NCBI GenBank assembly: GCA_000181795.3
Contig: CM012955.1
Location: 2,183,301 to 2,247,300, forward strand
DNA: 64,000 bases
Reading direction: 5' to 3'
Origin: Trichinella spiralis
Taxonomy: Eukaryota > Nematoda > Enoplea > Trichinellida > Trichinellidae
Below the pieces are notes generated by a model. It saw only the letters and a list, made by a program, of their open reading frames with translations. It did no database searches and was not told the DNA's origin. Made by a program: the position numbers and the translations under genes. Positions 1 through 64,000 of the stretch are shown here, piece by piece. Position 1 is the stretch's first letter. Each line of letters starts with the position of its first letter.

Positions 1-11779
<11,779 letters not shown>

Positions 11780-11918
11780 ATTTGTAAATTTTATAAAATA
11801 ACAAATCAACAAGCAAAACAACGTTCAACAATACCAATCTTTCACTCCACGCACAGTTTTTTTCTATTTCTTTTTTTCCAATTGCCAAGACTTTGCAATT
11901 CCCATTTCTATGTATATT

Positions 11919-11945
11919 TTATTATTATTATTATTATTATTATTA
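11919..11945. repeat. (ATT)n microsatellite
   Basis: A run of about nine ATT units lies 140 bp downstream of the LRP stop codon, probably in the 3'UTR or just beyond it. No canonical AATAAA was seen between the stop and this repeat. Confidence 0.85.
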
Positions 11946-11956
11946 ATTTGCACTGA

Positions 11957-12137
<181 letters not shown>

Positions 12138-12149
12138 CAAGACATTTGT

Positions 12150-12321
12150 TTGGGTGCCCTTTAACAACACGTCACATTGGGGCAGGTCCTTTGGCAAACT
12201 CATGGTGAAGCTCTCGAGGGCATCTTGGAGAATTCGCATATTTAAAATGAGCGTATTCCACCTGATGGGGTTGACTGATAAAGAAAAGCGAAAATACGAT
12301 AAAACTGAAGTGTATCAGAAA

Positions 12322-12367
<46 letters not shown>

Positions 12368-12394
12368 CATAGTAGTAGTAGTAGTAGTAGTAGA
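12150..12394 (+). mobile_element. Dispersed repeat with (TAG)n tail, copy A
   Basis: About 170 bp of unique sequence followed by a (TAG)n run at 12322-12394 resembles the segment at 63560-63775. Shared blocks in the same order and spacing include CTCGAGG, GCATATTTAAA, TTGACTGATAA and CAGAAATAGTAG. The two copies start to look alike at about 12150. A unique body plus a 3-bp-unit 3' tail is the typical form of a non-LTR retrotransposon 3' end or a SINE. No coding frame is seen. The family assignment is inference from two copies. Confidence 0.55.
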
Positions 12395-13987
12395 GAAAAC
12401 GAATCTTAAACAATCCCTCTGATTGTTAGAGTTGTTTTAATTAATGGATAGAGAGTGTCGTTTTCTTGGTCAAGCAGGTGGAACGAAGCGAATGCAGAAT
12501 GGCTTGGCGTGACCTGCATTTATCCCCCTGTTGGTATAGATAAAAAAGCGTCATTGGTCAATTCACCAATCTGTCTTCTGCGCTGGCGCTAATGGATTTT
12601 CATCATAAAGCCCGTGGCGTTTCCTACAGGAAAAAATATAGACCATGCAAAATCAATAATACTACCTGGCTGGTAATTGTCGTTGTTTCTCAATTATACC
12701 CAAATTTAATCAATCGATGCACCGTAAACTGGCATACACACATCAACGATCTTTCTGTATACAAAATTCAGGCAAACTCAACTGAAATATGCAAAATATT
12801 GGCTTTGTTTCCAGTCTTCAGTGAAATTCTGTGATTAGACAAATTATTCAAGCATTAATCTGGATCTTTTCAAACTACAAGAAAAAACAAAAACTCAAAT
12901 GGTGTTTGATTTGACGACAAAAGCACAAGGAAAAATGAATTACACAAACCGTTTAAAGTGGCCTAAACAGATATGAATAAGATGTTGACGTGCAAATGAT
13001 GCAAATGAGAAGATCATGTCCAAATACAGTGTGTGGGTTGTATGTGGTGAACAAAAAATGAAAGTGAACAACAATCAAAGCCAACAAATATCGATCAAGT
13101 TAACAAATTGATAAGATGGAAATGACAGAAAATAGAAAAAAGAAACTACACGCAAAGCAGTCGTCACTATATACTACATTAAAGTATTGTGTGTAAACCG
13201 GACAATTTTGCGCGAGGAAATAAATCAAATCCTTGACTTCAATTATTTATCCAGATTACACTAGCAAAGGTTTTTGGTGCAATAAAAAATATTAAAGTAT
13301 TGTTCATTAAAAAAACACCCTGGTGTTTACGAATTATTTCAACGCATGCTTTGCTAGAAAAGCATGATTATTAATCTAACAACAAACTGCACACAGCTCA
13401 GCTCAGCAGAAGAAAGAAAAATTGCAAAGCTAAAAGTAAACAAAGGCGTGTTTAACATTCTGCTTATCAGCTTTCATAAATGATCTACTGTAACGATAAG
13501 AGTGAACAAGATGCGAGAGGAAACGCTCAAAAGCAAGTAACAACACATGCTTGAACCACACGATGCACATTAGCAACAGTGGAAGAATAAATGTTTTTTT
13601 CCAAGTGCAGTAAATTTAAGCCATTTTCCTCACTACCCAACAACAGTTGCTCATCAAATAATAATAATAATAATAATGCTAACTTATTGCCAACAAAGCT
13701 GTTAACAAGATTAAAAAAAAATTTTTTTTTTAGACTGAGATTTTCGTGTACTAAAAAACTTTGTTGAATAATAAAAGTGGTATTGTTACAGTATTGCAAT
13801 ATTTGCAAATTTATTCAAATAACTTACTGACATTTGGAGGAAAAGTTTCAAATTTATTTGCCTAAATTGAAGAAAAGTCCAAACGCTGAAACACAGATGC
13901 GCCTGTTGGTTGAGATATGGAGCTTGTAGAGAAAGCCACCTGCTAATAATAATAATAATAATAACAAAACCAACTTGGCAAACTGAT

Positions 13988-14022
<35 letters not shown>
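13988..14022. repeat. (CAG)n microsatellite
   Basis: Eleven to twelve CAG units in non-coding DNA. No ORF that could use it as polyglutamine has supporting similarity or splice sites. Confidence 0.9.
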
Positions 14023-14023
<1 letters not shown>

Positions 14024-15050
14024 ATGAACAGCAATAGCGATCAAGCTGACTAACATGAAAAAGCTTTCATTTTATGACGTAATTTAAAGAAGATTTATTA
14101 TTTCACAACTTTCTGTAATAATCATCAAAGCTATCCTAATATAATATAAAGTGGATCAAATGAAGCGTTAATTCAATTGCACTCGAGAAGAAAAGCAAAA
14201 GAAGGAATGCTTTTAATCGCTTTTGAAAATAAAAGTTGTAAATTTGATTTTCAAAATGTTACTTTTTATTTGTAGCACAAAATTTTTACTGAATACTGAA
14301 TTGAATTTATTAAAGCAAAACAAAAAAATAAAAATAATGTGAAAAAGCATCATGAATTCTTATATACAATAATACATCAAGGGTGGATAAAATCTGCATT
14401 TTTTAATTGTAAATTTTGTTTTTATTTTTTTGAAACAAACTGTACAAAACTCTCATTTGGAATAAAATGTAACAACAACAAAATGCTTTTCTTTTTTTTC
14501 TTACTTAATTTTGCATGAAATGCAAGTCAAGCTACTTACGTAGGACATTATTCATAAACTGAAATTTGCATGCCAAAATTGACTAAAATGCCAAAGGAGA
14601 AATTAGCACCAACGCAACACACACAGTCCTACCAACTAGCTAACTAACCAACCGACTTCTCTGATGAATATTTTTCCTTTTCTCTGGTCAATATTTACAA
14701 ATAAAAAAAATATTCAAATTACGTAGGATGTTCAAAAAATAAAATTAAAATGCAAAATAAAGCAACGTATTTCTCACAGGTTGCTTGTTAAGAGAAGTTA
14801 ATCAATTGCACGACGAATGCAAACATTTTGCAAGAAGGTGGAAGAAACGTTCAGAAAGCAAAGGTCAACTTTTCAATAATGAAAAAGTGGGTGTGTCAAA
14901 GAAATAACAATGCATAATAATAATAATGATAGTAATAATAAACGTACGTATTTGAAAACAATTTTCAACCATTGTAAATAGTGCGTACTTTGACGCTGCA
15001 AGGCACCAAGTTGGTGTATTGAACAAAAATTGAAAGTTTAATGTTAAAGC

Positions 15051-15051
15051 G

Positions 15052-15094
<43 letters not shown>
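15051..15094. repeat. (TA)n(TG)n compound microsatellite
   Basis: A TA run (15051-15076) passes directly into a TG run (15077-15094). It is followed 38 bp later by a GACA array. Confidence 0.9.
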
Positions 15095-15125
15095 ATGTAT
15101 ATCAATTGAATTTATCCAACTGGTT

Positions 15126-15132
<7 letters not shown>

Positions 15133-15164
<32 letters not shown>
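15133..15164. repeat. (GACA)n tetranucleotide array
   Basis: Seven to eight tandem GACA units followed by a GA-rich stretch. It is a simple repeat with no spacer structure, so it is not a CRISPR array. Confidence 0.9.
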
Positions 15165-15934
15165 GAGAAAGAGTTAGAGAACAACTGACACCATTTTTAA
15201 CTGAATCTGCATTTGAAAAATCTAATCAAGCATAGTGCAATTAATCTCAAATCTACTTGCAGCCAAAACAGAAACAAGAAAAAAAAGAAATGCAGTTTTT
15301 AGCGGATGATAAATTTCGCAAGAAATTGCAAAAACACCAAGCGCGCGCAAAGCATGGCAGCCTTTTGCAAGCTTCATCTTGGGGATGATGGTCAAAAGCT
15401 AGCTAGCTGGGTTCTCGATTAGACGCGCCAACCAGATGGCTTTAACGATCATAGCGAACAACGAGTCGTGTTTACGAACAATATAAATGGCACATGCTTG
15501 AAAACATGTCGACAAGCTGTTTCGATGGCACAAATCACACTAATCTTGATCTACACGCAGCAAACCCTATTTCACACCAGGGAAAGATGTAAGCGATTTT
15601 TCTGTGTCCGGGACTAATTCCTCCCGCAGGGTTAATCTCCGCATATCCCCTCCCCACTCCCCTATTTCGTGTCGATCATGGTTTGTTTAAACTCATTCAC
15701 AACAGGTGGTTGATTATTATAGCATCAGATTTATTAAAACTACAACTTTCAAAAGCAACAATTTAAAAATTCTCACTGCTTATTTTCATGTGTGCGCGTG
15801 TTTCTTCTTTTCTCAAATCGACGGGCTTTGAACAAAATAAAAAAATATAACAATGCTGAGTTGGAAAAAAGAATTTTTCCAAAGCATGCCTCGAAAAATG
15901 AAAACACCTCATACACACCCCATTTGCCAAATGG

Positions 15935-15940
<6 letters not shown>

Positions 15941-15966
<26 letters not shown>
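15941..15966. repeat. (AT)n microsatellite
   Basis: Thirteen alternating AT dinucleotides in the gene-poor interval. No associated gene feature was seen. Confidence 0.9.
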
Positions 15967-17322
15967 GTAATAATGGAGATGGTTCGATTAGTTGACCCGC
16001 ACCCACCGGCGTTGGAACCAGAGCACAAAAGCAGCAAAAATGACCGCTGAACAAAAATAAAAAGTCAAGGGCACGCGGAATGCTGAAAGCATACACAAAA
16101 GTGAAAAGCAGCCACGCAGAAAATTAGCTGTTAACGAAACTGAAACATACTGGCCTGCTTTAGAAAATCGGCTTTATTTCTTATTTTCTGTTTTTTTGTC
16201 GAGGGAGGGGGGAAGGCCAAGAATGAAAATACTTGACATTCAGTTTTGATAGGTTCATTGGAAAGCACCATTATTGATTGTACTCTTAATTATTTAGTAT
16301 TGTTTTTCAAGAAACTTGAAAGACTTGTTCAAAAAAAAATACCGTATTTCTATTTCATATACGTTTTTCTAAAAATTATAATAAGATGGATTTGTTCAGA
16401 GCGGTGAAATAAACATGTTAAATGGAAAATAATTTAATTGAATACAGATCAAAGGAAAGAAGCAGATGTGACATGCAATTTGTTGAATTGATCTTATCAA
16501 AGTCGGAACATTTTCACAACCGCCTTATCAGATAAATTACACGCATTTAAAATTGCAAAAAATCAAAACAGATACTAATTGAAAAGTTTTGACAATTGAC
16601 AATTAAACCAAATATTTAAATTCGATCGTATACTTTATCAAACAAAAATGAAACATTAAACGTAAAAATTTTAAACTTTTTTTTACGCAACAGCATAAAA
16701 AGTAATAAAAGAAAAAACATATATTTTCTTGATGTTCAATAGCTTATAACTTACTTGAAACATTATTGCACATGTTGAAGACAGTTTTTTTATCGTTTGA
16801 AAATAATAATACACACTGTCTAGATGTGGGAGAAGTGGGCTGACGTTCGACACATCTTATTGAAATACAAAATTCTACAGTATGGAATTTCGTTATATCA
16901 CAGATGAACTGTAAACGAGGAAATAAAAATACAAACGATGTGATGAAATAGGGGGAAAAAAACATGAAACAAACTAAATGAACACGAGCAACACCAACAA
17001 CAGCTACAAGTGCAAATAACAAAATGTGGATGAATCAGTCTCTGTGATATTATATTGTGCTGTATTGCGTGTCAATAAAAACAAGTGGATTGGATGTAGA
17101 TGCAGCTAGCTAGCTAGCTAGCCAGTCAAACAGGTCAAAGTTTTCAACACGTACGTAGTATTCATTGGATAAATAAAATATTTCTGATCAACGAGAGCTT
17201 ACTTGAAGTGGGATAGATATTTTCACTGACCAAAGTGGCAAAAGGTCGCAAACAGGAAGCGGCTTTTTCTCACTGGCAAAGAAAAACCGAACCGAATTGA
17301 ACGCAACCAACAATCAGCCTTC

Positions 17323-17338
17323 TCCCCCCCCCCCCCCT
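17323..17338. repeat. poly-C tract
   Basis: A run of about 16 cytosines (G on the other strand), conspicuous in an AT-rich background. Homopolymers of this kind are prone to length error in sequencing. Confidence 0.85.
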
Positions 17339-17723
17339 TCCCTGTATCCAACAGAGATGACAAATCACATGCCGCCGGATACATTAATCCCTCTTCCTGC
17401 TTCGGTTTCTTCAAAACAACAATTTTGACAGATAAAATGAGGCTGTGTCAATATCCGCCCTATTGAATAATCATTCGCTTTTCAAGTAGTCAGTGGCGGT
17501 AAAGGATAATATCAAACAAGGGTCGGGTCATATCTGCTATTACAAAAAGAAGACAAAGAAAAAAGCCTGGTCGTAGAATTTCTTGTCGATTGGTAATTTC
17601 CACTGAATTTACCTAATGAATGAAGCTGCTGCTTTTATATTGGCGAGCAAGTTTGTCAAGGTTAACAGAACAAGCTGCTAAAAATGTGCCGCCAGACAGT
17701 TCACAACTTGATCAAACACACAC

Positions 17724-17729
<6 letters not shown>

Positions 17730-17768
<39 letters not shown>
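17730..17768. repeat. (AT)n microsatellite
   Basis: About 19 alternating AT units, the longest TA-type run in the interval, preceded by a short CA run. Confidence 0.9.
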
Positions 17769-17776
<8 letters not shown>

Positions 17777-20700
17777 AATGCATAAAAGATGCAAAGACAA
17801 AATTAATTGTCTGCTTTTCAATTATTTGCTTCAAGCTTGAGAAAGCAGCTTTGATCCAACGCGCCAAGTCGACTTGCAACAAAGTTCGGCGGCTTTGATG
17901 ATAAAGAATTGAACACTTGTCAACGGCAAGCATCTGTTCATTATTTGTATACTGAGTGCTTTTTGTTAGCATTTTTTTTCTTTTGAAAACAGAAAAGAAA
18001 ATATCTTTTAATGCAAATTTTTCATTTCATTCAACTCTACTGTTCGGGGAACAATTACGAGATGAAGACAAAACAAAGAAAAACCATTGATCTACACTTT
18101 ACAGATTTAAAATAATTGATCATTGTTAATGTATGTTTTTTTCCCCCAAATGCTTCATTTGTATATATTTCAACAACAGTTGAACAAGGAATAAGTTACT
18201 ATTTCTCTTTTTTATATTGAATAGAAATTTGAATTCAAATCGACAATTGGAATTATTCAGATGAAAACAAATGAATCAATCGACTGGTACAGATAGTGTT
18301 CTTGTGGATTAATTATAATTTGAACAGAAGATTTTGATTAGTGTTATACTTTTTACAATATACCCAACAATATTATCTTGTGAGAACAAGAAAAGATTTA
18401 AATATGTAAAAAGGGAAAATTGAAAGCAAGTGAATTTTTAAAAAGACAAAAAAAAATCAAAGTTCACTTACCAAACAGTTTTTTCATACTTTCAATAATG
18501 GATGATGATGATGATGATATTGATGATGTCCTGCTTTGAACTGCCAAAACAGACGACAAGCTGTGTATTAATGTAAAGAAGCCTCTTCAGATGGTGATGA
18601 TGAAAGTTTGACAAAATTTGGATCCAATTTTTGAACACTTCCAAGCAATAGAAGCAGAATTGTTGAAACCAGTTTGGAAAACAACAGCTTCAGCGACATT
18701 AAATGGTCCCATGGTGGAATAGATTTGATCAGAAGAGGAGAGAGAAAAAGAGAATATGCTCGTGTAAAGCGAACGCTTTTCACATGTCCAACAAGGAGTA
18801 CGCGTGTCAGTTTTGTAGGCTCATCTGGAAACTTTTCATTCTGTTCGCTATTCAATCAGCCATCATCGATCGCATCGTAAAAAATATGCAACTAACAACA
18901 GAAAAAAAACCATACCGTTGTTCTATTCTCTACTGAGTATTAGGAAACATTTTTACAAAAGGAAAAAAAATAATGTGGAAACAATCCGCTTCATGTGTTA
19001 AGCTTTTGCGTATAATATAATAATGTTTCGTTTTTGTTCAATGTGACATCATTTTGTAGTGAGAAAATGCGGAAACTGTTGCTAGAGCAGTGTGATGATG
19101 ATGATTCATTTGAACGCTTCGGTAAGTTGACCATGCCTGGTAGTACATGTGGGAGTAGATGAGATCAATATATCCGAATATTTTTTGACAACGTGACGCA
19201 CAAAATTTCAAATACTGAAATGAATAATCAGTGGAAATAAATGAAATCGATGATTAACAAAAATTTCCCCCTCATGCTCTTTCTTTCTCATTGATCAATA
19301 CATACAATCAACCCTTGTTCGTTAACCCACCAACAATATTATTTATCATTAATTATTATTCCATTTTTCCTTGTTTTCTCAGGTGAACAATTTCAACAGA
19401 AAGTTCTTCATCTTAAATTTTTTCTTCTTCTTCTTCTTCTTAATTTTTTCCACCATGAAAATATGCTTACAAACAAGGGGTTTGAAATTTCATCCAGTCT
19501 AGAAAAATATTTTAAACTGTCCCAGTTGTTACGCTTTTTGTCACACGCAGTTTTAAATACGCTTGTAAAGGACGGACAATTTTCATACGTTCTCCATTGG
19601 CACTTTGTGAAAACCAGTGCCACAAAAATTGACCAGCCTTGACAAGACGGTTATCTCTGGAGAGACAGAGGCAGAAAGCACTTTGACATCTAGTAAAAAG
19701 GCTGTCCAGATGGCAACAGGAAAGCATGAATCAATTGGAACAAAATTCGTTTCTTCTCAACAAATAAATTACTTTTCTATTGAAATTTCGCTTTGCCATT
19801 TTCAATCAATATGCACATTACTACAACTTCACATTCGAGAAAAAAAGTATAACAATTTATATTAATAATATCTGAAAATTTATCATTAAAATAGTAAACT
19901 TTTTGTCCAATTTATACGCGTTGTTGTCAACAAACAATCTCCTCTATAGTAAGGTAGAGGTTTCTTTGGTAAAATACACATACACACAGTACAATATAAC
20001 ACAATATGCTTACCATGCCCTTTGCTCGAATGCGAGCATTGTCTACGCTACAAGATGCAACGGGTATTGTTTTCCAAAAAAAAAAGAAAACTAATGCCAG
20101 CAGCTATTGTAGATGAACCACTTTGTGTTGTTTACTAAACAGGCCTACCGCAGTTTTGGTAAACTAGTTGAAACCCTGCATTGCAATATACTGTAAGTAA
20201 CTGTACTTTCTACAATAACAATAGCACACACTGTAAAAAGCAGAAAAACTAACCTGTTTCAAAAAATTAACACCATTGGAAAAAAAAAATTTTTTCACAC
20301 GTACATACGCGTGCGAGGAAATCTTCTCGATGATAATTATTCTCTTTGTTCATCGTTCGAGAAAATTAAAATCCTATCAACTGAATGAATGCACGGAAAG
20401 AAATAGGCTAATTTACAAGGGAAAAAAAATGCGCAGCTGCTGCTTCTGAGGCTTCCGCCTGCAATCGGTGTTCTACGCTAATTTGCAGCTAAAAATAAAA
20501 ACAATCAGACTCTCATTTGAAATGAACTGCAACAGTACTGATTTAGATTGCATCAAAGCATACGTACGTATATACTTAAATGCAATTTTCGTTTTATATT
20601 AAAAAGGTTTGATTTCTGCAATAATCTATTATTTCAAGCAGAGCATAAATTTCATGAACAACTTATTCACAAGGTCGTTCGACCGTATGAGAAAAATCCA

Positions 20701-21449
20701 CTTATAAAAATTGACATTGAAATTTTATTAACTATTATGATGATAGTGCAATTTCATTCGTAGAAATCGAATAAGCAACAGAATCATTATCAATTGACAT
20801 TGAAAATTAATCAGTCGTAAAAAGCAATAATATGTATGAAAAATACATTTAAAATGTATAACATTTTCAACATCTGCCTCTTGGAAAAACGAGTCAGAAT
20901 TGATCACAGTGTTCAACCATGTCTTTAGCATGCATGAACATCATATGCATGCATGCATTCAGGGCACGATCAATTATTATATTATGATTTTGTTCATTAA
21001 TAATAAACAACATGGAAATAAAATGAAGAAAATGATTCAAATCAGTAATCCCATTTGTAAAATTGACAAGATTGTTTGAAAATTATTTTTATAAAAACCA
21101 TAATTTTTATTCTGAAAACTGAAAATCTGGATAATGGAACAACAATTAATTATATGAAAGTATCATTTTCACGCACAGATGATATTGGATAAAATATAGA
21201 TATTTGCAAAATGAACAAATGTATAAACATTTTCAAATTTGATTATTTAAAATATATGCATAGAATAACATACCTTATACATACATATCATATTTATATA
21301 TAGGCAGCAGCGGTAATCGAATTCTTGAAACTAGCTTAATAACAATAAACATGTGTTAAAAATGGAACTATGGACCTTTGTAATTTGCAACTGTAACGTA
21401 ACTTGCAATTGCCATAAAAATGATGTTACTTTCATATTTATAACAACTT

Positions 21450-24400
21450 TTACACATCACCAGTCCCAGTGGAAGAAAATTGTGATAAAATTTTAACAGG
21501 TTGCAAATCGCGTCGTTGTGAAGCACGGCGTATCACGCCGTGGGTCTGATGGTTTGCAGAAACATCTTGACGCATAGGTTCCATTGGTTTTCTGTTCGGT
21601 GTACGCATTTTCCAAACCACCAACGAAGACTCTTTCGCCTTCTTCGACGGATACTGTAATACAGTAGACGTAGTCCAATAAAAATCCCTTTAATTACAAA
21701 AACAAAAAACCAACATCTCGAAACAAATACCTTGGTACTGGCAATGTAGGCAGATTTTACTGTCAACACGACCGCATTAAGCAGATTTTTGGCCGCCTGA
21801 ATAAGCGACGTAGCCGATTCCAAAGCGCTCGCAATGAGCTCATTGCCGACCTGTTGAACGTCGGCTTTCACCTTGGAAGTGATGTTCAACTGGTGACAAT
21901 AGAGGGTAATGCGTTGCAAGTATGCGAGCAAATCTTTCTTTGTTTCCGATTCCACGCACTGACATTCACAAAAGTGGAAAAAGAAAAATAAATACAAGAT
22001 CAAGTTTTGCAACAAGTGGAAGAAAGAAAAATTACCTCATCTGCAATTCGTGTTGCCAAAGCATTCAACTTGGATCCGGCTTCGGAAATTTTTTTAGCAG
22101 CGTTGATCACATCCATTGTATTTTTCAACGGGCCACGTCCTCTGCAAAACAAACCAGCAGATTAAAATCAAACACCACCACCAACAACAACAACCAAATT
22201 ATTATTATTTAAATGGTCGACTTTTCGTTTAAGAGCGTTAAAACAAGACAACAAGAGACAAAAAAAAATACCTCGTAAAATCAGTCATCTGCAACATGAT
22301 ACAGCACATGTATTTAGCCAGAACAACAATGTCGTTGCCAGTTTCGTCCCATTTGGCAACTTCCCGTTCGAATTTGTGCTGTACAACTTTGAAAACGTCA
22401 ATCTGCTCTTGGATTTTCTTCTTATCCTCCTCAGGCAACTGGCGCATCAAATCCCGTCGATTATCTTCTTGACGTTTAGCATCGTCGGCTTTTTCAACAA
22501 CACTTGTGGTCTCTTTGTCATATTCGTACTCTTCGTCTGAATCGATATCACCAGGATCCCGGTTCATCAGCACCGCATGCCGAATATCCTGCACCGCGCG
22601 ATGCACCAAACCGCACACGTCGATCAACTCGTCCACGTCAACTTGACCGGCTGGTTTGCGGTTCAACTTCTCCACCGCTGCTTCAGCTTTTCGTGCAAAT
22701 TGTGGAATTGCTAAAAGCCCCAATATGCGAATAAAAATATTGAAAATGCCACAACATACCAGTGTTTCTTAATACTAGAACAGCTTTTTTGACATTTTCA
22801 CAATATAAATCCTGAGGTCGGAATTCCATGTCGGCATCAACCACTTGGCAAACTCGCAACGACCGTCCTCGAATCGCACCTGCACTGTGATCCAGCAAAT
22901 TCAAATCTTTTTGCACTACCGCCTGCGTTGAAATGTTTTTTTTTTGAAAATGCAAATTCAATTATACCAAATCACAACAACAGAACAAACGCTCACTTGG
23001 ATGCAATTTTTAACGTCTTCAACAATATGGGCCTCGGAGACGGCCAGAAAATCGTCCAGTGTGATGATGGAATCGACAGCCAGCGTCAACAAGTGGACAC
23101 GCTCTTCCCAAGCTTCACGAAATGCCTGCATGTTCTCCAAGGCCGGCTTGCTCTTGTGCCTGGCGGCAAGGAGACGAGCCGCGTTCACAACTTGGGCAGC
23201 CAGCTTTTGTACTTGCATTCCCGCGTAGCGGACCATCTTGATTCCGTCGCCTTCGGCCGACATTGTGCAAGTCAAATTCGCTACCTGGAAATTCAAGCAA
23301 CACAAACAGAAACGATTGTTGTTGTTGTTGTTGTTGGATTAATTTTTCACTTTTTACAAACAAACAAACAAAACAACCTCAACAAGCTTGTTGGCGTGGT
23401 CTAAAAAACTGACCGCGTGCTGTTCGGTAGCAGTGCGGTCGCCTTTCGAAGCCGAATCAATCATCAACAGCAACGGAATTTGAGTGTCCAAAAAACAGTC
23501 GGACACGTGGTCAATAACGGCCCGTCGCAAATGGCGCCTTAAATCACGCGTCTTACGACCAACATTGACCAACGCCATATCCAACGTTTCCAATTCTTCC
23601 TTGCGTCCAACCTGCGTTGATTTGGAAGGGAAAAGGAAAAAAAAATGCAACCACAAAAATGACATAATTAAAAATAAATGCGCATACATTTTTCTCGTAT
23701 TCCGTCAGTAAATCTTGCAACGCTTGGCGCACCGCGTTGCATTCTTGTACAATTCGATTTTTACGCTCGTCTCTGGTATTAGCACTGTCGGCAATGGCAG
23801 CTGCACCACTGATGATCGCTTCGAGCTGTGCTTCCAGAGCTGGGCGCATCACTTTGCCATTGTAACTGATCGGATCGACAAAAACACGCTGCTAAAAAAC
23901 CGACAAACAAAAATGTAATACGAAAGATGTTTGTAACATCTAATAATATATATACGTCGAATTCATTCAGAGCGGAAATTAGTTGACCAAGCTGAGCCGG
24001 TGGGACAGAGCTGTCCAAGTTGGGCTCATTTCCATTCAACAACTGCTCAATGTTGGCCAGAGCGGTGTTCATTTGGTTGAACGTAAATTCACGATTATGC
24101 CTAGCCGGGTCCACTTCCGGGTGACGAACGAACGCCTTGCAAGCACTGTGCAACATCGGGCAAGTTGTCTTTAGCACAGCACGAGCTGCCTGCAACAATA
24201 AAATAAATTACATTCCACTTTGACCGATACACATTTGCATAACGACGAAACACGAATCCAGCAAATGAACAATACTTGAATGCAATCGCTGTGCCAGGGA
24301 TCTTTCAAATCGGCAGCTCGTCGACCTGCATCACGATCTAACTGATCAATTTTTTTCTGCAAATCACGAAATCGCTCTTGCACTTCTTGGTGACTGTTCG

Positions 24401-25918
24401 CTTTGTACAGCTTGTTCAAAGCCGAATTAGCCCCTTGCATGCTTTCCAAAATCAACTGCAAATCGACCATATCAGCAATGATCAACAGTCTAGTAACGCT
24501 GGACAGCAAGCTCCGAGCAGCTTTGATCATCGCCACGCGCAAAGCAGACGCAGTTGGATCTTTTGAAAACTCGCGCGCCGCTTCTACCATATCCTGTCCT
24601 GCAAGCAAAACTTCCTTTCAATCTCTTTTCCAATTTTCTCAACTTGATCTAATTTTATGCTGTACGAAAAAACAATTATGCCCACATTTATCATTCCCTA
24701 TCAAAAATGCAATTTAAATTGAACAGTTTAAAAAAATTAATTTTTTTCTTCTGATAGCACATTAGAAATCATCAATGATCAGTAACTTTGTTACCAAACT
24801 CAACAAAGCCATAACAACTCTTAATTTCAAACATTTCTTTTTATGTTCAACTGAAATCCACTTTTACAATCATCAACGTTAATATGATTTAAACATGTTT
24901 GTCCACAAATCAAATATTACAGCATATAATAGAACATATACAAAAGCAAACGTTATTAAAATCACAAAAAGGCCAATCAAACAGTCAGTTGGCCAACTAG
25001 TTTTAAATGATTCTATTTAACGAATGAATCATTAACTTGAATAGGCAAAGTATGAGTAAGAAATTGGTTATTTTCTACTACAAAATAATCCACCTCCTTT
25101 ATTCCACTTTTCTTCACCATGTATCTCGTGATGGAAAATTTATGAATTACAAACATATAATAAACTAAAACCTGCAGTGTTGAACATATTTTTCATACTT
25201 TTCAAATTATATTTGTCTACTTTACAATTCTACAGTACGCTTAAAAACACTGAGTGACTAACTCAGTGCTGAGAAACAACAAACACTTCGGTATCACAAT
25301 ATATTGAACTACAATTGCAAAAGCAAATTTTCGCAGAATCGATGTGAAAAAAAAGAAAAATTGAAATTAAAAAAAGTAATACCTAATAAAAGAAAAAGCA
25401 CAATATACCAGAATAATATTAAATTACAAGAGATGCAAAATAAAGCGGAAAGTTTGAACAAAGTACCAAATAACTGGGAACGGCAAAAGTATGTTCGTTT
25501 ACTTGAATGTAAACTCATAAATATAAATCAATTAGATTCAGCAAAAAACTGAAAACACCACTGGTTAAATAAAAGAAAAACATCTCTTACCGGTAGTTTT
25601 AACTTCGCCCAAAGCATTGCCTAATTGTTCAGATGCTTCAGGATTGTCGTGAATGATTTCGGATCCTTTTTCGACAAACTTTTGTATCGCTTTGTCAACG
25701 GCTGCAACGAGAATCTGTGCTTTTTGCACACGATCCTTTTTGCGTCTTCCAGTCGGCACCCTATTACTTGCATCATTCCTTGCACACAACGTTGTCACTT
25801 GAGCAACCAGCGGCTGCAGTGTCCGTTCGATGCTTTTCGTTCTTATTTCGTGATTTTCCAAGTTCCATTTCAACGAAACATTGCCTTTAGTATTATTCTG
25901 CAAAACGCTGGACGGCAT
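21450..25918 (-). CDS. hmp-1: Alpha-catenin (adherens-junction actin linker)
   Basis: Links the cadherin/beta-catenin complex to F-actin at adherens junctions. Minus-strand exons, 5' to 3': 25918-25591, 24598-24276, 24189-23956, 23891-23688, 23611-23378, 23284-22997, 22922-22760, 22710-22272, 22141-22036, 21958-21731, 21653-21450. They sum to 2751 nt (916 aa), close to vertebrate alpha-catenins (about 906 aa), and every phase matches. The N-terminal beta-catenin-binding region has the block EIRTKSIERTLQPLVAQVTT. The middle region has RDLRRHLRRAVIDHVSD and DDFLAVSEAHIVEDV. The C-terminal actin-binding region has DLLAYLQRITLYCHQLNI and SLIQAAKNLLNAVV. I chose the ATG at 25918 because it puts 13 residues before the conserved LKW. 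An in-frame ATG at 26008 would add 30 residues. Intron 1 is the longest (992 bp). Confidence 0.97.
25304..25552 (+). other. Lys-rich ORF inside alpha-catenin intron 1 (doubtful)
   Basis: An 82-codon plus-strand ORF lies antisense within intron 1 of the alpha-catenin gene. It is rich in Lys, Asn and Gln, as expected of A-rich DNA read by chance. No domain, splice context or promoter was seen. It is listed only because it is the longest ORF in that intron, and chance is the likeliest explanation. Confidence 0.12.
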
Positions 25919-26375
25919 TTCCACTAAATGAGTAATGCTTTCAAATGACAAGCGTTTCAAACGGTCAGCAATAAAAGGTGAACAACATCGCCCACCAAGG
26001 CTGTTCAACCCACGTGACCTTTCTCGTACAGTAACCGATTAAAAACAATCAAGCATTATTTTTCACTGCACTATGGTAAATTATTTTTCTGAATTAAATA
26101 AAACAACGAAAAAAACTTTTTACTATATAAAATTAATTTCGTTTTTACGATCAAAGCTTCTGTCAGGCAAAAGTTATAAAAATGTAAACATATTATAGAA
26201 TTTCAATCAGCGTAGGTTAAACTCAATGAAACAAAGCTTACTTTCGTTGATATGCTCTCGTAAAACAAAAAATTTCGTTACAAAATACTGACGTTGCGGG
26301 AAACAATTAGACAAAAGTCATGACTTGATATAACGACTATGCACTGTACACTTAATGTAGAATTGGCATTCCAGA

Positions 26376-26975
26376 ATTTCTAACCTTTTGACTGTTTTAT
26401 AACAATTTTGTTGTTCTCAGATTGAGGAAAGTAAGAGAATGAAATTACTATAAAAAAATAAAAAAAAACAATACAATACAATACAGATACAGTGCAATGC
26501 AGTACAAACATAATATAATACAATAAACCACTTGAATGGTCGCATTATCCTTTATCTTACCGAATTTTTATGCTTTCAGTTTATATTGCATTTAAGGTTT
26601 TTCTTATAATTTTAATAATGAGTAGAACTGTTTTCCCAAAGGGAACTTCGCCTGCTTTTTCACATTTAAATGAATGGTTGTCACTCTAAGAAGTTCCATT
26701 TGTTAAATATTCGTTTTCTATCAATGGTAAGTTTTCTAATTCAAGGTTTCACTGTTTTTAATTTATCTAATTTATGCAATGAACATGGAAACAAAAATAC
26801 CGCCAAATTCTTCCATAGGTGTTATTTACATTAATGCAATATAAAAATCGCCATTTTGCTCCAGTCTGTATTGTATTGTATTGTTTTCCTTATTTTTTCA
26901 TAGTAATTTCATTCTCTTACTTTCCTGAATTTGAGAACAACAGAATTGTTATAAAACAGTCAAAAGGTTAGAAAT
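26376..26975. mobile_element. ~600-bp foldback element (MITE-like) with ~111-bp terminal inverted repeats
   Basis: The left arm (26376 to about 26487) and the reverse complement of the right arm (about 26865-26975) match almost base for base over about 110 bp. They differ by only a few substitutions and one small indel. The arms begin ATTTCTAACCTTTTGACTG and end in repeated ATACA units. The central 380 bp has no ORF of note, so the element is non-autonomous. No clear target-site duplication was seen at the edges. The superfamily cannot be told from the window. Confidence 0.8.
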
Positions 26976-27025
26976 GAAATTTGACAAATAGAATGAAATG
27001 AAATTTGACAAATAAAATGAAATAA
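26972..27025. repeat. ~24-bp tandem repeat running into assembly gap
   Basis: Two copies of a roughly 24-bp unit (core GAAATTTGACAAATA) abut the right arm of the foldback element and continue up to the first N. The array probably extends into the gap, which would explain why assembly failed there. Confidence 0.7.
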
Positions 27026-27841
27026 NNNNNNNNNNNNNNNNNNNNNNNNNNNNNNNNNNNNNNNNNNNNNNNNNNNNNNNNNNNNNNNNNNNNNNNNNNN
27101 NNNNNNNNNNNNNNNNNNNNNNNNNNNNNNNNNNNNNNNNNNNNNNNNNNNNNNNNNNNNNNNNNNNNNNNNNNNNNNNNNNNNNNNNNNNNNNNNNNNN
27201 NNNNNNNNNNNNNNNNNNNNNNNNNNNNNNNNNNNNNNNNNNNNNNNNNNNNNNNNNNNNNNNNNNNNNNNNNNNNNNNNNNNNNNNNNNNNNNNNNNNN
27301 NNNNNNNNNNNNNNNNNNNNNNNNNNNNNNNNNNNNNNNNNNNNNNNNNNNNNNNNNNNNNNNNNNNNNNNNNNNNNNNNNNNNNNNNNNNNNNNNNNNN
27401 NNNNNNNNNNNNNNNNNNNNNNNNNNNNNNNNNNNNNNNNNNNNNNNNNNNNNNNNNNNNNNNNNNNNNNNNNNNNNNNNNNNNNNNNNNNNNNNNNNNN
27501 NNNNNNNNNNNNNNNNNNNNNNNNNNNNNNNNNNNNNNNNNNNNNNNNNNNNNNNNNNNNNNNNNNNNNNNNNNNNNNNNNNNNNNNNNNNNNNNNNNNN
27601 NNNNNNNNNNNNNNNNNNNNNNNNNNNNNNNNNNNNNNNNNNNNNNNNNNNNNNNNNNNNNNNNNNNNNNNNNNNNNNNNNNNNNNNNNNNNNNNNNNNN
27701 NNNNNNNNNNNNNNNNNNNNNNNNNNNNNNNNNNNNNNNNNNNNNNNNNNNNNNNNNNNNNNNNNNNNNNNNNNNNNNNNNNNNNNNNNNNNNNNNNNNN
27801 NNNNNNNNNNNNNNNNNNNNNNNNNNNNNNNNNNNNNNNNN
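27026..27841. other. Assembly gap (816 N)
   Basis: An unsequenced stretch, followed by isolated Ns at 27854, 27977, 28009 and 28014 that mark low-quality sequence on the right. The long minus-strand frames crossing it are artefacts of N translation. Confidence 0.99.
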
Positions 27842-28458
27842 GAACAATTTACANGGCAAAACCATTGCTTATGGTCATATTGAAAGTGCATGTTAGCTAC
27901 TGCAAAGGGTGATTTTCAAAATATCATACTTTAATAACAGATAAACAATGCGTACAGGGTGTATTTCATCAAACTTNAATTGTCGGCTAATTTGGCGTTT
28001 ATTAAGTCNACCTNCTCATCTCATGTTGTAAATTTTTCATAGAGAATATATTGAGAAATTATGCTCAATATCGATTCTCAACTGCATTGTTTATTGATTA
28101 TGACTTAAACATGATAAAAACTGCCACTTACTGCTAAATGCGCCATCTTCTCATTGTTCATGTTCATGCTCTTTCGGTGTTGAATAAAAATCTATTTTTC
28201 AGAAATTATTCCAAAAAATAATAATAAATAAAAAGCAAAAATAGTGTTTGGCTTCAATGTTTGTCTTCAATCAATTTTCCAATCAAAACGCTGAGCTACC
28301 ATCCACGGACGGCCTCAAATTGAAATGATTTCTATTATGTCAACAAAGCCAACGACCTCGCATGCAAATTTTTATTTTATTCATTTCTACTGATAAATAT
28401 GGCTACTGTAGATTTTTCATTGCTCTTTATTTACTTAATGCACTCTGTTTGAGGAGAA

Positions 28459-28577
28459 AATTTTATTGAAGCTTTGCCAAACATATAAACACTTCTCATT
28501 ACACAATGACCCTGTCCATTGTGTATGTTTGGTGGACGCTGCTCCAAATGAATTTGTATGTATCTGTGGTGATGCAG
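28459..28577 (+). pseudogene. Isolated WD40-like exon fragment (doubtful)
   Basis: A short open stretch with a plausible acceptor and a donor at GATGCAG|GTATTAG encodes a peptide with a WD-repeat look: HNDPVHCVCL, then a Gly-Asp-Ala turn. It has no neighbouring exons I could find, although the sequence to the left is gap and low quality. It could be one exon of a gene lost in the gap, a gene fragment, or chance. No WD dipeptide is present. Confidence 0.2.
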
Positions 28578-31500
28578 GTATTAGAATTCATTTTGACGTA
28601 GTGACTAATATGGTAGTTTGTTTGATAGCGGGGTACAGAAATAACGCATTATAAATAACAGAAAGCCAAAATACTTGTAAAATATTAATTTATTATGCTT
28701 TCGTCTTTCAAATTGTAGTTTTATATTGAGTCCCATCTAAATTGTACCTGAATAATCTATTTCCTACAGCAACCAATTTCTGTTTTAAAGCTTGAGTCTT
28801 ATTTGCATTGGAATTTTAATTACAAAGTTTTAGCATTTGGGCTGTAATTATAAGCCAATTTTTTAGCTTTTTAGCCAACTCTTTTTATTCTTTATTAATA
28901 TAGCATGAAAGTAATTCAGGTACTATGTGAAGATTAATCGTTGTATGTTATTTTTTGAGAATGTGTAGTTTTGAAATTAATTCATAATGGGATTGATGCT
29001 CAGCTGTTCATTACTCATTCAGTGTTGATCAGAATCTGTAAATTCTAGAATGCTAAATAATAAATGAATAAACATCTGGCAATCATTGTATCAGCGGTTG
29101 AAATGTTCTCATTTAATTGTTCGACAAATGGTAATAAATGCCTTCAAGATTATTCCTTGTTTTCAAGTTTGATAGAACTTGATGCGAACAAAACTTTCCA
29201 TGTTCGTCCCATGATTTTCACATTCGTGAACTGTATTTATTCCTCGCGGCAACTCAATCTTGGATAAGTTACTGCGCTGTAAATTATCAAACTTACGAAA
29301 AACAAAATTATCGATTCATTTACTAAAACCTTTATTTCGACAGAGGATATAGTATACAGAAATCTGAAGTGCGCCACGCACGCTATGGATTATACAACAA
29401 GCAGCGCTCACACGCGCCACGACACCACATTGCACTAACAGCAACAATAAAGGTGAGTTCATGCACACCGCTACATACATATAAATATACAATGCCACGC
29501 TCAGGTTGACGAGAACATCAGGCGTTTTATAACATCGCAGCCGGTTACCATCTGCATCGAACTCTTGTCGTTTCGTCAAGAACACAGCTTTATAGTACTC
29601 GTTAATACATTTTGCCTAGTTCAAATTTTCAATTTTAGATTTATCACTTATGAACGGTTATCATATTTTAATCAGTTATCAAGCCAATAATCATATCTCA
29701 TTATCAGATGTCATAATAATAACTTCTCACACATCTGAGGCAGGCAAGGCAATAAAGTCTCAAGCATCTACTCTACGCGGAGAGTCAGCTTTCCCCACTT
29801 CTGTCTTCAGATGCATGCTCACCATAAGCCCAATGATCAAAAGAAGAGCCGGCACTCTCTTATGTAAACGAAGAGAACTCCCTGCTACATGGTATGATGC
29901 TTTTTGATTTCTCCATACTATATCTGCTTTAATTTTAGGTCCTGCTCCAGGCATGTTTGCTATTTGCAACATCAGAGCCAAAACACTGCATTATTCAAAT
30001 GACAATCATACAGCTCTGTCTTAAACATAATTCTTAAACTATGAAAGAGCTTTTCCCTTTTCAAGTTCCTGCAACCTAGAATTATAGATTAGGGACTCAT
30101 GGATAACACCTTTTGTCTGTAGATTTGCTTCATGTTGTCCACGTCTCCATTCTTCTATATATCTGTAGAAATCACAAACATTAAAACAAAAGTTCATCAT
30201 ACATGCACATCCATCATCATGCATGCACTAGTACTTACAAATAGTGTGCGAAATTAAAGATGCAGTGTAGCTAGCATAATAACTTTATAGAAGTTTTTAT
30301 TCGTAAGTAAGATTTAGTTTTCCATAACTAAACTTTTTATTAAATTATCCATATCTCGCAAGAAAATTACGTAATGAGATTTTTCAAATTAGCGAAAACT
30401 ACATTATAAAGTAATCATTTTTATAAAAATTTAAAAACGAATCGGAAGGCTTCAAAAACAGTGTAGAATAATACAATAATAAGTTGTAATATTTTTCAAA
30501 TTGCAAATTAATTCGACAAAATTATGTAATTTGAAATAAGAGGTTTACATAATGATTTGAAAAAAATAAGCACAGAAACAAATAAGCGTAATTAGCATAT
30601 GTATGTATATTGTTCAAAGGTAAGGTTACGTTATATTCATTTCGTCATATTTTCCATATTTTCAATCAATTACGATCTAATCATAAAAATGCAACTCACC
30701 AAACTTAAATTTGCTTCATAATTTTGGACCATCTTGTTTTTCTGAAGTTCGATATTGCGATGAATCACTTTCCTCAAATAAAAATTAAATAAACGAAAAA
30801 TAGTAATCTCTATCATGGATGTATGACCGTTTTTATAGTGGAAAGGCACGCCGTTAGCCTACAATTCGCCCCAGATGAAGCTCACTAAGTGAATGTTATC
30901 TGCTTCTACTGTAAGCCACGTCAGCAAAGCAAACGCGCTCAGTTAATGAAATATTAATTCGCATATTTGATAAGTAATCTTCGCGTAGCGTTATAGGACT
31001 TGGAATAAGACTGCACTAAACTTCAATGCTAAATTACCGTTTTTATTGAAAATAATTTTCAACCTGCTCTTGATAATTTGACATTGAGTTTTCAAAATAG
31101 AATTGACCACAACCTAAAATATTATAATATCTTACATTTATCCCCTTATGACGGGCTGCAGCAATTATTGAACAACTGAATAAAATAATTCTCAGGAAAC
31201 GCTCTTTAACTAGATGTGAAATTTCAAAAATTGCACACACTGTATTACTTGGTTGTACATCAGTTATTAATTCAGTATGTATTTTCAGCTTTACTTTCAT
31301 TCAGCTTTCAAAGTTACTCACAGAAATGCAAGTTACTGATACAAATGTCATTTAGTTGTTGTGATCCATTATCTATTTGCTTATTTCTAATTTTTCAGTT
31401 CAAATTTTCATATGTTTTTTCAGAGATTTTCAGTACCAAATATGCTTTTCCAAAGCTAAAACTTTTGACGTGGTCCGCTTAAAAAATTATTTCTAACGAT

Positions 31501-32180
31501 GGAATGATTCTCATCCAATAAACTATATATCATTGCATTGAGCAGAACGTCAGTTATTTAACAGCATGATACACTTGCATTTTTATTTTCCATTTAAATT
31601 ACAATCTTTCCAAAGATGTTGATGAAATGGTTTAACAATGAAGTATCACAAATGACTGAATTATCAGATTATAAGTAAAAATACTTGAAATATTGCCAAC
31701 AATTTGTTCATTTATTGCTTCATTTAGTTCCTCAGATTGTTACGTCAAAACAATCGACTTTGTCAAAAAAAAATAGTGCAGCAAATTGCAATATTTGGCA
31801 ACAAAATAAGTTAAATGTTCATCATAAGCATGCTCTTGTTTGTCGTAGATGGATTTCCAAACATATATATTCGAAAAAATTATCAACATAAAAGTGTTTA
31901 TTTCGAAGGAATACTGTAATATATGGAACGCCTCATAAATTGTCAGATAAATTTGATGCTGCTTATTTCCGAAAAAATTATACATCATCGTGTAACGACC
32001 ATTATGAATGCTGATGATTTGCATAATATAATTAAATGATCACAAATATGCCATGAATAAAGAAAACCAGCATAAATGTGAACATAACAGCATTTCTCAT
32101 GACCAAATTTACCATGAATATATAGCAATATTTTAAGTTTTATTTCCCGCTGAACATTTAGTGTTAAAAATTATTTAATT
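28578..32180. other. AT-rich interval without a supported gene
   Basis: Apart from the weak cand­idate segment at 29760-30162, I see no homology, no consistent splice chain and no RNA gene. Base composition is slightly richer in GC at 29340-29960 than around it. Confidence 0.55.
29760..30162 (-). other. Candidate two-exon coding segment, unidentified
   Basis: Minus-strand exons 30162-30076 and 29985-29760 have usable splice sites and join in frame (AG + T). They give about 100 residues ending at a TGA at 29760-29762. The second exon has a hydrophobic stretch (VPALLLIIGLMV) followed by a charged tail, so a small membrane protein is possible. No start exon could be linked to it: an open segment at 30697-30770 has an incompatible phase. 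I recognise no family, and it may be chance. Confidence 0.2.
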
Positions 32181-32182
32181 CG

Positions 32183-32290
32183 ACTTTGAACAAAATAAGT
32201 ATTGATCTTTGTTTAATTTCACTTTAAACAAAATAAGTATTTATCTTTGTTTAAACTTTAAACAAAACGTGTTTGTTTGAAACTTTAAAA
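32183..32290 (+). promoter_or_regulatory. ~38-bp tandem repeat just upstream of a TATA box
   Basis: Two near-identical units of 38 bp start at 32183 and 32221. A third, degraded, starts about 32255. Each contains ACTTTRAACAAAATAAG and ATCTTTGTTTAA. The CTTTGTT core fits the HMG/SOX consensus (AACAAAG on the other strand) and TGTTTA fits forkhead sites. These are consensus matches only. The placement 10-115 bp upstream of the TATA box of the POU-like gene suggests a promoter element array. Confidence 0.5.
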
Positions 32291-32298
32291 TACAATGG

Positions 32299-32310
32299 TA
32301 TATATATAAA
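32299..32310 (+). promoter_or_regulatory. TATA box of the POU-like gene
   Basis: A TATATATATAAA stretch followed by GTGG lies about 55 bp upstream of a clear donor (32366). The first ATG downstream in the spliced transcript is the start of the 130-aa ORF, so a TATA box at this spot fits transcription from about 32330-32340. Confidence 0.55.
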
Positions 32311-32487
32311 GTGGAGAAATTCAGTTTCAATTCATTCGTGTGTTCAAAGGTGTTCGAAGGACGTGGTAAGAATTGAATGCTCTCTCCCATGAATACATTC
32401 GCCTAAAATGTTTTCCAATTTCAGATCCAAAGAACTGTTGGCGCTGAAAAAAGAAGAATTCTACCGAAACTATTTGACTGTATTGGA

Positions 32488-32880
32488 ATGAAGCAAAACA
32501 CCTCCATTATTAAAATTGAAAACATCCGATATATTCGGTGTGAAAATTACAACCGGCCGCCACTGATCAAGCCGCCTCGGCATAGAAGAACGAACGTTCC
32601 GGAATTTATTTTATCTCCTGAAGATGAAGAGATCATTGAGTTTGCAGAATTTTGTAGAAATCGCCGTGAAAGGCTTGGTTTGGACAGAGCAACACTCGCT
32701 ACAATACTGAATCAGATGTTCGATCACATTACTTTCTCTCCAATAATTATCGCTCACTTTGAAAAAGGAATCGATTTTCCAAAAAAAATGTGGAATATGA
32801 AGTATTATTTTCAACGATGGATCGACACATACAATGCAGTGTTCAACAAGCCGCCTGGATCAGAATCATTCAACGAATAA
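32488..32880 (+). CDS. Orphan POU-specific-domain-like protein, no homeodomain
   Basis: A 130-aa ORF in one coding exon. The transcript model has a TATA box (32299-32310), a 5'UTR exon ending at 32365, an intron 32366-32424 (GTAAG...TTTCAG), the first ATG at 32488, a TAA at 32878-32880, and AATAAA at 32962-32967. Residues about 48-115 follow the POU-specific pattern in order: FAEFCRNRRERLGL (family FA..F..RR..LG), an L..IL.QMF helix, FSPIIIAHFE (family FSQTTI.RFE), then K.M....Y.FQRWI (family K.M.KL.PLL..W). No homeodomain follows before the stop. Positions that contact DNA in Oct-type domains (the Q and T of SQTT, the R before FE) are P, I and H here. It may be a decayed transcription factor, a protein-binding adapter or a lineage-specific factor. 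Confidence 0.7.
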   Translation: MKQNTSIIKIENIRYIRCENYNRPPLIKPPRHRRTNVPEFILSPEDEEIIEFAEFCRNRRERLGLDRATLATILNQMFDHITFSPIIIAHFEKGIDFPKKMWNMKYYFQRWIDTYNAVFNKPPGSESFNE

Positions 32881-32961
32881 TTTTCCCAGATAATTTGAAA
32901 AAGTAATATTGAAATGTACTTTGTAAATTTTCATTTGTTCATAATTTTTCACTGGTCAAAT

Positions 32962-32967
32962 AATAAA
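32962..32967 (+). terminator. AATAAA polyadenylation signal of the POU-like gene
   Basis: A canonical hexamer lies 82 bp after the stop codon, within TAATAAATAAA. Its spacing is normal for a short 3'UTR and completes a self-contained small gene. Confidence 0.5.
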
Positions 32968-33230
32968 TAAATTTAATGATAACTGTGACATGCAATTATA
33001 CATTATATTATATTACATGATATCATATTAATAAATTACATAAAAACAGGCGCACACACATACACATGCATAATTGCATACTTTCAAAAATTATGCACGT
33101 ATGTATGTATTATTATTCTGTGTATTATGCAACAAAACAATAAACAATTTAGGATGAAAACAAAAATGAATACTCGTAAATGATGACACACTGATGCAGT
33201 GCTTGAAGACTTAGAACGGTGTTCATTCAC

Positions 33231-33302
33231 CTTCTCTTCTGCTCGGCTTAACTTTTCATGCATCACTTTGGCATAAAAACTGCTGCAGTTGCACACCGCC
33301 AT
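33231..33302 (-). other. Short ATG-initiated open exon just after the MARCHF6 stop
   Basis: Five bases past the MARCHF6 TGA an ATG opens a 24-codon frame ending at a good donor (AAG|GTGAAT). No downstream exon joins with a convincing product: the nearest phase-compatible one near 30770 gives a 42-aa peptide. It is probably just 3'UTR sequence. A small downstream gene or alternative last exon cannot be excluded. Confidence 0.15.
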
Positions 33303-33307
33303 GATAA

Positions 33308-36300
33308 TCAGACGACAAGTGAAGACAAAGCTCTTTCGTCGCGCTTTGAATCAAAATTCACTAAACGCTGTCCAAGCAAATATCTAAAATTTTAATACTT
33401 ATAAAACCCAGCCTATCCTGATAGAACAATAAGCAGACAAGTAAGTATGTAAAACTCACAAACCTTTCATTTCGAATTTTTCCCATCATTGCTTTAATTT
33501 TTTTAAATTGCCAGGCGAGGAACACGAAGAGCAAAAAAAATGAAAACATGCCTGGGTAAATTCGTTTTCCATATTGTAACTGATCTTCCGCATCGCAGCC
33601 TGAAAATATTACAAACGTTGGATGATTGGCAGAGAAAAATAACTCTCTTCCGGTTGTACCTAAAATAGGAAATATTGCATATACAATCGTATACGGTACA
33701 GCCAACAAATTCCCGAACAATAAAAAAAGAGGCAATACAGCGTTGGTCATAAATGCTTGCAAATCCATATTTCGAGGACCATCTCGGTATAACTGCAAAA
33801 TTCAATATTTTTAAGCAATGTATTGTTTTGTTTTTAAAGTATAACAAAATCATGTACTGTTTCAAAAGCACGTCGCATTCTCCAGTTCGGACCGATTGTA
33901 ACCATACAAACGCAAAATATTTTGCAATAAAACGCACCAAGAAGCCAAATCTGTGGATAAAGTAAAAAGAAAAAACTGTCCGCAAAATACATCATTTTGA
34001 TTCTGGCATACCATAAACAGGCAAGGCAAGGCAGTACCAAATCTGGGTACCCGAAGTGGAGCAACAATCATTAATTCAACCAAAAAACCAAACATAAACG
34101 CCACCAATCCAAAATAAGAAATCACGGCCACTACAAAACGCAGCCAATTGATGAGAACCTGCAAAAGAAATGCCATAAAATTAAATTATAATTGAATAAG
34201 TAAGTGTTAATTTCTTACAGTACTAAGCCATGCCTTTGCATCATCAGCAAGCATTTTAAAATCCCGTGGTATATAACTGAATGACACCGTAAACAGGCGA
34301 ATCAACATGCAACAAATGTACAAACCGCAGCTCAAAGTATACAGCTCATAGTGACTGTCCGTTCCAGTGATGCAATGCATCAATTTTCGACCAATAGTCA
34401 CTAAAATACACCTGATGCAGACAAAAGAAACCAACCCTTTAAAATGTTCACATTATACCTGGAACTGTCAGTGCAATCAAACTGAAAGTGATGGAAGAAA
34501 CGCAAATAACTAACAGCAGTGCAATGATCTAAAAATTATAATAATTATCATCTGAAATTTTTCTATTGACTCGGTTATTAAGCGCGCAAAAACAGATACT
34601 CGAAAGAAAAAATAAGGCGGCTTCACATATGGCTGGTGCTGAGTAGATGATCGACCACCAATAAGAAGCATGTGATGCGCTGCACCCAGATTTCGATCCA
34701 AATCTTCTTCTAGAACTCCAAACTCTGCGGCCAAAAGGTGTCTTCCACGATCGTTTTGCTGCTCTCTCGGCACTGCCCCGTTGTTCTAAGTTCAACAATT
34801 CGTACATCACCATATTTATACTGCAAATTTTGCATCTCACCTCACGTGATAAAAGATAATCCGTCAAACCTAGCAGTTTGCCGACTACTTTGCACCAACG
34901 AAAAATGAGCACTTTCAAAATTTGCCTTGTGTGGCTTTGTTCCAATAAAGTAGGTAAAATTACTTGAAGCAACAACAGTTCAAAAAACAACGACAAGAAC
35001 GGCAAATCACTGAAAATGAATATATGCAAACTTTTTACCAGCACTTTCATATTCATAAAATGCGTTATGATGCATACATGTAGACGCAGATCAACATAAA
35101 AGTAATTAAACATCATAATGCTTCAAATAATAATCATTTTCAAAATTAAAGACAATCTTAAAGGTTTATACGACAAGAATTACAGTATGAAAAATTTATA
35201 TTATTTGGCATTCAAAAACTATTATAACTCTTAAAAAACTTAAATAATATTCCTTTAACATTACAGTATGAAAATAATAAAAGTAATGAATTCAAGTTCA
35301 TATAATCAGAAATGTTTTGAAAAATATTAAAAGATGGTGAAAGACTAAATATTTCGGTAATACCCTTTTAAATAATTCCATGTAACTATTACTGAAAATC
35401 ACACGCTAGAAAATACACATAATCGAAATGTTATATAAATTAAAAATATCATTTGAATGCGGATAAGGGTCAGTAAAAATGCATTACCTCCTATTTGAAC
35501 CTCGATAGGGAAGTGTGGAGGGCATAAATCGAAGAATAATTCGAAATGGACAGTAAACGCAAATCAGTATAGTCAACGCAAATACCAGCTGAAATGTTAA
35601 AAAAAGCATCACTAAATAAAACTTCTACAGTGAAAAGTAATACAATAAATCGACATACCACCGAAGCAAGAAATCGACGCACATGTCGAATCACTGGATA
35701 TTGCACCATCTATAATAAAAAATCAGCTTAAAATAGACAAAAATTTTCAAACAAAACAAAAAGAATACTTCTTGTATTGGATTAAAATCGGGATCGTTGA
35801 CGTTGCGCAAAAACCAAAGAACACCAGGCCGCATTACTTCTCGCAGTATTAAAATGAATGATGCAAAATAAAAAACGTAAACCATGCCGACTAACCAATG
35901 AACAAACAGTGAAAGTTCTGGTGCATCATAAAACCATTTTAGTCGACTCTCGGGAGTCTCCGCAAATAATGGCTTAAAAATATTTAAACATAAAAAATAT
36001 TCCACTGAAATTTTACGTCCATATTTAATGATGACTACTAACCAGAGAACACATGTCCAACCACCAGCCGCAAAACAACGGAAAAACACCAACTTCAATC
36101 AAAACAATTAAAACCACCTTTAGCATCAAATAACACATACCCAAGGTCCTGTGGAATCTGCAACAAAATACAAAATTAGTTAAAAAAATTTCTTTCAAAT
36201 GTAAAACTGTAGCATACCTAACCAATCTCAGTGCGCCGCACAAGGCATGACAAAGGAAAAGCAAAAAGCCCAAAATGAAATATCCAAGCACAGTGGTTAT

Positions 36301-37824
36301 GAAGCCATCAAAATATGCGGCCTTCATATATTCGGTAATATTAAATGCACTTGAGAAAAAATAACCCACGTAAAAAGGCCACATTACTGAATCAACAATA
36401 AAAAAATAAAGTTAAATGCAACAAATTACAGCATGACAAAAAGCGATTCAATCAAGCTAACCGAAGAGAAGAACGAACAACGTGTTCAGAGAAATAACCC
36501 AAAACACATGTTCTAAAAATACCAATGACCCATCGAAACCAAAAAGTCTATCCCAAGTTAATTCTTCACCAGCTCGTTCCCATTCAAATAACTGCCAATT
36601 GTTTTCTTAAAATAAAAATTTGATCATTACACTGATTCTGTTGAAACTAAATTTACAATTAAAAAATACCATTTTCTACACCAGCCTCTTCTTCTGCACC
36701 TTGCCCAGCAGCATCGCCAGCAATTTCACCTGCGAATGGCTGGTTAGCGCGCATCTATAATTTTTTCGTTTCTTTTTGAAAAATTTAAATTTTTCAAGTA
36801 AAATACATTTTCAGCAGCTTCTTCTGGATGAATTTCAACGGGCATCTGAAAACCGCCAATCAGAATTTGCTCTCTCAGCCAAATTAGCGAAATAAAAACA
36901 CAAAGTGCTAGCATTATGGCCGTCAAGCCTTGGATGCAGTCAGCGTAAACATCTTGCCTGAAACAAAAATAATAATAATAATTAGTATTATTATTTGCTA
37001 AAAACAATTAAGTTAAATGTTTATAATGTATAACTAATAAGCAAAACATCTTCGATTTTACTTACGCCTTAAACAAGTCCGCTGTAAAATCCCAAATCCA
37101 ATACGATGGTCCTTTGAACAAGCTGCGATTAATGCGACCTTAAAAATGCAAAAATAAATTTTAATATTAGCAGATAATAACAGCAATTTTGTCCTACATG
37201 AAGCTAGAGGAACAACGATTAACCAAGAAAACACAACTATAGAATAATGTATCCAGCAGCGCACAGCTTTTAATAATGAATAAGCCATTCCTGATGCAAC
37301 TTCCCGGATTGGAAGAATTGTTGGCATGTCGGGGTGGTACACTAGCAGAATAAAACAAGCACATTAGGAAAAGACTTAGTACTGCTGTCTGTTAAAAAAG
37401 CGTGCTGTATTGAACAAGCAGCACCAAATACATCAATATTGTTCACATCGATTTTGATATCGCTAAAAATTACCTGGTGTAAACTTATACTGATGGTTAC
37501 ACAATTCACAAACGTCTTTTTTGCTGTATTTTAACCACTCAGTTAAGCTACAATTAATTGAAATGCATAAAAGTTATATTCGTATATTTTATATACCATT
37601 CTTGATGAATGAATTTAATGCTTCCTGTACAAAGACATGGATAAAACAATGGCCTTTCACTGGTTGATTCCATTCGACACACGCGACACATTTCTGCAAA
37701 AAATTACTTTTGTTCGCCAAAGCATTTAAATAACTCTCAATAGAGTACCAAAATTATTTTCTTCGCTTAATTCAGTCATTTTAATACTCTTTGATCGCAC
37801 AATCGGACCAGTCTGACTAGCCAT
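33308..37824 (-). CDS. MARCHF6: MARCHF6/Doa10-type ER membrane E3 ubiquitin ligase
   Basis: Polytopic ER ubiquitin ligase for ER-associated degradation, including sterol-pathway enzymes in known orthologues. Minus-strand exons: 37824-37749, 37693-37597, 37547-37474, 37341-37198, 37138-37066, 36957-36807, 36754-36670, 36605-36462, 36386-36218, 36157-36043, 35972-35769, 35709-35659, 35588-35488, 35009-34841, 34785-34600, 34528-34459, 34400-34219, 34158-34012, 33950-33858, 33792-33660, 33599-33464, 33383-33308. They sum to 2676 nt (891 aa; human 910). An N-terminal C4HC3 RING-CH spans exons 2-3: CRVCR, PCLCTGSIKFIHQECL, CELC. Then come many hydrophobic segments with family blocks GVFPLFCGWWLDMCSL, MRPGVLWFLRNVNDPDFNP and the C-terminal YLLGQRLVNF. 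The divergent acidic loop after TM2 (exon 7) is shorter than in human. Confidence 0.96.
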
Positions 37825-39005
37825 TCCAAAAAAAATTTACTCTGTTTGCACAGCTTAAAAATGAAATACAATGTTTATCCGTTGATAATACTAGCACAGA
37901 AATCTGCACTATGACAGAAAGAATTTGAAGCTGTATTTCCTTCATACTTCGTATTATGAAAATACTGCGTTATGAGATGAATTACTAAATTAAGACGCAA
38001 ACACACTGACAAAAAAACATGCGACTGAACGAAATTACTAATACGAATAACAACATTACAGTATGAACGCATTAATTAAGTTCAATTTTTTCACTTTAAC
38101 AAATAACATAATAATTAGCACAAAAGGCACTTGATAGTACAATGAAACTTCAACTAATCAAAATTTACGCTAAATTTTAGTAAAATTTCAAGATAATTTT
38201 CTATTATAACGTTAAAATTTTGCCCATATACTACTTGTCATAATAAATGCTATCGGCCAATAAACAAGATTATTCAACTGATTAGAACATCCTAGTGATT
38301 ACATTTTAAATGCGAATTTTATTATTTCCCGTTTCTTCTGATGTAAATAAAATAGTATTTTTGTAGTATGTTCTTAAGTTTATTAAATTCAAAATACGCA
38401 ATCAATTAGAAAAGCTTTAATTGCTAATCTATCGTATTAAGTACCTGATTTTTCTCATTTAGTTTGCACGAATTCCATTTGCTTCATTTGATCGCACAAT
38501 TCATTTTTGGACCTTTTATTAGTTAAATTGTTACAAAATTCCATTAAAAAATTTTTGAATAATTTCATATTATGTACAGTTATTTTTAAATAACATTAAT
38601 TTTCACAATGCAATAATATTTATAAATGAAAGCAAATTAAAATGCTTTTCGTAACTCCACATTTTCAGGCATACTGTGTCTGTCATACGGTGTTTTGAAT
38701 GATTTATTTTGATGTTTTCAACGATTTTCAAGCAGAACTGAGTAGTCGTTTAGAAGAAACAATCTCCATTCGAGATAGGATAGTTAGTTTGTTGGCTTTC
38801 TGTCTTTTTCTCGCAGTAAATGTAGCCATTCCTTCTGCTCAGTTCTACAAACATTCAAAGCTGCTCGTTTCTAGCTATTGTTCTTCTGTTTGCGTCCCAC
38901 TGCGCGTGCGCACCGGTTGTATCGACAGATTTGTAACTGAACGACAGAAAAGATTGCAACTGAATAACAATTTCTGCTTGATTAATAGCGATCAACTATA
39001 CGAAA
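37825..39005. promoter_or_regulatory. Divergent promoter interval MARCHF6 / PPIP5K
   Basis: The 1.18 kb between the two start codons must contain both promoters and 5'UTRs because the genes point away from each other. It is AT-rich and holds no supported ORF. An acceptor-like TTTTCAG at 38662-38668 may end a 5'UTR intron of PPIP5K. No TATA box or other defined motif could be assigned. Confidence 0.5.
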
Positions 39006-42000
39006 ATGATGCGCATGAAGAGAAGTTGCAGTTGGCCATCAATGTCTGACCAGAAGCCGTGTTTATCAATGAAATCAAAATCTGAAGAAATTCGAACGAA
39101 TTCAGCCAGTGCACTTTACAAAACTGACCGGAAACAATTTGCCGAAAAAGACAAGAGAGAAATAGAAATTTCATCCGGATCAAGTGATGACGATCCTACA
39201 TTGTATAGAGCACGAGAAACTTCCGGCTTGTTTGATGCAAATTCGTATTTTCTGAATTCCATCAGACCACTGTGGTGCAATACGAAAACCCACGGATCGC
39301 AAACGCAGAAAGCGAGCTCAGCTCCCGCCGCCGTTTCTAAATCCAGTGACGACAGTTCGGGTAAGCTTTCCACGACGAGCTATATTCTTCGATTTTATTC
39401 ATCACCTCATTTGTGTATGTGCAGAATTTTCCAGCGTCGAACTGCTTTCAAAACGTCGATGCAGCGAAGACGCGAAAAGAATTGTGGTCGCCATCTGCGC
39501 CATGCATCGCAAGGTGAAGTCGAAGCCGATGAAGGAAATCTTGTCTCGCATTATTGAATACTACGGCGACAAAATGTACATAATGGTTTTCAACGAAACG
39601 ATGATCATGAACGATCCGGTGGAAAAATGGCCCATCTGTGATTGTTTCATCAGCTTCTATTCTCAAGGCTTTCCAATCGCCAAAGCGATCGATTATATTC
39701 GATTACGTAATCCTTATGTTATTAACGACGTACACCGTCAGTATGATCTGCTAAGCAGGTATAATTTTGAATTAAATTTTGCATATATGTTTTTTTTCTT
39801 TTTTATTTATTTTTACTTATTTATTTATTCTACTTTGTATTTCATTATTTATTTTTAGAATTAAAGTATATAAAATACTGGAAAAAGCTTACATTGAATT
39901 ACCACGATACACAGTATTGCATCGAAATCCCACTTCTTCGAAAAGTATTTGAAAATAATTTCGAAAATTTGCAATTTATATAATTTTAAATTTAAATAAA
40001 TTTATATAAATGTTTTCAGCGTCAACCTATGTCGAACATGAAGATTCAATTGAAATTGATGGAAAATGTTTCAACAAGCCGTTTGTTGAGAAACCAATTT
40101 CCGCTGAAGATCATAACATATACATTTATTATCCTTCCTCTGCTGGCGGTGGCTCGCAGCGACTCTTTCGCAAAGTTTGACATTTTATTTCAGTATATTA
40201 CTTGTAAATTGAAAGTAGTTTTATGAACATTTTTGCGCATACGATAAAATCAAGGGTATATTTTGAAATAATTTTTTTCTAACTGTGCAGGTAGATAATC
40301 GAAGCAGTATATATTCTCCTGAAAGTCACATACGAAAAGAAGGCTCATATATTTATGAAGAATTTATGCCTACTGATGGAACTGACGTGAAGGTTATTGA
40401 TAAAGTTTTTTTTCATTTTCAAAAATCATGAACTTTTCATATTTGCATGTAGGTTTACGCAGTTGGACCTGACTATGCTCATGCGGAGGCGAGAAAATCG
40501 CCAGCTTTGGATGGAAAAGTGGATCGAGATTCAGATGGCAAAGAAATTCGTTACCCAGTAATATTAAGCAGTCGAGAAAAGCTGATAGCTCGAAAAATTG
40601 TTTGGGCTTTCCGGGTAAAGTCTCTTCATTTAAATCAAATTGTTTATTTTAAAATTTTAAGCAAACCGTTTGCGGATTTGACTTGTTGCGAGCCAATGGA
40701 CGTTCCTATGTATGCGATGTGAATGGATTCTCTTTTGTTAAAACGTCTACGCGTTATTACGACGACTCTGCGTTGATTTTGGGCAACATGATCTTACGGT
40801 ATTTGGCTCCGACGTTGCACATCCCCTGGGTCCGTCCATTTCAACTCGGTTGGTCAGTTGTGTTTCGTTTATATTCGATTTTTACGATACTTTAAAACAG
40901 ACGATCCACCACTGGTATCTACGACCTACGGCACCGTAATGGAATTGCGTTGTGTGTTGGGAATCATACGACACGGCGATCGGACACCAAAGCAAAAACT
41001 GAAAATGGAAGTATCGCACAAGAAGTAAAGTATTTCTCGTTTTACTTTAACTTGCTTATTTATTTATTTATTTATTTATTGGCATGCAGATTTTTTGATT
41101 TATTTTCCACATATGATGGTTTCAAATTGGGCGAGCTGAAGTTGAAACGACCAGCTCAGTTACAAGAAGTGCTGGATATTGTAAGATATTTGCTTTTGCA
41201 AATTAGAGACAATACCGATCAGAGGCGTTTCATTACTGAACAAGAGGCTAAATTGGAACAAGTGAAAACAGTGTTGGAGATGTTAGTCATTTTATAAAAA
41301 AATTGAAAGTCAGCATATGTAAATGGTTGATAATTTTTGTTTGTCATTTTCGTTACACAGGCATGGTCACTTTTCGGGAATTAATCGCAAAGTGCAACTG
41401 AAATATCACAAAAGAGCCAAAAGTGAACCTGGCGATTTGTCGACAGGTGAAAAACCAGATAATAATGAGAATAGGTGTTTAATTTTGATCGTGAAATGGG
41501 GTGGCGAGCTCACGAATGCTGGAAAAATTCAGGCTGAAGAACTGGGCCGAGCGTTTCGTTGCTTGTATCCTGGTGGCCAAGGGAAGGGTACAGTTTTCTT
41601 GATTTATTTTTCTAAATCAACGTATTTTAAGATGAAAATATTTAACAATTCTAGGACAATCCAACAATGACAGTCGTGGACTTGGCTTTTTACGCTTGCA
41701 TAGTACATACAGGCATGATTTGAAAATTTATGCTTCAGAAGAGGGCAGAGTTCAAATGACCGCCGCTGCATTTGCCAAAGCAATATATACGTTTTCTTAT
41801 AAATGTACATTTCAGAAAAAGTTTTCATTAAATTTTTAGGGTCTCTTGGCTTTGGAAGGTCAGCTTCCGCCGATTTTAGTGCAAATGGTTAAATCGGCAA
41901 ATACAGACGGCCTGCTGGATGATGACAAAGATGCGCGGTTATATCAGAATCGTGTTAAATCATTTTTGCATTCTTTTCTTCAGTGTGATGCTGATTTAAC

Positions 42001-45000
42001 TGAAGAAGACTTTGAATGGGTAAAAAAAGTCGAATTTTTGTTTGTGTTTGTTGAAATTTTAAAATTTGCTTTGATTTCAGCTGAATCCGACCAATTCAAT
42101 TACAATGCATAATGCGTTACGATTTATACAGAATCCACGTCAGATGTGCATCAGAATTCACGAGATGATTAAAAATATGTTTGAAACGATTCAACTACGT
42201 CGAACGAAACTGAAAAATAATACTCTATACATGGGTGAAAGTTGGGATTTAATCGAACGTCGATGGGGCAAATTGGTGAAAGACTTTCGATGTGTGAAGC
42301 CTAATGGTGACGTGGTATTTGATATTTCCAAAATTCCAGACATATATGATGTAATAATGTTTGTTTGTTTCGAAAAATCTATCCTTAATTTTATGGTTTT
42401 CTTTAATTTTTTTTTCTTACAATTTCAGTGTATAAAATATGATTTGGAGCACAATGCTAGTGTGCTACTGGCTGTTGAAGAGATGGAAGAGTTGTATTTG
42501 TGTTCTAAGCATATGGCCGATATTGTTGTTTTTCAAGTAATCATCTCGATCAGACTGAACATTTGTGTATATATTGTTTTGAAAACCTTTTTTTAGGAAT
42601 ACGGAATTACCAAAGAAGAAAAAATTTTAATCGGTAAAGGAATCTGTACACCTCTGATAAAGAAATTGCGCTCTGATTTGAATCGCTGTATTGATGGTAT
42701 CGTAGACGAAGAAAACGCTACAAGACTTGATCCTCGGTAGGAAAACCTTTTCCATTTTAATTTTACCATTCGTTTCGAATACAACTTTAAATATCCTTCT
42801 TAACATAATATAATATATTTCGTTATTTTAGAGCTTCAAAAGATATTGCCACTCCATTCCGACACGTTCGAACGCGACTGTATTTCACTAGCGAAAGCCA
42901 CATTCATTCTTTGATGAATTTGTTACAGTTTGGGGGACTTTTTGAATATGTAAGCTACAACTGTTTCACGTATGAAAAATTTGGTGAAATTGTTTTATTT
43001 ATTTTTGCTTGAGCCTTATGATAATCAATGGAAAAGCGCGTTGAACTTTTTGTCTTCGGTGACTGAATACAATTATATGGCACAGTTAGTACTGATGCTG
43101 TACGAGGATACAACTAAAGACGCTCGATCTGAAGACCGCTTTCATGTGGAATTGCATTTTTCACCCGGGGCACTTCCTTGCATTCAGACTACTCACGTTG
43201 CTGGTCTCGGTTATCGGTATGTAATAGCCAAAAAAGAACCATTCGTTATTCAAAATTATCTCAAATTATAGACCAAAATCTTATCGGAGCGCTATGAATG
43301 AAACATTAATGAACATCAACGACTTGATTAAAGCTCTTGACGATGAGCGGGTATCAGACAATAAGCTGTCAATTGATCGAAGTGTAATTAGCAGTTTATA
43401 TTTTGTTGACATGTTTACATATATCACAGACTATTTTATATCATAGTTTAACCTAAGGAAAGAAAAGCAAATTTCTCCAACGCAATCTTCCGGTACCTCT
43501 ATTGGAGTTGTTGCTATTGGTGATAAAGAAAATAAACCAATCAGTATGAATTTCCTTTTTTCTATTGTCACTTATGATTTAAATGGAATTTAATCAACTA
43601 TAAAATATTACAGAAAAACTGTTATACTAGGCTGACCTACAAATTTGGTAAATATTTTAAAGAACAAACCGATATATTTGTTTGGCATTATTTCTGTAAT
43701 AACAGTAATAGCTAGTGTTCATATTCTTTTTGCTGATAATTTGTGGGTTAGCTTAAGGCCATGATTGATGTGTTTCAAGAATTTATTTAAAATATATGTA
43801 CTGTTTTATCAACGCTGATTCAATTTATTAAAATGCTTTATTGTTTAGCTAACGAAGAGCTTGCACTGCATTCCCCTGATAGAGTCCCGTCGCCAGATCG
43901 AACGCTTCCTGTCATCAAGTCAAGTAGTGACATTAGCTGCTTGAAAAGTAGATATTTTTCTCACACTAGTACATATATTATTATATATTTATTACATACC
44001 GATTTCGATGAAGATAAATACAAATATACGGAATTATATATAATTATTAAAAATTGAAACACTGTTTTAAGGTTATAAGAAAAAACGGACTTCCACTTTA
44101 GGAAAGAAGAATGAAACTGAAGAACAGCCGAATTATTATTCGAATATAGTTTCAGTTGAAGAACCTTTGGGAGGTGATACATTTACTTATATTTTACCTT
44201 TTCCCCCAATGTCCAATGTTTATATTTTGTGCTTCAATTTGACAGTGAAAGGGGAAGCTATACATTTATTTTCTGCAGTATTTTAACATACACTTTGATA
44301 TTTTAAGCTAGACAGTATCCTCACAAACGTGCAATATATCAACGTCAGGCTGTGAAATATCTTTGGCGTATGAATTTTTCCATATTTTTAATTGCACTAA
44401 TTGCCGTTAATGTTTAATTTTAGAACAAGATGCAAAACTGATCAGTACAGCTGTGATCAGCGGTTCGTTTTCAGTAGCTAGAGATGGTAGTGCAATTTTA
44501 CAAATAACTGTTGATATGGAAGAAAATGCATCATTTATTTATTTACTTATTTGATAAATTTAGCTGCTCCAGCATTGCTGAGCACTGCGGTAGTATCAAG
44601 AGGTTCAAGTGCACCGGATTTAAGACTTTCATCGCGTGCAGAAGAACTCGACAAAAACGGTATAGATATAGTTTTTTGAATTACTCTTTTAAAAAATTAC
44701 AAAATCTTTAACTAAATGAAGTACTGATAAAATATTGTATGACATTTTATTGTTCTTGTAGCTTGAAGAAAATAAATGTGTTTTTCATTAAAGAACTATA
44801 ATAGATTATATCCAGGGATTGATAGCTAAGAGAAGAATACTTCTATTTTGCATTTTGACCACTTATACTATATTTGCGTATCTGTATAACTCTCAGTTGT
44901 GTTCAAGTACATATATATTTGAAAAGTTTTATAAAACAGTTACTGCAATGGTTCACTTACCTGAAAAATTTAGACATTGCCTTCATGGTACCGCCGTTGC

Positions 45001-45278
45001 GTTCTTTGGAAACGTTGCATAATCAGTTGTCTCTGAGGCAGATTGACGATTTTTTTGAAGCAATTGTTGCTTCGAAGTCTCCAGATGGAAAGTTACCTGA
45101 AAATTCATCTGAAGGTTTGTATGACGTTAAGCTTCTGCTTGAATGTCTGTTTGTTTATGCAGTAAATTCTTACTTTTCAGAATATTTAAAAGATGAATTG
45201 TCTCACAGTTGGCTTTATCAGATTGAGGATGTGCAGTATGAGGAAATTTCAGACAGAAATTCACATCGTATGGAATGA
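39006..45278 (+). CDS. PPIP5K: Diphosphoinositol pentakisphosphate kinase (PPIP5K/VIP1)
   Basis: Makes 1-InsP7 and InsP8 inositol pyrophosphates. Exons: 39006-39360, 39425-39758, 39859-39944, 40020-40174, 40291-40392, 40453-40614, 40662-40848, 40901-41024, 41090-41281, 41361-41587, 41655-41779, 41840-42019, 42081-42350, 42429-42536, 42597-42736, 42832-42949, 43014-43216, 43272-43350, 43447-43543, 43849-43947, 44072-44173, 44308-44367, 44424-44486, 44564-44659, 44974-45114, 45181-45278. They total 3903 nt (1300 aa) in one frame. After a Ser-rich N-terminus of about 118 aa comes the ATP-grasp kinase: [41 protein letters not shown]. The histidine-phosphatase-like domain follows: RHGDRTP in exon 8, [26 protein letters not shown]. 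The tail keeps SSAPDLR and a [17 protein letters not shown] block. Intron 41780-41839 has a GC donor. The exons between 43272 and 44659 are less conserved and less certain. The start follows an in-frame stop 27 bp upstream. Confidence 0.96.
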
Positions 45279-45527
45279 AGCTGATGAAATGAATGCATCT
45301 TTGTTTCTAACTCCGAGTGTTTTTCCATTTACTGTACCGTAGAGATGAAGATGTGAATGGTAGTGTTTGATAATTTTTCTGTTCGACGGAATCTGAAATT
45401 ATTAATACTGTGCATGTTTAACGTAAATTTGTTCACATGCTGTTGATACGTGCAAAACTTTAATGTCAAAGGTTTCCTTATTTTCTAAATTATGCACTGC
45501 TTGTTGTTCTAAGTTAAAGACATAAAA

Positions 45528-45533
45528 AATAAA
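45528..45533 (+). terminator. AATAAA polyadenylation signal, PPIP5K 3' end
   Basis: The hexamer lies 250 bp after the PPIP5K stop and 380 bp before the NKIRAS start, so it fits the end of the PPIP5K transcript. The two genes are in tandem and otherwise separated by about 640 bp of AT-rich sequence. Confidence 0.45.
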
Positions 45534-45915
45534 AGTTTACAAAAATATTTCATGTGTTTACTGTTGTGTTTATGATAGATAGTATCAACGAAGGTGCTAT
45601 CGCCTATTCATATAAAAAAACTAGTGAACAAAAACTGTTTGTGGATACTGTGCGATTTATGATTTTCAGGATTTATTTGAGATAGTATTAACGATTACAA
45701 CACAAACAATGTAAGATTATTGTACAGATATGCGTACTATCATTGTGCGTAAAGTTCTTAATTTTCTTCACTTTTAATATGTATATACTGTTGACCATAC
45801 ATTTCTTTGCTACAGTAATCTATAATTGTGCTTTTCGAAAAATCCTTATTTTTGTTGAATGGATTTTGATTTTCCATTGCAGAGAACGCATATTTTGATG
45901 AACTGATGTGTTAAA

Positions 45916-46787
45916 ATGGTCCGCTTAGCCCGTGTTTTAGTGTGTGGTGCGAAAAAGGTTGGCAAGACTGCTATATTAAGTCAGATTGCAAATGGCATCA
46001 ACTTAGTCGGACAAGTTAGTTTTAGTACAGCGCTGTTTGAGGTTTTCAGTTTTGTTATTTTTCAGCCCTACTGTCCTACTACAGAGGATACGTATTTTTT
46101 GGAGGTATGTACCGAAAAGTCGACAGACATGCTAATTCTGCTTGACACCGCTGGATTGGATGATTTGGAACCGCTGCCTAAGAAGAATAAGTTTCAAGCC
46201 GCAGACGTACGAATTTACAATTGATCTTTTGTAAAATTCATCAGCATCAAATTATTTTTCAGGCTGTAATATTAGTTTGCAGTGTAGATCAGCCCTACTC
46301 TACTGCTTTCTTGGATGTCGTAAATGAGCAAGTTCGTTCGATAGCTAAAGACAGAAAAGAGGCAATACGTTTCTTTTTAATTGTTAATGTCGTATAACAT
46401 TTAGATTTTTTCAGTTTCCATTTCTTGTTTTTCTCAATAAGATTGATTTAAATATCGATGGACAATTCAGCAATGACATATCTACGGTCGCGAATTGGTG
46501 CAAAAAAGAGAAAGGTGCTCTGTGTGTATTTATTTCAATAAATGTTTTACTTAAATGAAAACCTTACGGCTGTTTAGTGCGTTTCTTTCAAGTTGACGCT
46601 AGCAATGTCAATGTTTTGGTAGAGCCGTTTAAATTTCTGGCCGGAAAACTGTTTTCCACCAGTAAAATTCCTTACAGTATGGTTATACGTTTTGTATCAT
46701 AAATTTGTTTCAGAAGACAGCAAATTCTCGCTACCAAAGAAGGCTAAAGAAAAGGTCCCTGGCGCAGCTATTCTGCTTGATTTTTGA
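45916..46787 (+). CDS. NKIRAS: kappaB-Ras small GTPase (NF-kappaB inhibitor-interacting Ras-like)
   Basis: Atypical Ras-like GTPase. Mammalian kappaB-Ras binds IkappaB and Ral pathway factors. Exons: 45916-46014, 46066-46206, 46263-46361, 46415-46514, 46578-46676, 46714-46787; 203 aa (human 192). P-loop GAKKVGKT at residues 11-18, DTAGL switch II, NKID base motif, then VEPFKFLAGKL and a basic FSLPKKAKEK tail that align with the family's C-terminal part. The residue after DTAG is Leu instead of the catalytic Gln61 of Ras, and there is no CAAX box; both are kappaB-Ras traits. The third intron (46362-46414) uses a GC donor: reading through would add residues and then stop, whereas the splice restores the conserved NKID strand. 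Confidence 0.9.
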
Positions 46788-48034
46788 CTGGAAAAGCACG
46801 CGGAAACAAGCAGACCTCAGCAGTGGTTAACATGCATTATATATAAATTTTTGGAATTCGAATCAAATCTGAACATTTTTATGTTTGCTAATTTGTGAAT
46901 AGGAAATTTTTGGAATAATTATCGTATTAACTTTTGAAAAAAACAACTACCGACTTTTATTGTACAATCTTTTAAAGAAATTGTTTTTCACTCATTTTCT
47001 ACCGCATTTTTACTTTAACATACATATGCACGGCAATTAAAATGAAAATGTTTTTAGGTGTGTTTCTGAAAATTTAAATATCATACCTTGCTTTAAAAGT
47101 GGTGTTACTTCTGAAATTTGTTTTCTCATAGCGCACAACATTCAGATGGACCGCATTTTAAAACTACTCTGCTAAACAACGTGCCAAACCGCATTACAGA
47201 GATAAAACCATATTCACGTCATTTTCACTGCTCTTCAGATTTACCTTTTGTGCTTTTGTTTATATTAATGTACTGTACATATATATATATATGTTTTTAT
47301 TATTTATCAATGCTTATTTATTTATATTTACATGACAGTCAAGATTTACTTTTGGAAAGAATACTTTAAAAACTGCTGTTGTCGATAAATAGTCAGTACA
47401 GTATGCAATAAATAAATGGAGGTTCATACACATCAGAAAATATTTAACAAGAAGTTTTTAACAAGAAATACTGTTGCTTTTAATTACTTTTTTCAATTTA
47501 AACACTTAAAAAAATATTTCTTCATATTACACTTACATTATTATAAATATAAAAGTTTTGCGTTTGAACATATTAGTTAAGCAAACGGAAGTGGCTAAAA
47601 ATATTTGTGTAGCCAACTGCTTACCACTTATTACGACCATAAATCACAGAAACATACAAAGAACAACTTTACCCTAGAAAAATCAATTTGAACAAAGATT
47701 ACAATCTTATATTTATACATTTCAGTTAGTTATTATTAATAGGTAAAGTCAAAAATATTGATCAGTTACGAATTCTTTCTATTTTTTGCATTATCCTGCT
47801 CTTTTGTTAAACATAATTAGCAGAAACTATTATTAAGAAATCAATGATTCATTACCAGATATGGCTATTCACAAGAAACATAAAGTATAAATTCAAGAAT
47901 TTGAATAAAAACAACATAAAATATTTGACGTATTTTGAATAGTATTTGATTTATTGATAAGCTTAATTTTGCTAATAGCGTTTTGTTCAATATTTCAAAA
48001 AGATTTCTTTTTCAATTGATTGTTTAGTACAAAT
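46788..48034. other. AT-rich intergenic stretch
   Basis: No supported coding or RNA gene. It contains the NKIRAS 3' flank and a short TA run near 47278-47292. A 47118-47369 frame has no splice context or similarity. Confidence 0.6.
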
Positions 48035-48445
48035 ATGTTGTGTTGTGCAATGAATAGTTTTACGGTTCAGTCTTTAATTAGAAACCCGACGAAATTTTTC
48101 AATGAGATGAATCAATGCAAATTGATTCATGAACTTCAGCTGAAACATTATTTAGCACTTTCTAAGGATCTTTCAAATGTAGAAGAATATATGTAAAAGA
48201 ATTGAACAGCTTGGCATCTGCAGTTACAAATTAGCTTGTCGAAGAATAGAATTAAGCGACCATTGATGATTAGGCACAAAGAGCAACGTTCAAACCTTTA
48301 CTGGCGCGGTCGCACCATATCTGATTACAACATTGTCAGTAGTGTTGAAAATAAAACTTCTGAAAATAGTTTAAAACTCACCAAATCACATTCCAGCAAT
48401 GATCTGAATGCAAATCAATTTTTCTATCTCCGGCTCATTTACTAA
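48035..48445 (+). CDS. Possible small two-exon gene, unknown function
   Basis: Exons 48035-48178 and 48224-48445 join in frame across a 45-bp intron (AAT|GTAGAAG...CTGCAG) and give 121 aa. The product is basic, with a Lys/Arg-rich centre (SKNRIKRPLMIRHKEQR) and a Ser/Asn-rich C-terminal part. No domain is recognised. The start ATG is followed by a second ATG five codons on. An AATAAA run occurs about 100 bp downstream. It may also be a 3' portion of a longer gene, or chance. Transcript evidence would settle it. Confidence 0.35.
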
Positions 48446-48856
48446 ATACTTACTTCTTTGAACATTTTTGATAAAGTGACAATATTTCATATTTTCCACA
48501 TCTCTTTTTTGCATTCTATTCGATTAGTGAAATTTGTTATACTAAATAAATAAAATATTTTTATTAAAATAAAAGTACAATCCCTATAATTCATAAAATT
48601 CTATCAATTCGTGTGAAAACATAAATGAAAACTATACTCATTTATGAAAGTTTAATAGAAGTTGCTTTGTCTCACAACAAAAGTAAACCTGATAATATCT
48701 ATATTTTATTCATATGTTTTATAATTTAATAATGTTAGTCTGTTTAATATTCCATATATTTTAAGAGTAATTATAATTGTAAAGTTAGCTTTACACTTTG
48801 TTCAATAGTGTTGAACTGATAAACAAAACTGACATTTACAAAATTGGAAAGAAACA

Positions 48857-48858
<2 letters not shown>

Positions 48859-48894
<36 letters not shown>

Positions 48895-48916
48895 AGAGAG
48901 AAAGAGAGCGAGAAAA
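48859..48916. repeat. (TA)n microsatellite followed by GA-rich run
   Basis: About 16 TA dinucleotides (48859-48891) pass into GGGAGAGAGAAAGAGAGCGAG. A polypurine tract adjoining a TA run is prone to length change. No gene is attached. Confidence 0.9.
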
Positions 48917-49396
48917 AGTTACGTTTAAGTAAAACTGTCTAAATCAGTGCGATGCATTGCGTGCGCCTATTACAATAATTATTTATGACGTTTTGATCTC
49001 AAATCATTATAGTCGCAGGAGTAATTTTCGGGCAATTACACAAATTATTGACAAAAGAATTACATACAGCACAGTCAGTTTTGGTTGCACACGCAAATCA
49101 AAATATGCAAAAAATATTATAATAATTGAATAAACGCGAAAAATACAGGAAATGAAGTGAATAATTTTTTGTAAACCAAAATTGATACTGTACTTTAGGA
49201 AAAAAAGGAATAAATAGTACATATGTATTTATATTAGATTTATGCATGATTATTTATAAAAGAAGGAAACAACAGATTTTGTATACGATGATGATGATGA
49301 TTTGGATTCACTTTCACGGAACAAATTGCTTCTTTTCTGAATTATGATAATTGATTATTAAATTTTTTTATAGTTTAAAATAAAAAATTCTGGAAA

Positions 49397-52300
49397 ATGG
49401 CCGTTTCGCGAGCAAGTTGTCCATCAATCTTGGCAGAGTGCCGTTTGCCCAATGACAGTTGAAGAGAAGAATCGTGCTTTCACGACTGCTTTATGACGTA
49501 ATATGTTTTTTGTTAAGTTTCAAATCTGTGAGCAATACAACGTCACGACAATGAATGCAGCTTTGATGATTTGAAAAGCAAAACTATTGGAGGAGCACCG
49601 TTTCAAGCTTTCAACTTGTGCCTCAGTTTGGTCAAGTTTGAAATTGTCGAATGTTGTCACTGTATCGTGTCAGTCCAATCCATCACCAAAATTATTCGGT
49701 TATTTTTACTTTTATTTATACAGATCAGCCAGATTCTGCTTCCAAATGTCCAATTGTATCCACTTTGCCATTCAGCTATTCTGGACTTCGCTGGAGGGTT
49801 GTACTGCCGGAAAACAGTGATGCATACTTTGATCCACTGCTTACACTTCATGAGCCAGGTGCAAATGTGCGCTGCGTTCTGGATTTTGGCTTCACGTTGA
49901 TCAATCAGGATTCATTTACTCAAAATGAAAGTTATCAGCTGAGCAGGTGCAGGTTCGATAAAAATTTTTACTCACAAGGCAAAAGATGCTTCATTGCTTA
50001 CAGTGATCTACGCAGAAGAAAATTTCTCAATTCTGCTCGACAATGTTTGATCGAACTGAAATTAAACAACGCTGAAACTATTTTTGAAGATTATTTAAAA
50101 CTGATCACTCACGATACTGGCCAAGTTTCGACTCGAAACAAGCTAGATTATCAGTGTTACAATACTTTACCGTTTCATTATGGAGATTTTGACTGGTCAG
50201 TACAATTTTTATAATTGCAAATTTTCACTTTGTAAATCAGTTGTAAATAGAAATTTAAAGTAATCCTTTTATGTTAATATTCTTTCCGTTTGAATTCATT
50301 ATTGCAACATCATTCTGGGAATCAATTGAAGACAATTCAATTACAAGATTAGCTAGCTACGTTAGCACGTTTTCCATTGTGCATGATTCTACCCGCTACT
50401 GTTAGCATTTGGTAATCTCATCATAAATTTGCTTTGCAACAATTTAAAAACTGTTTTTATTTTTAATTTTGCTGTTCACACATTTCTGTTGATCAAAGCA
50501 CTTCCATTTCATATAATTGAGGATGTAATTTATGAATAACGAATGCACCAAGCGTTGAAATTATCATTTCACTACTAAAATGAAAAAAAAGTTGATTTTC
50601 TTTTATTCGAACATCTTTCAATTTCACATTTGCAAAACCAACGTGCTAACTGGATTTTACAATTAAAGATTAAATTGTTTTTCAATAAAAGCGGAAGTAA
50701 TTTTTTTAAGCACTCTATAAAATGATGGTTGTCAATCGATATCAAAAATCTGTAACTAAATTATTTTCTTTTGCAAATATAATTCAGCAAGTAAAAAGTT
50801 TCTCATTATTAATTGAGCCGTGTAAGTTATTTATTTTCAGTTTTTAAGTTAATTTTTAAAGAATAGTTTTTAATTTCAAAAAAAATCCATAGATATACAT
50901 ACAATGCATGCGAACTAATTGACCACAAACTTCCATCTGTGTTCAAGAATTGACTTCTAATTGAACAACAAATAACTTTGTTCTTTTTTAATTAGAGGAT
51001 TTTTCCAAAGGTTTCATTTCACCAATTTCTGTGTTCATATTTTAATACACAGACAGTGTTCACAATTAGCATCATTATTGCAAGGAAACTTTGAATTTTT
51101 AACATATATTTGATTGCAAAACATTTCTGCACAGACAGACATACTTTTCTGCAGAAGTTTTCATTAATATTTGAAAACTGCGGTATGCATACATCATGCA
51201 GTATGTATTTAATGCATTGTTTTCCTGTTTGCTGATGTCATTACATTTTACGTTTACTGGATCATATACAATCAAAATGCCAAATCAATATTTATGATCA
51301 TTCATTTATATGTACATCACTACTTTCATTTTAAAATGTCACTGCTTTTAAACAAATATAATAACTCTATTGTCATGAGACACCAAAAAAATATTGTCAT
51401 TCTTTGGCTTTTCCTATCTTTAAACATTGTATCTATCTATCGCATATCCGGCTTTCATTTATCTCACATTGATATAAGCAATAATAATAATAATAATAAT
51501 AGCGCAATCCTTTTTTGATTTTTATAAATACAACAAAATTTTAAGTATATAATAATAAAAAAAAGTTTTTTTACTTACATCATCAGTGTAACGGTTGCAG
51601 TAGTAATGAGCACGAAGCTTGTTCTTAATTAATGTGGGATATTTTTCCACATAGCGAAAACTTTGAGCTTCAGTTGCAAGTGGGAGGTAGGTCTGAACGT
51701 TCACGGATGCAGAAAAGTTAGCAGCTGCTAAATTAAAAATTAAAAATTCAACTTTTAGGTTTTGTGTGTTTTGTCCAAACATGGACGACACTAATTTGTT
51801 CTCAAAGCACATGATTCAACTGAATCGTTGCAGTTCAAGCAACTTGCTTTGCAAGCTTCGATATTGCATTTCAATTGGTGAAGGTGATGAGCGAGCTTTT
51901 AAATTTGCTTTCCAAGACGAAATATTTGGCTTCAATGGTACTGGTGAAGGAATTTACTTTACGGAAAATTACCAGAAATATGTGAAAAAGAATGAACTGA
52001 AAATTACAATCAAGCTTTATCACTTCAGCTATGTTTGTCAGCTGAAATTGGGCGTGCCGAGCTTGAATAATCCATTGCATTCGATTTGTTACGATCAAGA
52101 CAAAAGACCTTGGCATGTGGTTACCCGCTACTCACAGAATTGCAATACCATGAAAGTTAGTGTCATATTTGTTGGGAGTTTGCAGATTCCTAAAAACTAC
52201 TGTCGCTTGGTTACTTGGTCATTTTGCATTGTACCGGCAAAGCAGGAAATGCAAAATCAAGATATCAATTTTTCTGAAAATCCAATCAGCGTATGCTACT

Positions 52301-53465
52301 TTCCTCAAAATGATCCTGGTATTTCATTCTTCACTTCACTTTCTAAACAAATGGTAAAGAATAAATAACTCTATATACACAGCTCTTCTCCACACGATTC
52401 CGCTATATATGTATATATATATATATATAATAAGCACAATAAAGGGACTTACTTGTTTCATATAATTTTAAAAGGTATTTTTTTCATTTCAGCTACGATC
52501 AAAAAATAATCCATGGATTGATTCATCGGACGGAAAAATAACCAGTTACTTGGAATGGCATTCGTCTTATTTGATTGCCGTACCCGCGTTTCAGTCTATG
52601 GAATCAGCAATGCAAAAACAAGTTGAACAAATGAGGTAGGAACAAATGAGATGTTACCAAGAATTATGAAATCATTTCAGATATTTTCTCGACAACACTG
52701 GTCATATTTCTCTAATTGTCATCTTTCTTCTGAGTTTGCCCACTCTCAGTGGACGTGAATGATGTGATGCATGTTTGCAAAGAAGCTATTTTGCATTTCA
52801 GGCGCGAAGTAAAAGCATTGCAAGATGAAAATTTGAATTTGGAAAAAGAACTACACCGGTACCACATGATGATTGCCCATTTGTGCAACAGAAAGCCAAA
52901 TGACATTGTGAAGAGTCGTTCCGTGTCGTCGACTAGCCGCGGTGAGCAGCAGACAGTGTTGACCAACTGTATGAAGAAAGAAAAGGACAAGCAGCATTCG
53001 GAATTCGAATCAAAGATGCCACCGACCAGAGAAAGCAGAAGATTTTCGTGTGTTGATTTTCGAGATTCCAAAGCATCAACGTTTATCCGCAGATCATCGA
53101 TGCAAAATGCAAAACTGCCCAAAACGTACCGCACACGTTTGGAAAGTGTCGATGATGCGCATTCGATTGCATCGTCAAGTTATCTGTTAAGAAGACGATC
53201 ACCAGATTTTCGAAACAAACACCGAGACAGCTTCACAACAATGAATACAATTCCCCACGACAACGTCTCCATTGTTAGCACAAGCAAGCCAAATACGGTC
53301 GAACGACAATCCAACTACAGCAAAATGAGACAAGCTCGTCCAAAATTGGGATATCACAATTCCTCTGACTATTCAATCTATCCGAATTCCACTCCCACTT
53401 CTCAGTTTGCACATCGTCAGAGGGCCAAATCGTTCAGTCACGCATTTCCATACTTGCCCCAATAA
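49397..53465 (+). CDS. Protein with three tandem MATH/TRAF-like units and a coiled coil
   Basis: Exons: 49397-49457 (tentative), 49579-49698 (tentative), 49724-50195, 51759-52353, 52493-52635, 52681-52700, 52750-53465; 708 aa in one frame. The 50196-51758 intron rejoins a codon to give W exactly where the first unit has its W. Unit 1: LPFSYSGLRWRVVLPENS, then VLDFGFTLINQ and a KRCFIAYSDL...CLIEL strand. Unit 2: LPFHYGDFDWFCVFCP, then CISIGEGDE and LKITIKLYHF. Unit 3: DQDKRPWHVVTRYS, then CRLVTWSFCIV. This W-x-V plus paired beta-strand pattern resembles MATH/TRAF-C sandwiches, but C2-like folds are not excluded. A coiled coil (about residues 475-510: ALQDENLNLEKELHRY) and a long basic Ser/Arg-rich tail follow. 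I do not recognise the family. The tail suggests phospho-regulation (RRFSC, RRRSP). Confidence 0.7.
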
Positions 53466-54316
53466 GATTTTTCAACATCCAGAACTACATACGCATCATT
53501 GCTTGCTTCTTTGTTTTTTTTCATTTAATCTCCAAAACAACAAGATGCTGCTCTGTTATGCCAGAGAATAAAGATGAAATTTTTTCACTTACAAAATTCA
53601 CAACGCACAAGTATTATTTATCAGTTCAAAAAAAGGTATATTACTTATATATATATGTATATATCGATCGCACTCGATAATTTTTTCAATTAAAGATGTA
53701 GATTTTCCGATTGAAGTGAAGATGCATGCTCATCATAACTTATTTTTATTGAACAGAAAACAAAAGAAAAACAATATCATTGTTGCACACAAACAAACTG
53801 AAGCAGAATAATGAATAAATGAGAAAACAATTGGAAAGATTGGATGAATGGAATATGGATAGAAAAAACACGTGGAAGCCAAGAGAACGTCAGCTTTAGT
53901 ATGAAAGCCACAAGATGGAAAATCACGCATAACAGAAATTTTGTTGTCGTTGTTGTTGGATGAAGATCTTCATTTTGGAAATTTCAATTATGCTGGACTC
54001 GAGATAAGGTCAGGCTTGATTCGAGAACAAAGAGCAACGATAAAGAAAGCAAAGAGAAGGAAAAAAATTTTTTTAACCGGTAAAGAGATCATTGTGAGAG
54101 TGATGACGACGGACAAACGAACGAACGAACAATTTTGCTGTCGCCAAAACTCACAAAGAACTACTATCCACACATTCACCAGTCAGAAAGTAGAAAAATC
54201 GCTTTTCACTTCTAACAAGGCAGCAGAAGAGAATTAACAGAATTGGTAAAGTAGACGAGCGAAATGGAAGATATGAAGTGCTGCTGTTGCAATATAAACT
54301 CAACGAACATCCGGTA
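53466..54316. other. Convergent 3' flanks (MATH-like gene and semaphorin)
   Basis: Both genes end here, facing each other across 851 bp. AATAAA occurs at 53567-53572 on the plus strand, about 100 bp after the MATH-like gene stop. No other coding feature is supported; the Lys/Arg-rich frame at 53941-54237 lacks homology. Confidence 0.6.
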
Positions 54317-57300
54317 TTACAGGTATACTTTTTTTGTTTTGTAATCACGCGGCAATGTTCCATTTTTCACAGTAAGCAGATCTTTTTCACTTCGTCTGTC
54401 CGGATAAGTCATCGTCATGCCGGCTTCGTTCAGCTTGCCAACAGTCAAATGCGACATGTAAGCTTCGCTGTGATCAGTTCGACTGTTCAACGTTTTTCTC
54501 AACGGTGAGTCATAGCTCGGCACCGCTTCAAATGGAATTTTCCAACGAGCAAACCGATAGCCAAGCAAAAATGACACTGCGGATGCTACAGTCAACGTGA
54601 CCACAACCGCAATTACCAAATACTCGGCTGTATAAATTGGCCTTGATTCCACCAACGGATATGCGGAATTGAAATCTAAAACAAATTGTATGCTCAATTT
54701 GGTCCATCACAAGTGCTGCCGTGAACAAACAACAAATACAAAATCTGAAGATTTACCGTTCGTATAAAATCCTTCTTCTGAAGACGCTAAAAAAGATCAA
54801 TTACATTAATTAGATATATATAATATTTACATAAAGTTGGAAAAATAATGCTAAAATCCCATTACTGTCCATGCACAACGGAGATTGACCTGAAGAAACA
54901 CTTTGTGCAAAATCGCTTTCCGACCAATTCCTGAAAAAACTTATCATATTATAAAGATTTCAACTTTCAAATGATGTCTAGAATTTTCTCATATAAAAAA
55001 CAATTTCTCAGAGATTTATTTTTAAAAAAAATACAATCTATGAGGGTCATGGCCAAAGGTCAGGTCAGAAGCATGGAAGAGAGAAAAAAAAAAGAAAAGC
55101 AACTATTACTACTACTATTCCAACAACAACAACACCAGAAAAAAAACTTACCCACTGACAGTGCTCACACACTGATTATGAATTAGATCCCACGCGCAAT
55201 ATGGATCTTGCAATTGGGTGCATGTTCTACAGCTGGTCTTATTGGCACAATAATGTGCAGGAACCAATTTCAACTGATCATTAGTAGATATCAAAAGTGA
55301 CACCGTTTTTCGATTCGCTTCGTCAGAATGCACCAGACGGATGTCCAAGATTGGAAGTTGGTCGGCAAAATAATGAACAGTTTCAATCAAAACAGATTTC
55401 ACTTTTGTATCTTGTGCAACATTCACGTATTTCAGCACCCGACCGTCGTTTGTTCCCACAAACAGCACATTGTACGGAAAACCGCTGACTGATTGGACAA
55501 CATCAACAGCAAGCGCAGTAAACTTATATCTGCAAAAATACGGCAAATTTTATCCAGGCAAAAAAAGATCTACTGCTACTACACTACTACTACTACTACT
55601 ATAAAAGTAAATTATTATATGTTTTTTGTAGCTTTGGAAAAAATGACCAAAATATGTTTACGAGTTCGAATTTTCACAAACACTTCAGGCCAAGGTCAGC
55701 TTACCCTAAAGATGTATCCACTACTAATGGTTGTTCAAAGTAATTTGGTACGGCGTCGCTCAGCAAACTGTGCATGCGAACAAAATTAACCGCACGTTCT
55801 CCGAGGGTTTTTGAATTGGCTTGACACTACAACAAAAATATGCACAAGCGAATATTAACAATACAGAAGAAGAAAAATGCATAAATTTATACATCGCCAG
55901 GTCTAGGATTGGGCAAGTTTGATTTGTATACGGGCAACCACAGCGAAGATGGACTCTTTTGGACTTTGAATGGACCGTTGTTGAAAATATAACGCACATC
56001 TTCCATGCTGAAGGCACAAATAGCCGAAGCTCGCAGAGCTGTAGATGGTGTGTTGAAAATGGCATAAATTAATTCCGTCTTTTTTCCATTCCGTTCGGTG
56101 ATTACCAAATTGCTTGTTGCAGCTAAAATTGAAAAAAATAAAACCTCCAACGAAGTGAATAGGGCATGAAAATAAATGTCCATAAATCAACTAGTCAGCT
56201 ATTTGAGAAAAGTTGAGAAATAGATTTGCAAATTAGTAATAGAATTTATATAATTGCACTATGGGTTTTGCACGCTGAACTGAACGAACAAATGACCGGA
56301 CCGATGTTAATTTTAAGCACACAGACGAACAGCTTCTGCTTAATCTCATCATCATATAGCACATGGCGTCATGTTTTGAAGCCAACAGAACAAAAAACTG
56401 TTGCCTCTTGGCTGATGCACCAGCAATTGCAAACAACTGTGGTGAGCTGACTTTTAAAATGTACTCTACTTTCACAGTACTTTTGTTTTCATTAAAAACT
56501 TGCAACTAATGCTTAACTTCAGCTTATAAAATAAATAATCGATCAAACTGCGCTGTGTGCTTTTCAGAATAAAGTTTCAAGATTATAAATTTGTATTCAC
56601 TATCAGTCAGTTAAGCGTATCTATTGCAAAACACTTGAACAGAAAACTAGTAATAGTAGTAGTATTATGCAAATCGCACAATGCAAACACACCCTAAGCC
56701 CTAGTCATAGTAGCGATCACAGTTAAGCAAACAACAACTAGACCAATTCAATTCCTCAACGTAAGAATATACCAGCCGTCGGAGAAAATTTTCCTATTGA
56801 GTAATCAACGTATAGGATAAATAATAATAATAATATGAATATGAATAAATTTTTGCAAAAATATGCCAATCAAATTTACCAATTTCATTAAAGTAGAACG
56901 GTACATGGCCTGACAAGGAACAATTCAGTCGAGCTTTGATATAAGTGGTCCAAGTGTCTGCGTCAGGTTTGTGATCACCCTGATCCGACTTGCAAACTCT
57001 GGCAATTCTGCTGAACACAGCCGTTCCACAGTTGTTATATTCAGCTGCCGCTTCGCGGAACCAAAAATAAATACTATCGCCATCGTCCAAGGATGAAACA
57101 AAGTGTGGATCTTGAATATTTTTATAATTAAGAAAAGTAAAACAAACATTTATTTATAATATTTCTGTTGGACAAATGAATTTGCCATTATTACCACTCA
57201 AAAATTTCATATCGTATCGTTTTGTACGCAATTCAGCCGTAGGACCAGACAATGGTTTACGGTAAATCAGCGGCAAAGAACCAGAAAAGTCGGCAAATGT

Positions 57301-59486
57301 CGCCGTGTAAATTTCGTCAGTTTCTGGTACGTACAAAGCGGTTCCATTTTGCCTCGGATCGTATGGTGAAATAGCTACACCGGAAAATTCACGCACTATC
57401 TGATAATCATTTGTCTACAAAATAAAGCAAAAAATGTACTTTGTTAAAATATGCAAAATTAAAAATCTAAAATATTGACAAACGTACAGAAGTTAATTGA
57501 TACTGACGACAGAGAGGTTTAAACGCGTTGGTACCACAAATTATCATTCGGTTGTCAGGTTGCTTGAACATCATTTGTATAAAATTATGACAATCATCCT
57601 GTAAAAAAATATAATAATAGAAAACGGCCATCAACCATACGGTTGACCATCATCATCATCATCATCATCATGTGGATTCATGCTAAGAGCAGTCAGGGGT
57701 CGTGCAGGATTTCTTTGTCTGCAAAAAATGCTCTTCAAATTTCTATGGACGGTTCCTTCTGACATACTATGGCAGAAGGCACCCACGCAAGGCGAAGGTC
57801 ACGCGCTTGGCGAGCCGTTTCATATCCAAAGCCAACTGCAACGACCAACGCCATTATGGCGTTCCAACGCGGTATTGTAATGGGATGAGGTGAGAAAAAA
57901 ATTGGGTTAAGAGAAGGTCAGAACAGTCGAGGGTGCACTGTTCAATGGTCGGCTTAATAGCCAATAAAGAAACAAAAGCAAGTCAGGAGACAGCCCAAAA
58001 AAGAGTAGTAGCAGTAGTAGTGGTATAGTGCTAGCAGCAGTATAGTAGTAGCAGTGCATGTCGGCCTTTCTCGAACAAATGCCCAGCCGTGCGCCAACAC
58101 CTGAGTGCAATTCAATAAGCTCGTGCGAAAATACAGCTCTCCAAAAATAAAAAAATAAAAACTATCTATCTCGTGCTCTATTTTTTTTTCTTTCATGCAT
58201 TCATACATGCAGAATTCATTAAATTTTGTAACAAAACCTGAGTTTTGCCTTTCATCAAACACAAGTCCACATCGTCTGCCGTCGGTGGCCATTCAAGCGT
58301 CTAAAATACAATACAAATTGTCAACTTTGCAAAGATTTATATTTTACCCAAGCAGCTGGGACTTGTCCACATTTCCTATATACAATTAAATTACTGTTTA
58401 AAATAAAATTCAAAAAAAGTATATATATATATATATATATTGTGTACAGGCTAAAATTCACGACAGCTGTTTGCTTGAACAACTTTCAGCTGCTCAGTGT
58501 TCATCTAATCTTTTATTATTACAATTGACAGCTAGGCAGTGGTAAAAAAAATCAAATCAACTGTCAACCAGTTGTGTTCACCCTGTCCCAAATTTGGTAA
58601 AGAGCGGTTGTAAAAATTTTAAATTATGATTTATAACCAAGGACAGGTGATGCGGGGGAATTCTATTTTGGCTAAAAGATTAAGTATCTGAAATTAGAAG
58701 AAGGCGGTGTGTTATCTGACCGGGAGGACAAGCTACTGAAATTACAAGCACTCAGCTTAGCCAACCAAACGAGGACAACTGTTGCAGTAGTAATCCATTA
58801 ATACGAGATCGGCAGATGCTTGGCGCCAAAGCTGAGCATCTGCCTAATGCTGGGTCAGTTGTCTATAGTTTTCCAGGCGCCGGACGCGTCAGCTGCCCCA
58901 AACTCAAACCGTAAACAAACTCCTCAGCAGTCTCTCCTGTTGGTTAAGTATTAGAAAAAAAAGTTAGTTATTATATACCTTAACAACGGACAGCGTTGAC
59001 AAGCTGACACTGAGCATAGCGTTCCTATAAAAACAAAAGGAATTAGAATTAAAAAATACAGACAGAATAGAAAAAATAAATATGACGCTCCGATAGCATC
59101 AGTACAGTCAAGCAGAAAATGATCGATGCAACTGCCAGCAAGAACAGTCTGACGCATCGTTGGAGCGTGAATAATAAGCGATAAGTTTTCACAATTGCAA
59201 AACTTACTTTGTTCCAACAACAATTGTACGATTATCTTGAGATAAGAGCTTCAAAAAATTAAAACCGGATCTCACAGCAGTCGGGTAAAGCGTGCGTCCA
59301 ACGTTGACTAAAAACGATAAAGCCGCATTGATACAAATATAATAATTCTTTGCACAAAAAATTATATAAATTTATCAACTCTTCACCTCCATTTATTGGC
59401 GTCTTGGAAGCCGTTGGCCAAGTGTACACAACAGTGAACATCACTGTGATTGTAATCCAATAATAATATTCAAATTTACGGTACAT
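54317..59486 (-). CDS. SEMA1: Class-1 transmembrane semaphorin
   Basis: Axon- and cell-guidance ligand/receptor that signals through plexins. Minus-strand exons: 59486-59387, 59307-59208, 59024-58979, 58300-58238, 57598-57488, 57414-57195, 57110-56880, 56122-55893, 55826-55705, 55529-55152, 54930-54866, 54786-54757, 54675-54317; 2055 nt (684 aa), all phases match. A signal peptide at about residues 8-25 leads into the sema propeller: DDVDLCLMKGK, CGTNAFKPLC, ISPYDP, LRTKRYDMKFLS, YNNCGTAVFSRIARVCK, KARLNCS, VPFYFNEI. The PSI domain (about 500-533) has CRTC and QDPYCAWD. A TM helix at about 582-604 and a short tail of about 80 aa follow. There are no Ig or thrombospondin repeats, which places it in invertebrate class 1. 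A further exon after 54317 is possible because AAA|GTATAC could act as a donor. Confidence 0.95.
57644..57670. repeat. (CAT)n repeat in semaphorin intron
   Basis: Seven to eight CAT units in the intron between semaphorin exons 4 and 5, immediately before a GC-richer segment (57675-57900). Confidence 0.85.
57700..57893 (+). other. GC-richer coding-like island in semaphorin intron (antisense)
   Basis: Within an AT-rich intron, about 220 bp is clearly richer in GC and carries an open plus-strand frame. Its product has FFVCKKCSSNFYGR followed by a basic stretch with HPRKAK. The CxxC then aromatic then Arg/His layout hints at half of a zinc finger. It could be a relic of an inserted element or a gene fragment. 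No complete domain is present. Confidence 0.2.
58422..58441. repeat. (AT)n run in semaphorin intron 3
   Basis: Ten alternating AT dinucleotides in the 678-bp intron 58301-58978. Confidence 0.85.
58811..58844. other. Perfect 10-bp stem hairpin in semaphorin intron 3
   Basis: GGCAGATGCT (58811-58820) is exactly reverse-complemented at 58835-58844 around a 14-nt loop that itself contains the palindrome TTGGCGCCAA. It is far too short for a typical miRNA precursor. Its sense within the semaphorin transcript is the minus strand. Confidence 0.6.
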
Positions 59487-61247
59487 GGTTCGTTTTCAAA
59501 TAATGCACAGCTTTGGATCACTCTGCACTGGCCGTTTGACTGGCTGACAACTGACTGATCGTGATCGACGTATAAAACTGAAATGGATATTCTAAAAAAG
59601 AGTAAATATGATTTTAGAAGAAACCGAACTCAACTTCTCTCCCCTTCTCCCTCTCCCTCCCTCCCTCCCTCCCTCCCTCTCGATCTCTCTCTCAAGTGGT
59701 CAAAGAGAAACAGTGTCGTCGTCTATTTGGTGACCGCAAAAAATCAACATAATCACCAACAGAGAGAGAAAGAGAGGGGGGAGAGATACATGGAGACACT
59801 TTTGGTGACGCGCGCAAGCGGGCGGGCGAGAAATACAGACATTTGAAGAAGAACACGAAAAAGAAACAAACAGGGAAAAGTGGAAAAAAAAGTTCAGCTT
59901 CGGTTCATTCAAGCCGGTCACATGGCCACGGGTCAACACACCAACTGACCAAGCCGAGTGGCCGAGAAATTGCACTGAAGGCTAAACAGCAAGCGGGCCA
60001 AGATATATAGGCCGAAAAAACTGTCAACGCCAAGCATGACCCAGAGTCGGGTCAAGTCGCAAGTTTTAAGCCAATAGTCCATCAAACACACACACACGCA
60101 TAGGATGATGATCACTGATGCCGGCTAGATTTCCAATAGTTGACCAAACTAACCAGCTTACTACAACAAAATCACATCGTATACACACACACACACACAC
60201 ACACAGACACAAACATAAATCGATATATATGTGTATATAATGTGTGTGTATATATGTGTTGTTTTCAGTATAGCTCAAATGAACAACACCTGCGTGTAAT
60301 ATTTTCCACCATAATTCCATGCCACACCTCTTAAACCGGAAATAAAAAGCAATAATCAGTCAATCAATCAATCAATCAATCAATATAGCGATGAAATACT
60401 GAAAAGCAAAAAAAGCTTCTTCAATGCTTACAACTGACCAACGGAGGCAACAGGTAGACGAGAGAGAGAGAAGACAAAAAATCAGCGTGCACTGGTCAAG
60501 AGTTGAGGTCGCCGCCAGATGCGCTGAGCAATTGCAATTGACCAGTGTAAAAATGCTGCCGTCCGTCCACCACAGAGCAGAGTTGTAGTCCTCTCTCTCC
60601 CTCTCTCTCTGGGTAAAGAGAGGACATATCAAAAAACCAAGTATGCTGCACTCGTACATAATCTCATAAGCTTAACCCGAGGGTGCCAGCTGCGGATGTT
60701 AAACTCTTTTTCAAGTGGCGCTCAAACAATTCCGAATAAGCTCAACGATGAGCACTTTGAACAAAATGGAAAAAGATCAAAGCCCGGCCGCCGCAGCTGC
60801 AACCCACACACATTAGCCAATAGTCGTCGGCAAAGTGTCCATCGCAATATACCATCGTTCTTTTTATGTGTGTCTTTTTCTTTCTCTTCTCCTTTCACCA
60901 TCTTGTCAATCGCTCTGACCCCAAGGTCGATACTTTTTAGTAATGGGACAGACAGTTTGGAGATACGGCCCGTCGATCCAGTTCCCATCGAGGACAGACA
61001 CCAGCAACTTCGTTCATTTATGCCTGCCTGAAAATCGCTGCAAGATATAGATAGCGGCAGCAATACGACTACACACTTCCAGACTGCTGGTCGAAATTGG
61101 CACAAAACACTGACACTAATCATTTGTTCTTCAAAAATAACCTGAAGAATAATAAAATAATACTGGCCAATAAAAAAAAACAAAAAACAAAAGCTCATTT
61201 TATTCTTTTATTACAACTTTTCAAATATTATCCCAAGTTAAAATGTA

Positions 61248-61291
<44 letters not shown>

Positions 61292-62250
61292 GTATATTGC
61301 ACTAGATCTTTTTATACTACAATGTTTTATTATTCACCCTCTCCCTCTCTCACTCTCTCTCTCTTTTGAATGCATGTTACAAATATACTATTTATTCATC
61401 ATCTACCGTAGCATTTTAGATGATACAATCGCGTTCGCTTCTTTCGCGTGCAAACAACACACACTACACTGAAATTCTGTTGACTATTTGAAACAGCTAA
61501 AATTGATAATAATAGAAAAAACTTTTTCACCGCTTTTTTTATTTCAAACTGTTATCACCTACCTGTCTCACACCTTGCTAATATGCAATTTTAAGAAAAT
61601 GTCCCAAAAACAACTTTCAACTGCATAGAAGGAGCAAATGGGAGGCAATGTAAAACTCAGAATACCTTCTCACGCATGCATACAATGTTACATACAATTT
61701 TTAATCATCACTGCTACTTTTGAAACTGTAATAGGTAAATTACTTTCACAATTTCTTTCAATAAAATTGGTTTACCTGATCATCATCATCATCATCATCA
61801 TTGTTCAAGTTTTCGTTAATTTTTGATAAAATTAACCAAGCTCATAGAGATTGAATGAATAATCTCAGTCTATGAATCCTATATATATATATATATATAT
61901 ATAGGATATTCATATTTTTAAACTAATAATTAAGTACATTAATAAAAAAAGAAAAAAAACCACTGAGAAAAAATCTGCATCTAAAATGTAATTATACTGC
62001 TGAATGTAAGCGATAATAAATAATAATAGTATGATTTTAAGATCTCAAAAAAGTGTAAAAATCATAATCAAAAAACAAAAAAAATAGAAGGACGAATGTA
62101 AAACTATTATACTATTTGACTATGAAAATTATTTGAAGAAAAAAACATAACAACACAATTGTCTGTTCTTCTTAAAAAGCATAATTGTATATTCATTTTA
62201 TCTTCAGTCAATAATGACAAGTCTTTTAACAAATATAAAGGTGTTTAAGC
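59487..62250. other. Semaphorin upstream region, gene-poor
   Basis: This stretch should contain the semaphorin promoter and 5'UTR. It is rich in microsatellites: (CCCT)n at 59641-59680, (CA)n at 60184-60206, (CAAT)n at 60357-60385, CT-rich tracts near 60590-60610 and 61337-61366, (CA)n(TA)n near 61255-61290, and (CAT)n near 61780-61802. Some segments (60480-61090) are richer in GC but show no supported gene. The 158-codon minus frame at 60722-61198 has no recognisable domain. Confidence 0.55.
61877..61908. repeat. TA run inside a perfect palindrome
   Basis: An (AT)n run is bounded by ATCCT on the left and AGGAT on the right, so about 32 bp reads the same on both strands. Such a tract can extrude as a cruciform. 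No gene is attached. Confidence 0.75.
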
Positions 62251-62279
62251 AAAATAAATAGCTGACTTACACACTATAA

Positions 62280-63117
62280 ACACAATGACTGATTCACCAC
62301 CGCCTGATATTTCTTCTTCTTCTTCTTTTTCTTTTGCTTCTTCAGCTAAGTAGAGAAAGACAACAAACGCTATAGTAGAAGAGAGAATAGAGAGTTTTAT
62401 AGCAGAATATTTTTCTAATGTTAGCGTAATTATTTCAACTAGTAAATTATTAAACAAACTACCTGCCAACCAAAGTTGTTTTTAGCTGACATTAAGCAAC
62501 ACATAAAGATTATGATCAGAAACAGATTAAGATCAATGATGCAAATTTAAAAGAATTGAATAAATGATAAAATACACCCGCGTTTTGTTAAACGACGCTT
62601 CAGTTTCAGAAACCAAACTACCATTGCTAGCTAAAGTGATGTATGCAAAAATCAGAATTTGAAATCAATATTCCCAAATCGTCGTTAACGACACAATTGT
62701 GAAGAAAGATGACATTACATTATTAAGACAGCGATGCAATTCAGCGGAAACAAAATCAATGTTTTCCTTTTCGCGCTAATGCTCACTCACTGATCTTGCC
62801 TTCATCAAAGCCGCTGTTCCAACCGAAGCTACATCATTGAAAGAAACGCAACTATAAAATAACGACATTTTCCAACAAATATCTCGTCAAAATTTATGAC
62901 TACTTTTATCTTTGCGATTATAAATAAATTTCACCGAAAATAATAATAATAACACGCAATATGCTGCATTCTGTTTGACAATCACATACCTCCTATTAAA
63001 TGCTAACTCTTGAGTGTGGTTGCTATTGAACAACAGTTTAACGTACACGGAAAACTTCTTATTTATTCGACCATAGTTCCGGATGTTGACCAAGTACACA
63101 TGGAAATGGCAAAACGG
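62280..63117 (-). other. Candidate minus-strand exons of an unidentified membrane/secreted protein
   Basis: Segment 63117-62990 (acceptor GTAG, donor GAG|GTATGTG) is open and protein-like (VYLVNIRNYGRINK, VYVKLLFNSNHTQELAFN). It joins in phase to 62851-62791 (donor GTGAGT), adding CVSFNDVASVGTAAL. Further open pieces with splice sites lie at 62630-62578 and near 62350-62280 (Glu-rich). A hydrophobic segment (VFGGLLFITILSM) near 63790-63870 could be an upstream TM exon. I recognise no family and no complete model is possible. The gene may extend past the right edge. Confidence 0.3.
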
Positions 63118-63350
63118 CTACTAAACGCTGTAACAGTTTTCAGATCATTATCTATAATGGGCGCTTAAAGTGACAAGCAGACGGTCCTCCAGCGATGTTT
63201 TCCAATGTCTATCAACAACCCCTGCCTCCACCAGTACTCCTAGTTTATCCATTCTACAAGTTTTCAATTGGCTAAAATCTAATCGGCGCAACAAATGTCA
63301 AATCACGATACTGCATTTTCGTGCAGGCCAATTTATGACACTAGAAATCG

Positions 63351-63370
63351 TGTGTGTGTGTGTGTGTGTG
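63351..63370. repeat. (GT)n microsatellite
   Basis: Ten GT units in non-coding DNA near the right end of the window. Confidence 0.85.
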
Positions 63371-63559
63371 GGTCTAGCAAATAAAATCTAAAACTCTCAA
63401 GAGAAGAGGTTATCTTTCTCAAAAATACACACATGACAAATTTAACTGTAACGAAATGTTCTTCCTACTTCAAAAATCAAAGAAAAAAAAATAATAATAA
63501 TAATATAATCTCTCCTAATAATTATCATTATAAAAATGAAAATATTGAAAAAGCATTGA

Positions 63560-63726
63560 TTGGCGCCTTTTGCAAAATCGAACATTGACCAGCTCCATTC
63601 TCAAATCATGATGATGCCTCGAGGCAGCTTTGAATATTTGCATATTTAAATAAGCTTAATTCAAACTGATGCTAATTGACTGATAACGAAAAACGGTGCT
63701 ACGCTATACCAAAATTGTACCAGAAA

Positions 63727-63773
<47 letters not shown>

Positions 63774-63775
63774 AT
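63560..63775 (+). mobile_element. Dispersed repeat with (TAG)n tail, copy B
   Basis: A body of about 170 bp (63560-63729) followed by (TAG)n at 63730-63775. It matches copy A at 12150-12394 in order and spacing: CTCGAGG, GCATATTTAAA, TTGACTGATAA, CAGAAATAGTAG. The copies are diverged (roughly two-thirds identical by eye), so the family is old or the copies come from different subfamilies. It has no ORF. Both copies lie in the same orientation in gene-poor DNA. Confidence 0.55.
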
Positions 63776-64000
63776 AATAGCACCCGGAATTGTTAACCAA
63801 CGCATACTGAGAATGGTGATGAACAGAAGACCACCAAAGACAATAAATAAAGAAATAAATAATTGATTAAAACAATATTTTCCTTTACAATAATACAATT
63901 GTATACTATTGTCCAATGCGGAGTGCTTCTAATTAATATACTACCTGACAACAATAACAGTAACAACAAAAGATAACAAAGCTAACAAATGAAAATGCAC

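What the first reader, a model, noticed from the sequence alone, without database searches (positions are those of the whole stretch)
32183..32967. Orphan POU-specific-like domain encoded without a homeodomain
The 130-aa product follows the POU-specific helix pattern (FA..C..RR..LG; FS..I..FE; K.M....Y.FQ.W) but the gene ends with no homeodomain. It has a complete small-gene layout: TATA box, 5'UTR intron, first-ATG start, polyA signal. In known POU proteins the two DNA-binding halves always act together. Here the recognition-helix contacts equivalent to the Q-T and R of SQTT...RFE are P, I and H, so classical octamer binding is unlikely. That points to a repurposed fold or a rapidly evolving lineage-specific factor.
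Basis: partly seen in the sequence, partly recalled or inferred. Interest (0 to 1): 0.82.

Follow-up and report, generated by a model that had tools for sequence, protein, structure and literature searches.

The report
Homeodomain-less POU-specific gene in Trichinella
A parasitic roundworm carries a small gene for only the first half of a classic two-part DNA-binding protein family; it is real, shared with other species of its genus, and one of three such half-proteins there, which is unusual because the two halves have been described as always occurring together.

Summary

It is not a lone orphan. Three of six POU-S loci found in this genome lack an HD. One belongs to a family whose Trichuris members carry an HD; another has a tail almost identical in the three Trichinella proteins compared. 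A 2015 review says the POU domain had not been found without the HD.

Octamer-contact positions are replaced (Q27R, Q44P, T45I, R49H) and nearly fixed in three orthologues, so canonical octamer reading is unlikely. The most likely role, inferred, is a nuclear regulator using changed DNA or partner contacts. Ancestry and function are unresolved.

The parts
32174..32254 (+). 38-bp tandem repeat (2.1 copies) just upstream of the putative promoter
32303..32311 (+). TATA-like box (TATATAAAG), putative
   Evidence: the only copy in the window, 0.86 expected by chance
32366..32424 (+). putative 5'UTR GT-AG intron (or outron ending at a trans-splice acceptor)
   Evidence: inferred from sequence only
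32488..32880 (+). CDS of the 130-aa homeodomain-less POU-S protein, single exon, stop codon included
   Evidence: orthologues P0002 and P0003
32569..32595 (+). basic arm KPPRHRRTN before the domain (residues 28-36), KPPRDKRTN in P0003
   Evidence: nuclear-signal or DNA-arm role is inference
32623..32826 (+). POU-specific domain, residues 46-113
32737..32763 (+). recognition-helix segment SPIIIAHFE (residues 84-92) with replaced octamer contacts
32962..32971 (+). two overlapping AATAAA polyadenylation signals, putative

Best explanation
This is a genuine Trichinella gene for a POU-S domain without a homeodomain, most likely descended from a POU gene that lost its homeodomain half. Shown: the domain and (by prediction) its fold, no detectable homeodomain in the window or in two orthologues, and conservation in three species. 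Inferred: the protein is nuclear (basic arm KPPRHRRTN), does not read the ATGC octamer half-site as classical POU-S domains do, and acts as a small regulator through an altered, probably weak DNA interface and/or contacts with partner proteins, alongside two other homeodomain-less POU-S proteins of the genus.
Against: No expression data seen. No DNA of other Trichinella was available, so selection (dN/dS) was not measured. Only three family rows were read. The Pfam score is only 1.8 bits over the cut-off. The good model used an alignment that holds other POU proteins, which may steer it. No Foldseek match reached E 0.001. The near-neutral domain charge (net -1 against +3 for Oct-1 and POU3F1) is shared by P0004, which keeps both contact glutamines, so it is weak evidence. 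Descent by homeodomain loss is argued from the P0004 family, not shown for this gene.
Confidence: 0.6

Rival explanations
1. Stand-alone sequence-specific DNA-binding factor with a recoded recognition helix: it binds a new site by itself or as a homodimer.
For: HTH fold predicted intact; the residue at Oct-1 R20 is still arginine (R60) in all three rows, and replaced helix-3 residues are nearly fixed in the three rows.
Against: Loss of both glutamines Q27 and Q44 and of R49 removes usual contacts; the domain is slightly acidic; POU-S alone binds DNA weakly (recalled).
Confidence: 0.25
2. Competitor or adaptor: binds POU or other homeodomain partners or their cofactors and titrates them, as a natural dominant-negative.
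For: Small, nearly domain-only protein without a homeodomain; classical POU-S domains carry partner surfaces (recalled; cofactor contacts also in PMC4901127 section 37); three POU-homeodomain genes are in the same genome.
Against: No interaction was tested; identity to the five other POU-S domains of this genome is low, 14 to 21 of 71-74 columns.
Confidence: 0.25
3. Decaying POU gene fragment that is on its way out.
For: Very long stem, lost contact residues, fast N- and C-terminal ends.
Against: Open frame of similar length in three species, with the domain and the arm before it more conserved than the two ends.
Confidence: 0.1
4. A homeodomain exon exists far away and is joined by a long intron, so the gene is an ordinary POU gene.
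For: No transcript was seen, so a long intron cannot be formally excluded.
Against: In-frame stop ending at 32880 and nearby polyA signals; no homeodomain found in the remaining 31 kb; no long gap downstream; deposited models of two species end at the same place.
Confidence: 0.03
5. Not POU at all but another lambda-repressor-like helix-turn-helix protein.
Against: PF00157 is the only Pfam family reported at E<=10, and POU chains are well ahead in structure.
Confidence: 0.02

Closest known systems
POU class transcription factors (Oct-1, Pit-1, Brn, UNC-86, CEH-6)
   Same: POU-S domain with the four-helix fold by prediction; arginine at Oct-1 position 20, FE at the end of helix 3, W in helix 4
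   Different: No homeodomain; Q27, Q44, T45, R49 replaced by R, P, I, H; one extra residue in the helix 2-3 loop relative to Oct-type domains
P0004 family: Trichinella 'POU domain protein CF1A / Protein nubbin' and Trichuris POU proteins P0008-P0010
   Same: Highest POU-S identity outside its own family (21-22 of 74 columns) and, of the 16 tree rows outside its own family, only its four rows have the same loop length; the Trichinella members also lack a homeodomain
   Different: Trichuris members carry a divergent homeodomain of about 28 bits; P0004 keeps both contact glutamines; N-terminal similarity is not significant by shuffle test
L005 family: Trichinella P0011-P0014, named 'POU domain, class 2, transcription factor 3', 'class 3, transcription factor 1-A' or 'ceh-6' by their sources
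   Same: POU-S without a homeodomain in T. britovi, T. zimbabwensis, T. pseudospiralis and this genome
   Different: Has an intron in the POU-S, an Oct-like helix 3 (SSTTISRFE here), and a conserved tail of its own
Pax-related proteins that lost the homeodomain (Pax1/9, Poxn) and nematode NPAX proteins that kept only the PAI subdomain
   Same: Precedent for part of a homeobox-class protein persisting without the homeodomain (PMC4901127 passages)
   Different: A different domain; the same review says this was not known for POU

Membership tests
POU class (POU-S + POU homeodomain) | POU-specific domain by profile | tested here: met
   PF00157 28.8 bits, cut-off 27, E 1.2e-6; P0002 29.7 and P0003 28.0 bits
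POU class (POU-S + POU homeodomain) | Four-helix POU-S fold | tested here: met
POU class (POU-S + POU homeodomain) | Homeodomain C-terminal to the POU-S | tested here: not met
   Stop ending at 32880; none found in the window; none in orthologues P0002 and P0003
POU class (POU-S + POU homeodomain) | Octamer half-site contact residues (Gln44, Thr45, Arg49; Gln27 recalled) | tested here: not met
   P85, I86, H90, R67 by alignment and structural register; Oct4 contacts named in PMC4720428 passages
POU class (POU-S + POU homeodomain) | Binding to octamer DNA | not testable with these tools
   needs EMSA or SELEX
CUT or HNF-1 class (POU-S-like domains) | Match to a CUT or HNF-1 N-terminal profile | tested here: not met
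   PF00157 is the only Pfam family reported at E<=10 (HMMER's filters drop most matches above about 0.1)
Prokaryotic lambda-repressor-like HTH | Match to an HTH profile | tested here: not met
   No such family reported at E<=10 (same filter limit)

The most novel reading that the evidence does not exclude
Trichinella has uncoupled the POU module: at least three POU-S genes without a homeodomain, kept across species of the genus, form a set of homeodomain-free regulators. The window gene is the most derived, with a recognition helix rebuilt for a new DNA site or for protein contacts. Another of the three is named a class 2 POU factor in two species, the class of which one member was proposed in print to regulate the secretory stichosome.
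Probability: 0.4. Interest if true: 0.75.

Novelty: new variant of a known kind. Interest (0 to 1): 0.55.

Why it matters
[quoted passage not shown] A genus with three such genes, one with homeodomain-bearing kin in Trichuris, makes it testable what a POU-S does alone and how the pair can come apart. It also bears on a published idea that one of two class II POU proteins might regulate the stichosome of T. spiralis (PMC11731790 section 13): Trichinella proteins named class 2 by their sources (P0013, P0014) have no homeodomain, although the same gene is named otherwise in T. britovi and I could not see which proteins the paper placed in class II.

Tried and rejected
Homeodomain downstream of the window gene: own-genome PF00046 search and HMMs made from three POU homeodomains of this genome, three Trichuris ones, and both sets, run with filters off. 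Best window pieces were 12.9 bits (E 0.011) over 9 positions at 854-955 (+) and 12.4 bits (E 0.024) over 16 positions at 63518-63655 (-). Both are short and far off, and the second is on the other strand and reads as a recognition-helix-like scrap. Taken as chance.

The Trichuris-only profile did not detect the ordinary POU homeodomains of L012-L014 (control), so it is narrow. The POU-type profile had no positive control outside its own training rows. The Pfam profile found three of three. A homeodomain too diverged for all of these would be missed.

Kinship by N-terminal motif: the window protein and the P0004 family share a look-alike I.C...N stretch; 109 to 858 of 1000 shuffles did at least as well in 12 comparisons. 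Dropped.

Ancestry by tree: 19 rows, 74 columns. I left out P0006, P0007, P0010, P0011, P0012, P0015, P0016 and P0018. The tree does not place the family; its nearest rows by path outside the family are POU3F1 and L001, not P0004, and the bootstrap had not settled. Five groupings were tested: window rows with the P0004 family p-AU 0.083, with its Trichinella rows only 0.337, with L005 0.268, all three together 0.306, P0004 family with L005 0.265; none is rejected and none is shown. The loop-length match favours P0004 kin but is one character.

TATA box as evidence: not above chance. Charge of the domain as evidence against DNA binding: P0004 has the same net charge. No Foldseek match reached E 0.001; the fold case rests on ranking, Z and sequence profile together. 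The 13-row alignment for the second model left out P0004, P0006, P0010, P0011 and P0015.

Literature: searches found no paper; others found 9, 12, 1, 3, 16 (10 shown) and 4. I read passages or single sections of four papers (PMC4901127, PMC11731790, PMC4245813, PMC4720428); in a fifth, PMC4482079, none of my terms occurred. The other papers were seen as listings only. The library is open-licence PubMed Central; that I saw no report of stand-alone POU-S genes rests on these searches.

Full report
What is there. The window lies on contig 3 of a 53.1 Mb, 14-contig genome. The 130-aa ORF at 32488-32880 has two relatives at E<=1 in a database of 5.8 billion proteins, among 20 word-sharing candidates, both from Trichinella: P0002 (T. 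britovi, 95%, cluster of 8 sequences) and P0003 (T. zimbabwensis, 76%, cluster of 3). I read the two representatives, not the other cluster members. The genome is therefore a Trichinella; that it is of the encapsulated group is inference from the 95% match, and the species was not settled.

No homeodomain found. The Pfam homeodomain search of the whole genome lists 103 matches at E<=1; none is in C3:2183301-2247300. A search of 2732 window ORFs with filters off gave nothing over 12.9 bits, and that over 9 positions. The N runs of 10 or more bases are at 12128-12137 and 27026-27841, both upstream. The two orthologues also lack one.

It is one of three. The same genome has six POU-S loci (the tool calls such counts lower bounds). 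Three (L001, L002, L003) have a homeodomain in the same open frame. In the other three none was found: the window gene; L004, a 362-aa ORF (P0004); and L005, in which POU-S runs over two exons followed by a tail with its own stop. For L004, searches of about 16.5 kb downstream and 13 kb upstream gave nothing over 9.1 bits, and Trichinella proteins P0005, P0006 and P0007 also list or score POU-S only, while Trichuris P0008, P0009 and P0010 have POU-S plus a divergent homeodomain of about 28 bits; loss in the Trichinella line is the simplest reading. For L005, about 24 kb downstream gave nothing over 6.0 bits, and P0011-P0014 from T. britovi, T. zimbabwensis and T. pseudospiralis are POU-S only; P0015 from T. 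nativa is a partial model with no Pfam match. Its tail is identical to T. britovi at 88 of 88 positions, T. zimbabwensis 87 and T. pseudospiralis 86, against 81, 81 and 78 of 90 for the part with the POU-S. The deposited models hold the same joins that I inferred between exons.

Contacts. VIA-align gives the range ends (model 45..116 to 1oct 5..75); the sequence alignments place the one extra residue in the helix 2-3 loop. On that register Oct-1 Q27, Q44, T45, S48 and R49 fall on R67, P85, I86, A89 and H90, while R20 falls on R60. Gln44, Thr45, Arg49 and Arg20 are named as Oct4 contacts in PMC4720428 passages; Q27 and S48 are recalled. All these are the same in the three rows except I86, which is V in P0003. 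So the usual contacts are gone but the replacements are held. The domain has net charge -1 against +3 in Oct-1 and POU3F1, but so does P0004.

Ancestry. Identity over the domain is 21-22 of 74 to the P0004 family, 16-20 of 68-73 to nine classical POU domains, and 14 of 73 to the L005 family. Of the 16 rows outside its own family only the four of the P0004 family share the loop length. The tree is unresolved; the stem of the window family is long (4.12 changes per column) and its nearest rows by path are POU3F1 and L001. N-terminal similarity to P0004 is not significant.

Gene layout. A GT-AG pair at 32366-32424, first ATG at 32488 after splicing, AATAAA at 32962 and 32966, a TATA-like box at 32303 that is not above chance, and a 38-bp tandem repeat at 32174-32254. 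No transcript was seen. Neighbours by Pfam on single ORFs: a vinculin-family piece at 22238-22765 (-) and a MARCHF6-type piece at 33361-33801 (-).

Compared with what is known. [quoted passage not shown] PMC11731790 (passages and section 13 read) names TsPou3f2-a and a further 6 POU-domain proteins in T. spiralis, speaks of a second class II protein and suggests that one of the two might regulate the stichosome; in the text I read it does not remark on missing homeodomains, and its figure was not visible. PMC4245813 (passages) describes POU genes as tripartite with a homeodomain.

How it works, with confidence. Shown here: domain, no detectable homeodomain, conservation in three species. Inferred: nuclear regulator, no canonical octamer reading, action by altered DNA or partner contacts. 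I hold the anatomy at about 0.9 and the mechanism at about 0.5; the combined figure given is 0.6. It is not filed as a member of the POU homeodomain class because the homeodomain and contact features fail; it is a POU-S domain protein of a homeodomain-less kind.

Noticed in passing
L009:2453-3538 (G000 C1, around 7893043), protein P0004: Second homeodomain-less POU-S gene, 362 aa; Trichuris relatives P0008-P0010 carry a divergent homeodomain, Trichinella P0005-P0007 do not.
   Followed up: partly
L011:5013-6092 (G000 C1, around 5149719): Third homeodomain-less POU-S gene; its tail after the POU-S is more conserved (87 of 88 with T. zimbabwensis) than the part with the POU-S (81 of 90). At E<=1 the tail matched only itself in the own genome, and one PDB chain at E 0.13.
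   Followed up: partly
window, 21 sites; one at 32017-32024: Octamer ATTTGCAT occurs 21 times against 11.96 expected; 1 of 100 shuffles reached 21. One copy lies about 280 bases upstream of the TATA-like box.
   Followed up: no
window 32174-32254: 38-bp tandem repeat of 2.1 copies directly upstream of the putative promoter.
   Followed up: no
P0016, Ovis aries: A POU2F3 isoform X3 lists POU-S but no homeodomain among its Pfam domains, so homeodomain-less products are also deposited for an ordinary POU gene.
   Followed up: no
P0011-P0014 and P0005-P0006: The same homeodomain-less Trichinella genes bear conflicting names in the sources (ceh-6, class 3 1-A, class 2 TF 3; CF1A, nubbin), so these names should not be trusted for class.
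   Followed up: no
window 1946-2593 (+), 22238-22765 (-), 33361-33801 (-), 55148-55549 (-): Of 8 neighbouring ORFs tested, these 4 match LDL-receptor class B repeats, vinculin family, MARCHF6 C-terminal domain, and Sema plus PSI domains.
   Followed up: no
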